Assembly: GCA_036004685.1 (NCBI GenBank)
Contig: DASYRE010000054.1
Span: forward strand, 62,001-126,000
Reading direction: 5' to 3'
Origin: Candidatus Polarisedimenticolia bacterium
GTDB lineage: Bacteria; Acidobacteriota; Polarisedimenticolia; Gp22-AA2; AA152
DNA: 64,000 nucleotides
This document shows positions 1 through 64,000 of the stretch, in pieces. The stretch's first letter is position 1. Each line of letters opens with the position of its first letter. The notes below the pieces were generated by a model. The model had not been told where the DNA came from, did not search any database, and saw nothing but the letters and a program-made list of their open reading frames with translations. Made by a program: the position numbers and the translations under genes.

Positions 1-739
1 CCACGAACTTCGCGGTGTTCACGGCGATGGCGAAGCAGATCCCCTGGGCCGGGAGGATCGTGGCGGTGTTGACACCGATGACCTCGCCTCGCGAGTTCAC
101 CAGCGGGCCGCCGGACGAGCCGGGGTTGAGGGCGGCGTCGGTCTGCAGGATGTTCTCCATCAGCCGCCCGCTCCCCGTCCGCAAGGAGCGCCCGAGCGCG
201 CTCACCACTCCGGCCGTCACCGTGCACTGGAAACCGAACGGATTGCCGATCGCGATCGCCAGCTGGCCCACCCGCACCTCGGCCGAATCTCCGAGCGGCG
301 CGGGGACGAAGCCGGTGGAGGGAATCCGGAGCACGGCCAGATCGGTCGCCGGATCGTCGCCGGCGAGAGACGCCTCGAAACGCCGGCCGTCGGGCAGGGT
401 GACGTCGATCCTCCCGGCGGCGTGCACGACGTGGCTGTTCGTCAGCAGGAATCCGTCGGGCGTGAAGATGAAGCCCGAGCCGCTGCCGCGCGCGCCGCGC
501 TCGGGGAGCCGGCCCGCCGGCGCTCCTTCCGGCCGCGGGCGCACCTCGATATTCACGACGGCCGGGCTGATCCGCTCCGCCGCTCCCGTCACCGCGCGCG
601 AATAGGCATCGAGAAGCGTTTCGTCCGAGAGGGCGGCGGGACTGGCGCGATCTTCCGGGTCGCCTTGCCGGACGGCGCCCGAAGCGCCATCCTCGGCGGC
701 ACCGGAACTACCCTGCAGCAACTCCAGGAAGCGAGCCAT
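1..739 (-). CDS. HtrA/DegP-like trypsin-fold serine protease, C-terminus beyond window
   Basis: A leftward frame opens at ATG 737-739, preceded by GGAG at 8-nt spacing, and runs off the left edge, so about 246 residues are visible. All three catalytic elements of S1C proteases are present in order: [10 protein letters not shown] (His), [11 protein letters not shown] (Asp) and [10 protein letters not shown] (Ser). HtrA enzymes degrade or refold misfolded proteins, usually in the periplasm. Unusually, the N-terminus ([20 protein letters not shown]) has no hydrophobic signal or anchor, so this copy may be cytoplasmic, or the true start may differ. Any PDZ domain would lie outside the window. The family call is secure; the location is not. 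Confidence 0.93.
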
Positions 740-1073
740 CAGTCAGTCTCCGCCGGAACGCACAACCCAGGATAGCCCCTCCAATCAAGCGGGGAAAAAG
801 ATTATTCCCGCCGCCGCGGCAAGCTCGCTCACGGCCCGGTTTTTTGATTCCCGGCCCGACCCGGATCAAAATCCCTCGACGAACGGAGGGCGCCGCCGGA
901 CCCGCGCCGTCCGGCAATCGCTCAACGCCTCCCGTGCCCGCATCGGGGCCTCCAGGAAGGCCGCCGCGATGCGGAATCCGCTCAGAATCGAGCATCTTTC
1001 CCGATACAGGGACTTCGTCGAGCCGTTCTCCTTTGCCGAGGTCGAAGAAGATCGCGGGCCGGCCGGAGAAGGG
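740..1073. other. Intergenic region, 334 bp, with two hairpins
   Basis: No convincing gene here. A 7-bp perfect hairpin (895-901 with 909-915, GCCGGAC/GTCCGGC) lies downstream of the leftward hybrid kinase and may end its transcript, but no T-run follows. A second small hairpin is near 948-963. A 95-codon leftward frame across 708-995 overlaps the protease start and looks like chance. Confidence 0.4.
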
Positions 1074-3614
1074 TCAGCCGCGGGCCGGGGTGCCGGAAAG
1101 AAGCTGGTGGATGGTGGACTCGATTTTCTCGATGTTGACGGGCTTGAGCAGGCAGGGATTGTTCGTCACGGTCGACATCTGCTGGTTGGTCAGCGAATTC
1201 ATGTCGCCGGTGATGAAGATGAAGCGCTTGCGCATCGACGGCTTGATCGTCGCCACCTTTTCGTAGAGCTGGATGCCGCTCATCTTCGGCATCTTGATGT
1301 CGGTGATGACCAGATCGTAGTCGCGCGCCTCGATCTTCTTCAGAGCCTCGAGGCCGGTGGACGCGGTGTCGATCTTGTGGCCCAGCGCCTGTAGAAGCTG
1401 CAGGTAAAGCTCCACGATGATCTCCTCGTCGTCCACCACCAGGATCTCCTTGCCGGCGTCGCCTCCTTGCCGGGCGGGCGCCTCCCGCGCCGGCCACGGC
1501 TCTCCGGCGCTGTGCACGGGGAAGATCACCTGGAAGGTCGTTCCCTGGCCGAGGCGGGTCTGCACGCGGAGCTCGCCGCCGTGCTCCCGAACGATCCCGT
1601 AGGAGACGCTCAAGCCAAGGCCGGTCCCGCTGCCCATTTTTTTCGTCGAAAAGAAGGGATCGAAGATCCGGGGCAGCACCTCCGGGGGGATGCCGGCGCC
1701 GTTGTCCGCCACTTCCAGGATCACTTTGCCGTCCTCGGAGTGGCTGCGCAAGACCAGCCGGCCGGGCGTCTGCCGGGAGCTCATCGCCTGCTGGGCGTTG
1801 GTGATCAGGTTCGTGAAGACCTGCTGCACCTGATGGAAATCGCCGAGGATGTAGGGAAGGCGCGGGTCCAGCTCCTTCACGATCTCGATGTTCTCGGTCT
1901 GGAGGGTCGGCTCGAGGAGATCCAGGGTCTTTTCGAGAATGCCGTTGATGCCCACCGGCTTCTTCTCCGGATGGGCGGGCCGCGAGAAGCTCAGGAGATT
2001 CTGGACGATCTTCTGGCAGCGGTCGGCGCACTCCACGATCCGCTCGATGTCGCGCCGGAAGATTCCCTCCTTGTCCCGCTGCGCGAGAAGCTGCGAGAAG
2101 CCGAGGACTCCCGAGAGGGGATTGTTAAGCTCGTGCGCCACGCTGGCCACGATCTCCCCGATGCTCGAGAGCTTCTCCGTCTGCTGCATCATGACGGCGG
2201 CCTCCCTTTGCTCGGTCACGTCGCGGCCGATCAGCATCAGGGACCCCGGCCCGGTGCCGAGGGGCCCCACGCTCAGCGCGACGTGGCGGGGGCCGAGCCG
2301 GCCGTCGTAGCGCCGCGGCTCGGAGCCGGGCGCGGCGAGCCCGGTCAGCTCGCTCACCGGCGGCAGGCCCTCCAGCAGGGAGCTCACCTCCATGGCGAGG
2401 AGCTCCTGGCGGCTTCGCCCCGAAAGGCGCTCCACCGTCTGGTTGGCCTCGCGGATCATCCCGTCCGAGTCGACCTGCAGGATGATGTCCGGGGAATTAT
2501 CGAACAGGGCGCGGGTCCGGGCGCCGGTCTCCTGCTGCTCGCGGACTTTCTCCTCCAGCGACCGGTAGAGCATGGAATTCTTGATGGCGCTCGCCGCGGC
2601 GGAGGCGACGACCCGGCAGAATTTCAGCTCCTGATCGGTGAAGCACCGCTTGCGGGAGGCGCGCAGGAACAGCGTGCCGATCACCGTCTCCTGATAGACG
2701 ATGGGGAGAACGAGCAGGGAGCGGAAGTTGAGACGCAGCAGCTCCTCGATGTACGGCCGCATCAGTTCGCTGGTCTCGACGTCCTCGATGATCACGGCTT
2801 TCTTCCGGCGGATCGCCGCCTGGATTTCCGGATACTTGTCCAGATTGACGGGCAGCATCTTCAGCTTCCGGTCGTCGTTCGCGGCCACGACGAAGGCGCG
2901 CTTCCCCTCCTCCTCCACCAGGATGATCGAGCAGCGCGCGGCGTCGACCGCGTCGGCGATCCGGCTGGCGATCTCGTACATCACCGCGTGAAAATCGAGG
3001 GAGGAGGTGATCGAGTCCATGATTTTCAGGACGATCCTCAGCTCCTGCCGCTCCTGGTAGATCATCCCCACCTGGGCGCGCGAGGCCCGAATCTGCAGAA
3101 CCTGGTATCCGAAGTGTAGGCCGACGGCATAGAAAAGCGGGAACACCATCAGGTGCTCCATCGCCCAGAGGTTCTCGGTCCCCCGGATTCCGAGGAACAG
3201 GAGGTAGAGGCCGCTGAGGCTCACCGGGGCCATGAGGATCTGGTAGATGCGCGTCGATCCGGCGGTGCTGATGAGCAGCAGGAAGAGGAAGACGCACAGG
3301 AGGCCGCTGGATTCGGCCTGGAACACCACGAAAGTGATGATCGCCGCGTCGAGGAGATTCAGGGCGAATTCGAAGGAAGCCGAAGAAATGGAGCTCAGGG
3401 GGAGAAAGGTCACCGCCAGGTTGGCGATCAGCAGCGCGGCGAGGCTCAGGTCGACCAGGAGGGTTCCGAAGACATCCCCGGGCGCAGCGGTTCCGAACCC
3501 CAGGAGCGTGCCGAAAAGGGTCCACCGCAGCAGCACCATGGCGCGCTTCCGCGGAATCTCGAAGGAAGTCAGTCTTTCGGTGGAGAACTCGAGGATCTCG
3601 GAGAGAGTGGGCAT
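1074..3614 (-). CDS. Membrane-bound hybrid sensor histidine kinase (GAF-PAS-HisKA-HATPase-REC)
   Basis: About 846 residues. A hydrophobic N-terminal region of some six membrane segments (roughly residues 20-180) is followed by a GAF domain (about 195-345), a PAS domain (about 365-470), HisKA with phospho-acceptor His in VAHELNNPLSG, an HATPase domain with DNGAGIPPE and GTGLGLSV, and a C-terminal receiver with acceptor Asp in LVITDIKMP and Lys in LLKPV. It should sense a membrane or intracellular cue, autophosphorylate, and relay to its own receiver. I chose ATG 3614 (MPTLSEILEF) because the longer frame would start inside the promoter at 3662-3689. No output regulator is adjacent. The receiver resembles the stand-alone regulator at 60622-61047. 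Confidence 0.93.
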   Translation of the reverse strand: MPTLSEILEFSTERLTSFEIPRKRAMVLLRWTLFGTLLGFGTAAPGDVFGTLLVDLSLAALLIANLAVTFLPLSSISSASFEFALNLLDAAIITFVVFQAESSGLLCVFLFLLLISTAGSTRIYQILMAPVSLSGLYLLFLGIRGTENLWAMEHLMVFPLFYAVGLHFGYQVLQIRASRAQVGMIYQERQELRIVLKIMDSITSSLDFHAVMYEIASRIADAVDAARCSIILVEEEGKRAFVVAANDDRKLKMLPVNLDKYPEIQAAIRRKKAVIIEDVETSELMRPYIEELLRLNFRSLLVLPIVYQETVIGTLFLRASRKRCFTDQELKFCRVVASAAASAIKNSMLYRSLEEKVREQQETGARTRALFDNSPDIILQVDSDGMIREANQTVERLSGRSRQELLAMEVSSLLEGLPPVSELTGLAAPGSEPRRYDGRLGPRHVALSVGPLGTGPGSLMLIGRDVTEQREAAVMMQQTEKLSSIGEIVASVAHELNNPLSGVLGFSQLLAQRDKEGIFRRDIERIVECADRCQKIVQNLLSFSRPAHPEKKPVGINGILEKTLDLLEPTLQTENIEIVKELDPRLPYILGDFHQVQQVFTNLITNAQQAMSSRQTPGRLVLRSHSEDGKVILEVADNGAGIPPEVLPRIFDPFFSTKKMGSGTGLGLSVSYGIVREHGGELRVQTRLGQGTTFQVIFPVHSAGEPWPAREAPARQGGDAGKEILVVDDEEIIVELYLQLLQALGHKIDTASTGLEALKKIEARDYDLVITDIKMPKMSGIQLYEKVATIKPSMRKRFIFITGDMNSLTNQQMSTVTNNPCLLKPVNIEKIESTIHQLLSGTPARG

Positions 3615-3661
3615 GTTTTTCCGCGAAGGCTCCCCCGGCTCGGCGCAGAGAATCGAATGCA

Positions 3662-3689
3662 AATATAGGCCCGGCGTGGGCCGCCGCAA
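3662..3689 (-). promoter_or_regulatory. Sigma-70-type promoter of the hybrid kinase
   Basis: Leftward -35 TTGCGG (3684-3689), 16-bp spacer, -10 TATATT (3662-3667). Transcription would begin near 3655, about 40 nt before the chosen start codon. Confidence 0.55.
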
Positions 3690-3761
3690 GGCGCGGAGGC
3701 GCTTCGGAGGTGGGAGTTTGGAAAGCGCCAGGAAATTGACGGGAGCGGACCGGCGGGACCC

Positions 3762-5762
3762 TTACCGGAAGGTGTAGATCCGGTAATCCCCCCCGGAGTA
3801 GGACCGCGCCAGGCAGGGCCAGGGGAGGCTGGCGGCGAGACGCGGAAAGGCCTGGCGCTCGGGGGGGCCCTCGATCAGCGCCGCCACCCCGCGCGACTCG
3901 AGAATCTGGCAGGAGACGGCGGGATCGGCTGCGGAGAAAGCCTTCATCAGCGCTTCCATCTGGAGGGAGAAATCCTCCCGGTCGGAGTAAAAGAGGTGCC
4001 CCGCCCAGGTGTCGGAGAGGACGGAAGGATGGCCGCTCAGATAGACGAGGTCGGGACTGGTGCGCAGCGGAGAGCCTTGCACCGTGCGCCCCGGGGGCAG
4101 GTGCGTTCGGATCCACCTTCCCGCGGCCACCTCGTCGGCGGGAAGCACGGGCTTGGCGATCGAAGCGCCGGCGGCGAACCAGGCCACCGAGAGGCATCCG
4201 GCGCCCAGAACGCCCAGCGCCGCCCACTGTGGGCCGCGCCGGCCCCTGCCCCGGGGCGGGAAAATCCAATCGAGGGCCATCCCTCCGAACACCGCCAGCC
4301 CGATCCAGGAGAGCATCGAGACCCGCATCGCCAGATCGTTGTTCTCCCCGGTCGAGGCCACGAGGCAAAGGACGGGCAGACTGACGCCGACCATCAGCAG
4401 GAAAGGGAGGGTCCCGGGCCTGAGCGCCGGATCGCGGCGCGCCCTCTCCATCCCCGCCGCGCCCAGCAGAAGGGCCGGTCCGAACTCCAGCAGGATCTGG
4501 AGCGGAGCCAGAGGGCCCGCGCCGGCCCAGCGAAACTTGTCGACGTCTCCCCGCTCTCCGGCGTACAGGCTCAGGACCGGCCAGCCCAGGATCACGGCCG
4601 CCGCTCCCGCCAGCGCGCTGCGCAGCAGGACGTCGCGCCCGAAGGTCGATCGGGAGATGGCGAAGCGGACGAGATCGACGCCACGGAGCAGCGCGATCGC
4701 CGCGGCTCCGGCGAGGGCGATGTAACCGTTGTACCCCGCCATCGACGCCAGGCAGGCGCCCGCGACCGCGATCGCGCCGAGACCCGTCTCGGTCTTCCGA
4801 AGGAAGCGAAGCGCCAGGAGCAGCACCACCAGCGCCGCGACGGCGTGGGGGACCCAGTAGTAGCCGGCGAAGAAAGTGGGGATGAGGAGGCCGCGATTCG
4901 ACACCCACCCGTCGACGTTCCAGTGGCGCAGGAAGATCGCGGCCCACCCTCCCGCCTCCTCCCGCAGGCGCGCGAGCCCGACGACCGGCAGGACGTCGAA
5001 ACCGCCGGCCACGCTCACGAAGAAGCACGCCAGCCAGGCCACCCGTATCCGGCCGGTCAGGTCGGCCACGGTGCGAAACAGCGTCTCCAGGAAGATGGCG
5101 CAGAGCAGAATCGCCAGCAAGGCGATGCAGAGATAGGAGGGAGCCCCGGCGCCGCCGCAGAGAAGGATTGCCCCCAGCAGGATATGAAAGAAGGTGTGGT
5201 AGTAGAAAGGGCTGCCGGATTGAAGGAATGGATTGATCGGAGGAAGTCCGCGGCTGGCGATCGCCTCGGCAATCGAAAGGTGATTGTTCAGATCCCAGCC
5301 CTTCACGCGGGTCTCGCTGCCGTCGGGATGGGATGAGAGGGTCAGCGTCGGGACCAGCAGGAGGAGGGTGATCAGGAGCAGCGCGTAGAACGCGCGGGGC
5401 GGAGGGGTCGATCGCCGCGGTGCGGAGGGGCGCGGGCGGTAGGTTCCCACCACCAGCAGAACCGCCGGCAGAAGGACCAGGACGGCGAGCACGCTCCAGC
5501 GCTGGAAACGGACCAGGGTGCCGGCCAGCCGCAGGGCGAGCGGGCAAAGGCCGAGCGACGCGGCGCCGCAGTGGAGCAGGTCGGAAGGGGAGCGAGGGTC
5601 TGCCGGAGTCCTCAGGCATCGCAGCAGCGAGTAGCCGGGGAAGAAAAGCGCCAGGGCGAAGCCCGCCAGAATCCGCAGGGGCCTGAACGGGGCGCCAGCG
5701 AGGAGGAAAGCGACGCCGAGCCACGCGAGATCGCGCGCCAGCGCCCGCCCGGAGTCGCTCAC
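3762..5762 (-). CDS. Polytopic membrane protein, GT-C glycosyltransferase-like
   Basis: About 666 residues, predominantly hydrophobic with well over ten likely transmembrane helices. A loop reading GWDLNNHLSIAEAI after HPDGSETR resembles the acidic first luminal loop of GT-C enzymes, which move sugars from polyprenyl-phosphate carriers. The start is GTG 5760-5762: its GTGA overlaps the TGA of the upstream glycosyltransferase by 4 nt, so the two are almost certainly translationally coupled. A longer in-frame extension to 5924 would run deep into the upstream gene. Substrate unknown; cell-envelope polysaccharide or lipid glycosylation is the natural inference. Confidence 0.8.
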   Translation of the reverse strand: MSDSGRALARDLAWLGVAFLLAGAPFRPLRILAGFALALFFPGYSLLRCLRTPADPRSPSDLLHCGAASLGLCPLALRLAGTLVRFQRWSVLAVLVLLPAVLLVVGTYRPRPSAPRRSTPPPRAFYALLLITLLLLVPTLTLSSHPDGSETRVKGWDLNNHLSIAEAIASRGLPPINPFLQSGSPFYYHTFFHILLGAILLCGGAGAPSYLCIALLAILLCAIFLETLFRTVADLTGRIRVAWLACFFVSVAGGFDVLPVVGLARLREEAGGWAAIFLRHWNVDGWVSNRGLLIPTFFAGYYWVPHAVAALVVLLLALRFLRKTETGLGAIAVAGACLASMAGYNGYIALAGAAAIALLRGVDLVRFAISRSTFGRDVLLRSALAGAAAVILGWPVLSLYAGERGDVDKFRWAGAGPLAPLQILLEFGPALLLGAAGMERARRDPALRPGTLPFLLMVGVSLPVLCLVASTGENNDLAMRVSMLSWIGLAVFGGMALDWIFPPRGRGRRGPQWAALGVLGAGCLSVAWFAAGASIAKPVLPADEVAAGRWIRTHLPPGRTVQGSPLRTSPDLVYLSGHPSVLSDTWAGHLFYSDREDFSLQMEALMKAFSAADPAVSCQILESRGVAALIEGPPERQAFPRLAASLPWPCLARSYSGGDYRIYTFR

Positions 5763-7216
5763 GGCGGCGGGCTTCCCGCGCCCCCGGATAGGTCCGCGAC
5801 CGGCACGAAGAGATAGGCGCCCGCGTGATGCGCCTCGATCCGCTCGCCGGGCCGGAAGCGCCGATCCACCCGGGCAAGCTCCGCCCGGCGATCGGCGCTC
5901 CATCCATGCGAGAAGACGAGCCACCAGCGCTCGGACGGGTCGCTTCCCAGGATACGATTGACCTCCGGGACGTAATCCCAGATGACCGTCTCGCGCCCGA
6001 GCACGACCCGATCGGAAGACCCGCGGTAGTAGAAACGGAATTGGGGGATGGCGTCTTTGTTGACCAGGATGCGATCTCCCGGGGTGGAGCGTCGCTCCAA
6101 GGAGCGTAGAACGGGCCTCATCTCCTGCCCCGCGGGCTCGGTATGGTAACGATAAAGGAAAATCCCGGCGCCGGCGAGGAGGGCTGCCGCGAATGCCGGA
6201 ACGCTGATCCCCCGGGCGGCCGGACGGAGGCCGGCGACGCCGGCGGCGACCAGGACGAAGAAGAGGGGCCCGGCGAAGAGCATCTGGCGGGTCCCGCCGT
6301 AGGGGTAGAGGCGGAGCATGGAGGCCGCCGCCGCCCCGGTCACCGAAAGGAGAAACAGCAGCACCGGGATACGGCCGTCAGGCCGGCGGAGAAGGAAGAC
6401 CCCTCCGGCGGCGGCCAGCCCTCCGAACAGAAGGCCGGCGGCGGGATGGATGAAGGAGAGATAGCTCCACAGCTCCAGCGTGGCACGCGCCAGAAAGCGC
6501 AGCCCGGTCAAGATCCCGCCCGCGGGAAGGAACTTGTCCTCATAGAACGCGGCCGGAGTCCCATGGCTCATCTGGGCGGGAAGGCTCGCGAGGTAGAAGG
6601 GGAGCGCCCCCGCCGCCGCGCCCACGACGGCGAGCACTCCGCGCGCCGCGCCGGGCGCTCGCCGAAGCCAGTCGGAGACGCTCAGGATCCCCATCGCCAG
6701 GAGGATCCAAACGGCGCCGTACATCGTCAGGAGCGCGGCGCAGGCGAGGATCCCCGTCCTGGCCCATTCCCGGATTCCTCCCGTCTTCCGCGCCGCCAGG
6801 TACGCGCCGGGCAGGAGGGCGCACATCAGCAGCGTGAGGGCGTAGACCCGCAGCGACTGCGAGTAGCGGATGGGGTAGGGGGCCAGAGCGGTGAACAGCG
6901 CCGCCAGCAGTGCGGTGGTCGCGTCCCCCGATGCAGCGCGGGCCAGCCCCGCCACCGCGGGGATGGCGAGGATGCCGAAGAGGCAGGGGAGAAGCCGCAG
7001 CCAGAGCTCGCTTCGCGAAGCCAGCGCGTGCACCCGCAGCATGGCGGCGAACAGCGGGGGGTCGAGGGTGATCTCCCGGTTGGAGATGAGCGGGTTGCCG
7101 CGGGACGCCCAGAACTGCTGGCACTCGTCGTAGGAGAGGCTTCGGTCGCCCAATCCGAAAAGGCGAACGGCCGCGCCGAGGATCAGGATGGCCCAAAGCC
7201 GTCGGTCTTTCAGCAT
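5759..7216 (-). CDS. GT39-type membrane glycosyltransferase
   Basis: 485 residues. The N-terminal helix ends in the motif region DRSLSYDECQQFWASRGNP, matching the acidic loop of dolichyl/undecaprenyl-phosphate mannosyltransferase-like (GT39, ArnT/PMT) proteins, with the DE pair after Tyr. Ten or more membrane helices follow, and a soluble C-terminal segment (about residues 375-480) contains no recognised domain. It should transfer a lipid-linked sugar to an envelope acceptor on the periplasmic side. It is first of a two-gene leftward unit with the following GT-C protein (4-nt overlap) and is divergent from the ABC operon at 7343. Confidence 0.88.
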   Translation of the reverse strand: MLKDRRLWAILILGAAVRLFGLGDRSLSYDECQQFWASRGNPLISNREITLDPPLFAAMLRVHALASRSELWLRLLPCLFGILAIPAVAGLARAASGDATTALLAALFTALAPYPIRYSQSLRVYALTLLMCALLPGAYLAARKTGGIREWARTGILACAALLTMYGAVWILLAMGILSVSDWLRRAPGAARGVLAVVGAAAGALPFYLASLPAQMSHGTPAAFYEDKFLPAGGILTGLRFLARATLELWSYLSFIHPAAGLLFGGLAAAGGVFLLRRPDGRIPVLLFLLSVTGAAAASMLRLYPYGGTRQMLFAGPLFFVLVAAGVAGLRPAARGISVPAFAAALLAGAGIFLYRYHTEPAGQEMRPVLRSLERRSTPGDRILVNKDAIPQFRFYYRGSSDRVVLGRETVIWDYVPEVNRILGSDPSERWWLVFSHGWSADRRAELARVDRRFRPGERIEAHHAGAYLFVPVADLSGGAGSPPP

Positions 7217-7289
7217 CGAGTTCGGAATCCCCCGGTGGGACCGGCGCAGAATCTCTCACATCGACCCCGGTGGGTCAAGGCTGGAGCGG

Positions 7290-7318
7290 TTGCGGACGCC
7301 CCGCTTCTCGGGTAGCCT
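7290..7318 (+). promoter_or_regulatory. Promoter of the ABC transporter operon
   Basis: -35 TTGCGG (7290-7295), 17-bp spacer, -10 TAGCCT (7313-7318). It sits 25 bp before the permease ATG, which has GGAG at 5-nt spacing. Confidence 0.45.
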
Positions 7319-7342
7319 GAGAAACTTTTCGCCGGAGAAGGC

Positions 7343-9082
7343 ATGCGAGCGCGGCATTGGGAGCGTCGGCGCCGGGACCTCACCTACGTCCTACTGTTCA
7401 CGGCCGTGGTCCTCGTCTCCGCCTTCCTCTACGAGCATGGCGCCCGGGTGCGGCTGGTCCCGGAGGCGATCGGCACCGACCTGATCCACCTCGTCGGCTA
7501 CACCGCCGCCTCGTTCCTGAGAATGCTGGCCGCCTATCTATTCTCGCTCCTGTTCGCCGTCGCCTGCGGGACGCTGGCGACGACGGGCCCGTCGCGCGAG
7601 CGGATGATTCTGCCGTTTTTGGACATCATGCAGTCGGTTCCGGTCCTCGGGTTCTTCCCGGCGGCGGTCCACTTCTTCGTCCAGATGACCCGGGGAAGCC
7701 GCCTCGGCGTGGAGATGGCCGCCATCTTCCTGATTTTCACCTGCCAGGCGTGGAACATGGCGTTCGGCGTGTACGAGGGGATCAGCACCATCCCCGCCGA
7801 CGCCCGGGAAGTGGTCGCCTCGTTCGGCTGCAGCAAGTGGCGCAGCTTCGTGCGCCTGCTCCTCCCCTCGGCGATCCCCAAGCTCGTCTACAACAGCATC
7901 CTGTCGTGGTCCGGAGGATGGTACTTCCTGATCGCCTGCGAGATCATCGCGCTCGGACCCGCGCGCTACCGCCTGCCGGGACTCGGATCCTATTTGATCA
8001 AGACGACCGAGGAGGGGAATCTAGCCGGAACCTTCACCGGACTGGCCCTGCTGACGCTCGTGGTTCTGGCCATGGACCTGCTGATCTGGGCCCCCCTCTC
8101 CGCCTGGGCGGGAAAGTTCCGCTACGAATTCGCTACCGAATCTTCGCAGGCCGAGACGAGGCTTCCGCTCGTGTTCGTGGGGGGTGCGGCGGTGGCCCGG
8201 GGGATCCGCAAGGTCTTCCGCCCGCTGACGCGGCGGCTGAGGCTGCTCAGGCGCCGGGGGGTCCGATGGCTGCGGCATCACGGGCTGGAATTCGCCAAGC
8301 GGGTCTTCTCGGCGAAGACGGGCCGGGCGACGCGGACCGCCTTCGGCTGGCTGCTGGGGGTCGCGGCGGTGTATCTCGGAGTCCGGGCCGGGATCGCGCT
8401 GGCCCACGGTCTGGCCCTGCCATGGCCGGAGGAGGCCCGCAAGATCCCCCTCTACCTGTTGCTGTCGTTCCTGCGGCTGGCGGCCGCCTACACGATCGCC
8501 CTTTCCTGGACGATCCCGATCGCCCTCTGGGTCGGGGTAAGTCCGCGTCTGTCGCGTTTCGCGACCCCGCTCGCCGAGATCTTCGCCTCGCTGCCCGCCA
8601 CGGCGCTGTTTCCGCTGATCGTCGTCATCGTGATCCGCACTTCGGGCGGGATGAACCTCGCGTCGGTCCTTCTGGCGCTGACCGGGATGCAGTGGTACCT
8701 TCTGTTCAACCTGATCGCCGGAGTCCGCAGCATTCCCAGTGAGCTGAGGGAGGCGGCCCGCTCGCTCGGGCTGAGCCGGTGGATGACGTGGCGCAAAGTG
8801 GATCTTCCCGCGCTGCTGCCGTCCCTCGTCACGGGAAGCATCACGTCCTGGGGCGGGGGATGGAATTCCCTGATCGTCTCCGAGTACCTCGTCTACAAGG
8901 AGAAAGTCTACTCCGTCCGCGGGATCGGCTCGCTGCTGGATCGGGCGACCTACGTGACGGGCGATCAGAAGCTGATCCTGCTGGCGCTCCTCGCGCTGGT
9001 GGGCACGATCGTCCTGCTGAACCGTTTCGTCTGGCACCGGCTGTACGTGCTGGTGGCCGACCGTTATAAGATTGACGCCTGA
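7343..9082 (+). CDS. Fused double permease of a NitT/TauT-type ABC transporter
   Basis: 579 residues containing two copies of the binding-protein-dependent permease domain. The first is about residues 50-250, with EAA-loop region PADAREVVASFGCSKWRSF; the second is about 365-570, with PSELREAARSLGLSRWMTW. A basic linker of about 80 residues joins them. Members of this family pair with SsuB/TauB-like ATPases to import nitrate, sulfonates, taurine or similar anions. The two EAA loops show that one polypeptide supplies both membrane halves. The ATPase follows with overlap. No periplasmic binding-protein gene lies nearby, so the substrate cannot be inferred. Confidence 0.93.
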   Translation: MRARHWERRRRDLTYVLLFTAVVLVSAFLYEHGARVRLVPEAIGTDLIHLVGYTAASFLRMLAAYLFSLLFAVACGTLATTGPSRERMILPFLDIMQSVPVLGFFPAAVHFFVQMTRGSRLGVEMAAIFLIFTCQAWNMAFGVYEGISTIPADAREVVASFGCSKWRSFVRLLLPSAIPKLVYNSILSWSGGWYFLIACEIIALGPARYRLPGLGSYLIKTTEEGNLAGTFTGLALLTLVVLAMDLLIWAPLSAWAGKFRYEFATESSQAETRLPLVFVGGAAVARGIRKVFRPLTRRLRLLRRRGVRWLRHHGLEFAKRVFSAKTGRATRTAFGWLLGVAAVYLGVRAGIALAHGLALPWPEEARKIPLYLLLSFLRLAAAYTIALSWTIPIALWVGVSPRLSRFATPLAEIFASLPATALFPLIVVIVIRTSGGMNLASVLLALTGMQWYLLFNLIAGVRSIPSELREAARSLGLSRWMTWRKVDLPALLPSLVTGSITSWGGGWNSLIVSEYLVYKEKVYSVRGIGSLLDRATYVTGDQKLILLALLALVGTIVLLNRFVWHRLYVLVADRYKIDA

Positions 9083-9095
9083 ACAAGGGAGCCGC

Positions 9096-9845
9096 TTGGA
9101 ACTCCTTCGCCTCGAGCAGGTGCGCAAGACGTATCCCCAGCCCCAGGGAACGATCACCGTCCTCAACGGAATCGATCTCTCCATCCAGAAGGACGAGTTC
9201 GTCGCGATCGTCGGTCCGTCGGGCTGCGGGAAGACGACCTTGCTGCGAATCCTCAACGGCCTTCTCGAGCCGACGGAGGGGAGGGTCCTCTACCGCAATC
9301 AGCCGATGGCCGGGGTCAATCTGAGCTGCGCGATGGTCTTCCAATCCTTCGCGTTGCTGCCGTGGCTGACGGTGCGCGGCAACGTCGAGCTGGGCCTGGA
9401 GGCGAGAGGGATGGAAGCCGAAGCCCGCGCGCGCAAGGCGGGGTTCTTCATCGACAAGGTGGGGCTCGACGGCTACGAGGAAGCCTATCCGCGCGAGCTC
9501 TCGGGGGGCATGAAGCAGCGGGTCGGGCTGGCGAGGGCCGTGGCGGTGGAGCCGGAAGTGCTGCTCATGGACGAGCCCTTCTCGGCGCTGGACGCCCTGA
9601 CCTCCGTGGCATTGCGCGAAGAGCTGCTCGACATCTGGAGGGACTCCGAAATTCCCCTCTCCACGATCATCCTCGTGACGCACATCATCGAGGAGGCGGT
9701 GGAGCTGGCCGACCGGATCATCGTCCTGTCGAACCGTCCCGCCAGAATCCTGCGAGACATGACGGTTCCGCTCGAGCGCCCGCGGAACAAGAAATCGGAA
9801 GCATTCGGAGAATTCGTCGACCAGATCTTCTCCATGATCGCTTGA
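9096..9845 (+). CDS. ABC transporter ATP-binding protein, SsuB/TauB/NrtD-like
   Basis: About 249 residues with a complete nucleotide-binding domain: Walker A GPSGCGKTTLL, Q-loop VFQSFALLPW, signature LSGGMKQRVGLARA, Walker B VLLMDEPFSALD and the H-loop in LVTHIIEEA. The preferred start is TTG 9096, which has AAGGGAG just upstream. An alternative TTG at 9072 would overlap the permease by 11 nt and lacks a Shine-Dalgarno site. It energises the double permease encoded immediately upstream. In relatives the AAA-associated C-terminal domain is often fused to this ATPase; here it is the next, separate gene. Confidence 0.95.
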   Translation: MELLRLEQVRKTYPQPQGTITVLNGIDLSIQKDEFVAIVGPSGCGKTTLLRILNGLLEPTEGRVLYRNQPMAGVNLSCAMVFQSFALLPWLTVRGNVELGLEARGMEAEARARKAGFFIDKVGLDGYEEAYPRELSGGMKQRVGLARAVAVEPEVLLMDEPFSALDALTSVALREELLDIWRDSEIPLSTIILVTHIIEEAVELADRIIVLSNRPARILRDMTVPLERPRNKKSEAFGEFVDQIFSMIA

Positions 9846-9880
9846 AGCGCACCTCCGAGAGCGGAGGAAGGGAAGGGAGC

Positions 9881-10363
9881 ATGGAAGTCACACCGGTACC
9901 GGAAGTGGGAATGACGAGAATCCTGGGACTTCTGGACGTCCTCGACGATCACGGCGGGCGGCAGGACATCTACCGGCTGGCCCGCGACCTGAACTACGAG
10001 TTCGGCGACCTGTTGGGGGTGATCAAGGCGGCCGAGATTCTCGGCCTGGTCGACACGCCGGGCGGGGACGTCGTCCTGCAGCCTTTGGGCAAGCAGATCA
10101 TCGAGTGCGACGTCAACACGAAGAAGAGCCTTCTGAAGAAGCAGGTGAAGGCTCATTCCCTGTTCGCCCACTTCATCGATTTCCTGAAGGGGATGCCGGA
10201 GCGCAAGGCCTCCCGGGAGGAGATCCTCGTCGAGGCGGGCAGGATCCTGCCTCAGGAAAAGCCCCTGTCGATCTTCCGGACTCTGGTGAACTGGGGACGA
10301 TACACGGAGCTGTTCGGATACAACCGCGACGACGACGCCTTCTACCTCGATTCGGAAGGGTGA
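9881..10363 (+). CDS. Stand-alone AAA-associated domain protein of the ABC module
   Basis: 160 residues starting at ATG 9881 behind GGAAGGGAG. The sequence resembles the AAA-associated C-terminal domain (winged-helix-like, e.g. YRLARDLNYEFGDLLGVIKA followed by LGLVDTPGGDVVLQPLGKQI) usually found as the tail of NitT/TauT ATPases. The 35-bp gap and its own ribosome-binding site argue against a simple frameshift of a once-fused gene. A regulatory role on the transporter ATPase is inferred from family context. It is the last gene of the operon, which meets the terminator hairpin at 10398. Confidence 0.85.
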   Translation: MEVTPVPEVGMTRILGLLDVLDDHGGRQDIYRLARDLNYEFGDLLGVIKAAEILGLVDTPGGDVVLQPLGKQIIECDVNTKKSLLKKQVKAHSLFAHFIDFLKGMPERKASREEILVEAGRILPQEKPLSIFRTLVNWGRYTELFGYNRDDDAFYLDSEG

Positions 10364-10390
10364 GCCGATCCTCGTTTCCCGCTCCGTTAC

Positions 10391-10526
10391 GAAAACGAAG
10401 AAGGCGGCCCGCATCGAGCCGCCTTCTTATACCGGGGGCAAGAGTCCCCGGGGTGTAAGGTCGGGGTTGGGGCCCCGAGCCTTTCAGGCTTCGTGGTCAC
10501 CGGCTGCGCGCCTGCTTGACCTGTCT
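10391..10526 (-). ncRNA. Unidentified small RNA, about 130 nt
   Basis: A leftward transcription unit with no credible open reading frame. It is bounded by a near-consensus promoter (10533-10561) and an intrinsic terminator (10398-10428 plus T-run to about 10391). The predicted start is near 10526. By eye the RNA folds into consecutive hairpins: GGTCA...TGACC; GCCT-GAAA-GGC with a GNRA-like loop; CGGGG-CCCCAA-CCCCG; CCGGGG...CCCCGG; then the terminator. I do not see the GGAAG/AGCAG signature of SRP RNA, the large central bubble of 6S RNA, or tmRNA/RNase P motifs. It faces the end of the ABC operon, so an antisense effect on that transcript's 3' end is possible but unproven. Confidence 0.7.
10398..10428. 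terminator. Bidirectional intrinsic terminator
   Basis: Perfect 11-bp stem, AAGAAGGCGGC (10398-10408) and GCCGCCTTCTT (10418-10428), 9-nt loop. Read rightward it follows the ABC operon. Read leftward it ends the small RNA and is followed by CGTTTTCG, a better T-run. Confidence 0.85.
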
Positions 10527-10532
10527 GCCTCA

Positions 10533-10561
10533 TCTATACGCCCCGGCCCGGCGCCTGTCAA
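10533..10561 (-). promoter_or_regulatory. Consensus sigma-70 promoter of the small RNA
   Basis: Leftward -35 TTGACA (10556-10561), exactly 17 bp, -10 TATAGA (10533-10538). One of the strongest promoters in the window. Confidence 0.85.
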
Positions 10562-10726
10562 CCGAAAAATCTCGCTGGAAAAACCGGCAAGCCGGGTCTT
10601 CCCGGCGCGCGGGGATCGCCGCTCTTCGTTGGGGGACACGGGGGGGGACACGGGCAGCGGGGCAGGAGCGCGGCGCGCTGCGGCCGACGCGATGCGGGGG
10701 CCCGAGCGCCCGCGGCGAGCGGCGCC

Positions 10727-11296
10727 GTGACCGCGAGTCGCGACGGCGGGATCAACGGGCGGCGCCGCTCGATCGCCCTCACGGGATGGCTGTGCGTCGC
10801 GCTGGGCGCGCTCGTCGTCCTTTCCGCGGCCGCCCTGGCGCTGGTCGGGATCCTGCGGGCGTTCTTCGCGGCCGAAGGGCTCGATCCGGTCGCCGGCCTG
10901 GAAGATTCGCTCGATCCCTTCGGAAGGATGATCCTCGCGAACGTCGCCCTGGTCTCGACGGTCCAGCTGCTCCTGGGGATCGCGACCCTGGTCATCGGAA
11001 TTGGGTTCGTGAAGACGAGGCCGTGGGCGAGGCCGGGGCTCGAAGCGCTGGCGTGGGTGACGCTGGCGGGATCGATCGCGTCGGGGGCCTGGGGAATCGC
11101 CGCCGGGCCGGGGCCGGCCCCGCCGGGTGGCTTTTCCTCGAAGGGCTTCTTCCTCGTGGCGGCGGATCTGGCCCTGGCGATCGCGCAATGCGCCGCCTGC
11201 GTCCTGCTGATCCGGTACCTTCGACAGCCGGGCGTTCGGAGCGCCTTCCGGCGGGAGGCGCAAGCCGGTCCCGGCCGAGTGGCCGGCGATCGGTAG
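10727..11296 (+). CDS. Hypothetical membrane protein, four predicted helices
   Basis: 189 residues from GTG 10727. Four hydrophobic stretches fit transmembrane helices (about residues 17-42, 70-95, 103-122 and 140-160), with a basic N-terminus and a basic C-terminal tail. No family recognised. It stands alone between the small RNA and a convergent zinc-ribbon gene. The upstream 160 bp are GC-rich with no clear promoter, and there is no strong Shine-Dalgarno site, so the start is tentative. Confidence 0.6.
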   Translation: MTASRDGGINGRRRSIALTGWLCVALGALVVLSAAALALVGILRAFFAAEGLDPVAGLEDSLDPFGRMILANVALVSTVQLLLGIATLVIGIGFVKTRPWARPGLEALAWVTLAGSIASGAWGIAAGPGPAPPGGFSSKGFFLVAADLALAIAQCAACVLLIRYLRQPGVRSAFRREAQAGPGRVAGDR

Positions 11297-11409
11297 CCGG
11301 CGGCATCGGGTCGGGTCTCGCGGCGAAAGGCCTGGAGCGGCGCGCTTCGCCGCGTGGCGATCCGGGTCTCGACGGCCTCGAGATCCGCGAGGTTTCAGCG
11401 AGGCGAGGT

Positions 11410-11682
11410 TTAAAGGAGGACGACCGACTGGACGCCGGAGACCTCGAAGCGCTTGCGGCATCGGGGTGACTGGCAGTGGACCGCGTCGTCGGCCCGCACC
11501 ATGTAGGATCGGGCTTTGGCGAACTTGGCGCGGTCTTCGGAGGAAGCCCGGGGCGGAAGAGAGGACCTCTTCGTGCGGACGATCCAGCGCAGCGGGTAGG
11601 TGTCGCTCTGGCGGCAGAAGGGGCAGTGCAGTTGCGCCGGCTTCTGCTCCGAGCGCTCCGTGTAGAAATCTTTCTCGTCCAT
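11410..11682 (-). CDS. Small zinc-ribbon protein
   Basis: 90 residues. Two pairs of metal-binding residues are visible, LHCPFCRQSD near residue 20 and VHCQSPRCRKRF near residue 70, which together fit a zinc ribbon. The protein is otherwise rich in charged residues and has no signal peptide. No named family is recognised. It lies alone, convergent with the membrane protein upstream, and about 70 bp past the S46 peptidase stop. Confidence 0.65.
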   Translation of the reverse strand: MDEKDFYTERSEQKPAQLHCPFCRQSDTYPLRWIVRTKRSSLPPRASSEDRAKFAKARSYMVRADDAVHCQSPRCRKRFEVSGVQSVVLL

Positions 11683-11749
11683 GACGGCAGACTATCGGAT
11701 CGCCCGCGGGCCGTCAACCGAGCGCCTCGGGGCCCTCGCGGCCGCGAAG

Positions 11750-13822
11750 CTACCGCCCGCGCGCCGCGCGGCGGGGAAGGATCTCGTCGAGGATTCGGCC
11801 GGCGCCGTAGACTTTCTCCAGCGCCTCGGTCAGTGCCGCGGTATGGACGGCGAGGGCGCGGTTCACGGATTCGTCGAAGCCGTAGTCCCCTCCCAGCGAC
11901 TGGATGTTCCCGTCAAAAATCAATCCCGTGACGCGCCCTTCCCGGTCGATGACCGGCGATCCCGAATTGCCGCCGATGATGTCGTTGGTGGTGCAAAAGT
12001 TCATCGGCGTGGAGGGAGGGAGCGCGGAGCGCGCGGAGAGCCAGCGGGCGGGGAGCGCGAAGGGATCGCTGCCCGTTTCACGGTCGAAGAGGCCGGCGAA
12101 ATCGGTGAGGGGCCGGACCATCTTTCCGTCCTGCGGGAATCCCTTCACCTGACCGTAGGAGAGGCGCAGGGTGAACGTGGCGTCCGGGTAGGCCCGGGTG
12201 CCCTCGATCTCAAAATGGGCCCGCGCCACCAGCTCGTCGTTGCGCTTGAGCACCGATTCGATCTCGTCCTCGAAGGTCTTGCGCAGGGCCCGCGCGTCGG
12301 GATCAATCCGGCGGGCGAGCCCGATCAGCGGATCGTCCGAGGTCTCCAAGGCCGGCCGCCCCGCCTCGAAGAGCTTGCGGCGGACCGCGACATCCTTCAG
12401 CCGGCTTCCCTTCACGAGCGCCTCGGCCAGCGCGCGCGGCGATTCCCTGCCCAGGACCTTCTTCACGAAGGGATCGTCCGCGCCGAGATCTTCGCGAAGC
12501 TTCGTCAGCCCGAACGTCAGGTTCAGGATCTCGAATTCGTCATAGACGGGCGCGGACGAGAAGAGCTTCTGCTTCAGCGCGGGCAGCCTCGATTCGGCGA
12601 ATTCGCGCAGCCGCTTCTCGTTCGGCTTGGGAAGCTCTTCGGCGGCGCGCACCAGCGTCCGGGCGAAATCCAGCAGCGTCGAGCCGAAGGCGCCGCCGGT
12701 CTCCATGGCGGCATAGCGCCGCTGGATCCGCTTCTGGGCGTCCTTGGCCCGCGCGATTGCCTCCCAGGCTCCTCCATAAGTCCGCTTCCGGGAAGAATCC
12801 GCCTCGAGACGCGCGCGGAACGCGTTCTCCGCCTCGACCTTCGAGGCGAAGAACGCCTTGTCGAGCAGCGCCTCGTGCCTGCCGCGCAGCGCCTTCAGGG
12901 AGTTCTCCACCCGCAGCAGGGCGTTCGTCGAGATGCGTCGCTGCTCCGCCCCGCGCTCCTGGAACTGCGTGAGCATCCCGCGCTCCTCGGCGAGCCTGAG
13001 GAGCCTGCTGGGCAGCGCGACGTCGCGCTCGTATTCCAGCTCGGACACCGTGAGCAGCCGCGAGGTGGTGCCGGGATTGCCCGAGACGAACGTCAGGTCG
13101 GAATCCTTCGATCCGGCGGCGGACCAGGCCAGATGGTGCTCGGTTTTCGCCGGCTTGCCGCCTTCGTAGAGACGCAGGAACGAGACGTCCAGGCAGTATC
13201 GCGGGAAATTGAAGTTGTCGGGATCCCCTCCGAAATGCGCGATGTCGGCCTCCGGCGCGAAGACCAGCCGCACGTCCTGGTACCTCTTGTACTTGTAGAG
13301 GTGATAGCGGCCGCCGTGGTACAACGGAACGACGTCGCAGCGCAGCGTCTCGCGGACCGCGCACTCCTTCTCGATGCGCGACATCTCCGCCTTCTGGGCC
13401 TCGTTGTACTGCTGGTCCGCCAGGCCCTTCGTCGCCTCGTCGACGCGCTTCGTGACGTCGGTGATTTCCAGCAGCTGGTTGATCTCGATCTCGGGGCAGC
13501 GGACCTCCTCCGCCTCGCGGCGCGCGAAGAAGCCGTCCGCCATCCGGTCCTGATCGGCGGTGGAGATCTGCTCGATGCAGGAGCGGGCGCAGTGATGGTT
13601 GGTCATCACCAGGCCGCTGCCGGACACCAGACTCCCGGAACAGCCGCCCGCCAGACGGACCGAGGCGAGGCGCACGTGATCCAGCCACTCCTGGCTCGGG
13701 GCGAAGCCGTATTTCTCCTTCACCGTCTCGGAAGGGAAGTTGTCGAAGGTCCACATTCCCTCGTCGGCCCGGACGATTCCCAGGCTTGCGGCGAGCAGGC
13801 CGATGCCGATCCAGCGTTTCAT
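11750..13822 (-). CDS. S46-family dipeptidyl-peptidase (DPP7/DPP11-like)
   Basis: 690 residues, the usual family length. A signal peptide (MKRWIGIGLLAASLGIVRA) leads into DEGMWTFDNFP, the typical mature S46 N-terminus. The catalytic His lies in MTNHHCARSC and the nucleophilic Ser in GGNSGSPVIDREG near the C-terminus. S46 enzymes release dipeptides from oligopeptides in the periplasm and support growth on proteins. ATG 13822 follows AAGGAGA. The gene is monocistronic with a promoter at 13856-13884. S1 specificity (hydrophobic versus acidic) cannot be settled by eye. Confidence 0.95.
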   Translation of the reverse strand: MKRWIGIGLLAASLGIVRADEGMWTFDNFPSETVKEKYGFAPSQEWLDHVRLASVRLAGGCSGSLVSGSGLVMTNHHCARSCIEQISTADQDRMADGFFARREAEEVRCPEIEINQLLEITDVTKRVDEATKGLADQQYNEAQKAEMSRIEKECAVRETLRCDVVPLYHGGRYHLYKYKRYQDVRLVFAPEADIAHFGGDPDNFNFPRYCLDVSFLRLYEGGKPAKTEHHLAWSAAGSKDSDLTFVSGNPGTTSRLLTVSELEYERDVALPSRLLRLAEERGMLTQFQERGAEQRRISTNALLRVENSLKALRGRHEALLDKAFFASKVEAENAFRARLEADSSRKRTYGGAWEAIARAKDAQKRIQRRYAAMETGGAFGSTLLDFARTLVRAAEELPKPNEKRLREFAESRLPALKQKLFSSAPVYDEFEILNLTFGLTKLREDLGADDPFVKKVLGRESPRALAEALVKGSRLKDVAVRRKLFEAGRPALETSDDPLIGLARRIDPDARALRKTFEDEIESVLKRNDELVARAHFEIEGTRAYPDATFTLRLSYGQVKGFPQDGKMVRPLTDFAGLFDRETGSDPFALPARWLSARSALPPSTPMNFCTTNDIIGGNSGSPVIDREGRVTGLIFDGNIQSLGGDYGFDESVNRALAVHTAALTEALEKVYGAGRILDEILPRRAARGR

Positions 13823-13855
13823 GGCGGTCTCCTTGCGGGGAAAAAGGCGCCGCTC

Positions 13856-13884
13856 AGCCTACTCCCGGCGCCGCCGAGCGTCAA
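13856..13884 (-). promoter_or_regulatory. Promoter of the S46 peptidase
   Basis: Leftward -35 TTGACG (13879-13884), 17-bp spacer, -10 TAGGCT (13856-13861). Confidence 0.55.
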
Positions 13885-13941
13885 CCGGCGGGCCGCCTCG
13901 CGCGCCCGGGCGGACGGGCATGAGCCCCCCCTGTTTTTCTG

Positions 13942-13950
13942 TGGTATATT
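13942..13950 (+). promoter_or_regulatory. Extended -10 promoter of superoxide dismutase
   Basis: TG-G-TATATT, a TG-extended -10 element, about 90 bp before the SOD start. No matching -35 hexamer is seen. Confidence 0.4.
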
Positions 13951-14039
13951 GACGCTCGATACAGACAGTGAGGCCGCCGCCTCTCATCCGCACTCGCGCC
14001 GATCCGGAAACGCTCCGGGCCGGGAAAGGAGCCATCACG

Positions 14040-14636
14040 ATGTGGGAAAAGCTGACCGCCAAGCCGCTGAAGCCGTCCACCCTGGCCATGGACGGGATTT
14101 CCAAGAAAACCATGGAGGAGCACCACAAGCTCTATCAGGGATACGTGAACAAGACGAACGAGATCATGGAGAAGCTCGCCGGCGCCGACTTGAAGACGGC
14201 CAACCAGGTCTTCAGCGATCTGCGCTCGCTGAAAGTGGATCTCTCCTTCGCCATCGGCGGTGTCAAGAACCACGAGATCTACTTCGAGCACTTGGGGGGG
14301 AAGGGCGGCAAGCCGTCCGGCAAGCTCCTGCAGGCGATCGAGCGCGGGTTCGGGTCGTTCGACGAATGGGCTGCGGACCTGAAGGCGACGGGGATCGCCG
14401 CCCGGGGCTGGGTCTGGCTGGCGTACGACCGGGACTGGCAGCGCTTCTTCAACTACCTCGGCGACGCGCAGAACACCTTCCCGGTCTGGAACGCCACGCC
14501 GATCCTGGCGCTCGACACCTACGAGCACGCCTATTTCATCGATCACGGCGTGAACCGCGGCGCCTACATCGACGCGTTCATAAAGAACGTCGACTGGGAC
14601 GCGGTCCTGAAGAACTTCGAAACGCTTCACCTCTGA
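14040..14636 (+). CDS. Iron/manganese superoxide dismutase
   Basis: 198 residues from ATG 14040, well placed behind GGAAAGGAG. The SodFM ligand set is visible: His in EEHHKLYQGYV, His in KNHEIYFEHL, and Asp plus His in LALDTYEHAYFIDHG. It disproportionates superoxide to peroxide and oxygen; with no signal peptide it is cytoplasmic. The hallmark is DTYEHAYF rather than the usual DxWEHAYY, so this belongs to a divergent subgroup and metal preference cannot be called from the motif alone. The gene is followed by a strong hairpin at 14649-14679. Confidence 0.95.
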   Translation: MWEKLTAKPLKPSTLAMDGISKKTMEEHHKLYQGYVNKTNEIMEKLAGADLKTANQVFSDLRSLKVDLSFAIGGVKNHEIYFEHLGGKGGKPSGKLLQAIERGFGSFDEWAADLKATGIAARGWVWLAYDRDWQRFFNYLGDAQNTFPVWNATPILALDTYEHAYFIDHGVNRGAYIDAFIKNVDWDAVLKNFETLHL

Positions 14637-14648
14637 GATGCGCCCGGC

Positions 14649-14679
14649 GCGGGCGGTCCCGGGCGCCGGGACCGCCCGC
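14649..14679 (+). terminator. Hairpin after superoxide dismutase
   Basis: Perfect 12-bp stem GCGGGCGGTCCC/GGGACCGCCCGC with a 7-nt loop, 12 bp past the SOD stop. No T-run follows, so it may be a transcript-end stabiliser rather than an intrinsic terminator. Confidence 0.55.
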
Positions 14680-14759
14680 GAACCGCGCCGCCTCGGCGCG
14701 CCCGCCGACTTACGCGAATCGACGCCTTCCTCGCTCATTGTCCCGACGGGAACAGCTCA

Positions 14760-14788
14760 TTGACCCTCTCGCGCCCTTGGGCTAGAGT
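14760..14788 (+). promoter_or_regulatory. Promoter of the beta-barrel protein gene
   Basis: -35 TTGACC (14760-14765), 17-bp spacer, -10 TAGAGT (14783-14788). About 35 nt of leader to the ATG, with GGAGG present. Confidence 0.6.
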
Positions 14789-14829
14789 AGCCGCCGGTTG
14801 CCATCCCTTCAGCCCGGAGGAAACGCTGC

Positions 14830-15354
14830 ATGAAGTCGAGACGCTTCGGAGTCGCCCTCGTTCTGCTGTTTCACGCGCTGGCCGTTCCGGCCTCGGCCCA
14901 GGAGCTCGGGTACTTCGGTCTGGGACCCCGCGTCGGAGTGAGTAACAATCCCGACCAGATCGTGGCCGGAATGCAGTTCAATTTCGGGGAGTTCGCCCCG
15001 CACCTGCGCTTTCAGCCGAACTTCGAGCTCGCCACGGGCGACGATCACGACATCATCTCGATCACCGCGCCGGTCCATTACCGCTTTGTCGTCGAAGGGA
15101 ACGTGGTTCCGTACGCCGGAGGGGGCCTCACCGTGGCGTGGGTGAACGTCGATCTGCCGCGCGGCCGGAGCGATTCCGATTTCGAGATCGCGGCCACGGG
15201 AGTCGGCGGAGTGGAGTGGCCGATGCGGGACCACAACGCCTTCTTCCTCGAGCTGAACGTCGGCTTCGGCGACATCCAGGACGTGGCCGTGCTGGCCGGC
15301 TGGATGTTCGGCGGCGGCGGCGAGGTCCAGCGTCCGGCCCCGGCGCAGCCTTGA
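14830..15354 (+). CDS. Small outer-membrane beta-barrel protein
   Basis: 174 residues. The signal peptide MKSRRFGVALVLLFHALAVP ends at ASA-QE. The mature part alternates polar and hydrophobic residues in short strands (YFGLGPRVGVS, GMQFNFGEFA, VHYRFVVEGNVVPYAGGGL, AGWMFGGGGE), as in eight-stranded OmpA/OmpW-like barrels, and ends in a short Pro-rich tail. A role in the outer membrane as porin or structural barrel is inferred from architecture only. It has its own promoter, with an O-methyltransferase gene 41 bp downstream. Confidence 0.75.
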   Translation: MKSRRFGVALVLLFHALAVPASAQELGYFGLGPRVGVSNNPDQIVAGMQFNFGEFAPHLRFQPNFELATGDDHDIISITAPVHYRFVVEGNVVPYAGGGLTVAWVNVDLPRGRSDSDFEIAATGVGGVEWPMRDHNAFFLELNVGFGDIQDVAVLAGWMFGGGGEVQRPAPAQP

Positions 15355-15395
15355 CCTGGACGGCGGAGCGGCCTCGCCGGCCGCGGTGAGCCAAG

Positions 15396-16037
15396 ATGAC
15401 CGATTTTCTTCCGATCGTCCATCCGCGCATCGAGGAATACCTTCATCGGATCACCCGTCCGCGCGATGCCGTTCTGAGCGACATGGAGGAGCTGGCCCGG
15501 CAGCGCGATTTCCCGATCGTCGGGCCGCTCGTCGGGACCCTTCTGCAAGTCCTGGCGCGCGCGCTTGGGGCGCGCCGGGTGCTGGAGCTCGGCTCGGGTT
15601 TCGGTTACTCGGCGATCTGGTTCGCCCGCGGGATGGGGGACGAGGGACGCGTCGTGGCCACGGAGTCGGACCCCTCGAACGCCGAGGCCGGAAGAGGGTT
15701 CGTCGCGCGGGCCGGCCTGAGCCGGCAGATCGACTTCCGTGTCGGCGACGCCCTCGAGACGGCGCGCCGGCTCGAGGGGACGTTCGACATCGTCTTCAAC
15801 GACGTCGACAAGCAGGACTACCCCCGCTCGCTCGCGGCCGCGAACCGGCTGCTGCGTCCGGGAGGGCTCTTCGTCTCGGACAACATGCTCTGGCGCGGCA
15901 GCGTCGTCGAGGAAGGCCGAGAGCCGACGACGCGCGGCGTCCAGGAGCTGACCCGGCTGCTCTACGGTTCCTCCGAATATCTCACCACGCTGATCCCCCT
16001 GCGCGACGGCGTCACCGTCAGCCTGCGAGTCGGCTGA
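15396..16037 (+). CDS. SAM-dependent O-methyltransferase (caffeoyl-CoA OMT-like)
   Basis: 213 residues with a class I methyltransferase core: motif I VLELGSGFGYSAIW, acidic residue in VVATESDP, FDIVFNDVDKQDYP (motif IV with metal-binding Asp residues) and LLRPGGLFVSDNMLW. The arrangement matches bacterial type 3 (CCoAOMT-like) metal-dependent O-methyltransferases that methylate catechol-like or polyhydroxy substrates. The ending VSLRVG is typical of the family. The neighbours give no hint of substrate. Preceding leader region GAGCCAAG is a weak ribosome-binding site. Confidence 0.92.
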   Translation: MTDFLPIVHPRIEEYLHRITRPRDAVLSDMEELARQRDFPIVGPLVGTLLQVLARALGARRVLELGSGFGYSAIWFARGMGDEGRVVATESDPSNAEAGRGFVARAGLSRQIDFRVGDALETARRLEGTFDIVFNDVDKQDYPRSLAAANRLLRPGGLFVSDNMLWRGSVVEEGREPTTRGVQELTRLLYGSSEYLTTLIPLRDGVTVSLRVG

Positions 16038-16247
16038 GGCGCCGCCCCAGAGCCGCGGTGTTTGCTCCGCAAGCTTCCTAACGCAAATCCCCACTCCCCA
16101 CAGGATTTTCGACGCCCACGCTCGTAATCCGCGGCTACAGTTCTGTGATCCGCAAGCGCCCTGCCCGAAAGCTGCGCCAGGAGCGGGATTCGCCTAATCC
16201 ATCGGACGACGCGAGTTAGGGAACATCTTCACAAGCCGTCGGTCCCA

Positions 16248-16263
16248 TGGCACCTCCCTTGCT
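16248..16263 (+). promoter_or_regulatory. Consensus sigma-54 (-24/-12) promoter
   Basis: TGGCAC (16248-16253), 5 nt, TTGCT (16259-16263) matches the RpoN consensus TGGCAC-N5-TTGCW, with the invariant GG and GC correctly spaced. The predicted start is near 16274, 35-48 nt before the FN3/CBM gene. Two sigma-54 activators lie elsewhere in the window. The 271-bp region 16038-16308 holds no other recognised feature. Confidence 0.75.
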
Positions 16264-16308
16264 TTTGTCGGAGAAGCGGTTTCAGGCCGTTCCGGTCGCT
16301 CTCGTAGG

Positions 16309-17991
16309 ATGGTGCCGACGATGACCCGACTTCCCTCCAAGACCCTCCTCGCGCCGGCCATTTTCCTCTCCATCGCGGGGGCGCTCGTCCTCACGGCACC
16401 CGTGGCGCTGGCCGGCAGCGCCACGCTGAACTGGGATCCCGTCGCCGATGCCGATCTCGCCGGCTACAAGGTCTATTACGGGACCTCTCCGGGCGTCTAT
16501 CCGAACGTGCAGGACGTGGGGAACGTCACCACCGTCACCCTCAACAACCTGACCGACTGCACGCTCTATTACTTCGCCGTGAAGGCTTACGATACGGCGG
16601 GGAACGTGAGCGCCGTCTATTCGAACGAAATCAGCGGCATGGCCCGGCCGACGGTCGGCGGGGTGAGCCCCTCGTCCGCGAATCAGAACGCCAGCGGCGT
16701 GAGCCTCACGATCACCGGCACCAATTTCAGGACCGGCGCCACGGTCACCTTCAGCGGCACGGGAATCACCGTCAACTCCGTCTCCGTCGGCAGCTGCACG
16801 ACGCTGACGGCAAGCGTCAGCATCGCCGCGACCGCCGCCACGGGGGCCCGGAGCGTGACGGTGAAAAACGCCGACCAGAGCTCCGGCACCGGCAGCAATC
16901 TGTTCACGGTCAACCTGGCCGATCTCACGGCGCCCGTGATCAGCGCGACCGCGTCCGCCGGCGTCACGACCAGCGGCGCGACGATCACCTGGACGACGAA
17001 CGAAGCCTCGTCCTCGCAGGTGGCCTACCGGGCCCAGGGATCCGGCACCTACACGAACACGTCGCTGAACTCCAGCCTCGTGACGTCGCACAGCGTCACG
17101 CTCTCGGGCCTCAACGCCGCCACAGTTTACGAGTATCACGTGATGAGCACCGACGCGGCGGGCAACACCGCGACGTCGACTCCAGACGGCACGCTCACCA
17201 CCAAGTCCTTCAACTACGTGACGGTCGAGGCCGAATCGGGGACGCTGACCTCGCCGATGGCTTCCCACAACGACTTCGACACCCCGCTGGCCTTCAACGG
17301 AAACTACATCTGGACTCCGGCGGGAACCGGGGCGAACACCAACGGCAATCCGACCGCCAAGGCGACGTACGCCGTCACGCTGGCGAACTCGGGCACCTAC
17401 ACGCTGTGGGTGCGGATGTACGCCGTGACGGCCAACAACGATTCGTTCTGGCAGAGCCTCGACAGCGGCACGAAGACGACCCTGACGGCGGGCAATCTCG
17501 GCGTCTGGGCATGGACGAAGGGCGCCACCTTCACGGTGACCGCCGGGTCGCACAGCCTGGTCCTCGGCCACCGGGACGAGCAAACGCGCGCCGATCAGAT
17601 CATCCTGACCGACGACGCCGCCTTCGTCCCCGTCGCCGCGCCCACGGACTCCACGCTCGCCGTCCTCTCCGCGGTGAGCGCCGGAAGTCTGACCTCCTCC
17701 GGAGCCACCGTCACCTGGACGAGCAACGAGCCGTCCGACAGCCAGGTAGAGTACGGCCTCAGCACCTCCTACGGGTTGGCCAGCCCGGTCGATTCGACGC
17801 TGGTCCTCGGACACAGCGTGACCCTCACCGCCCTGCAATCGGCGACCGTCTATCACTACCGCGTCGTCTCCAAGGACCGCGGCGGCAACGTCACGCGATC
17901 GGCTGACTTCACCTTCACGACGGCCGCTCCGCTCGACGTCACGCCTCCGGCCAACGTGCAGAATCTCCGGCGCGGGGACACGAGTCCCTGA
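16309..17991 (+). CDS. Secreted FN3/IPT/CBM-like multidomain protein, possibly truncated
   Basis: 560 residues with a signal peptide (hydrophobic SIAGALVLTAPVALA, cleavage near AGS). Domains in order: fibronectin type III (about 35-105), IPT/TIG (about 108-200), FN3 of the purple-acid-phosphatase N-terminal type (about 205-300), a CBM6/35-like carbohydrate-binding module starting VEAESGTLTSPM (about 302-440), and a further FN3 (about 445-540). It likely binds extracellular polysaccharide. It ends VTPPANVQNLRRGDTSP, the usual opening of another FN3 repeat, so the protein may have lost its C-terminal part. ATG 16309 and ATG 16321 are both possible starts. A sigma-54 promoter precedes it. Confidence 0.85.
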   Translation: MVPTMTRLPSKTLLAPAIFLSIAGALVLTAPVALAGSATLNWDPVADADLAGYKVYYGTSPGVYPNVQDVGNVTTVTLNNLTDCTLYYFAVKAYDTAGNVSAVYSNEISGMARPTVGGVSPSSANQNASGVSLTITGTNFRTGATVTFSGTGITVNSVSVGSCTTLTASVSIAATAATGARSVTVKNADQSSGTGSNLFTVNLADLTAPVISATASAGVTTSGATITWTTNEASSSQVAYRAQGSGTYTNTSLNSSLVTSHSVTLSGLNAATVYEYHVMSTDAAGNTATSTPDGTLTTKSFNYVTVEAESGTLTSPMASHNDFDTPLAFNGNYIWTPAGTGANTNGNPTAKATYAVTLANSGTYTLWVRMYAVTANNDSFWQSLDSGTKTTLTAGNLGVWAWTKGATFTVTAGSHSLVLGHRDEQTRADQIILTDDAAFVPVAAPTDSTLAVLSAVSAGSLTSSGATVTWTSNEPSDSQVEYGLSTSYGLASPVDSTLVLGHSVTLTALQSATVYHYRVVSKDRGGNVTRSADFTFTTAAPLDVTPPANVQNLRRGDTSP

Positions 17992-18014
17992 GCCGGGTCT
18001 TTTCCTCCTCCGCT

Positions 18015-18045
18015 CCCCCCCGCCGAACTCTGCGCGGCGGGGGGG
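18015..18045 (+). terminator. Hairpin after the FN3/CBM gene
   Basis: Perfect 11-bp stem CCCCCCCGCCG/CGGCGGGGGGG with a 9-nt loop, 24 bp past the stop. No T-run follows. Confidence 0.55.
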
Positions 18046-18215
18046 CAAGATCCGAGAAAACTTTCCCCCGAACTTGCCGCTGCGGGGCCGGCGCGACGCT
18101 CGGAGCTCGACCCAAGTCATGGCCTCTCGTGGTGTGAAATCCACAACGGCTTGTGGCTCTCGGGGCCGGGGAGTCTCCGGGAAGGCCCGCCCAGGCGCCT
18201 CTTGCCAGGAGGCCC

Positions 18216-18247
18216 TTGCCAAGTGTCGCAGCACTTGCGTCTATAAT
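18216..18247 (+). promoter_or_regulatory. Possible promoter with palindromic operator
   Basis: -10 TATAAT (18242-18247) with TTGCCA (18216-18221) at a long 20-bp spacing. The palindrome CAAGTG-N6-CACTTG (18220-18237) lies between them, where a repressor or a spacer-twisting activator would bind. The rest of 17992-18489 holds no gene I can support. Confidence 0.35.
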
Positions 18248-18381
18248 AATGAGGCGTCAGGGAGCGTCCAGCGCCACGACGAAGCGTCGTCGGCGAGACG
18301 GGCATGGAATGGTGGCGCGGCCTTCACCGTCCACACCACGAATCGGTTGGTGAGGTCAGCCCGGGGAAGCGTCGCGCCACC

Positions 18382-18409
18382 TTGAATTTCCGATACCATC
18401 GGTTATTCT
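18382..18409 (+). promoter_or_regulatory. Proximal promoter of the thioredoxin-like gene
   Basis: -35 TTGAAT (18382-18387), 16-bp spacer, -10 TATTCT (18404-18409). It would give a leader of about 75 nt. Confidence 0.45.
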
Positions 18410-18489
18410 GTGGGCCTCAAAAAGGGGAGTCTCCGGCTTCCGCGGCTCAATCCGTTGTCCAACGTACGTGTCGGAAAGAAGGAGGAGTG

Positions 18490-19092
18490 ATGAAGCGTCT
18501 GATGGTCGTCGGCTTGATGTTCGTGATGCTCGCCGCGGTGGCCGTCGCGAGCGTCAAATCGGGTCTGGGCGAAGGGGAGAAGATCCAGGCGTTCCTCGTG
18601 AAGAGCTGCGATGGCGGCGATCCCTACTGCCAGGTCTGCAAGTACGGGAAGCGGCCGAAGCTGATCAGCGTCGGGGACTTGAGCGACGCCGCCTGGATCG
18701 AGGATCTGAAGGCGATCCAGAAGCTCCACGAGAAATACTCCAAGGACGGCAAGGGGCTGGCCGTCTTCGGCCTGGCCGCCACCGTCAAGGACGGGAAGGC
18801 CTCTCCGGTGAGCGATCCCGAGGCGGCGCTGGCGAAGCTGAAGGAGATCAAGGAGAAGAACGGCATCACTTTCCCGCTGGTCATCGCCCAGAACGCGGAT
18901 GAAGTCTACAAGACCAAGAACCAGGCGAATCCGGGCTACAAGATCTTCGAGAACTACTACAACGTGACGACCAGCCGGACGGTTATGTTCGGCGACGCGA
19001 GCAACACGGTCAAGTACAACGCCGTGCTCGCCGACGACACCGAGAGCAAGCAGCTTTCCGATCTTGAGACGGTGCTGCAGAAGAACCTGTAA
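18490..19092 (+). CDS. Secreted thioredoxin-fold (redoxin-like) protein
   Basis: 200 residues from ATG 18490 behind GGAGGAG. The signal peptide MKRLMVVGLMFVMLAAVAVA is followed by SVKSGLGEGEKIQAFLVKSC and a Cys pair in DPYCQVCKYGKRP. A helix-rich middle (LEDLKAIQKLHEKYSKDGK-like) and a strand GLAVFGLAATVKD follow, as in AhpC/redoxin folds. CQVC could be a CxxC redox centre, or a structural pair. It is most likely a periplasmic or lipid-free secreted redox protein. Not part of an operon; the downstream SDR gene is convergent. Confidence 0.7.
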   Translation: MKRLMVVGLMFVMLAAVAVASVKSGLGEGEKIQAFLVKSCDGGDPYCQVCKYGKRPKLISVGDLSDAAWIEDLKAIQKLHEKYSKDGKGLAVFGLAATVKDGKASPVSDPEAALAKLKEIKEKNGITFPLVIAQNADEVYKTKNQANPGYKIFENYYNVTTSRTVMFGDASNTVKYNAVLADDTESKQLSDLETVLQKNL

Positions 19093-19154
19093 TCGAAGGG
19101 TCCAGGGTCTCGTCTCCGGAATCGGCTTGCCGGGGACGGGTCGGCATCGTTGTC

Positions 19155-19169
19155 GAGACGCGACGCTAG
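19155..19169 (+). repeat. Solitary copy resembling the MITE terminus
   Basis: GAGACGCGACGCTAG differs at one base from the right end of the element at 29109-29278 (GAGACGCGACACTAG). As there, its CTA is the complement of the TAG stop of a leftward gene. No partner inverted repeat is seen nearby. Confidence 0.3.
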
Positions 19170-20146
19170 GCGCTCTCGAAGGTGGCGCGCAGCGCCTCGT
19201 CGAACGGCGTGAGCGAGTAGCCGAGATTCCGGATCGCCTTTTCCGAGGAAAAAGCCCACGGCGTCTGCAGAGCCCGGACCAGGCCGCGCGAGAGAAGCGG
19301 CTTGGTCCGGGTGGCGGCGCCTACGATCTCGGCGGCGGCGGCGAAGGGGGCGAGGGCCGCGGAAGGGAAGCTCCGGAAGCGTCTTCCGTCGCCCGCCAGC
19401 GAGCCGATCTTCGCCATCAGATCCCGGATGGCGATGTTCTCTCCGCCCAGGATGTAACCCTCCCCCGCATCCCCCCGGCGCATCGCCTGGACGATTCCCC
19501 CGGCCACGTCTTCCCCATAGACGACGTTCAGGACCAGATCGCCGCGGTCCGGAAGCCAGCGGGGCACCCGGCCTTCCTTGAAGCGGCGGCACCAGGAGAA
19601 GACGCGATTGGCGTCCGAGAGGTCGCGCGGTCCGAACACGGAGGCCGGCATCACGAGAACGACCGGAAGCCCTTCGGCGGCGAAGCGCATCGCCTCGAGA
19701 TGGGCGTAGTACTTGGTCCGGTGGTAATCGCTGTTGAACACGCCGCCGGCGACCCGGGCGGTCTCGTCCTTCAGCGGCGCCGGATCGTTCGCATAGACGA
19801 TGATGGAGGAGGAATAGACCAGCTTCCGAAGTCCCAGCTCTTTCGCCGCCGCCAGAACGTTCCGCGTTCCGGTGACGTTGCTGCTCTCGTATTCGGCGCG
19901 CCGGGGGTGGTACTGCACGCGCGCGGCCAGGTGATAGCCCTCGTCGCACCCTTCCATGGCCCTCCGGACCACTCCGGAATCGGCAATGTCGCCGCTGAAG
20001 ATGCGCAGCGGGGCGCCCTCGGGAACTTCGAGGCGCGACGGATCGCGCACGATGACGTGGATGCGCCGGCCTTCGCCGAGCAGGCGGAGGAGCAGGCGCT
20101 TGCCGAGGAAGCCGGTGACCCCCGTGAGGAAGATGGACTCTCCCAT
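19166..20146 (-). CDS. NAD(P)-dependent epimerase/dehydratase (extended SDR)
   Basis: 326 residues. The N-terminus MGESIFLTGVTGFLGKRLLL holds the extended-SDR nucleotide motif TGxxGxxG, and the catalytic YxxxK is YHRTK near residue 140. This class acts on nucleotide-sugars, flavonoid-like ketones or hopanoid-type sugar intermediates (HpnA-like proteins have a similar layout). Substrate cannot be set from sequence alone. It is monocistronic, leftward, and divergent from the radical SAM gene. Its TAG stop lies in the MITE-end-like sequence at 19155. Confidence 0.9.
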   Translation of the reverse strand: MGESIFLTGVTGFLGKRLLLRLLGEGRRIHVIVRDPSRLEVPEGAPLRIFSGDIADSGVVRRAMEGCDEGYHLAARVQYHPRRAEYESSNVTGTRNVLAAAKELGLRKLVYSSSIIVYANDPAPLKDETARVAGGVFNSDYHRTKYYAHLEAMRFAAEGLPVVLVMPASVFGPRDLSDANRVFSWCRRFKEGRVPRWLPDRGDLVLNVVYGEDVAGGIVQAMRRGDAGEGYILGGENIAIRDLMAKIGSLAGDGRRFRSFPSAALAPFAAAAEIVGAATRTKPLLSRGLVRALQTPWAFSSEKAIRNLGYSLTPFDEALRATFESA

Positions 20147-20229
20147 GAGGCGAGTCTAGCGGCCGGGCCGCCGCTTGTCGAACCGGCCTCTTCCCGGCGG
20201 GCGGCGTCCCTCCGGAAACGCCCCTTTGG

Positions 20230-20238
20230 TGCTATAGT
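20230..20238 (+). promoter_or_regulatory. Extended -10 promoter, apparently leaderless
   Basis: TG-C-TATAGT ends at 20238 and the ATG follows 6 nt later at 20245, so transcription should begin at or next to the start codon. The same 9-mer TGCTATAGT precedes the gene at 23824. Confidence 0.5.
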
Positions 20239-20244
20239 TTCACG

Positions 20245-21120
20245 ATGAATCCCGCGCCCCTCGGCATCAGCCGGCACTCCCGCTCCCTCGACGGCAGCCG
20301 CTACGTCTACGCGGTTCTCTCCCGCCGATCCAAAGGGATCTCGGTGGGCATCAACCTGAACCCCGACAAGATCTGCAACTTCGACTGCATCTACTGTCAG
20401 GTCGATCGCACGGTCGCGCCGGCGGTCTCCCGGGTCGACGAAACCCTCCTGGCGCGGGAGCTGGAGTCGACACTGGCGAAAGCCAGCAGCGGAAGCCTGT
20501 TCCAGGCCCCTCCCTTCGATCGGGTGCCGGAGCCGCTGCGGCGGCTCGCCGACCTGGCTTTCGCGGGGGACGGCGAGCCCACCACCTATCCGAGGTTCCG
20601 CGAGGTGGTGGCGCAGGTCGTGGCGCTGAAGAGGAATCTGGGACTCGACGGCCTGAAGATAGCGCTCTTGACCAACTGCACGGTCCTGGACAGGCCGGCG
20701 GTGCGCCAGGCGCTGGCGCTGCTGGACGAAAGCGACGGCGAGATCTGGGCGAAGCTGGACGCCGGAACGGAACAGTACTATGAGACCGTGTGCGTCCCGG
20801 GGGGCGCGAAGTTCGCGAAGATCCTGGCCAACATCCTGGAAGCGGCCCGGATCCGGCCGCTGGTGATCCAGAGTCTCTTCCTGCGGTACCGGGACGCGCC
20901 GCCCCCGGCGGAGGAGATCGCCGCCTTCTGCGAGCGCCTCAACGAGGTGACGGCCGGCGGCGGGCGGATTCGGGGGGTCCAGGTCTACACCGTCGCGCGC
21001 CGTCCCGCCGCCGCGGCGGTGTCGCCCCTCTCCGACGGCGAGGTGGACGCGATCGCCGAAGAGGTGAGGCGCCGAACGGGCTTGCAGGTCGAGGCTTTCT
21101 ACGGCTCCAGCGCCTGGTAG
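20245..21120 (+). CDS. Radical SAM protein (UPF0026-like)
   Basis: 291 residues. The 4Fe-4S cluster motif is CNFDCIYC near residue 55, preceded by SRRSKGISVGINLNPDKI. The fold continues with DLAFAGDGEPTTYPRF, the GxP/GGE-type SAM-binding strand. The SRR...GVNL..CNxxCxYC pattern matches uncharacterised Fe-S oxidoreductases of the UPF0026 kind. The reaction is unknown. There is no ribosome-binding site; the -10 element 6 nt upstream suggests a leaderless transcript. The next gene, DUF1848, begins 9 bp downstream. Confidence 0.88.
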   Translation: MNPAPLGISRHSRSLDGSRYVYAVLSRRSKGISVGINLNPDKICNFDCIYCQVDRTVAPAVSRVDETLLARELESTLAKASSGSLFQAPPFDRVPEPLRRLADLAFAGDGEPTTYPRFREVVAQVVALKRNLGLDGLKIALLTNCTVLDRPAVRQALALLDESDGEIWAKLDAGTEQYYETVCVPGGAKFAKILANILEAARIRPLVIQSLFLRYRDAPPPAEEIAAFCERLNEVTAGGGRIRGVQVYTVARRPAAAAVSPLSDGEVDAIAEEVRRRTGLQVEAFYGSSAW

Positions 21121-21129
21121 GGAACCGCC

Positions 21130-22017
21130 GTGCATCTCATCTCGGCCAGCCGCCGCACCGACATTCCCGCCTTCTATTCCGACTGGTTCATGGAAAGGAT
21201 ACGGGCGGAGACGGTCTCCTGGGTCCAGCCCTTCAACGGCCGCATCGTGACGGTGTCCCTGGCTCCCGCGGACGTGGCGGCGATCGTCTTCTGGACGCGG
21301 AATTTCAGCCCCATGGCCCGCCACCTGCAGGAGCTTGCGGAGCGGGGCCATCGCAGCCTGGTTCATTACACCATCACCCGGCTGCCGAGGACCTTCGAAA
21401 CCCACGTTCCCGCAGCCTCGACGGCGGTCGCCCGTTTCCGGGAGCTGGCCGGCCGGATTGGAGCGGAGCGCGTCCTCTGGCGTTACGACCCCATCCTGAT
21501 TTCCGCGGAGACGGGCGTCGACTTCCATCGGCGCGCGTTCGAGTCGCTCGCGGCCTCGCTGGAAGGGGCGACCCGCCAGTGCACCCTGAGCTTCGCGCAG
21601 GTCTACGGAAAGGTGCGCAGGAATTTCACCCAGCGGGCGCTGCCGCTGCCCGACCCGGACCTGGAGCTGCGGCGCCGCCTCGCGGCCCGGCTCGGGGAGA
21701 TCGGAGCGGCGCGGGGCATCGAGGTGAAATCCTGTTGCGGCGACGATCTGCTGGGCGGCTCGGTGGGGAAGGCGCGCTGCGTCGATCGGGAACAGATCCT
21801 CCGGCTCTGGCCCGAGCTGGAGGTCGGCGCCCGCCCCTCTCCGACCCGCGAGGAATGCGGCTGCTTCCATTCGTGGGACGTGGGAGCCTACGACACCTGC
21901 CTGCACGGCTGCATCTATTGCTATGCGACCCGCAACCGGGCGGCGGCGCAGGAGCGGCATGCGAAGCATGATCCCGCCTGCGAGACCCTGATTCCGGTCG
22001 CACCTCCCGGACGCTGA
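21130..22017 (+). CDS. DUF1848 family Cys-cluster protein
   Basis: 295 residues from GTG 21130. The N-terminus ISASRRTDIPAFYSDWFM and the block FNGRIVTVSLAP...VFWTRNF are hallmarks of DUF1848. The C-terminus carries CLHGCIYCYA, a CxxxCxxC motif like that of radical SAM enzymes but located at the end of the chain. Family function is unknown; an Fe-S cluster is likely. It lies 9 bp behind the radical SAM gene and 25 bp before trmJ, so the three form one rightward operon. Confidence 0.88.
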   Translation: MHLISASRRTDIPAFYSDWFMERIRAETVSWVQPFNGRIVTVSLAPADVAAIVFWTRNFSPMARHLQELAERGHRSLVHYTITRLPRTFETHVPAASTAVARFRELAGRIGAERVLWRYDPILISAETGVDFHRRAFESLAASLEGATRQCTLSFAQVYGKVRRNFTQRALPLPDPDLELRRRLAARLGEIGAARGIEVKSCCGDDLLGGSVGKARCVDREQILRLWPELEVGARPSPTREECGCFHSWDVGAYDTCLHGCIYCYATRNRAAAQERHAKHDPACETLIPVAPPGR

Positions 22018-22042
22018 CTTCCCTCGTTCCTTCGGAGCAGCG

Positions 22043-22816
22043 ATGGACCTCTCCGTGATCCGGATCGTCCTGGTGGATCCCCGGATCCCCGAAAACATCG
22101 GGATGGCGGCGCGGGCGATGAAGAACTGCGGCCTGTCGCGCCTCGTCCTGGTGCGGGGGGCGGATCCCGGCCAGCCGGCCGCGTGCCGGGTAGCCATGGA
22201 CGCTCTGTCGATCCTCGAGGCGGCGGAAACGTTTGCCGACCTCGACGCCGCCGTGGCGCGCTCGCGGATGGTCGTGGGAACAACCCGGCGCGCGGGCCAG
22301 GATCGCCGGCCGCTTCTGTCTCCCGCGGAATGGATCCGGGACGTCCTGCCGCGCGCCGCCGGCGGGGAGATCTCCATCCTGTTCGGCACGGAAAAGGACG
22401 GGCTGACGCGGGACGCGGTCGACCGCTGCGACGTGCTGCTCACGCTCGGGGGCCATCCCGAGTTCCCCTCCTTCAACGTGGCTCAGGCGGTCTTGTTGGT
22501 GGCCTACGAGCTGTTCAGGACCGCCCCCGAGCCGGCGGAGGAGCGCCGGCTCGATCTCGCGAGCGCGGCGGATCGCGAGGCCCTCTTCCGGCATCTCGAG
22601 ACCGTGATGCTCCGGGTCGGCTTCCTCCGCGCGAACCACGGCCGTATTCTCTCCACGTTCCGGAGGCTTCTCGGACGGACCGGCCTGGAGGAGCGGGAGA
22701 TCAGGATTCTTCGGGGGTTCCTCAGCCAGATCGAATGGGCCCTCGGGGCGGGGAACCGGGCAGGGAGTGAAGGGGCAGGCGCCGGATCGCCCGGCGGCCG
22801 CCCTGACGAGCCGTAA
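22043..22816 (+). CDS. trmJ: tRNA/rRNA 2'-O-methyltransferase, TrmJ/SpoU family
   Basis: 257 residues. SpoU-family motifs are in place: IVLVDPRIPENIGMAARAMKN at the start, ISILFGTEKDGLTRD in the middle, and the knot motif FPSFNVAQAVLLVAYEL. An additional C-terminal helical region (about 170-250) matches TrmJ, which methylates the ribose at tRNA position 32 using SAM and works as a dimer. The weak leader CGGAGCAG precedes ATG 22043. Third gene of the radical SAM-DUF1848-trmJ cluster. Confidence 0.9.
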   Translation: MDLSVIRIVLVDPRIPENIGMAARAMKNCGLSRLVLVRGADPGQPAACRVAMDALSILEAAETFADLDAAVARSRMVVGTTRRAGQDRRPLLSPAEWIRDVLPRAAGGEISILFGTEKDGLTRDAVDRCDVLLTLGGHPEFPSFNVAQAVLLVAYELFRTAPEPAEERRLDLASAADREALFRHLETVMLRVGFLRANHGRILSTFRRLLGRTGLEEREIRILRGFLSQIEWALGAGNRAGSEGAGAGSPGGRPDEP

Positions 22817-22837
22817 GTCGTCTTTAAAGAGAGAAAC

Positions 22838-22860
22838 AGGGCCGGAGGCGCTCCGGCCCT
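22838..22860 (-). terminator. Intrinsic terminator of the SWIB gene
   Basis: Perfect 10-bp stem AGGGCCGGAG/CTCCGGCCCT with a 3-nt loop. Leftward it is followed by GTTTCTCTCTTT. It is shared with the end of trmJ on the other strand, where no T-run follows. Confidence 0.8.
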
Positions 22861-22885
22861 CGATGGCAAAGGAGGGCGATCGGAA

Positions 22886-23161
22886 TTACTTGAGGTGCTT
22901 CGACACGAGCTTGGTCATCTCGAACATCGAGACCGATTTCTTGCCGCCGAAGATCGGCTTGAGCTTGTCGTCGGCATTAATCATCCGCTTGTTCTTGGCG
23001 TCCTGGAGCTTGTTCTTCTTGATGTAGGCCCACAGCTTCTTCGTCACCTCGGTGCGCGGCACCGCTTTCGAGCCGATGACCTCTCCAAGGGCGTCGCTGG
23101 GGGTCATGGGCTTCATGAACGCGGCGCTGGGTTTGCGGGCCTTCTTCTTCGCTGTCGCCAT
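22886..23161 (-). CDS. SWIB/MDM2-domain protein
   Basis: 91 residues. A Lys-rich N-terminus (MATAKKKARKPSAAF) precedes a full SWIB domain (about 18-90: PMTPSDALGEVIGSKAVPRT, VTKKLWAYIKKNKLQD, NKRMINADDKLKPIFG). In eukaryotes SWIB belongs to chromatin remodellers; stand-alone bacterial copies occur in several phyla and probably bind DNA or protein. The start at ATG 23161 follows AAAGGAGAGG. It has its own promoter and terminator, hence is monocistronic. Confidence 0.93.
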   Translation of the reverse strand: MATAKKKARKPSAAFMKPMTPSDALGEVIGSKAVPRTEVTKKLWAYIKKNKLQDAKNKRMINADDKLKPIFGGKKSVSMFEMTKLVSKHLK

Positions 23162-23217
23162 CTGCCTCTCCTTTGCAAAGTGGTTCGCAATGTCAGGGAA
23201 CTTGATACCGGGCGATA

Positions 23218-23246
23218 TTCATACCCGGAGGACGTGAAAAAATCAA
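23218..23246 (-). promoter_or_regulatory. Promoter of the SWIB gene
   Basis: Leftward -35 TTGATT (23241-23246), 17-bp spacer, -10 TATGAA (23218-23223). Confidence 0.5.
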
Positions 23247-23368
23247 GCGGGACCGGCGAAAAATGATCCGGCCGCGGAAAGCTCCGGTCCCGCCGGGTCT
23301 CCGGAAAGGGGTGCCGCCGCTTCGCCGAGCTCCTTCCAAGACGCGGCGGCGATCCTCACCGGCGGGCG

Positions 23369-23824
23369 CTACCGGCCCGGGTCGGAGGGGTTCTCGAAGG
23401 GAATCAGCTTGCGGGGACGCCGCGGCGGAATGGCCTTGACGTCGCGCGTGAGCCGGTCGAACATCGTCTCGATGTAGCGCTCGAAGGCGAGGAGCAGATG
23501 GGGAGGCAGGGACGGCGAGGGGGCCCGGCGGACGGCCCGCCCGGAAGCGCCGGCGTTCTCCGGCTCGCAGGCCTCGGAGCCGGCCATCTCCGCGGCTAGG
23601 CGCTCCTTCTGCATCCGGGCCATGACGAATTCCAGCTTCTTTTCCCAGAGACACCGGGACCGATCGGCGGACTCCTCCGCGGGGGACTCTTCTCCCGGGC
23701 ATTCCTGCTCGATCCGGTGGATGTCCTCGAGCGCCTTGCGCTCCTGGTCCTCATAGGAGCGGTAGACCCGCTCCTCCACCTCGCACCAGAGACACATCAT
23801 CGCCCCCGTGGGTTGCCGCTTCAC
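23369..23824 (-). CDS. Hypothetical protein with N-terminal CxxC
   Basis: 151 residues from GTG 23824. An early CLWCEVEERVYRSYEDQERK gives a single CxxC followed by a highly charged, probably helical or coiled-coil stretch (about 14-75). A Pro/Ala linker follows, then a second helical part with FERYIETMFDRLTRDVKAIPPRRP. No family recognised. The promoter TGCTATAGT (23848-23856) supports expression. It stands alone between the SWIB gene and the two-component pair. Confidence 0.6.
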   Translation of the reverse strand: MKRQPTGAMMCLWCEVEERVYRSYEDQERKALEDIHRIEQECPGEESPAEESADRSRCLWEKKLEFVMARMQKERLAAEMAGSEACEPENAGASGRAVRRAPSPSLPPHLLLAFERYIETMFDRLTRDVKAIPPRRPRKLIPFENPSDPGR

Positions 23825-23847
23825 GAATCTGCGGACGCGGGAGCGAG

Positions 23848-23856
23848 ACTATAGCA
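23848..23856 (-). promoter_or_regulatory. Extended -10 promoter
   Basis: Leftward TG-C-TATAGT, identical to the box before 20245 but with a leader of about 17 nt before GTG 23824. Confidence 0.4.
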
Positions 23857-23910
23857 TATTTCCGGCGGTTCCGGTCGGATATGGCGGCCCCGGAAAGCGC
23901 GGCCGCGGCG

Positions 23911-25281
23911 CTAGTTCTGGCGGTTCTTCGTCCAGCGATCGTTGGTGATGCCGTACTTGTGGACCTTGTAGTTCATGACGCGGCTGGAGACGCCCAGGAG
24001 CTTCGCCGCCTCCTTCTGCACCCAGTTGCAGCGCCGCAGCGCCTCCATCACCGCCTCCTTCTCGAGCGCCTCGAGGTTCAGGAGCTGGCGATCCACCACC
24101 GTGCCGCCGTCGCCGTTGCCGTTCGCCCCGCGGCGCAGAATGCTCAGATCGCTTTCGGTGATCAGGTCCCCTTCGGCCATGAGCACCGCCCGCTCGATGG
24201 TGTTCTCCAGCTCGCGGACGTTGCCCGGCCAATCGTGCCGCATGAGCATCTCCAGCGCCGCCTCGCTGAACCCCTTGGCGGAGCGCTTCAGCTCCCTTCC
24301 GAGCATCAGGACGAAGTGCCGCGCCAGCGGCGGGATGTCCTCACGCCGCTCCCGCAGGGCCGGGACGTGCAGGCTCACCACGTTGAGGCGGTAATAGAGA
24401 TCCTCCCGGAACCGCCCTTCCTGGATGGCGGCGCCGAGGTCGATGTTGGTGGCGGCGATCAGCCGGACGTCGACCTTCAAGGTCCGGTTCCCGCCGACGC
24501 GCTCGAATTCCTGCTCCTGAATGGCGCGCAGCACCTTCGCCTGGGTGGAGGCGCTCATGTTCCCGACTTCATCCAGGAACAGCGTCCCTTCGTTGGCGAG
24601 CTCGAACCGGCCGATGCGCTGCCGCTCGGCGCCCGTGAACGCCCCTTTCTCGTGGCCGAACAGCTCGCTTTCCAGGAGCGTGTCGGTGATCGAGGCGCAA
24701 TTCATCTTGACGAAATTGTTGTCGCGCCTCTGGCTGTTGCGGTGGATGGCCTCGGCGATGAGCTCCTTGCCCGTGCCGGTCTCGCCCGTGATCAGCACCG
24801 TGGCGGAGCTTCCGGCGACCTTCTCGATCGTCGTGAAAATCTGCTTCATCGACGCCGACTCGCCGACGATTCCCTCGGAGCCGGGGCTGCTGCCGAGATA
24901 GGTCACTTTGCGGACCAGGCGGGTGTGCTCGAAGGCCCGCTGGATCTTGAAGTCCATCTCGTCGATGGAGAAGGGCTTCTGGATGTAATCGTACGCCCCC
25001 TCCTTGATCGCCTCGACCGCCCCGTCGATCGTTCCGAACGCCGTCATGATGATCACCATGGTCTGCTCGTTGTGCGTCTTGGCCCGCTTCAGGACCTCGA
25101 GGCCGTCGCACCCCGGCATCTTGAGATCGGTCACCACGAGATCGAAGACCTGGCGATCCAGCTTCTCCAACGCCTCGCGTCCCGTCGCGGCCTCGACCAC
25201 CTTGAATCCTCCCTCCGCGAAGGCCTGGCAAAGCCCCTCGCGCAGGGTCCTCTCGTCCTCGGCGACCAGGATGTTCTTCAT
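23911..25281 (-). CDS. NtrC-family sigma-54-dependent response regulator
   Basis: 456 residues: receiver domain (about 1-120, MKNILVAEDE, acceptor Asp in LVVTDLKMPG, Lys in IQKPF), AAA+ domain (about 135-375, Walker A GETGTGKE, sigma-54-contact loop [15 protein letters not shown], Walker B TLFLDEVG) and a Fis-type helix-turn-helix at the C-terminus (KEAAKLLGVSSRVMNYKVHK). It hydrolyses ATP to open sigma-54 promoters when phosphorylated. The start at ATG 25281 overlaps the kinase stop by 4 nt (ATGA), so the pair is coupled. Targets are unknown; the sigma-54 promoter at 16248 is a candidate in principle. Confidence 0.96.
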   Translation of the reverse strand: MKNILVAEDERTLREGLCQAFAEGGFKVVEAATGREALEKLDRQVFDLVVTDLKMPGCDGLEVLKRAKTHNEQTMVIIMTAFGTIDGAVEAIKEGAYDYIQKPFSIDEMDFKIQRAFEHTRLVRKVTYLGSSPGSEGIVGESASMKQIFTTIEKVAGSSATVLITGETGTGKELIAEAIHRNSQRRDNNFVKMNCASITDTLLESELFGHEKGAFTGAERQRIGRFELANEGTLFLDEVGNMSASTQAKVLRAIQEQEFERVGGNRTLKVDVRLIAATNIDLGAAIQEGRFREDLYYRLNVVSLHVPALRERREDIPPLARHFVLMLGRELKRSAKGFSEAALEMLMRHDWPGNVRELENTIERAVLMAEGDLITESDLSILRRGANGNGDGGTVVDRQLLNLEALEKEAVMEALRRCNWVQKEAAKLLGVSSRVMNYKVHKYGITNDRWTKNRQN

Positions 25282-26486
25282 CGCGATGGATTCTCCAGTT
25301 TCAGGGCGGCCGCCTCGGCCGCGTCGCATCCGGTCAATAGGGGGAGCTTGACCAGGAACGTGGTCCCGCGCCCCACCTCACTCTCGAAGTCGATGATCCC
25401 CTGGTGCCCCTCGATGATTTTCCGCGCCAGGGGAAGTCCCACTCCCGAGCCGCTCTGCTTCGTGGTGAAGAAGGGATAAAAGAGGCGATCGCGCATCTCC
25501 TCCGGGATTCCCTTCCCGGTGTCGGAGATGCGGACGATGGCGTAGGCGTCGAACGAGGCCGCCGGCGAGGGGCCGTCCTCGCGGCGCCACGAGAAGCCGA
25601 GCGGCGTCGGGAGCGCTTCCCGGCAGGTTTCCACCCGAACGCTTCCCGACAGAGGAATCGCCTCGAAGGCGTTGCGGATCAGGTTCGCCAGGGCATCCCG
25701 CACCTGATCCGGATCCATCCACAACGGAGGCATCCTCGAATCGGTCTCCACGGCCACCCGGATGGTCTTCCCGTCCAGGGCCGCCGAGGCGCGGCGGATC
25801 GACTCCTGGAGCACCCCTTCGAGGGAGGCCCACTTCCACTCCACGTGCAGAGGGCGCACGTACTCGAGGCTTTCGCTGACCGTCTGGTTCAGCCGCTTCA
25901 CCTCCGTGAGGATGCGGTCCAGGAGCGCCAGATCGTCGGGGCGGGCGGTGAGGCGGCGGCGCAGAAGCGAGGCGTTCACCTCGATCCCGCCGAGCGGATT
26001 GCGGATCTCGTGCGCCATCCCCGCGGCCATCTGCCCCAGGACCGCCAGGCGATCCTTCAGCTGCTCCTGCTCCTCGTGGTGCTCGATCTGGGTGAGATCC
26101 CGGAAGAGCAGCGCGGCGCCGCAGACCTCGCCTCGATCGTCCCGGATCAACGAGATGGAGAAGCCGATCGTCCTCTTGCGCTCCTCCCGCAGGCGGATCT
26201 CCATTTCGGCGCGGCTCGGCTGGTTCTTCATGCCGAACGACTCGAGGAGAATCCGCGCCAGGATCGGGTAATCCCGCAGCGCCTCGGAGCAGGGGAGACC
26301 GACGGCGCGCCGGTCGCCCATCTCCAGGATCTTCCCCGCCAGGTCGTTGATGCTGGTGATCCTTCCCTGCAGGTCGATCGTGACGCTGCCGCAACGCAAG
26401 GAATGGAAGAGATGCCGATAGAACTGATCGCCCGGCGGCTCGAACCGGGAAAAGGGCTCCGGGGATGACTTAGCGGCGAGTGACAT
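25278..26486 (-). CDS. PAS-containing sensor histidine kinase, NtrB-like
   Basis: 402 residues, no membrane segments, so cytoplasmic. PAS domain at about 20-135 (VTIDLQGRITSINDLAGKIL), HisKA with His in GMAHEIRNPLGGIE, then HATPase with NLIRNAFEAI, ISDTGKGIPEE and GSGVGLPLARKI. It should phosphorylate the NtrC-type regulator that overlaps its end. I prefer ATG 26486 (MSLAAKS) over TTG 26498, because AAAGGA abuts the TTG directly. Confidence 0.94.
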   Translation of the reverse strand: MSLAAKSSPEPFSRFEPPGDQFYRHLFHSLRCGSVTIDLQGRITSINDLAGKILEMGDRRAVGLPCSEALRDYPILARILLESFGMKNQPSRAEMEIRLREERKRTIGFSISLIRDDRGEVCGAALLFRDLTQIEHHEEQEQLKDRLAVLGQMAAGMAHEIRNPLGGIEVNASLLRRRLTARPDDLALLDRILTEVKRLNQTVSESLEYVRPLHVEWKWASLEGVLQESIRRASAALDGKTIRVAVETDSRMPPLWMDPDQVRDALANLIRNAFEAIPLSGSVRVETCREALPTPLGFSWRREDGPSPAASFDAYAIVRISDTGKGIPEEMRDRLFYPFFTTKQSGSGVGLPLARKIIEGHQGIIDFESEVGRGTTFLVKLPLLTGCDAAEAAALKLENPSR

Positions 26487-26579
26487 AATTTGGCACAATC
26501 CTTTGAACTACAAGGGGTTAATATAGGAGGCCGATCGGGGCAGTCAAGGAATTGAAGTAAGAAATGACAGGAACGTACT

Positions 26580-27152
26580 TTAACGGCGGGGGCGGGGCGA
26601 AAAGATCGGCTCCAGAAGGCGGAAGGCGGTCCGGAGAAGGCGGTAAAGAACGCCCGGGCGGACCCCGTCGACGGGCACGGCGGCGGCGGGAAGGCGGCGC
26701 GAGAGCCAGGCGTGGGCGCGGTAGGCGTTGCGGTAGAAGAAGGCCCGGCTGTCGTTGCCCACCGTGATGGGATTGGGAACCGGATCGCCTCCCCATTCCC
26801 CTTCGGCGGCCTCGACCTTTCCCAGGACCGCGGGCGCCTCCACCACCTCGCACCGCGGATTGTTGTCGCCCTGGAAGATGAACTTCTCCCGGCCGTCCTC
26901 GATCTTCTTCCAGACGAGGCGGTGAATCGTGAGCAGGTCCCGCTGGACGAAGACCGCGATGTCGCCGACGCGCAGCGATCGCGCCTCCAGGCAGCGGACG
27001 TGCAGCTTCCAACCTTCGCGGAGCGTAGGAAGCATGCTGTCGCCGCGGAGATGAATGCGGGCGGCGCCGCCGGCCCTCAGCGCCTCGACGAGGAGCCGCA
27101 GCACCGCCGGGTCGCTCGCGACCGGGGGCCGGGAGGCTGAAGTCGGTTCCAT
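26580..27152 (-). CDS. S24/S26-family signal-peptidase-like protein
   Basis: 190 residues. The Ser nucleophile motif is RGDSMLPTLREG near residue 37, followed by LRVGDIAVFVQRDLLTIHRLVW, where His in IHR corresponds to the general base of the archaeal/ER (S26B) type rather than the Lys of bacterial LepB. No clear transmembrane anchor is seen, so it may not be a conventional signal peptidase. The start follows one base after the stop of the GWxTD gene (27154), so the two form one operon. Substrate unknown. Confidence 0.75.
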   Translation of the reverse strand: MEPTSASRPPVASDPAVLRLLVEALRAGGAARIHLRGDSMLPTLREGWKLHVRCLEARSLRVGDIAVFVQRDLLTIHRLVWKKIEDGREKFIFQGDNNPRCEVVEAPAVLGKVEAAEGEWGGDPVPNPITVGNDSRAFFYRNAYRAHAWLSRRLPAAAVPVDGVRPGVLYRLLRTAFRLLEPIFSPRPRR

Positions 27153-27153
27153 C

Positions 27154-28635
27154 TCACCTCACCGAGAAGAGGGTCTCGGCTTCCGCCGTCTTGCCCGCGA
27201 TCCGATCCCGGGCTCGGACCCGGACCTTGAAATCTCCGGCGGGCCATCCCGAAAGAGGAAAAGAGTAGCCGTGGACCTGACCGGACTGGTTCTCGAACAG
27301 CACCGGCTGGCCCAAGGGGCTGAATTCCGGATCTCCGGTCTTGCGCAGCGCCGCCGCCCGGAAGAACTGGTAGGCGAGATCGAGGCGAGCCTGCCCGGAG
27401 GCCGGGTCGGACCCGGGATGGTACACCTGGAAATAATACGCGAGCACTCCGCCGTTCTTGAACACCAGATCCATCTTGGGGACGAGGATCATCCGGCCCA
27501 CGACGAAGGGTTCGTCGGCCCCAGGATGGGCCGCCGGCTCGAGCCGCGCGGCGAGCGTGACGCTCGACAGCGAGAATTCGTCGGCGGCGAAGTCGGGCAC
27601 TCGGACCCGATCGCCCAGGGAGAACAGCGATCCCGTCGCCGGGTCGTGAATCCCGAAGAAGACCGCATAGAGCCCCGGCGGCACCGAAATCCGCGCCTGG
27701 AACAACTCGAACCCGTCGACGTCCTTCCCGAGCTCCGAGGTCCGGAAGGAAGCGGGATCCCCCAGGTCGTAGCTGGCGCTCTCGCTCGCCAGGCGCGCGT
27801 AGACCTTCCAGGCTCCGGCCGGGGCCTGGGGGTCGGCTCCGTCCGCGCCGCCCGGGGAGGCGGGACGGATTCCGAGCGTCAGGAGGACCGACGTGCTGCC
27901 ATCCGCCGCGAGGAAGAAGTCGTAGTGGGTGCGAAACCGCCCCGCGTCCATGGCCGGCCGGGACGCGGCGATGGCGTCCAGGAGCTGCTTCGGCTCGGGG
28001 ACCTTCTGGGCCAGCCCCGCTTGGAAGGAGAGGCTGCGCGCCGCCCCCGAGAGCCTCTCGAGCCGGCTCGCGAAAAGGCGATCGGTCATCCGCATCTCTC
28101 CGGAGTTGTCGCGGAGAAAGCGGATTTGGGTCTCCCGGTCCATTCCTTCGAACCGGGGCTGGTGGTAAATCCAGACCGCGTAGGGAATCTCCCGCCCGCG
28201 CGGTCCCGGTCCCGTGGACATCCCTTGACGGACCTCATCGGCCGGGCCGAGAAGAACGAGGATCTTCCCCCGATCGGTCTTCCAGCCGGGGAAGGGAGCG
28301 TCGTGGAAACTCCGATCGGCCTCCGCCACGCGGTTCCAGAACCGTATCTCGAATTCGTTCGCCGGCGTGACGGGATCCTCGTCACGCCGCGCCCAGAAAT
28401 CGTCGATGAAGCGCGCCCGCTCCGCGTCGGTCGGCAGGCCGCGGTACTGCTTCTCTTCAGCCCTCGAGAGCAGGTAGCGCACCGGCCCCTGGTACCAATC
28501 CCGCTTCGGCCGGTTGTATTTTTCTTCCGTGGAGGGGGCCGGTGCGGCCAGGGAGGACCAGACGGCGAGCCCGGCGATCGCTGCGGCGCACAGCGGCCCC
28601 GGCGGGAGCCGGAGCCTAAGGCGGCGTCTTGACAC
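27154..28635 (-). CDS. GWxTD-domain secreted protein
   Basis: 493 residues from GTG 28635. The N-terminal signal (LCAAAIAGLAVWSSLAAPAP) leads into the GWxTD domain (about 45-190), whose signature is visible as FPGWKTDRGKILVLLGPADE. A C-terminal beta-rich half follows, with LGIRPASPGG and VPPGLYAVFFGIHDPATG stretches. GWxTD proteins are poorly characterised and are frequent in Acidobacteriota and Bacteroidota relatives, which is one reason for my taxonomic guess. It is first in an operon with the S26-like peptidase, which might process it. Confidence 0.88.
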   Translation of the reverse strand: MSRRRLRLRLPPGPLCAAAIAGLAVWSSLAAPAPSTEEKYNRPKRDWYQGPVRYLLSRAEEKQYRGLPTDAERARFIDDFWARRDEDPVTPANEFEIRFWNRVAEADRSFHDAPFPGWKTDRGKILVLLGPADEVRQGMSTGPGPRGREIPYAVWIYHQPRFEGMDRETQIRFLRDNSGEMRMTDRLFASRLERLSGAARSLSFQAGLAQKVPEPKQLLDAIAASRPAMDAGRFRTHYDFFLAADGSTSVLLTLGIRPASPGGADGADPQAPAGAWKVYARLASESASYDLGDPASFRTSELGKDVDGFELFQARISVPPGLYAVFFGIHDPATGSLFSLGDRVRVPDFAADEFSLSSVTLAARLEPAAHPGADEPFVVGRMILVPKMDLVFKNGGVLAYYFQVYHPGSDPASGQARLDLAYQFFRAAALRKTGDPEFSPLGQPVLFENQSGQVHGYSFPLSGWPAGDFKVRVRARDRIAGKTAEAETLFSVR

Positions 28636-28658
28636 TTTTCCGGCCCCCTATCTATACT
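28629..28658 (+). promoter_or_regulatory. Promoter of the 28696 gene
   Basis: -35 TTGACA (28629-28634), 18-bp spacer, -10 TATACT (28653-28658). It overlaps the start of the divergent GWxTD gene. Confidence 0.65.
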
Positions 28659-28695
28659 GCGGTCTCTCGGGACAATCTCTCATGAAAATGATCGC

Positions 28696-29112
28696 ATGAC
28701 GAAGAAGACGGGCTCGATCGAAGCGTTCCCCATGGAAGAGGGGCTGCTCAGCGTCCGGGCGGGCGAAAGCGTCGTCCTGAACATCGGCGCTCTCGATCGG
28801 CAATCGGGAGTGGCCGAGATCCGGGCTCTGTGCCGCTCCCGGGAGAACCGCGACCTGGCCTCCGTGGGACGGTGGGAGCGCGGCGGCCCGAGGCCGCACG
28901 ACAACTATTATCGCGTCCCCGTCCCGATCCCGGAGCATTCCCCCACCGTCGTGTGGGAAGTCTTCCGCATTCTGCTGAGGGACGGCCAGGGAAACTGCCG
29001 CGTCTACCATGCAGGGCGGGATTTCGACGAGTTCTACTTCCACGTGAAGGGAGCCGAGGGAGTCGACTCGACGCCCCCCCGGCTGCTGGGGATCCGGGTC
29101 GATCCCGCCTAG
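28696..29112 (+). CDS. Hypothetical beta-rich protein
   Basis: 138 residues. Short alternating strands (GLLSVRAGESVVLNIGAL, RVPVPIPEHSPTVVWEVFRI, FDEFYFHVKGA) suggest an all-beta fold; no family recognised and no signal peptide. The ATG has no Shine-Dalgarno site. A five-codon mini-ORF (28682-28699, MKMIA) overlaps it as ATGA and may couple translation. The stop codon TAG is the first bases of the MITE at 29109, so the original C-terminus may have been altered by insertion. Confidence 0.55.
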   Translation: MTKKTGSIEAFPMEEGLLSVRAGESVVLNIGALDRQSGVAEIRALCRSRENRDLASVGRWERGGPRPHDNYYRVPVPIPEHSPTVVWEVFRILLRDGQGNCRVYHAGRDFDEFYFHVKGAEGVDSTPPRLLGIRVDPA

Positions 29113-29278
29113 TGTTGCGTTTCGGAAATCATGTTAACACCGAGGTCGCCGAGGCGCCCGGATCGCAAAGCGCGCCAGAGCGTCGCGTACCCCAGGCGGT
29201 ACGCAAGCGAGGCGCAACGCGGCGAGCCGGGATGGATCGGGGGCCGAATGTAACATGGTTTTTGAGACGCGACACTAG
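29109..29278. mobile_element. MITE-like element flanked by CTAG
   Basis: 170 bp including CTAG on both sides (29109-29112 and 29275-29278). The ends are imperfect inverted repeats of about 26 bp: left TGTTGCGTTTC...CATGTTA, right (reverse-complemented) TGTCGCGTCTC...CATGTTA. The centre holds further dyads such as GCGTACC-N6-GGTACGC. It has no coding capacity. The CTAG duplication resembles the YTAR target of IS5-group transposases, which is inference. TAG at each end is the stop codon of a flanking gene: rightward 28696-29112 and leftward 29275-30306. Confidence 0.75.
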
Positions 29279-30306
29279 TTCTTCTTTTTGTCCGCTCCCG
29301 GTTTCGCGGGCTTGCGCGCCGCCGCCTTTTCGGCCGACTGGCCCGTCACGTCCGAAAGGCTGATCCGGCGAATCAGAACGGGCTTCGCCGGCCGGGCCGG
29401 GCTGCCGGCCGGCTCGGTCGACTCGCGCAGGGTGGGGACCTGGCAGATCGTCTTCACCGTATCGAGCCCTTCCACCACGTGACCCAGGACCGTGACCCGC
29501 CCGCGGAGATCCGCTTTCGAGATCGCCAGGACCATGAAGTTCGAGCCGGAATCCATCGACCCGGTCTGCCGGTTGCGGACCTGGACGACTGTCCCCGCCG
29601 TCAGAGGCTGCTCGGAGAGCTCCGGGTCGAGGTTGTACCCCGCGCCTCCGGCCGGATCTCCGGTCGGCGATCCGCCGATGATGGCGACTCCCGGCAGGAT
29701 GCGGTGGAACTGGTTGCCGTTGTAGAAGCCCTGCCTCGTCAGGTCGATGAAATTCCGGACGTGGCGGGGCGAGGCCTCCTTCTCGAACTCGATGACGATC
29801 GGTCCGAAGTCGGTGTCGATCTTGGCGCGATAATCCTTCTTCGGATCGTAGCGCTCCACCACGTGGAGGATCAGCTCGTTGCCGCTCGCCCCTTCGCCCT
29901 TCCACGACAGCTTGTAGTTCCCCGGCTTCTGCAGCGCCGGGAAGATTTCGTTGACCGTCAGGACGCGTCCGAAGAAGGCGCTCTTCTCGAGGCTCTTCGG
30001 TTGCGTGATGAGGGAGGAAATCCCCTCCGCCGGTTTTAACCGCACGCCGCGCGCGTCCTCCAACTGCGTCCCGCCCAGGAGGTCCAGCCCCTTGCTGTTG
30101 TCCACGGTGCGCTCGGAGACGTTCTTCACCGTCACGGCCACCGGCAGGGGATCCCCCTGGTAGTAATAGGGGAGCTGGGTCTCGAAGAAGACGCTGATGG
30201 GCGGATTGGACTCCGCGGCGGCCCAAAGAGCCGCCGGGACGGCCAGGGCCATCACGCCGAGGACGGCCGGCCTCCTGAGGAGGGAGCAAGGGGAACTCTT
30301 GGTCAC
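29275..30306 (-). CDS. Exported cyclophilin-type peptidyl-prolyl isomerase
   Basis: 343 residues from GTG 30306 with AGAGGTGA upstream. A signal peptide (VLGVMALAVPAALWAAAES) is followed by an unassigned beta-rich domain (about 35-165) and a cyclophilin domain (about 175-315), recognised by IDTDFGPIVIEFEKEASPRH, GNQFHRILPG, GSMDSGSNFMVLA and GRVTVLGHVVEGLDTV. It should catalyse proline isomerisation in the periplasm. The tail is Lys-rich. The TAG stop lies in the right end of the MITE. Confidence 0.9.
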   Translation of the reverse strand: MTKSSPCSLLRRPAVLGVMALAVPAALWAAAESNPPISVFFETQLPYYYQGDPLPVAVTVKNVSERTVDNSKGLDLLGGTQLEDARGVRLKPAEGISSLITQPKSLEKSAFFGRVLTVNEIFPALQKPGNYKLSWKGEGASGNELILHVVERYDPKKDYRAKIDTDFGPIVIEFEKEASPRHVRNFIDLTRQGFYNGNQFHRILPGVAIIGGSPTGDPAGGAGYNLDPELSEQPLTAGTVVQVRNRQTGSMDSGSNFMVLAISKADLRGRVTVLGHVVEGLDTVKTICQVPTLRESTEPAGSPARPAKPVLIRRISLSDVTGQSAEKAAARKPAKPGADKKKN

Positions 30307-30395
30307 GGATTCACCTCTTCCTTGGATGAACGGAACGCCCCGCGGGGGCGGGGGAGCAGGAGCCGGCGTGCGTGGCCGGACGCCGACGACGACCG

Positions 30396-30424
30396 ATGAT
30401 AATCCGCGCCCGGCGGGCCGTCAA
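30396..30424 (-). promoter_or_regulatory. Promoter of the cyclophilin gene
   Basis: Leftward -35 TTGACG (30419-30424), 17-bp spacer, -10 TATCAT (30396-30401). Confidence 0.65.
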
Positions 30425-30504
30425 ACCTTCCGACGCCACGCCCGGCGCCCCCCACAGCCGGCCGGGTCCGGCGCTCGCCCGCTGCGGCGAGGCTCGAGCC
30501 TGAT

Positions 30505-30693
30505 TCAGAACGAGAGGCCGCGCCGCGGGGAATAGGTGTCGCTGGTGAGACAGTAGCTGGCCATGGAGGCGATCGTCGTGACCAGGACGGCGGCCGTGAA
30601 GCACAGGAGGATGGCGGCGGCGACCCATCGCATTCCCGCGCCGCGGCGCGGCAGCAGCGGGCGGCGCGCGGGAAAGATCAGGACCTGGCTCAT
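30505..30693 (-). CDS. Small single-pass membrane protein
   Basis: 62 residues. A basic N-terminal segment (FPARRPLLPRRGAGMR) is followed by one hydrophobic helix (about 22-47, WVAAAILLCFTAAVLVTTIA) and a short polar tail, so it is probably an inner-membrane protein with its N-terminus inside. A promoter (30732-30761) and GTGAGG before the ATG support it. It is divergent from the zinc-finger gene. No family recognised. Confidence 0.5.
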   Translation of the reverse strand: MSQVLIFPARRPLLPRRGAGMRWVAAAILLCFTAAVLVTTIASMASYCLTSDTYSPRRGLSF

Positions 30694-30731
30694 GGTCGCC
30701 TCACTCGACGTTGGAAAATTGACGACCCGGA

Positions 30732-30761
30732 ATTATGGTCCAGGGCGCCGGGACTTTTCAA
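30732..30761 (-). promoter_or_regulatory. Promoter of the small membrane protein
   Basis: Leftward -35 TTGAAA (30756-30761), 18-bp spacer, -10 CATAAT (30732-30737). Confidence 0.5.
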
Positions 30762-30779
30762 GAGCTCTCGTGAAAAGCC

Positions 30780-30808
30780 TTGCTGGACAAGGATTCTCGA
30801 CGTATATC
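30780..30808 (+). promoter_or_regulatory. Promoter of the zf-TFIIB gene
   Basis: -35 TTGCTG (30780-30785), 17-bp spacer, -10 TATATC (30803-30808), giving an 85-90-nt leader. Confidence 0.45.
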
Positions 30809-30874
30809 CAGGGACACACTGCCGGGATCAGCGAGGGTGCGCCGTAAGCCAGAGCGGAGAGGGGGATCCCGGGG

Positions 30875-30899
30875 AGCCCCCTCTTCGACCGAGGGGGCT
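30875..30899 (+). promoter_or_regulatory. Hairpin that buries the ribosome-binding site
   Basis: Perfect 9-bp stem AGCCCCCTC (30875-30883)/GAGGGGGCT (30891-30899) with a 7-nt loop. The downstream arm contains the only Shine-Dalgarno-like stretch (GAGGGGG), ending 2 nt before TTG 30902. It could act as a translational switch or, being followed by TCTTG, as an attenuator. Confidence 0.5.
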
Positions 30900-30901
30900 T
30901 C

Positions 30902-31351
30902 TTGTATTGTTCGGGGTGCGGGGGTGGGCTTCGGGAGACGCAGTACCTGGGCGTCGATATCGAGATGTGCCTGAACTGCGGGGGCATCTGGCTGGAGGAC
31001 GGACGCCTCAAGCAGCTGATCGACAGCGCCCGGCGCGGACTGCCGGTCAAGTCGGTGGAGAACGCCACCCGCTTCAAGCCGAGCTACCGGCTCGAGCCGG
31101 CCGAGCAGGAGAGAATCGTGAAGTGCCCCTGGTGCATCGGCATTCTCAAGCCGGTGAACTACACCTCGTCTTCAGGCGTCGCGATCTACTCCTGCATCAA
31201 CAATCACGGAGTCTGGGTCCCGAAGGACAACCTTGAGCGGCTGCTTCTCTTCCTGAACGTCTGGGAGAGCTATTTCAGGCGGGGAGGCGCGTACTCGCCG
31301 ATCGCCCAATTCGAGAAGCGGCGTTTTCTCCGGCGGTATTCCGCTTCCTGA
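30902..31351 (+). CDS. zf-TFIIB domain protein
   Basis: 149 residues. MYCSGCGGGL and MCLNCGGIWLEDGRLKQL form the N-terminal zf-TFIIB zinc ribbon; a second Cys set is VKCPWCIGI and YSCINNHGVWV (about 75-110). These small proteins are of unknown function. The apparent start is TTG 30902, within 3 nt of a hairpin that sequesters GAGGGGG. An in-frame start further upstream is not evident. It is monocistronic, with convergent comF downstream. Confidence 0.8.
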   Translation: MYCSGCGGGLRETQYLGVDIEMCLNCGGIWLEDGRLKQLIDSARRGLPVKSVENATRFKPSYRLEPAEQERIVKCPWCIGILKPVNYTSSSGVAIYSCINNHGVWVPKDNLERLLLFLNVWESYFRRGGAYSPIAQFEKRRFLRRYSAS

Positions 31352-31381
31352 TCCATCCCCTCACGTTTCCCGCCGCCTCAG

Positions 31382-32128
31382 TCAGCGGACCGTCCGAGCG
31401 AGAGTGAGCACCCGCACCCGGCGAGCCCCGGCGCGCTTGAGCACTCGCGCGCATTCCTCCACCGTGCACCCGGTCGTGTAGATGTCGTCCACCAGGAGGA
31501 CGTCCCGCGCCGCCACCGCCATGCCCGGCCCGAGCGAAAAAGTCCCGCGAAGGTTCCGCCGCCGCTCTTTCCGGCCGAGGCCCGTCTGGGATCGCGTCGG
31601 GGTCGTCTTGGTGAGCAGCCTCGGCCGGTGCGGCAGCGCCGCGGCCGCGGCGGCGGCGGCCGACAGGAACGCCGATTGGTTGAAGCCCCTCTCCCGCAGC
31701 TTGCTCGGGTGCAGGGGCACCGGCGCCACGAGGTCGGCCTCGGACGCCTCGCCCGGCAGCGAGCGCGCCAGCCAGCGTCCGAGGCTCTTCGCCAGGGCCG
31801 TCTCCCCGCCGAACTTGACCTTGTGAATCGCCTCTCTCAGCGCCCCGTCATAAATCCCCGCGGAGCGGCAGCGATCGAAGGCGCGCGGGCGTCGCCGGCA
31901 TTCGCCGCACAGGAACGCGGGGGCGGGAACGGGGTCTTCGAAGACGAAGACGGGATCGCCGCATCGCCGGCAGCATGCACCTTTCAGCCTGCCGAACGAC
32001 TTCCAGCAGGCCAGGCAGACTCCCCCGTCGTGCTCGGCGGGGAGGTGATTCCCGCAGACCAGGCAATCGGCCGGCAGGAGAATGGCGGCGAGCGGTAGCA
32101 GGAGCCGCCGGAAGGACTCGAGAGCCAA
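31382..32128 (-). CDS. comF: ComF-family phosphoribosyltransferase-like protein
   Basis: 248 residues from TTG 32128. That start is 4 nt past the gpmI stop and behind GAGGGG. The alternative ATG 32179 would overlap gpmI by 47 nt. An N-terminal zinc finger of paired Cys residues (CLVCGNHLP, CLACWKS, CCRRCGDP, CGECRRRP) precedes a PRTase domain with VLLVDDIYTTGCTV as the PRPP-binding loop. Homologues act in DNA uptake by competent cells, but many are present in non-competent bacteria. It probably shares a transcript with gpmI. Confidence 0.9.
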   Translation of the reverse strand: MALESFRRLLLPLAAILLPADCLVCGNHLPAEHDGGVCLACWKSFGRLKGACCRRCGDPVFVFEDPVPAPAFLCGECRRRPRAFDRCRSAGIYDGALREAIHKVKFGGETALAKSLGRWLARSLPGEASEADLVAPVPLHPSKLRERGFNQSAFLSAAAAAAAALPHRPRLLTKTTPTRSQTGLGRKERRRNLRGTFSLGPGMAVAARDVLLVDDIYTTGCTVEECARVLKRAGARRVRVLTLARTVR

Positions 32129-32132
32129 GGCC

Positions 32133-33692
32133 TCACCCCTCGAACAGGGATCGGCCCTCCATCTGCGTCGGAGCTTCAAGCTCCAGGATCTCGAGAAGGG
32201 TGGGCGCGACGTCCGCGAGCAATCCCTCCTCCCGGAGCTTCTTGCCTTTCAGCCGCTCGCTCACGGCGAGCAGGCGAACGGGGTTGGTGGTATGGGCCGT
32301 ATGCGGCTCGCCGGTTGCCTCATCCACCATCTGCTCGGCGTTGCCGTGGTCGGCCGTGATGATGGCCGTGCCGCCTTTCTCCTGGATGGCGCCAACCACC
32401 TGGCCCACGCACCGGTCGACCGTCTCGACGGCGGCGACCGTGGCGGGATAGACTCCGGTGTGGCCGACCATGTCGCAATTCGCGAAATTCAAGATCACCA
32501 CCAGGTCCTTCTTCTCTCCCACCTTGCGGATCAGCTCGCGGGCGATTTCCGCGGCGCTCATCTCGGGCTTGAGGTCGTAGGTGGCCACTTTCTGGGAGGG
32601 GACCAGGATCCTCTCCTCGCCCGCGTAGGCTCGCTCTTCGCCGCCGTTGAAGAAGAAGGTGACGTGCGCGTACTTCTCCGTTTCCGCCAGGCGAAGCTGC
32701 GGCATGGCGGCCGCGGAGAGGGCCTGGCCGAAGCTCCCCTCCACGTTCTGGGGCGGGAAGACGGCGGGAATCGCGAAGGTGCGATCGTAGCGCGTCATTC
32801 CCGCGAAGGCGGAGAGCCGCGGGCGCGGGTCCCGATCGAACCGATCGAAACCGTCCTCGATGAACGCCCGGGTCAGCTGCCGCGCCCGGTCGGCGCGGAA
32901 GTTGAAGAAAAGGACGCCATCGCCGTCCCGGACGGCTCCCAGGCTCGCATCTCCCCGGATCCGGATTACCGACGGAAGGAGGAACTCGTCGGTGACGCCG
33001 CGGCCGTACTGGGTCTCGATGGCCGCCTCGGCGGAGTCGTACTCCTCTCCCTGCCGGCGGACGATCGCCCGATAGGCCTTCTCCGTCCGGTCCCATCGAT
33101 TGTCCCGGTCCATGGCGTAGTAGCGCCCTGCGATCGTCGCCACGGCGCCGGCTTCCTCCCGCGCGAGCGCCGATTCGAGATCGCGCAGGAGGCCGATCCC
33201 GGAGCGGGGCGGCGTGTCCCGCCCGTCGGTGAAGGCGTGGATGAGAATCTCCAAATCCTGACGGTGCGCCAGACGCACGAGCGCCTTGAGGTGGTCGAGA
33301 TGGCTGTGCACGCCGCCGTCGGAAAGCAGGCCCATCAGGTGAAGGCGTCCCTGGCTTTCGCGGATCGACGCGAACAGCTTCGCGAGCACCTCGTTCCGGC
33401 CGAGCTCGCCCAGCTCGATCGCCCGGTTGATGCGGCTCAGGTCCTGGTAGACGATCCGGCCGGCGCCCATGCAGATGTGCCCCACTTCGGAATTCCCGAT
33501 GACTCCGCTGGGGAGTCCCACCGATTCCCCCGACGCTTTCAGGAGGGTGTGAGGGTAGGACGCCAGGAGGTCGCGAAGGTGCGGGGCGTCGGCGTTGGCG
33601 ACGGCGTTGTATTCGCGGCGCTCGCTGTACCCCCACCCGTCCAGGATGATGAGCGCCAGCGGCAGGACGCTTCGGTTGGCGATGCGCGTCAT
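32133..33692 (-). CDS. gpmI: 2,3-bisphosphoglycerate-independent phosphoglycerate mutase
   Basis: 519 residues, the family's usual size. The start is ATG 33692 (MTRIANRSVLPLALII) behind AAAAGGA; the frame's longer upstream part is not coding-like. Diagnostic motifs: LIILDGWGYSERRE (Mn ligand Asp), VIGNSEVGHICMGAGR with the Ser nucleophile, FTDGRDTPPRSG, and near the C-terminus NCDMVGHTGVYPATV and ITADHGNAEQM. It interconverts 3- and 2-phosphoglycerate in glycolysis and gluconeogenesis, complementing the PEPCK at the right edge of the window. Confidence 0.97.
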   Translation of the reverse strand: MTRIANRSVLPLALIILDGWGYSERREYNAVANADAPHLRDLLASYPHTLLKASGESVGLPSGVIGNSEVGHICMGAGRIVYQDLSRINRAIELGELGRNEVLAKLFASIRESQGRLHLMGLLSDGGVHSHLDHLKALVRLAHRQDLEILIHAFTDGRDTPPRSGIGLLRDLESALAREEAGAVATIAGRYYAMDRDNRWDRTEKAYRAIVRRQGEEYDSAEAAIETQYGRGVTDEFLLPSVIRIRGDASLGAVRDGDGVLFFNFRADRARQLTRAFIEDGFDRFDRDPRPRLSAFAGMTRYDRTFAIPAVFPPQNVEGSFGQALSAAAMPQLRLAETEKYAHVTFFFNGGEERAYAGEERILVPSQKVATYDLKPEMSAAEIARELIRKVGEKKDLVVILNFANCDMVGHTGVYPATVAAVETVDRCVGQVVGAIQEKGGTAIITADHGNAEQMVDEATGEPHTAHTTNPVRLLAVSERLKGKKLREEGLLADVAPTLLEILELEAPTQMEGRSLFEG

Positions 33693-33808
33693 GAGGATCC
33701 TTTTGCCGGTCGAGCCGCGAGCGGGGAGCGGTTCCGTCAGTCTAACATCCTTCGAAGGCCGTCGCAGGGGGGCGGAAGCCCGCGGGCGGGGGCGCGAACG
33801 AGGCCCGC

Positions 33809-33838
33809 AGGGTAAGAGATCTGCCCGCGCGCCGTCAA
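33809..33838 (-). promoter_or_regulatory. Promoter of gpmI-comF
   Basis: Leftward -35 TTGACG (33833-33838), 18-bp spacer, -10 TACCCT (33809-33814), leader of about 110 nt. Confidence 0.4.
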
Positions 33839-34015
33839 CCGGCGCCGCCGCGATGGAGTGGAGAGCGTGGCCTCGGCCCTCCGGGCGCGCGCCCGATTCC
33901 GGCTTGCCTGAAAAGGGAGCGGGGATCGACAGAACTCGTCCAGGCTCTGCTGCTTCTCGGCCCGGGATGCCTGTCGGTTGCCCGTGTGGCTCACGATGCA
34001 ACCCCCTTCGGTGAG

Positions 34016-34076
34016 GGTTACAGCCTAAATGGCGCGACGTATCTCGCCCGGGTTACATTTTAGATGGCGCGATACG
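34016..34076. repeat. Paired 26-bp direct repeats, insertion-sequence end remnant
   Basis: Two copies 35 bp apart (34016 and 34051) of GGTTACA-N4-TA-R-ATGGCGCGA. Multiple short direct repeats within an end are a feature of IS21-type termini; the match to any named element is not established. No transposase frame remains. Confidence 0.4.
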
Positions 34077-34081
34077 GGCGC

Positions 34082-34111
34082 TTGTCCCCGGCGGGGCGAC
34101 GGGCGTATAGT
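34082..34111 (+). promoter_or_regulatory. Promoter of the di-haem peroxidase gene
   Basis: -35 TTGTCC (34082-34087), 18-bp spacer, -10 TATAGT (34106-34111), leader of about 148 nt. Confidence 0.5.
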
Positions 34112-34265
34112 CACGCCCGATCCGCTTGCGTGTTCCGGTTGTGACGTAACGGGCCATTCGCCTCGCGCGAGGCCGGCCGACGGGGATCGCGGCCTCAAGC
34201 GTCGGTCGCGTCGAGCGCGGGCCAAGCCCATCGGTTCATTCCACCCCGAAGCGCCAGGAGGCGTC

Positions 34266-35834
34266 ATGAGCCGGGCAATCCGTTCATCCTTCGTCGTCTT
34301 CGTCGCTTTCATCGGTGGCGCCCTGTCGACCTTCGCCGCGTCCCCCGATCTCGATCGCGAGGTCCAGCAGGCGCTCGACCGGGCCGGGTTCACGGGGAGG
34401 GTGCAATCGACTCTCGAGGCTCGCCTGGGGCGTCCCGTCAACCCGCAGCTCGCCGATCTCGGGCGGCTGCTCTGGTTCGACAAAGCGGGAGGCTTGCATT
34501 CGGACAATACCTGCGGCGGCTGCCATTCGCCCGGCAACGGCTTCGGCGACAGCCAATCGATCGCCATCGGGGTTCAGAACAACAATCTCGTCGGTCCCAA
34601 TCGCTCGGGGCCGCGCAACCAGCGGCGGACTCCGACGGCCGCCAACACCGCCTTTTATCCCAATCTGATGTGGAACGGCCGGTTCTCCGCCCCCTCGGGG
34701 AATCCCTTCGACAACTCGGCGGGCTACCTGTTTCCGGCCCCCGAAGGCGCCGCGAAGTTCCCCGCTTTCGATCCCGTCGTCACGCACCTGCTCATCGCCC
34801 AGGGCCACATCCCGCCCACGGAGCTGGTCGAAGTGGCGGGCTTCACGGGAACGCGCGGGACGATCGGCCCGGAGTTCGACGCTTTCGACGACGGCCTCGG
34901 AAGGGTCGTGCCGCCTCCGGACGCCAGCGGGTTCCGCAACGAGCCGATTCGCCAGACTCTCCTCGCCGAGCTGAACGCCTCGGCCGCCTACCGCCAGCTC
35001 TTCGGGAACCTCTTTCCGGAGGTGGCAGCCGGCGGGCCGATCGATTTCACGATGTTCGGGCGGGCCGTGGCGGAGTTCGAGTTCACGCTCGTCTTCGCCG
35101 ACGCGCCGGTCGATCGCTTCGCGCGCGGCGAGGCGCGGGCGATGACGATTCCCCAGAAGAGGGGCGCCCTGGTCTTCTTCGGCAAGGGCCGCTGCTCCCA
35201 ATGCCATGCGGTGTCGGGCGCTTCGAACGAGATGTTCAGCGACTTCCAGATGCACGTCGCCGGCGTCCCCCAGATCGCGCCGGTTTTCGGAGTGGGAACG
35301 GGGAACGTGATCTTCGACGGCCCGGGAAGGGACGAGGACTTCGGCCTCGAGCAGATCACCGGCGATCCGGCCGATCGGTACAAGTTCAGGACCTCGCCGC
35401 TGCGCAACGCCGCGCTGCAGCCCGCGTTCTTCCACAACGGCGCCTTCACGACGCTCGAGGAGGCGATTCGCAGCCACCTGAAGCCGCTCGATTCCGCGCC
35501 GCGCTACGATCCGGTGCTCGCCGGCGTGGACGCCGATCTCACCCTCCGCCGCGGTCCGATCGAGCCGGTTTTGGCGAGGCTCGACCCATTGCTGAGCACG
35601 CCCGTCGATTTGACCTCGGACGAGTTCAACAACCTGGTGGCCTTCGTACGGGACGCGCTGCTGGACGAGCGGGCGAAGAGCCAGAATCTCTGCCGGCTCG
35701 CTCCGGCGGCGGTGCCCAGCGGATTCACCACGATGCGGTTCGAGAGTTGCGCCCAGCGCCGCCCCAGGCTCCTGGACGCGGGACCGACCGCCCTCGCGCG
35801 CCGGCCGGATTCCGACGCCGGGGCCGCTCCTTGA
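34266..35834 (+). CDS. Di-haem cytochrome c peroxidase family protein
   Basis: 522 residues from ATG 34266 behind AGGAGG. A signal peptide (SFVVFVAFIGGALSTFAAS) targets it to the periplasm. Two c-type haem sites are visible: CGGCH near residue 85 and CSQCH near residue 313, separated by the large catalytic region as in MauG/CcpA-type proteins. The conserved block RTSPLRNAALQPAFFHNGAF follows the second haem. The enzyme probably reduces peroxide or oxidises an unknown substrate. There is no haem ligand or partner cytochrome gene nearby. Its C-terminal 50 residues are not typical. Confidence 0.92.
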   Translation: MSRAIRSSFVVFVAFIGGALSTFAASPDLDREVQQALDRAGFTGRVQSTLEARLGRPVNPQLADLGRLLWFDKAGGLHSDNTCGGCHSPGNGFGDSQSIAIGVQNNNLVGPNRSGPRNQRRTPTAANTAFYPNLMWNGRFSAPSGNPFDNSAGYLFPAPEGAAKFPAFDPVVTHLLIAQGHIPPTELVEVAGFTGTRGTIGPEFDAFDDGLGRVVPPPDASGFRNEPIRQTLLAELNASAAYRQLFGNLFPEVAAGGPIDFTMFGRAVAEFEFTLVFADAPVDRFARGEARAMTIPQKRGALVFFGKGRCSQCHAVSGASNEMFSDFQMHVAGVPQIAPVFGVGTGNVIFDGPGRDEDFGLEQITGDPADRYKFRTSPLRNAALQPAFFHNGAFTTLEEAIRSHLKPLDSAPRYDPVLAGVDADLTLRRGPIEPVLARLDPLLSTPVDLTSDEFNNLVAFVRDALLDERAKSQNLCRLAPAAVPSGFTTMRFESCAQRRPRLLDAGPTALARRPDSDAGAAP

Positions 35835-35862
35835 GGCCATCTCTTCCCGCGAGGACCGCACG

Positions 35863-36504
35863 GTGAGCCAAACGGATCCGACCCTGGCGCAGACGCTGGC
35901 CGACGAATCCCCGAGTCTTCAGGCGGCTCTCGCCGATCTTCGCGGGCTGCTCGTGGAGGGGGAAGGGCTGCAAGCCTGCGCCGCGCAGCACCGGCTCTTC
36001 GCGCTCACGCACCGGAGAGTCGTCGTCGGCGCGACCACCGGCCGGCTCATCATCCTGCAAAGGCGCCTGCTCGGCGGCTACCAGCCCCAGGACATCCGAT
36101 GGCAGGACCTGAAGGAGGTGAGCCTGGACGTCGGAATCGTCGGGGCGGACCTGCTGCTCGTGGCGGCGCGCGGCGCCGACCTGGCGGGAGCGGATCAAGG
36201 GACGCGGTCGATCACGATCCAGGGCCTGCGCAAGGAGCCGGCGGCGGCGGTCTACCGCATCTGCCAGGCGCAGGAGCAGGCGTGGCGGGAACGGCGGCGG
36301 GTCCGCGAGATCGAGGAGCTCCGGGCCAAGAGCGGGGGGATCGCGATCGGGGGCGCGGCGATCGCGCCGGAAGGCCTGGCGTCGCCCTCGCCGGGGGAGA
36401 CTCCGGCGGCGCGCCTGGCGCGCGCCCGGGAGATGCTCGCGAAAGGGCTCATCAGCGACTCGGAATACGAGTCGATCAAGGCCAAGATCGTCTCGGGCTT
36501 GTAG
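35863..36504 (+). CDS. PH-like domain protein with C-terminal SHOCT motif
   Basis: 213 residues from GTG 35863. Residues about 40-135 resemble a bacterial PH-like (YokE/bPH) fold with strands HRLFALTHRRVVVGATTG and RSITIQGL. The C-terminus RAREMLAKGLISDSEYESIK is a SHOCT (short C-terminal) motif, which is usually attached to such domains and may mediate oligomerisation. No membrane segment. It lies 28 bp after the peroxidase stop, so probably shares its transcript. Function unknown. Confidence 0.7.
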   Translation: MSQTDPTLAQTLADESPSLQAALADLRGLLVEGEGLQACAAQHRLFALTHRRVVVGATTGRLIILQRRLLGGYQPQDIRWQDLKEVSLDVGIVGADLLLVAARGADLAGADQGTRSITIQGLRKEPAAAVYRICQAQEQAWRERRRVREIEELRAKSGGIAIGGAAIAPEGLASPSPGETPAARLARAREMLAKGLISDSEYESIKAKIVSGL

Positions 36505-36545
36505 CCTGAGAGCCGCGCACGGCGCGCCGCGCGCCACGAGGGAGA

Positions 36546-37940
36546 ATGATCGACCTCCGCCGTCCGGGCGCCCTTCGAGTCCTCGCCTGGCCGCTGATGG
36601 CGGTGGGCCTCGCCGCCGCCGCGCTTCCCGGAGGGCCGGCCCGGGCCGCTTTGCGGGCGCCGGCGATCTCTTCGGAGGAGCGGGAGATCCGGCGCTGGGT
36701 CGAGCAGCATGCGGAGGAGGCGGAGGCGCTCCTCGAGCGGGCGGTCAACATCAACAGCGGGACCCTGAACCTGCCCGGAGTACGGAAGGTCGGCGCCCTC
36801 TTCCGGGCCGAGCTCGACGCCCTGGGCTTCAAGACGCGCTGGGTGGAAGGGGAGGCGTTCCACCGGGCGGGCCACCTCCTCGCCGAGCGAGCCGGCTCCG
36901 GTCCTCGCGTCCTGCTCATCGGCCATCTGGACACCGTCTTCGAGGCGGACGGCTCCTTCCAGCGATTCGAGCGTCTGGAAGGCGACCAGGCGCGCGGCCC
37001 GGGAGTGATCGACATGAAGGGAGGGGACGTCATCCTCCTGCAGGCCCTGAAGGCGCTCCGCGCCGCGGGAAGCCTCGATGGCCTGGCGGTGACGGTCGTC
37101 CTGACCGGGGACGAGGAGAATCCCGGAGAGCCGATCGATCTCTCTCGCGAAGCGCTCGTGCGGGCCGCCCCAGGGGCGCAGGCCGCCCTCGGCTTCGAGG
37201 ATGGCGACGGCAAGCCCCAGTCGGCGGTCGTCGCCCGCCGCGGATCGAGCAGCTGGGTGCTCCGGTCGACGGGGAAGGCGGCCCACTCCTCGCAAATCTT
37301 CCGGAAGGAGATCGGCGCCGGAGCGATCCTGGAGGCCGCCCGGGCGCTGGACGGCTTCCGGAAGCGGCTCGCCGGCGAGCCCTACCTGACCTTCAGTCCG
37401 GGTATCCTCCTGGGCGGCACGCTCGCGGAGCTGGAGGATTCCGGAATCCGCGGAACCGCCTCCGGCAAGAGCAACGTGGTCGCGGGGCGGGTGGTCGTGA
37501 CCGGCGATCTGCGCGCTCTCTCGCCGGCGCAGCTCCGGAAGGCGAAGGCGGCGATGGCCGAGGTGGCGGCGCGGCACCTGCCGCAAACCTCCTCGGAGAT
37601 CGATTTCAAGGATTCCTACTCGCCGCTGGCGCCCTCCGAGGGGAACCGCAGGCTCCTCGGCCTGTACGATCGAACCAGCCGGGACCTGGGATTTGGGCCG
37701 GTCACCGCCACCGACCCGATGGAGGCGGGCGCGGCCGACGTCTCTTTCGTGGCCGGCGTCGTCTCGATGATCCTGGATGGAATCGGTCTGAAGGGGCGGG
37801 GCGGTCACACGGCGGAGGAGACCGCGGATCTGAAGATGCTGTCGGTGCAGACCCAACGAGCCGCGGTCCTGCTGCACCGCCTCTCCCGCGGCGCCGCCGG
37901 GGCCGCGCGCTCGGGGGGGAATCGCAAGGGCGCCGGCTGA
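36546..37940 (+). CDS. Secreted M20-family zinc metallopeptidase
   Basis: 464 residues. The signal peptide ends near GGPARA. M20 metal-binding motifs: LLIGHLDTVFEADG (His and catalytic Asp), ARGPGVIDMKGGDVI (bridging Asp), LTGDEENPGEP (Glu-Glu) and, at the end, GRGGHTAEETADL (His). A dimerisation domain occupies about 225-350. The closest resemblance is to glutamate carboxypeptidase-like (CPG2) enzymes that remove C-terminal residues from small peptides or folates in the periplasm. GAGGGAGA precedes ATG. Part of the rightward run 34266-39920. Confidence 0.93.
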   Translation: MIDLRRPGALRVLAWPLMAVGLAAAALPGGPARAALRAPAISSEEREIRRWVEQHAEEAEALLERAVNINSGTLNLPGVRKVGALFRAELDALGFKTRWVEGEAFHRAGHLLAERAGSGPRVLLIGHLDTVFEADGSFQRFERLEGDQARGPGVIDMKGGDVILLQALKALRAAGSLDGLAVTVVLTGDEENPGEPIDLSREALVRAAPGAQAALGFEDGDGKPQSAVVARRGSSSWVLRSTGKAAHSSQIFRKEIGAGAILEAARALDGFRKRLAGEPYLTFSPGILLGGTLAELEDSGIRGTASGKSNVVAGRVVVTGDLRALSPAQLRKAKAAMAEVAARHLPQTSSEIDFKDSYSPLAPSEGNRRLLGLYDRTSRDLGFGPVTATDPMEAGAADVSFVAGVVSMILDGIGLKGRGGHTAEETADLKMLSVQTQRAAVLLHRLSRGAAGAARSGGNRKGAG

Positions 37941-37959
37941 TCCGCCGCGAGGGTTCCTG

Positions 37960-38391
37960 ATGGCCGAGTTTGCTCCTCCGGTGCGCTTCCTCGCCGTGGC
38001 ACCTGAATTCGCCGTGTGTGACGTCGTGCGCGCCGCGGAATACTATCGGGACGTCCTCGGGTTCGAGATCGAGGGGTTTCTTCAGGACCCTCCCGTCTTC
38101 GCGCTGCTCTCGCGGGATGAGGTCGAGTTGCACCTGCGCAGCGGCGGCAACCGGAGCGTGGAGGCCGGGGCGCGGCGCGGCGATCCCGACGCCTACATCT
38201 GGGTGGAGGATGTCGACGTCCTGGCGGCGGAGCTGCAGGAACGCGGCGCGCGTCTCCTCGAGGGGCCGGTGGACCGGGTTTACGGGATGCGCGAGATCCG
38301 GGTGTGCGACCTCGACGGCTTCATCCTCGTTTTCGGCAGCCGGAGAGAGCTTCCGCCGCCGGAACGAGGCGCCGGAACCTCCGGCGAGTGA
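37960..38391 (+). CDS. VOC-superfamily (glyoxalase/bleomycin-resistance-like) protein
   Basis: 143 residues forming one two-repeat VOC unit: VAPEFAVCDVVRAAEYYRDVLGFEIEG at the N-terminus and AYIWVEDVDVLAAELQERG in the second half, ending with EIRVCDLDGFILVFGS. Metal-binding or substrate residues differ among subfamilies, so the reaction (isomerase, dioxygenase or drug binding) cannot be set. It lies 19 bp behind the M20 gene in the same operon. Confidence 0.85.
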   Translation: MAEFAPPVRFLAVAPEFAVCDVVRAAEYYRDVLGFEIEGFLQDPPVFALLSRDEVELHLRSGGNRSVEAGARRGDPDAYIWVEDVDVLAAELQERGARLLEGPVDRVYGMREIRVCDLDGFILVFGSRRELPPPERGAGTSGE

Positions 38392-38423
38392 GCGGTACTT
38401 CGGGGCCGCCGGGGATGGGGACC

Positions 38424-39101
38424 ATGCATCTCCTGTCGGTCAGCGTTTCCAAGCCGAAGACGCTCATGACTCCCGAGGGACCGATGCGGACCGGGATCTA
38501 CAAGGCTCCGGTCACCGGACGGGTGCGCGTGCTGAAGCGTCACCTCGAGGGGGACGGTCAGGCCGACCTGCGGGTTCACGGCGGAGTCGAGATGGCCGTC
38601 TACGCCTATCCGGCCGAGCACTATCCGCAGTGGCGGCGCGAGCTGGGTCGCGAGGATCTTCCCTACGGATGGTTCGGAGAGAATCTGACGGTGCAGGGGA
38701 TGCTCGAGGAGGAGATCCGGATCGGCGACGCCTTCCGCGTGGGAAGCGCCCTCCTGCAGGTGAGCCAGCCCCGCCTGCCGTGCCACAAGCTGGCCTTCAA
38801 GATGGGCCTTCCCGACTTCCCGCGGCGCTTCATGGCGAGCGGCCGGAGCGGGTTCTACCTGCGGGTCCTGGAGGAGGGGGACGTCGGCGCCGGCGACGCG
38901 ATCGAGCGGCTGGAGCGGGATCCGGTCCCCCTGTCGGTCCGGGAGCTCGTCGAACTGATCGCTTCGGACGAGGATCGGATTCCGGAGCTTCTCGAGCGCG
39001 CCGGCCGCGTCGCGTCCCTGGCTCCGGGCTGGCGACGGAAGATTCAGGAGCGGCTCGCGCGGCGGCGCGCGCGCCCCGGACCTCCGGGGACTCCTCCATG
39101 A
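38424..39101 (+). CDS. MOSC-domain protein (YiiM-like)
   Basis: 225 residues from ATG 38424; ATG 38415 is an alternative. The MOSC core is visible as ADLRVHGGVEMAVYAYPAEHY, LPYGWFGENLTVQGM and the Cys-bearing QPRLPCHKLAFKMG, followed by a 3-alpha C-terminal region (about 160-215) like YiiM. YiiM-type proteins use a molybdenum cofactor to reduce N-hydroxylated compounds; the active-site Cys in PRLPCHK agrees. The gene ends in an ATGA overlap with the GNAT gene. Confidence 0.9.
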   Translation: MHLLSVSVSKPKTLMTPEGPMRTGIYKAPVTGRVRVLKRHLEGDGQADLRVHGGVEMAVYAYPAEHYPQWRRELGREDLPYGWFGENLTVQGMLEEEIRIGDAFRVGSALLQVSQPRLPCHKLAFKMGLPDFPRRFMASGRSGFYLRVLEEGDVGAGDAIERLERDPVPLSVRELVELIASDEDRIPELLERAGRVASLAPGWRRKIQERLARRRARPGPPGTPP

Positions 39102-39595
39102 GCTGGACGATCGTGCCGATGCGGCCGGAGGACTACCCCGCCCTGAGCGCCATCTACCGCGAGGGGATCGACACCGGCGACGCGACCTTCGAGACGGAGG
39201 TCCCGGAGTGGACCGGTTGGAACGCTTCCCACCTGACGCCGTGCCGCCTGGTCGCGCGCCGGGGGGGCGAGCTGCTCGGGTGGGCGGCGCTGGGTCCGAT
39301 CTCGGAGCGGCGCGCCTACGCGGGCGTCGCGGAGGTGAGCGTTTACGTGGGGAAGGCGCACCGCGGGGCGGGAGTGGGAAGGGCGCTGCTCGCCGCCCTG
39401 GTGGCGGAATCGGAGCGTCACGGGATCTGGACGCTCCAGGCGGGCATCTTTCCCGAGAACCGGGCGAGCCTCGCCCTGCACCACGGGGCCGGCTTCCGCG
39501 AGGTGGGGAGGAGGGAGAAGCTGGGAAGGACGCGCGGCCGATGGCGGGACGTGATGCTCCTGGAGCGCCGCAGCCTCGAGGTGGGCGCCGAGTGA
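39098..39595 (+). CDS. GNAT acetyltransferase, phosphinothricin/methionine sulfoximine type
   Basis: 165 residues. The family's start is clear: VPMRPEDYPALSAIYREGID followed by ATFETEVPEW. The acetyl-CoA loop is VGKAHRGAGVGRALL and the sequence continues with GIFPENRASLALHHGAGF. It transfers acetyl groups to amines such as phosphinothricin or methionine sulfoximine, though the actual in vivo substrate is unknown. The start codon overlaps the MOSC stop by 4 nt. Confidence 0.92.
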   Translation: MSWTIVPMRPEDYPALSAIYREGIDTGDATFETEVPEWTGWNASHLTPCRLVARRGGELLGWAALGPISERRAYAGVAEVSVYVGKAHRGAGVGRALLAALVAESERHGIWTLQAGIFPENRASLALHHGAGFREVGRREKLGRTRGRWRDVMLLERRSLEVGAE

Positions 39596-39638
39596 CGCGC
39601 GCCGGACGGGACGCCAGCGAGAGGGAGGAAAGGGCGCC

Positions 39639-39920
39639 ATGAAGGAATCGTCTTCGCCGCCGTCGGAGCTCTCGGGCTTGAAGAACATCGGCCGGGTGAC
39701 GGAGCGGTGGCTCAACGCCATCGGCATCGCGTGCGAGGCCGATCTGCGGCGCGTCGGCGCGGTGCAGGCCTATCGCTTGATCCGGGGGAGCGGGCAGGCG
39801 GCCCCCGCGAGCCTCCTGTACGCGCTGCAGGGAGCGTTGATGGATGTGCATTGGAGCCGGCTGCCCGCGGAGATCCGGGAGCTCCTCGATCGCGAGCTGG
39901 CCCGGGCGGACCGCCTGTGA
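39639..39920 (+). CDS. TfoX C-terminal-domain protein
   Basis: 93 residues from ATG 39639 behind GGAGGAAAGGG. LKNIGRVTERWLNAIGIACE, the continuing DLRRVGAVQAYRLI, and LLYALQGALMDVHWSRLP match the TfoX_C domain as a stand-alone protein. In Gammaproteobacteria TfoX regulates competence, but the isolated domain is widespread and its role unclear; the fold is a helix-hairpin-helix-like bundle. Last gene of the rightward run; convergent with the LapB-like gene. Confidence 0.9.
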   Translation: MKESSSPPSELSGLKNIGRVTERWLNAIGIACEADLRRVGAVQAYRLIRGSGQAAPASLLYALQGALMDVHWSRLPAEIRELLDRELARADRL

Positions 39921-39941
39921 AGCCGCTCCCGGGGATGGAGA

Positions 39942-41324
39942 TCAGGCGATGTCGCCGGTTTCCACGTTGTAGACGGGAGCGGAGCTGATCCCCATCTCCT
40001 CGAGGGTGAGCTGCTCCTTGAGATCGAGCTGGATCGTGTTCCACTCCGAGCAGGTCTCGCAGTGGTCCCGCCAGGCGGAGAAGCGCGTCGAGCAGGCGCT
40101 GCAGCGGTATTCCAGCCGGAGCGGATCGAGCTGGTTGAGAAGGTGGGAATACTCGCGCGCCGCCTGCGCCGGATCGCCGCGCCGCTCCAGGATTCGCGCG
40201 ATGTAGAAATGAATCGTGGGCGCGTAGCTGAGCCTCGACTTGAGCGCCCGGAAAACGTCCAAGGCCTCGTCCAGCATCTCCAGGCGATAGTAAAGCTTTC
40301 CGAGGAAGAAGCGGGGGACGACCTCCCGCTTGGCCCTCCAGGAGAGCTGCTTGAAGACTTCGATGGCCCGCTCCGGCTCCTCCATCTGCAGGAAGAAATC
40401 CTCCAGGGTCGACAGGAAGATGGGCGAGGAGGTTTCCTCGAATCCCTTGCGCCAGACCTCGATCGCCTCGTCGGTCTCGCCCCGTGACACCAGGATCTTC
40501 CCGAGCTTCCAGGAAGCGGGGACGAAGCCGGGAGCTTCCTTCACCAGGCGGCGGAGGATCGCCTCCGCGTCGCCCGGCCTATCCTCCCCGGCGTGGCGGC
40601 AGGCGACCTGGTACGGAATCCCGAGCGCGAATCGCTCGTCGGCCTTCTTCATCCCCCCCTCGCCCAGGAGGGCCTCGATCTTCTGCTGGATCTCGAGCGC
40701 GGCCTCCCACTCCTGGGTGCGAGCCAGCAGCGCCCGCAGCTTGCGGTAGGCGGTCAGCGCCCGCTTCGGCTTCTTCTCGATGATCCGCGTCAGGAATTCC
40801 CGGGCGGCGGCGGCGTCCCCCATCCCCTCGTAGTCCTCGACCAGCGCGAAGAGCGGCCGGAGATCCGATTCCCGGGAGCGCAGCGCGCGCCGGTGGAAGT
40901 CGACCGCTTCGCGGGTCCGTCCCAGCTCCCGGCAGACGTCTCCGGACTTCAGCAAGGCCTCGAAATGACCGGGATCCCTCTGCAGGACGGCCTTGAAGTG
41001 CTCGAGCGCCCTCTCCTCCCGTCCGCTCAGGATCGCTTCGATGCCGAGAACGTAGAGGCGCTCCATCTCCTTCTGCAGGCGCGCGCTGCGCCGGCGGGTG
41101 ACGCTGTCGAAGAGGTGCTTGACGTCGCGGAGGAGGCCGAAGACGACGGGGACGGCCATCGACGCGAGTGAGACGAAAAGGAAGGCGGCCCAGACCGGCA
41201 GGGAGAAATCACGCGACAGGGCGATGTGGCCGCCGAGCACTTCGGCGTTGGGACGGTAGAGCAGGGCCAGGACGAAGACGAGGGCCGAGGCGGCGACGAT
41301 GAAGAAGAAGGTCCTGAGCCTCAC
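39942..41324 (-). CDS. lapB: LapA-LapB fusion: membrane-anchored TPR protein with zinc ribbon
   Basis: 460 residues from GTG 41324 behind GAGGAGAAC. Two N-terminal helices (LRTFFFIVAASALVFVLALL and PVWAAFLFVSLASMAVPVVF) around a short loop match the LapA (DUF1049) layout. About eight TPR-like helical repeats follow (about 85-385), then a rubredoxin-like metal site CSACSTRF...CETCSEW typical of LapB/YciM. In E. coli LapB recruits FtsH to LpxC and tunes LPS synthesis, with LapA a separate gene next to it; here both parts are one chain. Last gene of the sigma-54 activator-dksA-lapAB operon. Confidence 0.88.
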   Translation of the reverse strand: MRLRTFFFIVAASALVFVLALLYRPNAEVLGGHIALSRDFSLPVWAAFLFVSLASMAVPVVFGLLRDVKHLFDSVTRRRSARLQKEMERLYVLGIEAILSGREERALEHFKAVLQRDPGHFEALLKSGDVCRELGRTREAVDFHRRALRSRESDLRPLFALVEDYEGMGDAAAAREFLTRIIEKKPKRALTAYRKLRALLARTQEWEAALEIQQKIEALLGEGGMKKADERFALGIPYQVACRHAGEDRPGDAEAILRRLVKEAPGFVPASWKLGKILVSRGETDEAIEVWRKGFEETSSPIFLSTLEDFFLQMEEPERAIEVFKQLSWRAKREVVPRFFLGKLYYRLEMLDEALDVFRALKSRLSYAPTIHFYIARILERRGDPAQAAREYSHLLNQLDPLRLEYRCSACSTRFSAWRDHCETCSEWNTIQLDLKEQLTLEEMGISSAPVYNVETGDIA

Positions 41325-41354
41325 GTTCTCCTCGCACTCCGCGGCTATCCGGCG

Positions 41355-41708
41355 TCAGAGCAGGCCCTTCTCCTCGCGCTCCTGACAGGAGATGCAATGC
41401 CGCGCCCAGGGCACCGCCTCCAGGCGCTTGGGGATCATCTTCTCGCCGCATTCGACGCACACGCCAAAGGCGCCCTTGCGCAGCCGCGCCAGCGCCTCGT
41501 CCACCATCTGCAGCATCTGGCGATCGCTGTTGCTCAGAGAGTAGAGGAACTCTTTGGTGTAGGCGTTGGAGGCCTTGTCGGCGATGTCCTGGGTGTCGCC
41601 GTCTTCGGTGTCCCGGCCGTAGTTCTTGTTGGTGATGTAGGCCGCGACCAGGGCGCGCCGTTTGTCTTGGAGCTTCTTCCTCAAGACCTCCTGTTGTTTC
41701 TTCGTCAT
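41355..41708 (-). CDS. dksA: DksA/TraR-family zinc-finger transcription factor
   Basis: 117 residues. The coiled-coil N-terminal half (MTKKQQEVLRKKLQDKRRAL) and acidic stretch DGDTQDIADKASNAY lead into the C4 zinc finger CVECGEKMIPKRLEAVPWARHCISC (residues about 84-108). DksA binds the RNA polymerase secondary channel and works with ppGpp on stringent promoters. Start preceded by AGGGGGCAAGG. Sits between the activator (15-bp gap) and lapAB (30 bp) in a leftward operon. Confidence 0.93.
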   Translation of the reverse strand: MTKKQQEVLRKKLQDKRRALVAAYITNKNYGRDTEDGDTQDIADKASNAYTKEFLYSLSNSDRQMLQMVDEALARLRKGAFGVCVECGEKMIPKRLEAVPWARHCISCQEREEKGLL

Positions 41709-41723
41709 GCCTTGCCCCCTCTG

Positions 41724-42680
41724 TCAGGGGATGCCGTACCGCTTCCGCTTCTCCAGCAGGGTCTTGCGGTTAATCCCCAGGATTCTTGCCGCTTCGGTCT
41801 TGTTGCTCCGGCAGACCCGGAGCACTTCACGGATGTACGATTCCTCCAGCCTTTCCAGGCTCACCATGCCGAGACCCGCGGCCCTCAGGACCGTCTCGGT
41901 CCGGGCGGCGGGGCTCAGCGGAAGATCTTCCGGTCCCAGCTCCGGACCCGAGGAGGCGATGACCGCACCTTCAAGAACATTCTTCAGCTCTCGAACATTT
42001 CCAGGCCACGTATGATACCGCATCAGGTCGAGAGTTTCAGGCTTAAGTTTCAGCGGCGCCCTGCCGTGCTGCCGCGCGAAAAGCGCCAGGAAATGGCCCG
42101 CCAGCGCCGGCACGTCCTCGACCCGATCCCGCAGCGAGGGAATCTGGATGGCGACGACGTTGAGGCGGTAGTAGAGATCCTTCCGAAACCGGTTCTCACG
42201 GGCCAGCGCTTCCAGATCGGCCGAGGAGGAGGCCAGGAGCCGGATGTCGACCCGTATCGTCTCGTCGCCCGAGAGCCTCTCGAAGCTGCGCTCCTGGACG
42301 ACCCGGAGGAGCTTTCCCTGCAGCCCCGGCCCCAGCTCGCTGACCTCGTCCAGGAAAATCGTGCCGCCGTGAGCCTGCTCGAACTTGCCGATGTGGCGGC
42401 CCGAGGCCCCGGTAAAAGCCCCCTTCTCATGGCCGAAAAGCTCGCTCTCCAGGAGGTCTTCCGAAACATTGGCGCAGCTGATGGTCACGAACGGCCCGGC
42501 GGCACGCGGGCTGATCCGATGGATCGTCGCGGCCAGGAGGCTCTTGCCGGTGCCGCTTTCGCCGGTGATCAGGACGTTGGCGTCGCTGCGCGCCACCTTG
42601 GCCGCCAGATCGAGGATGCGCTTCATCTCCGGATCGGAGTGGACCAAGGTGAGAGCGTTGTTTCCCAGACTGCTTGGCAT
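41724..42680 (-). CDS. Sigma-54 activator lacking a receiver domain
   Basis: About 318 residues. AAA+ domain with Walker A GESGTGKS, the sigma-54 loop [15 protein letters not shown], Walker [11 protein letters not shown], arginine-finger region [10 protein letters not shown], and a C-terminal Fis-type HTH ([20 protein letters not shown]). No N-terminal receiver or sensor: it may be constitutively active, or controlled by a partner protein. I prefer ATG 42680, 7 nt behind GAGGGG, over ATG 42686. It heads the operon with dksA and the LapA-LapB fusion, so sigma-54 control of envelope genes is a reasonable inference. Confidence 0.9.
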
Positions 42681-42744
42681 CGCCATTCCCCTCGATCGAG
42701 AGCGCAGGCTCAGAAGGGGAATATGGTGACCCGGGCGGCCGAAG

Positions 42745-43122
42745 TCAACCGAGCCGGGAGCCGGAACTCCTTTTTTTCTTTGGCTTTTCAGCGATTGTCA
42801 GACGGGGGGCATCGCCCCAGAGGCGCTCCAGATTGAAGAACTCCCGGCGCTCCCGGGTGAAGATGTGGACGATGAGGTCCGAGTAGTCCATCAGGATCCA
42901 CTCCCCGGTCCGGTACCCTTCCACGTGGCTCGCCAGGACTTTCTGTTGCTTGAGGGCCGCCTCGATCGCATCCGCGATCGCCTGCGTCTGCCGGCTCTGC
43001 TGGCCGTGGCAGATGATGAACGCGTCGGCGAAGGAGCAGGCCCCCTTGACTTTCAGCGCCACCGGGTCGGCGGCCTTCTTCTCCAGCGCCGCCTTCAGGG
43101 TCAATTCGATCTTGCGAGTCAG
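42745..43122 (-). CDS. rsfS: Ribosomal silencing factor RsfS
   Basis: About 125 residues. The RsfS (DUF143) motifs [39 protein letters not shown] and [21 protein letters not shown] are complete. RsfS binds uL14 on the 50S subunit and blocks subunit joining in starvation. No ATG/GTG fits the expected N-terminus; the best start is CTG 43122 in CTGA, overlapping the obg stop by 4 nt, with AGGA 8 nt upstream. TTG near 43101 is an alternative. Last gene of rplU-rpmA-obg-rsfS. Confidence 0.92.
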
Positions 43123-44174
43123 TCGGATCGTCCTGCTCCTTGGGTGGTCGCCGCTTCGGGCGCCGTGACCGCGGCGCCGGCGCGGGAGGATTGTAGCTGC
43201 TTCCAGATCGACTCGAGCAGTTCTTCGAGCCCCTGTCCCGTCACCGCGGAGATGACGTGGAACGGGAGGTGAAGCGCGCCGCATTCCCGGGCGAGAGGAA
43301 GGTAGCGTTCGGGCGCGGGTCGCGTGTCGGCCTTGGTGATCGCCACGATTTGCGGCTTCATCTCCAACCCCGCGCGGTATTCCCGGAGCTCCTCGTTGAT
43401 GGTCCGCCAGTCTTCCAGGGGGTCGCGGCCCGGAAGGGGAGTCGGATCGACCAGATGGATCAGAATCTTCGTCCGCTCGACGTGACGCAGGAAGCGGATC
43501 CCCAATCCGTGACCTTCGTGGGCGCCCCGGATGAGGCCCGGGATGTCGGCCACGACGAAAGTCCGCTCGTCATCCTGGTCCACCACCCCGAGGTTCGGGA
43601 CCAGCGTGGTGAACGGATAGTCCGCGATCTTCGGGCGCGCGGCGGAAATCCGCGAGATCAAGGTCGATTTGCCGACGTTCGGATAGCCGATCAGCCCCAC
43701 TTCGGCCAGCAGCTTGAGCTCCAGCGTCAGCCAGCGCTCCTGCCCCGGCTCTCCCGGCTCCGCTTCCAAGGGGGTCTGGTGGGTGGACGAGGCGAAGTGG
43801 GAATTGCCCCGGCCGCCGCGGCCCCCCTTCGCGGCCATCCAGTGGGTCCCGGGTCGCGTCAGATCGGCGAGGAGGAAGTCCTCCTCGAGGACGACTGTGC
43901 CCGCCGGGACCAGAATCACGAGGTCGTCCCCCTGCCGGCCCGCCTTGTTGCTTCCTTTCCCGTGCCGGCCCCGGCCGGCCCGCAGGTGCCGCTTGTAGCG
44001 GAAGGTCCTCAGCGTGGAGAGCGAGGTGCTGACTTCGAGGAAGACCGAGCCGCCGTCGCCTCCGTCGCCTCCGTCGGGGCCGCCGTGCGGAACGTACTTC
44101 TCTCTCCGGAAGGAGACGCATCCATTGCCGCCCGCTCCCGCCTGGACGAAGACCTTCGCATGATCGATGAACAC
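43119..44174 (-). CDS. obg: Obg/CgtA GTPase
   Basis: 351 residues: glycine-rich Obg fold (about 1-158, VFVQAGAGGNGCVSFRREKY and GGPDGGDGGDGGSV) and G domain (about 160-335) with G1 LIGYPNVGKST, G2/G3 DYPFTT and VADIPGLI, G4 AITKADTR. No C-terminal OCT domain is present. Obg couples ribosome 50S maturation to ppGpp and the cell cycle. It starts 10 bp after rpmA, as in many bacteria. Confidence 0.97.
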   Translation of the reverse strand: MFIDHAKVFVQAGAGGNGCVSFRREKYVPHGGPDGGDGGDGGSVFLEVSTSLSTLRTFRYKRHLRAGRGRHGKGSNKAGRQGDDLVILVPAGTVVLEEDFLLADLTRPGTHWMAAKGGRGGRGNSHFASSTHQTPLEAEPGEPGQERWLTLELKLLAEVGLIGYPNVGKSTLISRISAARPKIADYPFTTLVPNLGVVDQDDERTFVVADIPGLIRGAHEGHGLGIRFLRHVERTKILIHLVDPTPLPGRDPLEDWRTINEELREYRAGLEMKPQIVAITKADTRPAPERYLPLARECGALHLPFHVISAVTGQGLEELLESIWKQLQSSRAGAAVTAPEAATTQGAGRSD

Positions 44175-44184
44175 GGGGCGGGAT

Positions 44185-44442
44185 TCAGTCCGCTTTCTGG
44201 ATGCTGACGAACTTTCCGAGGCGCCCCCGGTCGCGGTAGACGACGATCCCCTCGACCCGAGCGTAGAGGGTGTCGTCCTTGCCGCGACCCACGTTGGCGC
44301 CCGGCTTGATGACCGTCCCGCGCTGCCGGACCAGGATGGAGCCGCCGGGAACCCGTTCGCCTCCGTAGCGCTTCACGCCCAGACGCTGGGAGTTGCTGTC
44401 GCGGCCGTTTCGAGAGCTTCCGCCTGCTTTCTTGTGTGCCAT
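44185..44442 (-). CDS. rpmA: 50S ribosomal protein bL27
   Basis: 85 residues, beginning [20 protein letters not shown]. This is the exact N-terminal pattern of mature bL27, whose tail reaches the peptidyl-transferase centre. The rest, [20 protein letters not shown] and [11 protein letters not shown], is fully conserved. No cleavable Firmicute-type extension is present. Second gene of the rplU operon. Confidence 0.98.
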
Positions 44443-44482
44443 CGGGTCAACCTTTGTCAGGGTCGGGGAGGGCTGCCCCGCT

Positions 44483-44797
44483 TCAGAGGATGATCTCTTC
44501 CACCTTCACCGCGGTGTAAGTCTGGCGGTGGCCCCGGGTCCGCCGGTACTGCTTGCGCTTCTTCTTCTTGAAGACGAGGACTTTCGGCGCCTTGTCCTGG
44601 ATCACCACGGTCGCCACGACCCGCGCCTCGGCCACCAAAGGCTGGCCGACCTTCACGCCCGCCTTGTCGCCTCCCACCAGAAGGACTTCCGCGAACTCGA
44701 TCTTTTCGCCCGCCTTCTTGTCGAGCTTCTCGACCTTGAGAACGTCCCCCTTCGACACTTTGTGCTGCTTGCCGCCGGAGCGGATGATGGCGTACAT
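44483..44797 (-). CDS. rplU: 50S ribosomal protein bL21
   Basis: 104 residues from ATG 44797 ([18 protein letters not shown]). The longer frame's extra 14 residues contain the 5' untranslated region and are not protein. [16 protein letters not shown] and VKVEEI near the end are bL21 signatures. First gene of the operon, about 25 nt after the predicted transcription start. Confidence 0.98.
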
Positions 44798-44828
44798 GCT
44801 GCTCCCTCTGCCTGCTGTGGAACCGTGA

Positions 44829-44858
44829 ATTATAGGCAAGGCCGGGCGGCGTTGTCAA
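44829..44858 (-). promoter_or_regulatory. Consensus promoter of the rplU-rpmA-obg-rsfS operon
   Basis: Leftward TTGACA (44853-44858), 18-bp spacer, TATAAT (44829-44834), both hexamers perfect. The 131 bp between it and the mglA stop (44859-44989) hold nothing else recognised. Confidence 0.9.
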
Positions 44859-44989
44859 TGAATCGTTGGGCGCGGCGCCCGGGGGGCGCGGGCTGGGGCG
44901 GGGCGCCGGGAAAAGCGCGCGGGGGACGTCAAAAGCCGAGAGGAATCAAGGAATTGGCGACGCGGAGAGCGGAGAATCGGCCGGCCGCC

Positions 44990-45577
44990 TCAGGCCGTCT
45001 TCTTGAGCTCGACCAGGACCATCCGGGCGATCGCCTTGAGGGTGTCGAAGACGCCGGTGCCGTTCTGGGCCACGGCCTCGAAGACCGGCTCGTTGCGGAT
45101 CACGAGCTGCCGCTTCATCTCCTCCACCGGCACCGCGGTGCTCATGTCCCGCTTGTTCAGCTGGAGGACGTAGGAGAGCTTCGCGAGATCGTATCCCTGC
45201 TCTTTCAGATTGGTTTGCAGGTTCTTGAGCGATTCGACGTTGGCTTCCATCCGCGCCGCCTGGGAGTCGGCCACGAAGACCACGCCGTCGACTCCCTTGA
45301 GGATGAGCTTCCGGCTGGCGTCGTAGAAGACCTGGCCGGGCACCGTGTAGAGATGAAAGCGGGTCTTGAAGCCGCGGATCGTCCCGAGGTCGAGCGGCAG
45401 AAAATCGAAGAAGAGCGTCCGGTCGGTCTCGGTGGCCAGGGAGATGAGCTTGCCGCGGCTGGTCGGGCTGCTCTTGCCGTAGATCCACTTCAAGTTGGTG
45501 GTCTTGCCGCCGAGCCCCGGGCCGTAATAGACGATCTTGCAGTTGATTTCGCGCGCCGCGTAGTTGATGAAGGTCAT
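44990..45577 (-). CDS. mglA: MglA-like Ras-superfamily GTPase
   Basis: 195 residues. [20 protein letters not shown] with P-loop [10 protein letters not shown], switch region [23 protein letters not shown] and G4 LNKRDM are typical of MglA. In Myxococcus it sets the leading pole for gliding motility; relatives control polarity or exopolysaccharide positioning. The gene is 15 bp behind its roadblock partner, the cognate GAP. No motility genes are in the window, so the output is unknown. Confidence 0.95.
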
Positions 45578-45592
45578 AGGGTCCCGAGGCGA

Positions 45593-46090
45593 TCAGTTCC
45601 CGAAGAGACTGTCGATGTCGGCGTCGGTGATCTCGGCGAACGGAGAAGACGCGGCCAGCTTGCCGCTCCGCGCCTTCGCCGACTGCGCCTGCATGCGCGC
45701 CAGCGCTTCGGCGAGCTCGCCCGAATACTTCTTGACGCGGAGCCTCACCAACCCCAGGGAGGAGCGCACTCCGAAGATCACCAGGAGGATCACCTTGCCA
45801 CCGACGACCGAGAGATGGAGGTTGTCCTTCTCGCCTTCGTGGTACAGCGCCGAGAAATCCCGCTCTCCGATCAGGCGGGCGAGACTGTCGGTGGCCGCGA
45901 CGTTTCCCGCCGCCAGCGACGCCAGGGCAGTGGTGTCGAGGCCCTCGACCTCGCCGACGGCGGCGATCTGCTGTCCGTTGCGATCCACCAGACAGACGAC
46001 CCGGGCGTTGGCCTCGGCGCGGAGGCGCTGGATCAGGTCGCGGATGGCCAGGTAGTCCTCTTCGTGCAGGATGATGTCGGAAGTGGGCAA
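45593..46090 (-). CDS. mglB: Roadblock/LC7 protein, MglB-like GAP
   Basis: About 165 residues from TTG 46090, 6 nt behind GGAGGAG; the longer frame (to 46510) overlaps the YkgJ gene. The roadblock domain occupies about residues 10-120 (DLIQRLRAEANARVVCLVDR, GQQIAAVGEVEGLDTTALAS, ADSLARLIGERDF-like). Such proteins dimerise and activate the GTPase of MglA, encoded 15 bp downstream. The C-terminal tail (about 120-165) is charged and helical. It has its own AT-rich promoter. Confidence 0.88.
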   Translation of the reverse strand: MPTSDIILHEEDYLAIRDLIQRLRAEANARVVCLVDRNGQQIAAVGEVEGLDTTALASLAAGNVAATDSLARLIGERDFSALYHEGEKDNLHLSVVGGKVILLVIFGVRSSLGLVRLRVKKYSGELAEALARMQAQSAKARSGKLAASSPFAEITDADIDSLFGN

Positions 46091-46115
46091 GCCGGTCTCC
46101 TCCGATGCCGGGTCA

Positions 46116-46143
46116 AATATATAGATTTTTAATGATTTCGCAA
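46116..46143 (-). promoter_or_regulatory. Promoter of mglB-mglA
   Basis: Leftward -35 TTGCGA (46138-46143), 16-bp AT-rich spacer, -10 TATATT (46116-46121). It overlaps the end of the YkgJ gene and lies 26 bp before the TTG start. Confidence 0.65.
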
Positions 46144-46485
46144 GACCCGGCCCGGGGGAGAGGGCGGCGGAGCGAAGGAGAAGCCGCAGGGAACCTCCGG
46201 CGAGATGATGTCGCGCTCCCGCAGGTCCCTTTCGTCGATAGGGAAGGTCCTGCATACCTTGGGCTTGTGACGGTTGATCCGGCAGGTGGGAAGAGGCCGT
46301 GCGGCATAGAGCGGGCAGGCGAACAGGAGGTTGCAGCAGGCGCCGGTCCGATCGCATTGGCCGCGCCGCCGGCCGAGGCTCTGGGCCACGTAGGCGGGCC
46401 GGAAATGGACCAGGTAGAAGCGGCGGAGCTTCCCCAGGCCCAGCGCCGTCTTCTCGCCCCAGCTCAGCTCCGACCAGGATCTCAT
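46129..46485 (-). CDS. YkgJ-family Cys-cluster protein
   Basis: 118 residues. The cluster CDRTGACCNLLFACPLY followed by TCRINRHKPKVCRTFPID matches YkgJ (zinc- or iron-chelating) proteins, in which about eight Cys bind metal. Function unknown. It starts within ATGA overlapping the GDPD stop. Its 3' end carries the -35 element of the mglBA promoter. Confidence 0.85.
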   Translation of the reverse strand: MRSWSELSWGEKTALGLGKLRRFYLVHFRPAYVAQSLGRRRGQCDRTGACCNLLFACPLYAARPLPTCRINRHKPKVCRTFPIDERDLRERDIISPEVPCGFSFAPPPSPPGRVLRNH

Positions 46486-47225
46486 CCTTCCTCCCGCCCC
46501 ATTGTCTCATAGGAGAAGATGCGGGGGTCGTCGGTCATCACCCCGTCCACTTCCATCTTCTCGAGCGCCCGCAGGCGCTCCGGACGGTTCACGACCCAGA
46601 CGTGGACGGCGAGGCCCAGGCGCCTGCAGCGGTTCAGCAGGCGGGGCGCGACGATCCGATCCTTGGGATGCAGCGCTGCGAGCCCCGCCTTCCGGACCAG
46701 CGGCTTCAGGCCGCGGGTGCCGCGGGACGCGAGCCAGGCGAGACGGACCCGGGGCAGGCAGGCGCGAAATCCGAGAAGGTCGCCCGGAGCGAACGAGGAG
46801 ATCAGCACGGCGTCGAGGGCCCGGTGCGACTCCAGGCGCCGGGCGATCTGCCGGATCGCCTCCGGGCGGCGCTTCTTCTCCTTGAGCTCGAGGTTCAGGC
46901 CGCAGCGCCCGCGGGACCATTCCAGCGCCTCGTCCAGCGTCGGAATGCGCTCCGCCAGGAACTTGCGGCCGAACCAGCTGCCGGCGTCGAGGCGCAGCAC
47001 CTGCCGCAGCGACATCGCGCCCAATTCGCCGCGGGCTCCGGTGGTCCGATCGACCCGCTCGTCGTGGAGCAGCACCGGGACCTGATCGGCGGTGAGCCGC
47101 ACGTCGGTCTCGATCCACTCGCAGCCCCGGTCGTACGCCTCCTGGAAAGCCGCGATCGTGTTCTCCGGCGCCAGCGCCGAGGCGCCGCGATGGGCGAAGC
47201 GAATCAGGCCGCGTCGCGGCGTCAT
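46482..47225 (-). CDS. Glycerophosphodiester phosphodiesterase
   Basis: 247 residues. Catalytic GDPD elements: LIRFAHRGASALAPENTIAAF (HRG and PENT), EWIETDVRLTADQVPVLLHD (metal-binding ExD, H). It hydrolyses glycerophosphodiesters from lipid turnover to glycerol-3-phosphate plus alcohol. With no signal peptide it is cytoplasmic (UgpQ type). It begins 16 bp after typA and overlaps the YkgJ gene by 4 nt. Confidence 0.95.
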   Translation of the reverse strand: MTPRRGLIRFAHRGASALAPENTIAAFQEAYDRGCEWIETDVRLTADQVPVLLHDERVDRTTGARGELGAMSLRQVLRLDAGSWFGRKFLAERIPTLDEALEWSRGRCGLNLELKEKKRRPEAIRQIARRLESHRALDAVLISSFAPGDLLGFRACLPRVRLAWLASRGTRGLKPLVRKAGLAALHPKDRIVAPRLLNRCRRLGLAVHVWVVNRPERLRALEKMEVDGVMTDDPRIFSYETMGREEG

Positions 47226-47241
47226 CGAAGCGGGCCGGCCC

Positions 47242-49077
47242 TCACACGACCTCCACGGCGGGACGGTCGGAGCGCTTGCGATCCTGATGGTTGAGGAACC
47301 GCTTCCGGAGACGAATCGTTCGCGGCGTCACTTCCACCAGCTCGTCGTCGTTGATGAATTCGATGCAGTGCTCCAGGCTCATCTGCCGCGGCGGCGTCAG
47401 GCGGATCGCCTCGTCCGAGCCGGAGGCGCGCATATTCGTCAGGTGCTTCTTCTTGCAGATGTTCACCACCAGATCGCTCTCGCGGGAGTGCTCGCCCACG
47501 ATCATCCCCTCGTAGACCCGCACCCCGGGGCCCACGAACATCGTGCCGCGCTCCTGCAGGTTGGAAATAGCGAAGGAGACGCTCTCGCCCGCCTCCTTGA
47601 CGATCAGCGCGCCGCGCGTGCGCCCCGGGATCTCCCCTTTGTGGGGCCCGTAGCCGTGGAAGACGTGGCTCATGACGCCGGCGCCGCGCGTGTCGCTGAG
47701 GAATTCGTTCCGGAAGCCGATGAGCCCGCGGGCCGGGATCAGGAACTCGACGCGGACTCTGCCGGTGCCGGCGCCGCTCATGTTGGTCATCTCGGCGCGC
47801 CGCGATCCGAGCTTCTCCATCACGACGCCCAGCGCCGGTTCCTCCACGTCGACGACGAGGTGCTCCATGGGCTCGAGGATCGCCTCGCCCTCGCGGCGGG
47901 TGATGACGCGCGGGCGCGAGAGCTGGAATTCATAGCCCTCCCGGCGCATCGTCTCGACCACGATCGCCAGGTGCAGCTCGCCGCGGCCCGACACGACGAA
48001 GCGCTCGGTGGAGTCGGTCTCCTCCATGCGGAGGCTGACGTTGGAGCGGATCTCCCGCTGCAGCCGCTCCCGGAGGTGGCGCGACGTCACGTATTTCCCT
48101 TCGGTCCCGGCGAGCGGCGAGTCGTTCACCAGGAACTCCATGGAGAGCGTCGGCTCCCCGACGCGCAGGGCCGGAAGCGCCACCGGGTTCAAGGGATCGG
48201 CGATCGTCTCCCCGATGGCGACGTCGGGGAAGCCCGCGAGCGAGATGATCTCTCCGGCCGAGGCCTCGGCGACGTCGGTGCGCTTAAGCCCCTCGAAAAC
48301 GCTCAGCCGGGTCACCCGTGCCCGCTCGTCCGCCCCGTCGTGCTTGACGAGAGCCACGTCGGCTCCTTCGCGCACCTTGCCGCGCAGAATGCGCCCGATC
48401 GCCAGACGGCCCAGGTAGTCGTTGTACTCGATGTTCGTCACGCTCATCTGAAAATCGGCTTCGTCGTCGCCCCCGGGAGGCGCCACCCGCTCCAGGATCG
48501 TCTCCAGGAGCGGCTTCACGTCGGTGTCGGCGTCCTCCAGCTCGCGCCGGGCGTAGCCCAGCTTGGCGGAGGCGTACAGGACGGGGAAGTCGAGCTGCTC
48601 CTCGCTCGCCCCCAGATCGAGGCAGAGCTGGAAGACCTCGTCGAGGACCTGGTGCGGCCGGGCGTCGCCGCGGTCCACCTTGTTGATCACGACGATCGGC
48701 CGGTGCCCGAGCTCCAGCGATTTCTTCAGGACGAAGCGGGTCTGGGGCATCGGCCCCTCGGCTGCGTCCACGAGCAGGAGCACGGCGTCCACCATCGTCA
48801 GGGTGCGCTCCACCTCGCCGCCGAAATCGGCGTGACCGGGGGTATCGACGATGTTGATCTTGACCCCCCGGTAGCGGACGGAGGTGTTCTTGGCGAGGAT
48901 GGTGATCCCCCGCTCCCGCTCCAGGTCGTTGCTGTCCATGACCCGCTCCACCATCCTCTCGTTCGAGCGGAACGTCCCCGTCTGCTGGAGGAGGCGATCC
49001 ACCAGCGTCGTCTTCCCATGATCGACGTGGGCGATGATGGCGATGTTGCGGATGTCGTGGCGCTGTTTGTCGGTCAT
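47242..49077 (-). CDS. typA: Ribosome-associated GTPase TypA/BipA
   Basis: 611 residues, the usual length. G1 AHVDHGKTTLVD, switch I RERGITILAKNTSVRY, G3 DTPGHADFGGEVER, G4 NKVDRGDARP; then the elongation-factor-like domains and the BipA-specific C-terminal domain (GEIPGRTRGALI...). It aids 50S assembly and growth under stress. A -10-like TAGAAT ends 7 nt before ATG, though AGAGG also lies there. Confidence 0.97.
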   Translation of the reverse strand: MTDKQRHDIRNIAIIAHVDHGKTTLVDRLLQQTGTFRSNERMVERVMDSNDLERERGITILAKNTSVRYRGVKINIVDTPGHADFGGEVERTLTMVDAVLLLVDAAEGPMPQTRFVLKKSLELGHRPIVVINKVDRGDARPHQVLDEVFQLCLDLGASEEQLDFPVLYASAKLGYARRELEDADTDVKPLLETILERVAPPGGDDEADFQMSVTNIEYNDYLGRLAIGRILRGKVREGADVALVKHDGADERARVTRLSVFEGLKRTDVAEASAGEIISLAGFPDVAIGETIADPLNPVALPALRVGEPTLSMEFLVNDSPLAGTEGKYVTSRHLRERLQREIRSNVSLRMEETDSTERFVVSGRGELHLAIVVETMRREGYEFQLSRPRVITRREGEAILEPMEHLVVDVEEPALGVVMEKLGSRRAEMTNMSGAGTGRVRVEFLIPARGLIGFRNEFLSDTRGAGVMSHVFHGYGPHKGEIPGRTRGALIVKEAGESVSFAISNLQERGTMFVGPGVRVYEGMIVGEHSRESDLVVNICKKKHLTNMRASGSDEAIRLTPPRQMSLEHCIEFINDDELVEVTPRTIRLRKRFLNHQDRKRSDRPAVEVV

Positions 49078-49087
49078 GGCCTCTATT

Positions 49088-49387
49088 CTACAGGATGATG
49101 GGCCGCCCCCCGCCGCTGACGGCGGGAAGAACGGCGATTTCGCAGGACGCGGGAAGGCGGGTCTCGAGCCCGCCCGTGTGCCGGATGCTCTCGCTTCCCA
49201 CGAAAAGGTTGACGTGGGGCCGGACTTCGCCCTGCTCCGTGAGAATGCGATCCCGCAACGCGGGATGGATCGCCCAGAGCGCTTCGAGCGCCTCGCCGAC
49301 GGTCGACGGACGGCCGGGAAGGAGCACGCGGCTCTGGCCGGCGGCGCAGGCGCGCAAAGGGGTGGAAAGGGCGACGGCGACCGGCAT
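49088..49387 (-). CDS. MoaD/ThiS-like ubiquitin-fold sulfur carrier with C-terminal extension
   Basis: 99 residues from ATG 49387. The beta-grasp fold is visible (MPVAVALSTPLRACAAG, VGEALEALWAIHPALRDRIL, PHVNLFVGSESIRHTGGL, EIAVLPAVSGGG). The diglycine needed for activation is not terminal: RPIIL follows it. Either a protease must trim the tail or the protein works without thiocarboxylation. The start overlaps the upstream BNR stop as TGATG. MoaD-like and BNR genes are also paired in other genomes. Confidence 0.85.
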   Translation of the reverse strand: MPVAVALSTPLRACAAGQSRVLLPGRPSTVGEALEALWAIHPALRDRILTEQGEVRPHVNLFVGSESIRHTGGLETRLPASCEIAVLPAVSGGGRPIIL

Positions 49388-50586
49388 CAAGGCTTCCGCG
49401 GGGAAGCCCGGCGGCTCCGGGACCTCGGGGCGGCCGCGCGGCGCGCGCGCCGCGGCGGGCGCGGTCCTCCCACCACGGCCGCTTTCACGCAGACGACGGG
49501 AGGCAGCCCGCTGCGCAGCAGCTTCCAGGACTTTCCTTCGTCGCGCGAAGCGTAGATCCGTCCGCTCCGGGTGCCGAAGTAGACGCCGGCGGGATCGTGC
49601 GCGTCGACCGCGAGCGCGTCGCGCAGGACCGTCTCCAAGGCGTCCTTCTGGGGGAGCCCGTCGGTGAGCGGGCGCCACGACCGGCCGGCGTCTCGGCTGC
49701 GGTACGGCCGGAGCCGGCCTCCGGGAGTGCAGCGGAAGACGTCCGATTCGAGCGGCAGGACGAAGAGGGTGTCGGGTTCGTGGGGATGAACCGCCATGGA
49801 GAATCCGAAATCGGAGGGGACTCCCTTGCCGATGTCCTGCCAGCTCTCTCCGAAGTCTTCGCTGCGGTAGATCCCGCCGTGGTTCTGCAGGAACAGCCGC
49901 TCCGGACGAGAGGGGTGCTGGACGAACTTGTGCACGCACTGTCCGAACTCGGGATGGTGGTCGGGCAGGAAGTCGGCCCGGATCCCCCGGTTCCGCGCAT
50001 GCCAGCTCCGGCCGCCGTCGTCGGTCCGGTAGACGCCGCCCGTGGAGACTCCGACGTACATCCTTCTTCGGTCGGAGGCATCCGGCAGGATGGTGTGCAG
50101 GCACAAGCCGCCCCCGCCCGGAGCCCAGAGGGGCCGGTGGGGATGATCGTGCAGTCCCTCGACCAGCCTCCAGCTTCCGCCGCCGTCCCGCGACTCGAAC
50201 AGAGCCGCGGGATCGACCCCGCAGTAGAGCGTCTCCGCTTCCTCCGAGCGTCCCGGGCGAATCTGCCAGATCTGGCGCAGCGACCTCTCCGACTCCTCGG
50301 GGAATCTCAGGACGCAGGCGCCGGGAGGGCTCCAGGTCCTGCCGAAGTCGTCGGAGAAGCGCAGCAGCGCGCCAAAGTGGCCGTGGTTGCTGGCCCAGAG
50401 TCGGTGCCGGCCCTGGCGCGCATCGAAGGCGGCGGCGTAGACGTCCTGGCCCGGGAAATGAGGCCCTCCCAGGTCCCACCGCCTCCGGCTTGCCCCTTCG
50501 GAACGCAGGAGAAACAGCCCCTTGGTGGTCCCCACCAGGAGCAAAGTGTCCCCTTGTCTGACCGGAACCTGCCGCGTCGCGACCAT
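49387..50586 (-). CDS. BNR/sialidase-like beta-propeller protein
   Basis: 399 residues. Repeated Asp-box motifs (FSDDFGRTW, SRDGGGSW, RTDDGGRSW, SEDFGESW, SRDAGRSW, SRDEGKSW) about 50 residues apart fit a six- or seven-bladed propeller. There is no signal peptide, so it is cytoplasmic or its export is unrecognised. Despite sialidase-like boxes, catalytic residues are not evident; such proteins are usually annotated exo-alpha-sialidase without evidence. Its stop and the start of the moaD-like gene share one base, implying coupled synthesis. The Arg-rich tail (about 370-399) is odd. Confidence 0.85.
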   Translation of the reverse strand: MVATRQVPVRQGDTLLLVGTTKGLFLLRSEGASRRRWDLGGPHFPGQDVYAAAFDARQGRHRLWASNHGHFGALLRFSDDFGRTWSPPGACVLRFPEESERSLRQIWQIRPGRSEEAETLYCGVDPAALFESRDGGGSWRLVEGLHDHPHRPLWAPGGGGLCLHTILPDASDRRRMYVGVSTGGVYRTDDGGRSWHARNRGIRADFLPDHHPEFGQCVHKFVQHPSRPERLFLQNHGGIYRSEDFGESWQDIGKGVPSDFGFSMAVHPHEPDTLFVLPLESDVFRCTPGGRLRPYRSRDAGRSWRPLTDGLPQKDALETVLRDALAVDAHDPAGVYFGTRSGRIYASRDEGKSWKLLRSGLPPVVCVKAAVVGGPRPPRRARRAAAPRSRSRRASPRKP

Positions 50587-50676
50587 TTCTCGTCCCTGGA
50601 AGATGCCGTCCGGCTGTGAATGGGGAGGGAAATTAGCACAAAGACGCCGCGGCGGGCAATGGCGGGACGGCGCGGC

Positions 50677-51363
50677 CTACGCGGAAGGAGTCGATTTCGC
50701 GCCGTCGGACGCGGCGGCGAGCGGGCGCTTCTTCTCCAGAAGGATCTCCCGGCTGCCGTTCTGGAGGACGACGGCGAAGTGGGTCCGGAATCCCTCGAAC
50801 ATCCGCTCGATGTCGCGGTTCTGATAGACGTGCCGCAGCGGCCGGGCGGCGCCCAGGGGAATCCACTCGATCTTGTCGGGCGCCGTGATGCGGAAGCGCC
50901 GGGAGGGCTCGCGACGCTCCGTCTCGCGGGAGGTGAAATAAGCCATCACGATCCCTCCCGCCTTCACGACGCGATGGAGGTCCCGGGAGAAACTCCTGGC
51001 TTCCTGGGGACCGAGAAAGTCGAAGAAGTCCCAGACGAGAACCGCCTCGAAGGAGTCGGATGGGTAATCGAGGCGGGGATGTCCTTTCCAGTCCGGTCCT
51101 CCGGAGGAGGTCAGCGCCGCCGTCTCCACGGGGCGCTGCTGGTCGTCGGCGGTGACTTTGCACCCCAGGTCGATGAAGAACTGCAGGTTGCCTCCGACGA
51201 CGCTGCCGAGGTCCAGGACGCGGGCGTGCGGCGCGGCGCTCAGGCGGCGGGCGAGACGGGGGAGGGCGTGGGAGGTCTGGAGAATCGGCCCGGCGCCGCT
51301 TGCGGCGCCGGTCTGAGGCCCGGGAAGGTCGGAATCGCGGCGTTTGAACATGGGTCCGAACAT
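50677..51363 (-). CDS. SAM-dependent class I methyltransferase
   Basis: 228 residues. Motif I VLDLGSVVGGNLQFF and acidic KVTADDQQRP, then FEAVLVWDFFDFLG and LHRVVKAGGIVMAYF are consistent with class I methyltransferases of unknown substrate. ATG 51351 (MFKRRDSD) follows a -10-like TATGTT by 7 nt with no ribosome-binding site, hinting at a leaderless mRNA; ATG 51363 is the other candidate. It is adjacent to bactofilin on the same strand, 61 bp downstream of it. Confidence 0.8.
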   Translation of the reverse strand: MFGPMFKRRDSDLPGPQTGAASGAGPILQTSHALPRLARRLSAAPHARVLDLGSVVGGNLQFFIDLGCKVTADDQQRPVETAALTSSGGPDWKGHPRLDYPSDSFEAVLVWDFFDFLGPQEARSFSRDLHRVVKAGGIVMAYFTSRETERREPSRRFRITAPDKIEWIPLGAARPLRHVYQNRDIERMFEGFRTHFAVVLQNGSREILLEKKRPLAAASDGAKSTPSA

Positions 51364-51424
51364 AGCGGAAAGCGAGGGGGAGGCGCCGGCCCGATGGCCC
51401 GGCCGGCGCTCTCCCTCGAAGGCT

Positions 51425-51979
51425 TCAGCGGGCCTTTTCGGCGGAGTTGCCGTGGACCGGCTGCGGCATCACGTTCTTGTAGGCCGGCGCTTCGTCCTTC
51501 ACCGGCTGGATCGGCTTGATCTGATCCGGGCGCTGCGCCGGGCGGCTCTCCCGGTTGGCGGCTCCCTTGTCCATGTCGACGCTTCCCTTGAACTGGGCGC
51601 CGTCGGCGATGACGATGCGCGGCGAGGTGATGTCGCCCTTCAACACTCCGGAGTTGGTGATCTCGACTCTCTCGGAAGCGAACGCGTTTCCCAGCACCTC
51701 GCCGGTGATGACGATGCTCTTGGCATAGACGTCGGCCTTGATCTTCCCGTTCGGACCGATGGTCAGGTTGTGATCCTTGAGCTCGATCTTCCCTTCGACC
51801 CGCCCCTCGATCGTCAAATCCTCGGTGCCGGTCAGCTCGCCCTTGATGAAGATCGTCTGGCCGATGTTCACGAGCCGGCTGCTGCTGCTGCTCGGAAGGC
51901 TCTGCCCCGTGCTCGCGTAACCGGTTCCCGTCGCGAAGCTGCCGGGCGCCACGTCCTTGCCCTCTTTCTTATCCCACAT
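51425..51979 (-). CDS. Bactofilin
   Basis: 184 residues. The central right-handed beta-helix domain (about 33-140: TIFIKGELTGTEDLTIEGRV, GKIELKDHNLTIGPNGKI, RVEITNSGVLKGDI) is flanked by disordered N- and C-terminal tails. Bactofilins polymerise into filaments without nucleotide and organise cell shape, stalks, or the envelope. AGGAGG lies 8 nt before ATG 51979. The promoter is about 240 bp upstream at 52220, with a second at 52464. Confidence 0.95.
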   Translation of the reverse strand: MWDKKEGKDVAPGSFATGTGYASTGQSLPSSSSSRLVNIGQTIFIKGELTGTEDLTIEGRVEGKIELKDHNLTIGPNGKIKADVYAKSIVITGEVLGNAFASERVEITNSGVLKGDITSPRIVIADGAQFKGSVDMDKGAANRESRPAQRPDQIKPIQPVKDEAPAYKNVMPQPVHGNSAEKAR

Positions 51980-52219
51980 CGCATCTGCCTCCTAAAGAGA
52001 GTTGGTTCCCAATTCGTACCGGTTCCGCGTGCATTCTTCCGCCCGGCCCGCTCCCGGGGCGCCGGCGGGAAGATTGGAAAGAACGGCGAAGCGAACACTC
52101 CTCGAGGAGACCGGGATATCTGGACGCGTGGATCCGGCTCGCGCCGGAAGCCATGGACCGACCGAATCCGACCGGGATTCGCTGTCGGCTTGCCACCGCG
52201 TCGCCTACAGGTATGGCGC

Positions 52220-52248
52220 AATCTAACACCCGGATCCGGGGGTGTCAA
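52220..52248 (-). promoter_or_regulatory. Promoter of bactofilin
   Basis: Leftward -35 TTGACA (52243-52248), 17-bp spacer, -10 TAGATT (52220-52225). The long leader (about 235 nt) is unassigned; no riboswitch recognised. Confidence 0.6.
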
Positions 52249-52327
52249 GGAAACGGCGTAGATATCGCCGTGAAATTCGGATGGGTTACCGGCCGATCAC
52301 GACCGATGGTGCCGCGCGCGGTCCCTA

Positions 52328-52432
52328 TCATATTAATAGGGCTCTGCCGCGCCGGCCGGACGCCGGCGCCAGGGTGCGGGGGTGCGGGGAGGTGGAGAAG
52401 ATCCCTTCGCGGAAAGCGTGCAGCACGGGCAT
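52328..52432 (-). CDS. Possible 34-residue peptide
   Basis: MPVLHAFREGIFSTSPHPRT... ends TGA at 52328. ATG 52432 has GGAAGGAG 4 nt upstream and a -35/-10 pair (52464-52492) at the right distance. No homologue known. It may be an upstream peptide of the bactofilin transcript. The rest of 51980-52548 holds no supported gene. Confidence 0.3.
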   Translation of the reverse strand: MPVLHAFREGIFSTSPHPRTLAPASGRRGRALLI

Positions 52433-52463
52433 CGGGCTCCTTCCCGCCGCGAATCGAGTTCGT

Positions 52464-52492
52464 ATAGTATGAAGCGCCGCTCTCGACGTCAA
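52464..52492 (-). promoter_or_regulatory. Distal promoter in the bactofilin upstream region
   Basis: Leftward -35 TTGACG (52487-52492), 17-bp spacer, -10 TACTAT (52464-52469). Confidence 0.45.
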
Positions 52493-52548
52493 CGCGGCGG
52501 GGAGTCGGAGGCGCGCGGCGGGTTCCCGACACCCGGCGGAGCCTGCCT

Positions 52549-54225
52549 GTGGGACCCCCCGCGGGCCCGGCCGTGGCGCCGTGGACGAGCCTCCCGGAGC
52601 GTGAGTTGCCTGACGGACGTTCCGCCGAAGATCGCGCCCTCCGCGCCCTGCTGCTCCTTCTCGGAATCGGCTCCCTTGTCCCCGTCTGGGCGGTCCGGTT
52701 CCTTCCCCTCCAGGATCTGCCGAATCATCTGCTGAAGGTCGACCTCCTCGAGCGGTTCCTGCGGCGCGAGGCCTGGGTCGATGCCATCTACGCGCCGAAT
52801 CTCCGGCCCGTGGCCAATGCCACGTGCTATGCCGTCATCCTTCTCCTCGCGCCTCTCGTCGGCAAGATGGCCGCTTCCAAGATCTTCGTGTCGGCCTGCC
52901 TCGCCCTGATGCCGGCCGCGGCCTACCGCTGGCTCCGTCGCGTGAATCCGGAGAACGCGCTGCTGGCCCTCGCCACTCCCGCGATGGGATTCAACCTTTT
53001 CCTCATGATGGGGAACCTCAATTTCTGCTGCGCGCTGATGGTCTACGTCGCCGCTTTGGCGGCGCTGGCGGCGCCGGCACGGGGGCGGTTCCCTGCGGCG
53101 TTCACCCTGCTGGCGACCCTTCTCTACTTCACCCACGGCTTCGTCTTCATGATTCTGGCCGGAGTGACCGGATGCCTTCTGGCGCTGAGCTTCAGCCGCG
53201 ATCTGCTCAGGAAGGCGGCCGGACTTCTTCCGGGGCTTCTCCTGATGATCGGGACGTTGCTCTTCTCCCTCCTTTCCGGGCCGGGCGGCGCCGGCGCGCT
53301 GCGCCCGGCTTTCGCGCGGCCCCGGCTCGATCTGGCGAGACTCGCGCTCGTGTGGCTCCTCAATCCGCACGGCTGGGGCTACGACACCGTCGTCGCTCTC
53401 GGCTGGGTGGGGGCGCTGGGAGGCGCGACGCTCTGGACGCTGGCGACGCTGCGCTCGGCGGGCGCGCCGTCGCCGCGCCGCAACGACCTTCTCCGCCGCA
53501 ACCCCTGGCTCGTGGTGGCGGCGCTGCTCGCCCTGGGGTATCTGCTGGCCCCGGGCCAGCTGCGCGACTGGTGGCATCTGAAGATGCGATTCAGCCCTTT
53601 GCTCGTCCTGGCGCTGCTGGGCGGGGTGCGCCTCCCGAAGGAACGCGGCATCCGGATCGCCACGGCCGCTCTCTTCGTCGCCGCGGCTCTGGCGATTCAG
53701 ATGCGCAACCTCCAGGAATTCCGCAAGCGGAGCGGCGACGTGGAGGAATATCTCGCCGGCATCGACGCCGTCGAGGAGGGGAGCTCGCTGCTGCCGATGG
53801 AGAACCTGGAGCCGGGGCCCAAATACCGCGTCAATCTGCACTCGTGGGCCTACTACCTGATGGCGAAGAGGGGGTGGGCTCCCTACCTGCACGCGCAACC
53901 TGCCTACAATCCGGTGACCTACCGGGTGACGCCCTGGGCGCCAGGGGAGGGGGGCGCGGTGCCCGGCGACGAGGCGCTCCGGCGGGCGGCCGCCTGCTAC
54001 GATTACGTGATTCTCTGGAACCCGCGTCCGGGCGACGCGCGGGCCCTGCGCCGCTACTTCGATCTGCGGCGGGCGCACAAACGCCTGCGCATCTGGAGGA
54101 ACTCGTTCGGCAGGAGGGGAGGCGCTCCCGCCGATCAGCCGGCGTGCGTCGCCGACTCCGCGGCCGCGGGCGCGCCGTCCGCCGCGGGAGACGCCGGCGC
54201 GAGGAACCGCGGATCCATCAGGTGA
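52549..54225 (+). CDS. Polytopic membrane protein, GT-C-like
   Basis: 558 residues from GTG 52549. More than ten hydrophobic helices (starting LRALLLLLGIGSLVPVWAV). The first loop FLPLQDLPNHLLKVDLLERF occupies the place of GT-C acidic loops, but with no clear DD/DE motif. The C-terminal soluble part (about 400-520) includes EEGSSLLPMENL and SWAYYLMAKRGWAPYL. It resembles uncharacterised membrane proteins near cell-envelope sugar genes. Its last 91 bp overlap ttcA tail-to-tail; the final residues look unlike protein, so the stop may be a poor estimate of the true end. Confidence 0.6.
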   Translation: MGPPAGPAVAPWTSLPERELPDGRSAEDRALRALLLLLGIGSLVPVWAVRFLPLQDLPNHLLKVDLLERFLRREAWVDAIYAPNLRPVANATCYAVILLLAPLVGKMAASKIFVSACLALMPAAAYRWLRRVNPENALLALATPAMGFNLFLMMGNLNFCCALMVYVAALAALAAPARGRFPAAFTLLATLLYFTHGFVFMILAGVTGCLLALSFSRDLLRKAAGLLPGLLLMIGTLLFSLLSGPGGAGALRPAFARPRLDLARLALVWLLNPHGWGYDTVVALGWVGALGGATLWTLATLRSAGAPSPRRNDLLRRNPWLVVAALLALGYLLAPGQLRDWWHLKMRFSPLLVLALLGGVRLPKERGIRIATAALFVAAALAIQMRNLQEFRKRSGDVEEYLAGIDAVEEGSSLLPMENLEPGPKYRVNLHSWAYYLMAKRGWAPYLHAQPAYNPVTYRVTPWAPGEGGAVPGDEALRRAAACYDYVILWNPRPGDARALRRYFDLRRAHKRLRIWRNSFGRRGGAPADQPACVADSAAAGAPSAAGDAGARNRGSIR

Positions 54226-54962
54226 GGCAGGTGGACGTTGCGGGTCGCCTTGAGCAGGGAGGCCTTGATTCCGGGGTGGCCTTCCTCCAGGCGCTTGAGG
54301 AAGCTCTTGATCTGGTGCCGTTGCAAGGAGGCGTCGCCGCAGGCGGGGCAGCAGCAGCACACCACGGGGAATCCTCGGTCGCGCGCGTAGTCGATCACCT
54401 CCTGCTCCCAGACGTAGACCAGCGGGCGGATGACCGTGTGCCTGCCGTTTTCGGCGCGCAGCACGGGAGGCATCGCCTTGATCTGCCCGTTGAAGAACTG
54501 GAGCATCAGGAGCGTCTCGATCACGTCGTCGGCGTGGTGCCCCAAGGCGATCTTGTTGCATTCCAGCTGATCGGCGAGACGGTAGAGAACGCCGCGGCGC
54601 AGCCGGGCGCAGAGAGAGCAATGCGTGTCCTCCGGGTCCATCTTCTTCCGGATCGTGGCGGCGATCTCCGTGGTCTCGATGTGATAGGCGTAGCCGCCGG
54701 AGCGCAGATGCTCCTCGATGATGTCGGAGCGGAATCCCGAATATCCCTGATCGACGTTGCAGGCGACGAGGTCGAACCGGATCGGCGATCGGCGGCGCAG
54801 CGTCTCGAGGAGATCGAGGAGGACGTAGGAGTCCTTTCCTCCGGAGACGGCGACCAGGACGCGGTCGCCTTGCTGGATCATGCGGTAGTCTTGAATCGCC
54901 CGGCCCGTCTTGCGCGTGAGGGCCCGGCTCCGATCGACGGGAAGCGACGGCTCGGGACTCAT
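54135..54962 (-). CDS. ttcA: tRNA 2-thiocytidine synthase TtcA-like ATPase
   Basis: 275 residues from ATG 54962, with GGAGG at 9-nt spacing (GAGGAATGGA). The PP-loop VAVSGGKDSYVLLDLL is near residue 38, and the Fe-S/Cys sites are HCSLCARLRR (about 120) and CCCCPACGD (about 205). The gene uses ATP and a sulfur donor to thiolate C32 of certain tRNAs. The C-terminal tail from about 255 is Ala/Pro-rich and overlaps the convergent membrane gene. Confidence 0.92.
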   Translation of the reverse strand: MSPEPSLPVDRSRALTRKTGRAIQDYRMIQQGDRVLVAVSGGKDSYVLLDLLETLRRRSPIRFDLVACNVDQGYSGFRSDIIEEHLRSGGYAYHIETTEIAATIRKKMDPEDTHCSLCARLRRGVLYRLADQLECNKIALGHHADDVIETLLMLQFFNGQIKAMPPVLRAENGRHTVIRPLVYVWEQEVIDYARDRGFPVVCCCCPACGDASLQRHQIKSFLKRLEEGHPGIKASLLKATRNVHLPHLMDPRFLAPASPAADGAPAAAESATHAG

Positions 54963-55062
54963 TCCATTCCTCCGGAGCGCGGCGGAAGGCCGCGGCAAAA
55001 GCCCGTCCATTATAGCCGCGTTCCGCGGCGCGCCGCGCCGGCGAATTCCGAGCGACTTTCTG

Positions 55063-55091
55063 TTGACACCCCGATCTCGCGATGCTATATA
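55063..55091 (+). promoter_or_regulatory. Consensus promoter of the HU gene
   Basis: -35 TTGACA (55063-55068), 17-bp spacer, -10 TATATA (55086-55091). Confidence 0.85.
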
Positions 55092-55157
55092 AGCGCCAAC
55101 TTTCGTTCTCGGGGATTCCAACCGATCCGAACCAACCTACGAGGTGGAGGTGAGGCG

Positions 55158-55430
55158 ATGAACAAGGGCGACCTGATCCATTTCGTCGCGCGGGACGTCA
55201 AGATCACCAAGGTCCAGGCGGCGAAGGCCATCGATTCGCTGGTCGAGCACATCACCCGGACGTTAAAGCGGGGGGAGCGCACCAGCCTGGTGGGCTTCGG
55301 CACGTTCTCGATCTCGCGACGGAAGGCAAGGACCGGCCGCAATCCCCAGACGGGCGCTCCGCTCCGAATCCCCGCGAAGAAGGTCGTTAAGTTCACCACG
55401 GGGAAGGGGCTGCGGGCGATCATCAAGTAA
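55158..55430 (+). CDS. hup: HU-family DNA-binding protein
   Basis: 90 residues, MNKGDLIHFVARDVKITKVQ start and the DNA-binding arm FSISRRKARTGRNPQTG with the intercalating Pro. Nucleoid protein that bends DNA. ATG 55158 is behind GGAGGTGAGG. It is monocistronic, with its own promoter and terminator, consistent with high expression. Confidence 0.97.
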   Translation: MNKGDLIHFVARDVKITKVQAAKAIDSLVEHITRTLKRGERTSLVGFGTFSISRRKARTGRNPQTGAPLRIPAKKVVKFTTGKGLRAIIK

Positions 55431-55458
55431 CGAACCACGCCCGGACGCGTTCCGCAGG

Positions 55459-55485
55459 CGGCCCCCCCGGGGCCGTCTTGCTTTT
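55459..55485 (+). terminator. Intrinsic terminator of the HU gene
   Basis: Stem CGGCCCC/GGGGCCG (55459-55475) with a 3-nt loop, then TCTTGCTTTT. Confidence 0.8.
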
Positions 55486-55501
55486 GGGAGGCTCCTCGCT
55501 T

Positions 55502-57973
55502 TCAGGATCCTCCGAGCCGGGAGAGCTCGCGCCGCGCCTCGTCCGCGAAGGGGCCCCCTCCGGAGGCGAGGTAGGCGCGGAACTGCTCCGCCGCTTCGCG
55601 CGGCCGGCCCGACCGCGCGAAGACCCGCCCGAGGTGGAAGGCAATTTCGCGCGCCGAGGGCTGCAGAGCCAGCACGGAGCGGTATTCGGTGATCGCCTTG
55701 AGGTCCTGGCCCCCCTCGTCGTAAAGAATCGCGAGATTTCGGCGGGCCGCGGCGTTGGACGGATCGGCGTCCCGGCTGCGTTCCATCAGCCGGATCGCCT
55801 CGCCGGTCCGCCCCATCTTCAGAGCCACCAGCCCCGACCCGAAAAGCGCCTGCGAGTCCCCGGGCCTCGCCTTCAACACGCGGGCGTATTCTTCGGCGGC
55901 CTGGGCGACCTCTCCCTTTTGAAAGTGGGCGTTGCCCATGGCGAAGTGGAGATCGGGGACGTCGACCCCGGCCTTCAAGGTCCGCTCCATCAGCGCCACG
56001 ACGTCGTCGTAGCGCCGCGATTCGTAGAGGATCCTCGCCAGCGCGAGCGCCGTGACGGCGTCGGCGGGATTCTCCTCGAGCGCCTTCCGGTAGGTGGCCT
56101 CCGCCTCCTCCGTCTTGCCCCCCGCGGCCAGCACGGCGGCGAGCCCCTGCTTCGCCTCGCGCGAGGCGCGATTGAAGGCCAGCGCTTTTTGGAAGGCCTC
56201 CACCGCCTCGTCCTGCCGTCCCTGGCGCGACAGCACCTGGCCGAGACCGGCGTAGGCCTTGTCGGAATCGGGGTCGAGATCGAGGACCTGGCGGAAGGTC
56301 CTCGCCGACTCGTTGAGCAGCCCCTGGCCCAGCTGCGCCGTCCCGAGGTTGAGGAGAACTTCGCTGCTCCGCGGGCGCTGGGCGAGCACCGCCTCGAAGT
56401 CGGCCGCGGCGCCGACGAAATCGCCCGACCCGACCCGGGCGTTTCCCCGGTGGAGCAGAGCGGCGAGGTTGCCGGGATCGGCGGCCAGCACTTCGTCGAA
56501 CTCCCGGACGGCCGGGCCGAACTGCCCGCGCGCATAAAGGGCGATCGCTTCGTCGAGCTGCTGCAGCGCGCCGACCCGGCTCTTGGGATCGGGGGCAGGA
56601 GCGCCGCGCGCCGGTCCCGGGGCCCACAGGTAGCCCAGCGAGCGGAGCCGCTCGCGGGCGGTCTCGTCGAGCTCCTGCCGATAGGCGATGGAGGCGCCTT
56701 CGGGAGCAGCCTCAGCCATCAGCCGGTGGATCTCCTCGCGCATCCGCGCCGCGTCGCCCTCCCGCTGCGGCGCCAGGTTCCTCGTCTCCCCCGGATCGTT
56801 CCGTAGATCGTAGAGCTCCTCGCGCGGCGCCTGAACGTACTTCCAATCTCCGATCCGCAGCGCCGCCATCTCGCTCCAGCCATAGTTCTCGCGCGGCAGG
56901 AGCGTCTCCGAGATCGATTTGAGCAGGAAATCGGCCGGGCGGCGGGCGACCAGAGGAAGCAGGCTGGTCCCCTGGACTTCGTCGGGCTGCGGGAGGTCCA
57001 CCAGGCTCAGAATCGTGGGAAGAAGGTCAATCGTGCGGACGGGCGTCGGCACGGTGCGCCCCCGCGGGAGCGCCCCGGGGAGCGACAGGATCATCGGCAC
57101 GTGCAGGGTCGATTCGTAGAGGAAGACGCCATGCGTCGACTCCCCGTGCTCTCCGAGCCCCTCGCCGTGGTCCGAGGTCAGGACCACGAGCGTCTGGGTC
57201 GAAAGCCCGAGCTTGCGCACCGCGTCGAGCAGCGCTTTCAGCTCGGCGTCCACGTAGGCGATCTCCCCGTCGTACGGCGAGAGCGGGAAGCGGTCGGCGT
57301 ACGCCGCGGGGGGAGCGTAGGGCGCGTGAGGATCGAAATAGTGCAGCCAGAGAAAGAAGCGCTCGCCGGCCTTGCCCCCCAGCCAGGAGATCCCCAGACG
57401 CGTGATCTCCTCCGCTCCCCTCTCGCGGAAGCCGACCTGCCGGTCCCGCTCCGACGGAAGGCGATCGTCGTAGGTATCGAATCCCTGCGACAGGCCGAAG
57501 CGGGTGACGAGAGGGTAGCCGGCGATGATCGCGCCCGTCGAGTAGCCGTGCGCGTGGAGAATCTCGGCCAAGGTCTCCGCCCGGGGGCCGAGGCGGTAGC
57601 TGCCGTTATTGCGGACGCCGTGATAGGCGGGATAAGTGCCGGTCAGGATCGAGGCGTGCGCCGGGAGCGTGATCGGGGCGGAGGTCGCGGCCCGCTCGAA
57701 CAGGATCCCGTCGGCCGCCAGGCGATCCATCGCCGGCGTCCGGGCGCGCGGATTGCCGTAGCAGCCGAGGTGATCGGCCCGCAGCGTGTCGACCGTGACG
57801 AGGATCACGTTGTAGCGGCCGGTCCGCCCGCCCGCCGCCTCCCACCGCACGAGCCGCGTGCTCTGGGCGGCGACGCCGGCGAGGACGGCCAGGACGAAGA
57901 GAAACACGAGGACCGCAAGCGCTTTGCGCAGCAACGGGCGGGATCCGTGGGGAGCTTCCGCGACGCCGGTCAT
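55502..57973 (-). CDS. Alkaline-phosphatase-superfamily (sulfatase-like) protein with TPR domain
   Basis: 823 residues. One N-terminal membrane anchor (about 15-37) exposes the rest to the periplasm. The sulfatase fold (about 55-450) has metal motifs ILVTVDTLRADHLGCYG and LTSDHGEGLGEHG. At the nucleophile position it reads TLPAHASILTG: Thr replaces the Cys/Ser that would become formylglycine and His replaces the Arg, so it is more likely a phosphoesterase/phosphotransferase than a sulfatase. A block of eight or so TPR-like repeats (about 475-820) follows. Divergent from the PEP-utilising enzyme across 40 bp. Confidence 0.88.
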   Translation of the reverse strand: MTGVAEAPHGSRPLLRKALAVLVFLFVLAVLAGVAAQSTRLVRWEAAGGRTGRYNVILVTVDTLRADHLGCYGNPRARTPAMDRLAADGILFERAATSAPITLPAHASILTGTYPAYHGVRNNGSYRLGPRAETLAEILHAHGYSTGAIIAGYPLVTRFGLSQGFDTYDDRLPSERDRQVGFRERGAEEITRLGISWLGGKAGERFFLWLHYFDPHAPYAPPAAYADRFPLSPYDGEIAYVDAELKALLDAVRKLGLSTQTLVVLTSDHGEGLGEHGESTHGVFLYESTLHVPMILSLPGALPRGRTVPTPVRTIDLLPTILSLVDLPQPDEVQGTSLLPLVARRPADFLLKSISETLLPRENYGWSEMAALRIGDWKYVQAPREELYDLRNDPGETRNLAPQREGDAARMREEIHRLMAEAAPEGASIAYRQELDETARERLRSLGYLWAPGPARGAPAPDPKSRVGALQQLDEAIALYARGQFGPAVREFDEVLAADPGNLAALLHRGNARVGSGDFVGAAADFEAVLAQRPRSSEVLLNLGTAQLGQGLLNESARTFRQVLDLDPDSDKAYAGLGQVLSRQGRQDEAVEAFQKALAFNRASREAKQGLAAVLAAGGKTEEAEATYRKALEENPADAVTALALARILYESRRYDDVVALMERTLKAGVDVPDLHFAMGNAHFQKGEVAQAAEEYARVLKARPGDSQALFGSGLVALKMGRTGEAIRLMERSRDADPSNAAARRNLAILYDEGGQDLKAITEYRSVLALQPSAREIAFHLGRVFARSGRPREAAEQFRAYLASGGGPFADEARRELSRLGGS

Positions 57974-58013
57974 AGCGACTCATCATACATTCTCCCGGAG
58001 TATAGTGTCGCCC
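57974..58013. promoter_or_regulatory. 40-bp divergent promoter region with two -10 boxes near ATGs
   Basis: Rightward TATAGT (58001-58006) ends 7 nt before ATG 58014. Leftward TATGAT (about 57982-57987) ends 8 nt before ATG 57973. Neither gene has a ribosome-binding site, which suggests leaderless transcripts in both directions. -35 elements are weak. Confidence 0.45.
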
Positions 58014-60527
58014 ATGAAGCGGCCCTTCCTGTTCCTGGAGGAGATCGGCGAGCAGGACCTCGACGAGGCGGGCGGAAAAGGGGTGGGGCTCGCCCGCCTG
58101 GCGGCGCTCGGGATCGCAGTGCCCCGCGCCTTCGTGACGCCCGCCTCGTTCTTCGAGGAGATCCGCTCGCGGTCCCCCGATGATCCGGAGCCGGAAAGGC
58201 TGGCGCGGCAGGTCCCCGCGCCCGTTCGGGAGGCTCTCGAAGCGTCTCTCGACGCGCTGGGCGCGGCCCCGGAAGGGTTCGCGGTGCGCTCCTCCGCCGT
58301 CCAGGAGGACTCCGCCACGGCCTCCTTCGCCGGGATCCACGAGTCGTTTCTCCGAGTGGCGCGCGGCGACGTCCTGCCGGCCCTTTTCCGCTGCTGGGCC
58401 TCGGCGTTCACCGAGCGGGCGCTGCTCTACCGGCGCGATCGAGCGCTTTCGACCGATCCCTCCGCCATCCGCATGGCGGTGATCGTCCAGATCATGCTGC
58501 GTCCCTCGGTCTCCGGAATCCTGTTCACGCGCGCCGCGGGATCGCCCGGCGGCGATCTGGTCGTCGAAGCGGTGGCGGGAAGCGGCGAGCGTCTGGCGCA
58601 AGGGAGGGACCGCCCCGAGCGGCTCCGCCTGCCGCGCGGGTCGGGATCGCCCGCCGGCGACCGGACTGCCTCGGGGCTGCTTTCCTCCGGCGCCCTCGAG
58701 GAGATTCGGCGCGCCGCGCTGGCGGCGGAGTCGGCGTGGCGCGTTCCTCTCGACATCGAATGGGCCCTGGAAGGAGAGCGCCTGCATCTGCTCCAGGCGC
58801 GCCCGGTCGTGGGCGATTCCGCCGCCGCGGCTACCCGGCGCTCCGCGACCCCGCTTGCCGAAGACACCCTCTGGACTCGGGCCAACATGCGGGAGCTGCT
58901 TCCCGACCTGCCCTCGGAGCTGTTCCTGTCGCTGCTCGAGCGGGTCGACTGGCGGGAATGCTACCGCCGCCTGGGGACCGAGATGCCCGAAGGGACGCTC
59001 GTCCGCGCCATCGAGGGGCGTCCCTATTTCAACCTGTCGCTCATCGGCGCGATGATGGCGAAGTTCGGGCTTTCCTACGACCGGTTCGCCCGCTGGATCG
59101 GGCATGGCGAGGAAGTGGCGGAAGCGGCCGAGCCGGCGGCCCGTCCCTTCCGGGCGCTGCTGCTTCATCCGGCGGCCCACCTGCGGGCCTTCCTGCGCCA
59201 GAGGCGGATGCCGGCCGAGGCGCGGCGGTTCTTCGATCGGGTCCATGCCCGGACGCGGCAATTGAGCGCGGAGGATCCGGCGGCCGCCACCGACGCGCGA
59301 ATCCTGGAGGCTTGCCGGGAACTGGAGGCGAGCAGCCGTGATTTCATCTACTTCCTCATGGCGGGATTCAATCGGGTCACGTCGAAGATGCTCGCGCTGG
59401 AGCTCCTGCTGCCGCGGCGCGCGAGCGGCGCGCGGCTGGTCAATGCCGTGGTCCCGGCCGGGGAGAAGAACATCTCCGTCCGGCAGGGACTGGACCTCCT
59501 GCGGCTGGCGCAGCTCTCGAGGCGGGAGGGGAGGACCCTGCAATACCTGCTGGAGGGGAAGGACGACTTTCGCGGTTACGAAAAGGAGCTCGAAGGGACG
59601 TTTTTTCTCCCCGCTTTCCAGGATTACCTACGCCGGTACGGTCATCGAGGGATCCAGGAGACCGATCCCGCGATGCCCCTGTACCGGGATGCTCCCGGCT
59701 TCCTGCTGAAGACGATCGGGGCCGCCGGAGAGGATCCGCGGTCGCCCGATCCCGAGACGCTGGCGCGCCGCCAGGAGGAGACCGCCGCCCGGGCGTGGCG
59801 CGATCTCCGCAGGGACCTTTCCCCCGCCGAGCGGCTCGTCCCGGTGCGCTCCCTGCTGCTCCGGGCGGCCGTCCGGGACCTCAAGGAGGCGATCGCGCTG
59901 CGGGAGCGGATCCGCTTCGAAGGGATGCGGGTCGCGGCGGAGCTGAGGCGGTTCCTGCGCGAGGCGGGCCGGCGGCTGCGCGCGCGCGACCTGCTGGGCG
60001 ACTCCACCGACCTGTTTCTGCTGCGCCTCGAGGAGATCGAAGCGGTCCTCTCCGGCCGGGCGGACGGAACGCAATTTCCCGACATCATCCGCCGGCGGCG
60101 GGAAGAGCGGAGCCGCCGGGAGGCGATCCCCATGCCCAACCTCCTCCGGGAGTCGGAGATTGGCAACCTCGCCGCCCGGCAGCCGCTCCACCCGGCCGGG
60201 CGGGGCACCTTTCAGGGGCTGCCGGTCGGGCCCGGCCGGATCGAAGGTCGGGTCGTGGTCCTGGAGGGCCCCCACCAGGTCGACCGGGTGCGGCGCGGCG
60301 ACATTCTGGTGGCCCCCGCCTTGGATCCCTCCTGGATCCCGCTTTTCACGCTGGCCTCCGGCTTGGTCGTGGAAATGGGCGGCACCCTGTCGCACGGCTC
60401 GATCATCGCCCGTGAATACGGCTTGCCGACGGTCGTCAACCTGCCCGGGATCACGCGCGCCCTGAAAAGCGGCGACCGCATCCTGCTCGACGGCAGCACC
60501 GGACTCGTCCGCCGGCTGGAAACCTGA
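58014..60527 (+). CDS. PEP-synthase/rifampin-phosphotransferase-like enzyme
   Basis: 837 residues. An ATP-grasp N-terminal domain of PPDK/PEP-synthase type (about 5-300: GGKGVGLARL, FAVRSSAVQEDS, DIEWALEG...LLQARPV), a large middle region (about 300-720), and a C-terminal PEP-utiliser swivel domain with the phosphohistidine in TLSHGSIIARE. No C-terminal PEP-binding TIM barrel is present, so the layout matches rifampin phosphotransferase and relatives, where the middle domain binds the acceptor. The true substrate is unknown. ATG 58014 has no ribosome-binding site; a -10 lies 7 nt upstream. Confidence 0.9.
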   Translation: MKRPFLFLEEIGEQDLDEAGGKGVGLARLAALGIAVPRAFVTPASFFEEIRSRSPDDPEPERLARQVPAPVREALEASLDALGAAPEGFAVRSSAVQEDSATASFAGIHESFLRVARGDVLPALFRCWASAFTERALLYRRDRALSTDPSAIRMAVIVQIMLRPSVSGILFTRAAGSPGGDLVVEAVAGSGERLAQGRDRPERLRLPRGSGSPAGDRTASGLLSSGALEEIRRAALAAESAWRVPLDIEWALEGERLHLLQARPVVGDSAAAATRRSATPLAEDTLWTRANMRELLPDLPSELFLSLLERVDWRECYRRLGTEMPEGTLVRAIEGRPYFNLSLIGAMMAKFGLSYDRFARWIGHGEEVAEAAEPAARPFRALLLHPAAHLRAFLRQRRMPAEARRFFDRVHARTRQLSAEDPAAATDARILEACRELEASSRDFIYFLMAGFNRVTSKMLALELLLPRRASGARLVNAVVPAGEKNISVRQGLDLLRLAQLSRREGRTLQYLLEGKDDFRGYEKELEGTFFLPAFQDYLRRYGHRGIQETDPAMPLYRDAPGFLLKTIGAAGEDPRSPDPETLARRQEETAARAWRDLRRDLSPAERLVPVRSLLLRAAVRDLKEAIALRERIRFEGMRVAAELRRFLREAGRRLRARDLLGDSTDLFLLRLEEIEAVLSGRADGTQFPDIIRRRREERSRREAIPMPNLLRESEIGNLAARQPLHPAGRGTFQGLPVGPGRIEGRVVVLEGPHQVDRVRRGDILVAPALDPSWIPLFTLASGLVVEMGGTLSHGSIIAREYGLPTVVNLPGITRALKSGDRILLDGSTGLVRRLET

Positions 60528-60545
60528 AAGCCCGCCGCCGATTTC

Positions 60546-60574
60546 TTGACCCTCCCGGGCGCGGAGCTTATGTT
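60546..60574 (+). promoter_or_regulatory. Promoter of the response regulator
   Basis: -35 TTGACC (60546-60551), 17-bp spacer, -10 TATGTT (60569-60574). Confidence 0.6.
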
Positions 60575-60621
60575 TCCCTGGACCTGGAGCCCCCTCCAGG
60601 CGCCGACCCGGAGGGCGAGCC

Positions 60622-61047
60622 ATGCCTCGAGAAACCCCCTTTCTTTCCAACCTTCCGCGCGATCTCGGAAAAGCGCTGGTGGTCGACGACGAGCCGGTGA
60701 TCCGCAGCCTCTACGCCGAGGTGCTTCAAGCGATGGGCTTCACGGTCGAGACGGCGGCGGACGGGGTGGAAGGGGTCGAGCGCCTCAAAGAGAGCGGCTA
60801 TAACCTGATCATCTCGGACATCCGCATGCCGAGGATGACCGGGATCGAATTCCTCCTGAAATCGGGATCGGTCCGCCCGGGCTCGCAGCATCGCTTCATC
60901 TTCACGACCGGGCTTCTCGACAGCCTGAACGCCCACGAGTACATGATCGCCACCGAGCGCCCGTGCATCATGAAGCCGGCGCGCGTCGACAACATCCAGC
61001 AGACGATTCTCGAATTCCTGCGCAGCCACGGCGCCGGGACGTCCTGA
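60622..61047 (+). CDS. Single-domain CheY-like response regulator
   Basis: 141 residues, receiver domain only (ALVVDDEPVIRSLYAEVLQA, acceptor Asp in ISDIRMPRMTG, Thr in FTTG, Lys in IMKPARVDN). No output domain, so it acts by protein contact or in a phosphorelay. Its sequence is close to the receiver of the hybrid kinase at 1074-3614 (both have RFIF-TG, a D/N-SL segment and PC-KP before the last helix). ATG 60622 follows GGAGGGCGAG. Monocistronic. Confidence 0.93.
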   Translation: MPRETPFLSNLPRDLGKALVVDDEPVIRSLYAEVLQAMGFTVETAADGVEGVERLKESGYNLIISDIRMPRMTGIEFLLKSGSVRPGSQHRFIFTTGLLDSLNAHEYMIATERPCIMKPARVDNIQQTILEFLRSHGAGTS

Positions 61048-61147
61048 AGCCCGAACCCCTCGCGCCGCGCCCGCCTCACCCGCGCGCTCTGCCACCTTCC
61101 TTCCGGCGGCCGATCGCAGTCTGTTCCCCGCGAAGCCGGGGGGCGGC

Positions 61148-61176
61148 TTGCGTAAGTCGATCGCCCTTCTGATAAT
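61148..61176 (+). promoter_or_regulatory. Promoter of the M50 protease gene
   Basis: -35 TTGCGT (61148-61153), 17-bp spacer, -10 GATAAT (61171-61176). Its position supports ATG 61262 rather than any earlier start. Confidence 0.5.
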
Positions 61177-61261
61177 GGCCCGTTCCGGGAGCGCTGCGAC
61201 CGAAGCGGCTCCCGCAAGACCGCCGCGAGCTCGGAAGAAGCCCCAAGGAGGCGCCAGGCCG

Positions 61262-61969
61262 ATGGAACCGCATCAGATCCTCGAAGGGATCCTCTGGTTC
61301 GTGGCGTTCCTCTTCTCGACCACTGTGCACGAGGCGGCACACGCATGGGTGGCGCTGCTGGGAGGGGATCGCACCGCCTACCAGGGGGGGCAGGTTTCCC
61401 TGTCGCCCCTCCCGCACATCCGCCGCGAGCCGATCGGCATGGTGGTCGTGCCGCTCCTGACCGCGATGACGAGAGGGTGGGCCATGGGATGGGCGAGCGC
61501 TCCTTACGATCCTCTCTGGGCCGATCGCCACCCGCGGCGGGCGGCCTGGATGGCGAGCGCGGGCCCGGCCGCGAACTACTGCATCGCCGCCGCCGCCTTT
61601 CTCTTCATGAAGGCCGGGCTGGCGTGGGGCTATTTCGTCCCGCCGTCACGGATCGATTTCAGCCATCTCGTGGCCCCCGGCGTCTCCGGGGACCTCGCGG
61701 GGTTTCTGGCGCAGGGCCTGTCGATGTTCCTGACGCTCAACGTCCTGCTCGGGACTTTCAACCTGATTCCGCTGCCGCCCATGGATGGAGCGGCCGTGCT
61801 CGGACTGGTCCTTCCGGAGGAGAAAGCCCGCGCCGTCCGGCGTCTCGCCGGATCTCCGCAGATCTCCATGATTGGCCTTCTGGTCGCGTTCCTGCTCTTC
61901 CCGAGAGCGGTAGGCCCTCTGTTCCACCTTCTGATCCGGCTCGTGCATCCGGACGTCCCTTATTCCTGA
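61262..61969 (+). CDS. Site-2-protease-like M50 membrane metalloprotease
   Basis: 235 residues. The zinc motif HEAAH lies in the first helix (FLFSTTVHEAAHAWVALL). The third ligand region is NLIPLPPMDGAAVLG near residue 165. Four or five helices in total, with no PDZ domain, fit compact M50 proteins (Rip3/SpoIVFB-like small forms). It may process membrane-bound regulators. Followed 11 bp later by a GNAT gene. Confidence 0.9.
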   Translation: MEPHQILEGILWFVAFLFSTTVHEAAHAWVALLGGDRTAYQGGQVSLSPLPHIRREPIGMVVVPLLTAMTRGWAMGWASAPYDPLWADRHPRRAAWMASAGPAANYCIAAAAFLFMKAGLAWGYFVPPSRIDFSHLVAPGVSGDLAGFLAQGLSMFLTLNVLLGTFNLIPLPPMDGAAVLGLVLPEEKARAVRRLAGSPQISMIGLLVAFLLFPRAVGPLFHLLIRLVHPDVPYS

Positions 61970-61980
61970 GGTTTCGCATC

Positions 61981-62451
61981 ATGAGCGGCGCGGGAAAGCC
62001 GAAGCAGGGGATGGGGGCGGCACCGGCGATCCGTCCGGCGCGCCGGGGGGAGGAGGAGCAGATAGCCCGGCTCGCGGGCCAGCTCGGGTATCCCGCCACG
62101 GCCGAGGAGATTCGCCTCCGCCTGGAAGCGATCGGGAGCGATCCGCGTCACGCCGTCTACGTGGCGGAGGCGGCCGGCGGCCCGATGCTCGGATGGGTCC
62201 ACGTCTTTCTCTACCGGGGAGTGGAGTCGGACGCCCGGGCGGAGATCGGCGGACTGGTCGTCGACGCGGCGCATCGCGGCCGCGGCGCCGGACGGCTGCT
62301 GATGGAGGAGGCGGAGCGCTGGGCCCGCGGCAACGGCTGCCGGAGAGTGACGCTGCGATCGAACGTCATCCGGGAGGCGGCGCATCGCTTCTATCGGAAG
62401 CTGGGATACGAGCTCCACAAGACGCAGCACGCCTTCCGCAAGGAGCTTTGA
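61981..62451 (+). CDS. GNAT N-acetyltransferase
   Basis: 156 residues. The N-terminal helix and strand AAPAIRPARRGEEEQIARLA, acetyl-CoA motif VDAAHRGRGAGRLLMEEA and C-terminal FYRKLGYELHKTQHAFRKEL are typical of the family. Substrate unknown. It is likely co-transcribed with the M50 gene. Confidence 0.88.
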   Translation: MSGAGKPKQGMGAAPAIRPARRGEEEQIARLAGQLGYPATAEEIRLRLEAIGSDPRHAVYVAEAAGGPMLGWVHVFLYRGVESDARAEIGGLVVDAAHRGRGAGRLLMEEAERWARGNGCRRVTLRSNVIREAAHRFYRKLGYELHKTQHAFRKEL

Positions 62452-62484
62452 AGGCCCGCCCGCCGCCGCGAGGGGCCGGGTTCC

Positions 62485-62510
62485 GCCGATTGAGGTTGCC
62501 GATTGAGGTT
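62485..62510 (+). repeat. Tandem 13-bp repeat upstream of pckG
   Basis: Two perfect head-to-tail copies of GCCGATTGAGGTT (62485-62497, 62498-62510), ending at a -10-like TACAAT (62510-62515). Could be an activator site; about 60 bp before the GTG start. Confidence 0.45.
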
Positions 62511-62575
62511 ACAATAATGCGTTCCTGACGCGGCGCGTGAGGCGGCTTGCGAAGGGGACGGGAGAGACGCCTCAA

Positions 62576-64000
62576 GTGAATTCCTCTTTGAATGCGTGGG
62601 TCGACGAATGTGCCCGGCTCTGCGCCCCGGATCGAGTGGTCTGGTGCGACGGCAGCGCCGAGGAGCGCGACCGCCTGACCCGCGAAGCGCTCGCCTCGGG
62701 CGATCTCCTGGCCCTGAACCCGGCCCGGTTGCCCGGATGCACCCTCCACCGGAGCGACCCGCGCGACGTGGCGCGGACCGAGGGCCTCACCTTCGTCTGC
62801 CGCCCGCGGAAGGACGACGCCGGTCCCAACAATAACTGGATGGAGCCCGCGGCGGCCTACGAGAAGCTTCGCCCGATCTTCCGCGACTCGATGCGGGGGC
62901 GGACGCTCTACGTCGTCCCGTTCCTGATGGGGCCTCCCGGCTCGCCGTTCAGCAAGATCGGCGTCGAGATCACCGACAGCCTCTACGTGGTGCTGAACAT
63001 GGGGCTGATGACGCGCATGGGGCGCGTGGCGCTGGAGCAGCTCGGCGGCTCCGATCGCTTCACGCGCGGGCTGCATTCCAAGGCCGATCTGAATCCCGAC
63101 CGCCGGTACATCTGCCACTTTCCCGAGGACGACACGATCTGGAGCGTCGGGTCCGGCTACGGGGGCAACGCCCTGCTCTCCAAGAAGTGCCTGGCCCTCA
63201 GGCTCGCCAGCGTCGAGGGGGCGCGCGAGGGGTGGCTGGCGGAGCACATGCTGATCGTCGGGGTCCAAGACCCGGCGGGGAAGATCACCTACCTTTGCGG
63301 CGCCTTTCCGAGCGCCTGCGGCAAGACCAACCTGGCCATGCTGGTTCCGCCGCAGCGCTTCGAGGGGTGGCGGGTCTGGACCGTCGGCGACGACATCGCC
63401 TGGCTGCGCGTCGGCGACGACGGGCGCCTGTGGGCCGTGAATCCCGAGGCGGGCTTCTTCGGCGTCGCGCCCGGGACGAGCCTGGAGTCAAATCCGAACG
63501 CGGCGCGCGCTGTGACGCACGACACGATCTTCACCAACGTCGCCCTGAAGCCCGACGGCACGGTCTGGTGGGAAGGTCTCGAAGCGCCTCCGGAAGAGTG
63601 CCTCGACTGGCGCGGGGAGCGGTGGACTCCCCGGCGCTCCGAGACGGCGGCGCATCCCAACAGCCGCTTCACGGTGGCGATCCAGCAGTGCCCCAGCTAC
63701 TCGCCGGAATGGGAAAACCCCCGGGGCGTCCCGATCAGCGGCATCCTGTTCGGGTCCCGGCGCTCCGACGTGGTGCCGCTGGTGTACGAGGCGTTCGACT
63801 GGCCGCACGGCACTTTCCTGGGCGCCACCCTCGCTTCGGAAACGACCGCGGCGGCGACCGGGCGCGTCGGCGTGCTCCGGCGCGACCCCTTCGCCATGCT
63901 GCCGTTTTGCGGCTACAACATGGCCGATTACTTCGCCCACTGGCTCGCGGTGGGGGGCGCCCTCAAGCGCCCTCCGCGCATCTTCCGCGTCAACTGGTTC
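62576..64000 (+). CDS. pckG: GTP-type phosphoenolpyruvate carboxykinase, 3' end beyond window
   Basis: 475 of about 600 residues are visible. GTG 62576 starts [16 protein letters not shown] with GGGAGAG upstream. Diagnostic regions: NNNWMEP, the P-loop with catalytic Cys in [29 protein letters not shown] (Mn ligands), and FNEGLF-equivalent [12 protein letters not shown]. It converts oxaloacetate and GTP to PEP, the first committed step of gluconeogenesis. Together with gpmI the window encodes two steps of that pathway. Confidence 0.97.

Follow-up and report, generated by a model that had tools for sequence, protein, structure and literature searches.

The closest described counterparts of the element presented here come from Rhizobiales. 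RFMSmelC023, a family of trans-encoded small RNAs (sRNAs), is described as having three parts: the 5′ domain varies in both length and sequence, the middle one holds two hairpins whose highly conserved loops sit on stems that covary, and an intrinsic terminator closes the 3′ end (PMC3927594). RFMSmelA075 and RFMSmelA099 carry anti-Shine-Dalgarno loops, CCUCCUCCC, which are thought to pair with ribosome-binding sites and are found several per RNA and in several copies per genome (PMC3927594). From Acidobacteria themselves, the candidate structured RNAs Acido-1 and Acido-Lenti-1 have been described (PMC2864571). The element that we analyzed is located in a window of 64 kb (the whole stretch of DNA under study) from a Polarisedimenticolia genome, hereafter G000. 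By description, it follows the same plan as RFMSmelC023, though in another phylum, and differs from it in that only the loop of one hairpin (P3) is invariant, while that of the other (P2) varies between species. With RFMSmelA075 and RFMSmelA099 it shares a pyrimidine-rich conserved hairpin loop; yet, it has a single such loop, ACUCUUGC, is present as one gene, and shows no enrichment of sequences complementary to this loop ahead of start codons. Acido-1 (RF01686) and Acido-Lenti-1 (RF01687) come from the same phylum as the element; neither was among the local matches even at E-values up to 10.

An earlier note on this DNA had interpreted the locus as an orphan small RNA gene, and this reading is supported by the lack of an Rfam match, by compensatory changes, and by a promoter, orientation and terminator that recur in four species. 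Judging from these features, we consider it very probable that this is a real, lineage-specific small RNA gene of the ordinary bacterial regulator kind, whose family is missing from Rfam. The leftward TTGACA-N17-TATAGA promoter reported in that note is present as described on the minus strand (10533–10561), with TTGACA at 10561–10556, a 17-nt spacer ending in GGGGCG and TATAGA at 10538–10533, and it recurs in three relatives. Reading of the flanks in all four genomes of the family gave TTGAC(A/T), exactly 17 nt and TATA(G/C)A, with GGGCG preceding the −10 box. The pattern TTGACN-N16–18-TATANA has just two occurrences in the window; the one at the locus was overlooked by a generic promoter scanner because the scanner accepts only T as the sixth base of the −10 box. 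We also noticed that a sister-family genome (G010) has a near-identical promoter stretch, TTGACAGACGCCTGGCCGGGGCGTATAT, at an unrelated position (L005:1501–1528), a recurrence that points to GGGGCGTATA as part of a promoter consensus in this lineage.

The predicted RNA of about 135 nt would extend from 10526 to 10392 on the minus strand, its start being deduced from promoter spacing and its end from the terminator. Counted from the inferred start in the same manner, the predicted lengths are 135 nt in G000, 199 nt in G003, 178 nt in G002 and 254 nt in G001. The terminator stem (10398–10428) consists of 14 pairs, including one G-U. The perfect 11-bp stem noted before corresponds to its outer 11 pairs, whereas the T-run said to follow it is interrupted in G000 (UUCUUCGUUUU). 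The T-run is better in the relatives, e.g., CUUCUUUUUU in G001, and in G001–G003 a T-run is found on the strand of the ABC operon too. From its position, the terminator can end this convergent operon as well as the small RNA.

The fold of 10388–10530 is more stable than that of dinucleotide shuffles (z −4.2, or −4.5 when taken from the predicted start). With the terminator removed, z is only −1.6 in G000; fold stability is thus largely due to the terminator, and the folding z-scores without it are weak in three of the four species. The predicted fold opens with a 5′ hairpin, GGUCA...UGACC (10495–10521, minus strand), within a domain that gave no convincing alignment between the species, varying in both sequence and length. 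It is followed by P2 (10457–10483, minus strand), which has closing pairs RAGG...CCUU and an interior that changes but mostly remains paired, three of its pairs changing on both sides among the four species. P3 (10432–10451, minus strand) reads CCGGGG-ACUCUUGC-CCCCGG, and its 8-nt loop (10438–10445) is identical in all four species. In G001 the stem is CCCGGG on either side of the same ACUCUUGC loop, i.e., one G-C to C-G exchange on both sides, which is not proof alone since in a short frame it alters two Pro codons synonymously. A short A-rich linker separates P3 from the terminator. The GCCT-GAAA-GGC hairpin singled out previously does exist, but it competes with P2, which is the hairpin conserved in the relatives; the notable hairpin is the one presenting the ACUCUUGC loop.

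Alignment of the same intergenic region in related genomes, which had been suggested as a check, revealed conservation in four species. A search at the DNA level, covering 60 relatives, matched the element's 3′ part in all three other examined genomes of the same acidobacterial family, with model-free blastn E-values of 3e-5 to 3e-10. In all four genomes the element is found in the same place and orientation: it is convergent with the gene for an AAA_assoc_C protein (PF09821; 160 aa; 9881–10363, plus strand) and lies right beyond the 3′ end of that gene. The AAA_assoc_C gene stands at the end of an ABC transporter operon, and its product is 91–93% identical in the three relatives. The last hundred bases of the predicted RNA align across the four species, and P2, P3 and the terminator form a conserved 3′ module. 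When the G000 intergenic region (10364–10760) was compared with the relatives by blastn, this module was the sole convincing match; the others were short and at chance level, in addition to the self-complementary terminator.

The compensatory stem changes anticipated for a genuine structure were also found. Four pairs change on both sides in a plain MAFFT alignment, a number reached by 6 of 500 shuffles, and six do so in a model-fitted alignment, which itself leans towards the structure (1 of 500 shuffles reaching six). Slid controls contained none or one such pair, and sliding the partner by 1–3 columns lowered pairing from 98% to 39–63%. With only four sequences, this covariation is suggestive and partly fitted. 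Of 114 pair cells, 112 were kept on the minus strand vs. 105 on the opposite one; it is the nine G-U vs. two A-C cells that make the minus strand the better paired. The strand favored by pairing agrees with the direction of the promoter and terminator.

The element seems confined to one acidobacterial family, as far as searched. Covariance models scored the four family members at 115, 112, 107 and 83 bits with the terminator and at 67–85 bits without it, values that are high by construction because the same four sequences built the models; independent support comes from the model-free blastn matches and from the position common to the four genomes. Elsewhere in 396 Acidobacteriota genomes nothing exceeded 37 bits with the terminator or 28 bits without it. 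In the part of these weak matches that was read in sequence, the loop was absent, and those among them from the first model were mostly plain GC-rich terminators. The exact P3 pattern was found on 12 contigs of GTDB r220. Two of them, both from acidobacterial metagenome assemblies, carry the gene and are G003 and G002 themselves: JAKEFJ010000050.1 (G003:C193) and QHVQ01000086.1 (G002:C42). The context of the other ten was read, and none has the P2-P3-terminator module. Allowing up to two mismatches in the P3 pattern gave counts resembling those of a reversed control among 149 relatives. One stretch of a Gordonia polyisoprenivorans contig (L069:2640–2700) contains CCGGGGACTCTTGCCCCGG flanked by further AACTCTTGCC copies; it looks like a short repeat and is unrelated.

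We weighed several other readings of the locus. The imperfect T-run of G000 would fit a chance coincidence of promoter-like and terminator-like sequence with no gene at all, but four species retain the 3′ module and a promoter with the same 17-nt spacer, and not the remaining intergenic sequence, which makes this highly improbable. Membership of a known RNA family (6S, SRP, STnc250 or Pxr) in degenerate form is largely refuted and retains a negligible probability. The covariance search (Infernal against Rfam) proposed in the earlier note detected no family at gathering score in the whole window, and neither 6S RNA (RF00013) nor SRP RNA (RF00169) gave a covariance match at the locus. Both are encoded elsewhere in the genome, the former at G000:C5:21634-21810 (6S is present in most of the class) and the latter at G000:C54:142904-142990, on the same contig but 70 kb away. 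What speaks for a known family is the best local score, obtained for STnc250 (RF01409), with which the element shares a GCCUGAAAGGC hairpin and a GGCG terminator. This match rests on the terminator and the small hairpin and reaches 28.9 bits against a cut-off of 42; moreover, local scans of the homologues in G003 and G001 gave nothing consistent, yielded no score above a cut-off and did not recover STnc250. Likewise, it is very improbable that the locus is a short protein gene or specifies a dual-function RNA that is not purely non-coding. In G001–G003, translation of the P3 region in one frame gives DPGTLAPG-stop; G001 has a 20-codon frame starting with ATG and G002 a 25-codon one starting with GTG, and the stem change of G001 is synonymous in the DPGTLAPG frame. 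However, the species have no start in common, the G003 frame is shifted upstream, G000 has no stop at that place, the upstream residues are unrelated, and the loop keeps third codon positions as well. The statement that the stretch contains no credible open reading frame holds, with the caveat of a 48-codon ATG frame (10533–10387, minus strand) whose ATG overlaps the −10 box and thus lies upstream of the predicted transcript; it is not conserved, as G002 has no such ATG. Altogether, a short protein at this locus appears unlikely.

Two further readings accept a transcript and assign it another role. In the first, it would be a local antisense or insulating element with no function in trans, in which the RNA and the bidirectional terminator separate the ABC operon from its neighbors or regulate it by read-through. 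Convergence with the operon, pointed out before together with the joint terminator, is indeed kept in all four species, the terminator can work both ways, and read-through could yield antisense RNA, but nothing shows this to be the function. Convergent genes with a common terminator are commonplace, and the invariant loop and covarying P2 upstream of the terminator would be left unexplained; we therefore hold this reading to be improbable. In the second, the RNA would use its P3 loop to bind a protein other than CsrA, or to act as a decoy for such a protein, instead of pairing with mRNA. An unvarying 8-nt loop on a variable stem is how loops that bind a protein or an RNA typically look, and no target enrichment was found before start codons, yet the loop matched no known protein motif, and on balance we regard protein binding as a possible but unlikely role. 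A CsrA-sequestering RNA of the CsrB/RsmY kind was also considered and is unlikely, as no CsrA gene was detected in any of the four family genomes.

In the reading that we prefer, a free-standing sRNA gene acting in trans, a single-copy gene would be transcribed leftward from the sigma-70-type promoter, and the transcript would be ended by the intrinsic terminator common to the convergent ABC operon. The RNA would act by base pairing, with ACUCUUGC exposed as its seed on the rigid P3 hairpin. Hfq could bind to the U-rich tail and to the A-rich linker that precedes the terminator, and variation of the 5′ domain would be tolerated. In all four species, sequence signals for a promoter and a terminator enclose a short non-coding stretch, and with its own promoter, single copy, invariant loop, A-rich linker and terminator the predicted RNA is built like a trans-acting base-pairing sRNA. 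To this reading as a whole, with P3 as the seed and perhaps Hfq as a partner, we would give about even chances. Two Hfq-family genes are present in each of the four genomes (in G000 at G000:C10:90081-90266 and G000:C30:9645-9806). In every species the pair consists of one canonical (80–82 bits) and one divergent (32–35 bits) member. We searched for targets with the complements of two sequences, the loop octamer and one heptamer, 2–12 nt before ATG only. Within this scope, the complement was not enriched (14 occurrences vs. 16 in the reversed control, and 121 vs. 106 in a second count), the eight-base matches precede unrelated frames, and no target is common to the species, so that protein binding or a site elsewhere in the mRNA may be involved instead. 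It is doubtful, though conceivable, that the ACUCUUGC loop on its GC-rich hairpin before the terminator defines a previously undescribed RNA family that recognizes a specific partner (a set of mRNAs or a protein) in a manner unseen in the studied phyla.

A small RNA gene of this well-known kind alone opens no new mechanism. The locus would add a structured small-RNA family missing from Rfam, with a precise and testable invariant loop; the lineage is covered here by draft and metagenome assemblies. It also illustrates how a few relatives can lend support to a small RNA spotted by eye in a single genome.

As for the gene neighborhood, the ABC operon of the window comprises a permease gene (7343–9082), in which BPD_transp_1 is matched twice within one protein, and an ATPase gene (9072–9845), behind which AAA_assoc_C is encoded as a separate gene. 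Identity to the AAA_assoc_C homologues of the sister family, which belongs to the same order, is only 27–37%. The locus is further adjoined by genes encoding a peptidase S46 (11750–13822, minus strand) and an iron/manganese superoxide dismutase (13968–14636, plus strand).
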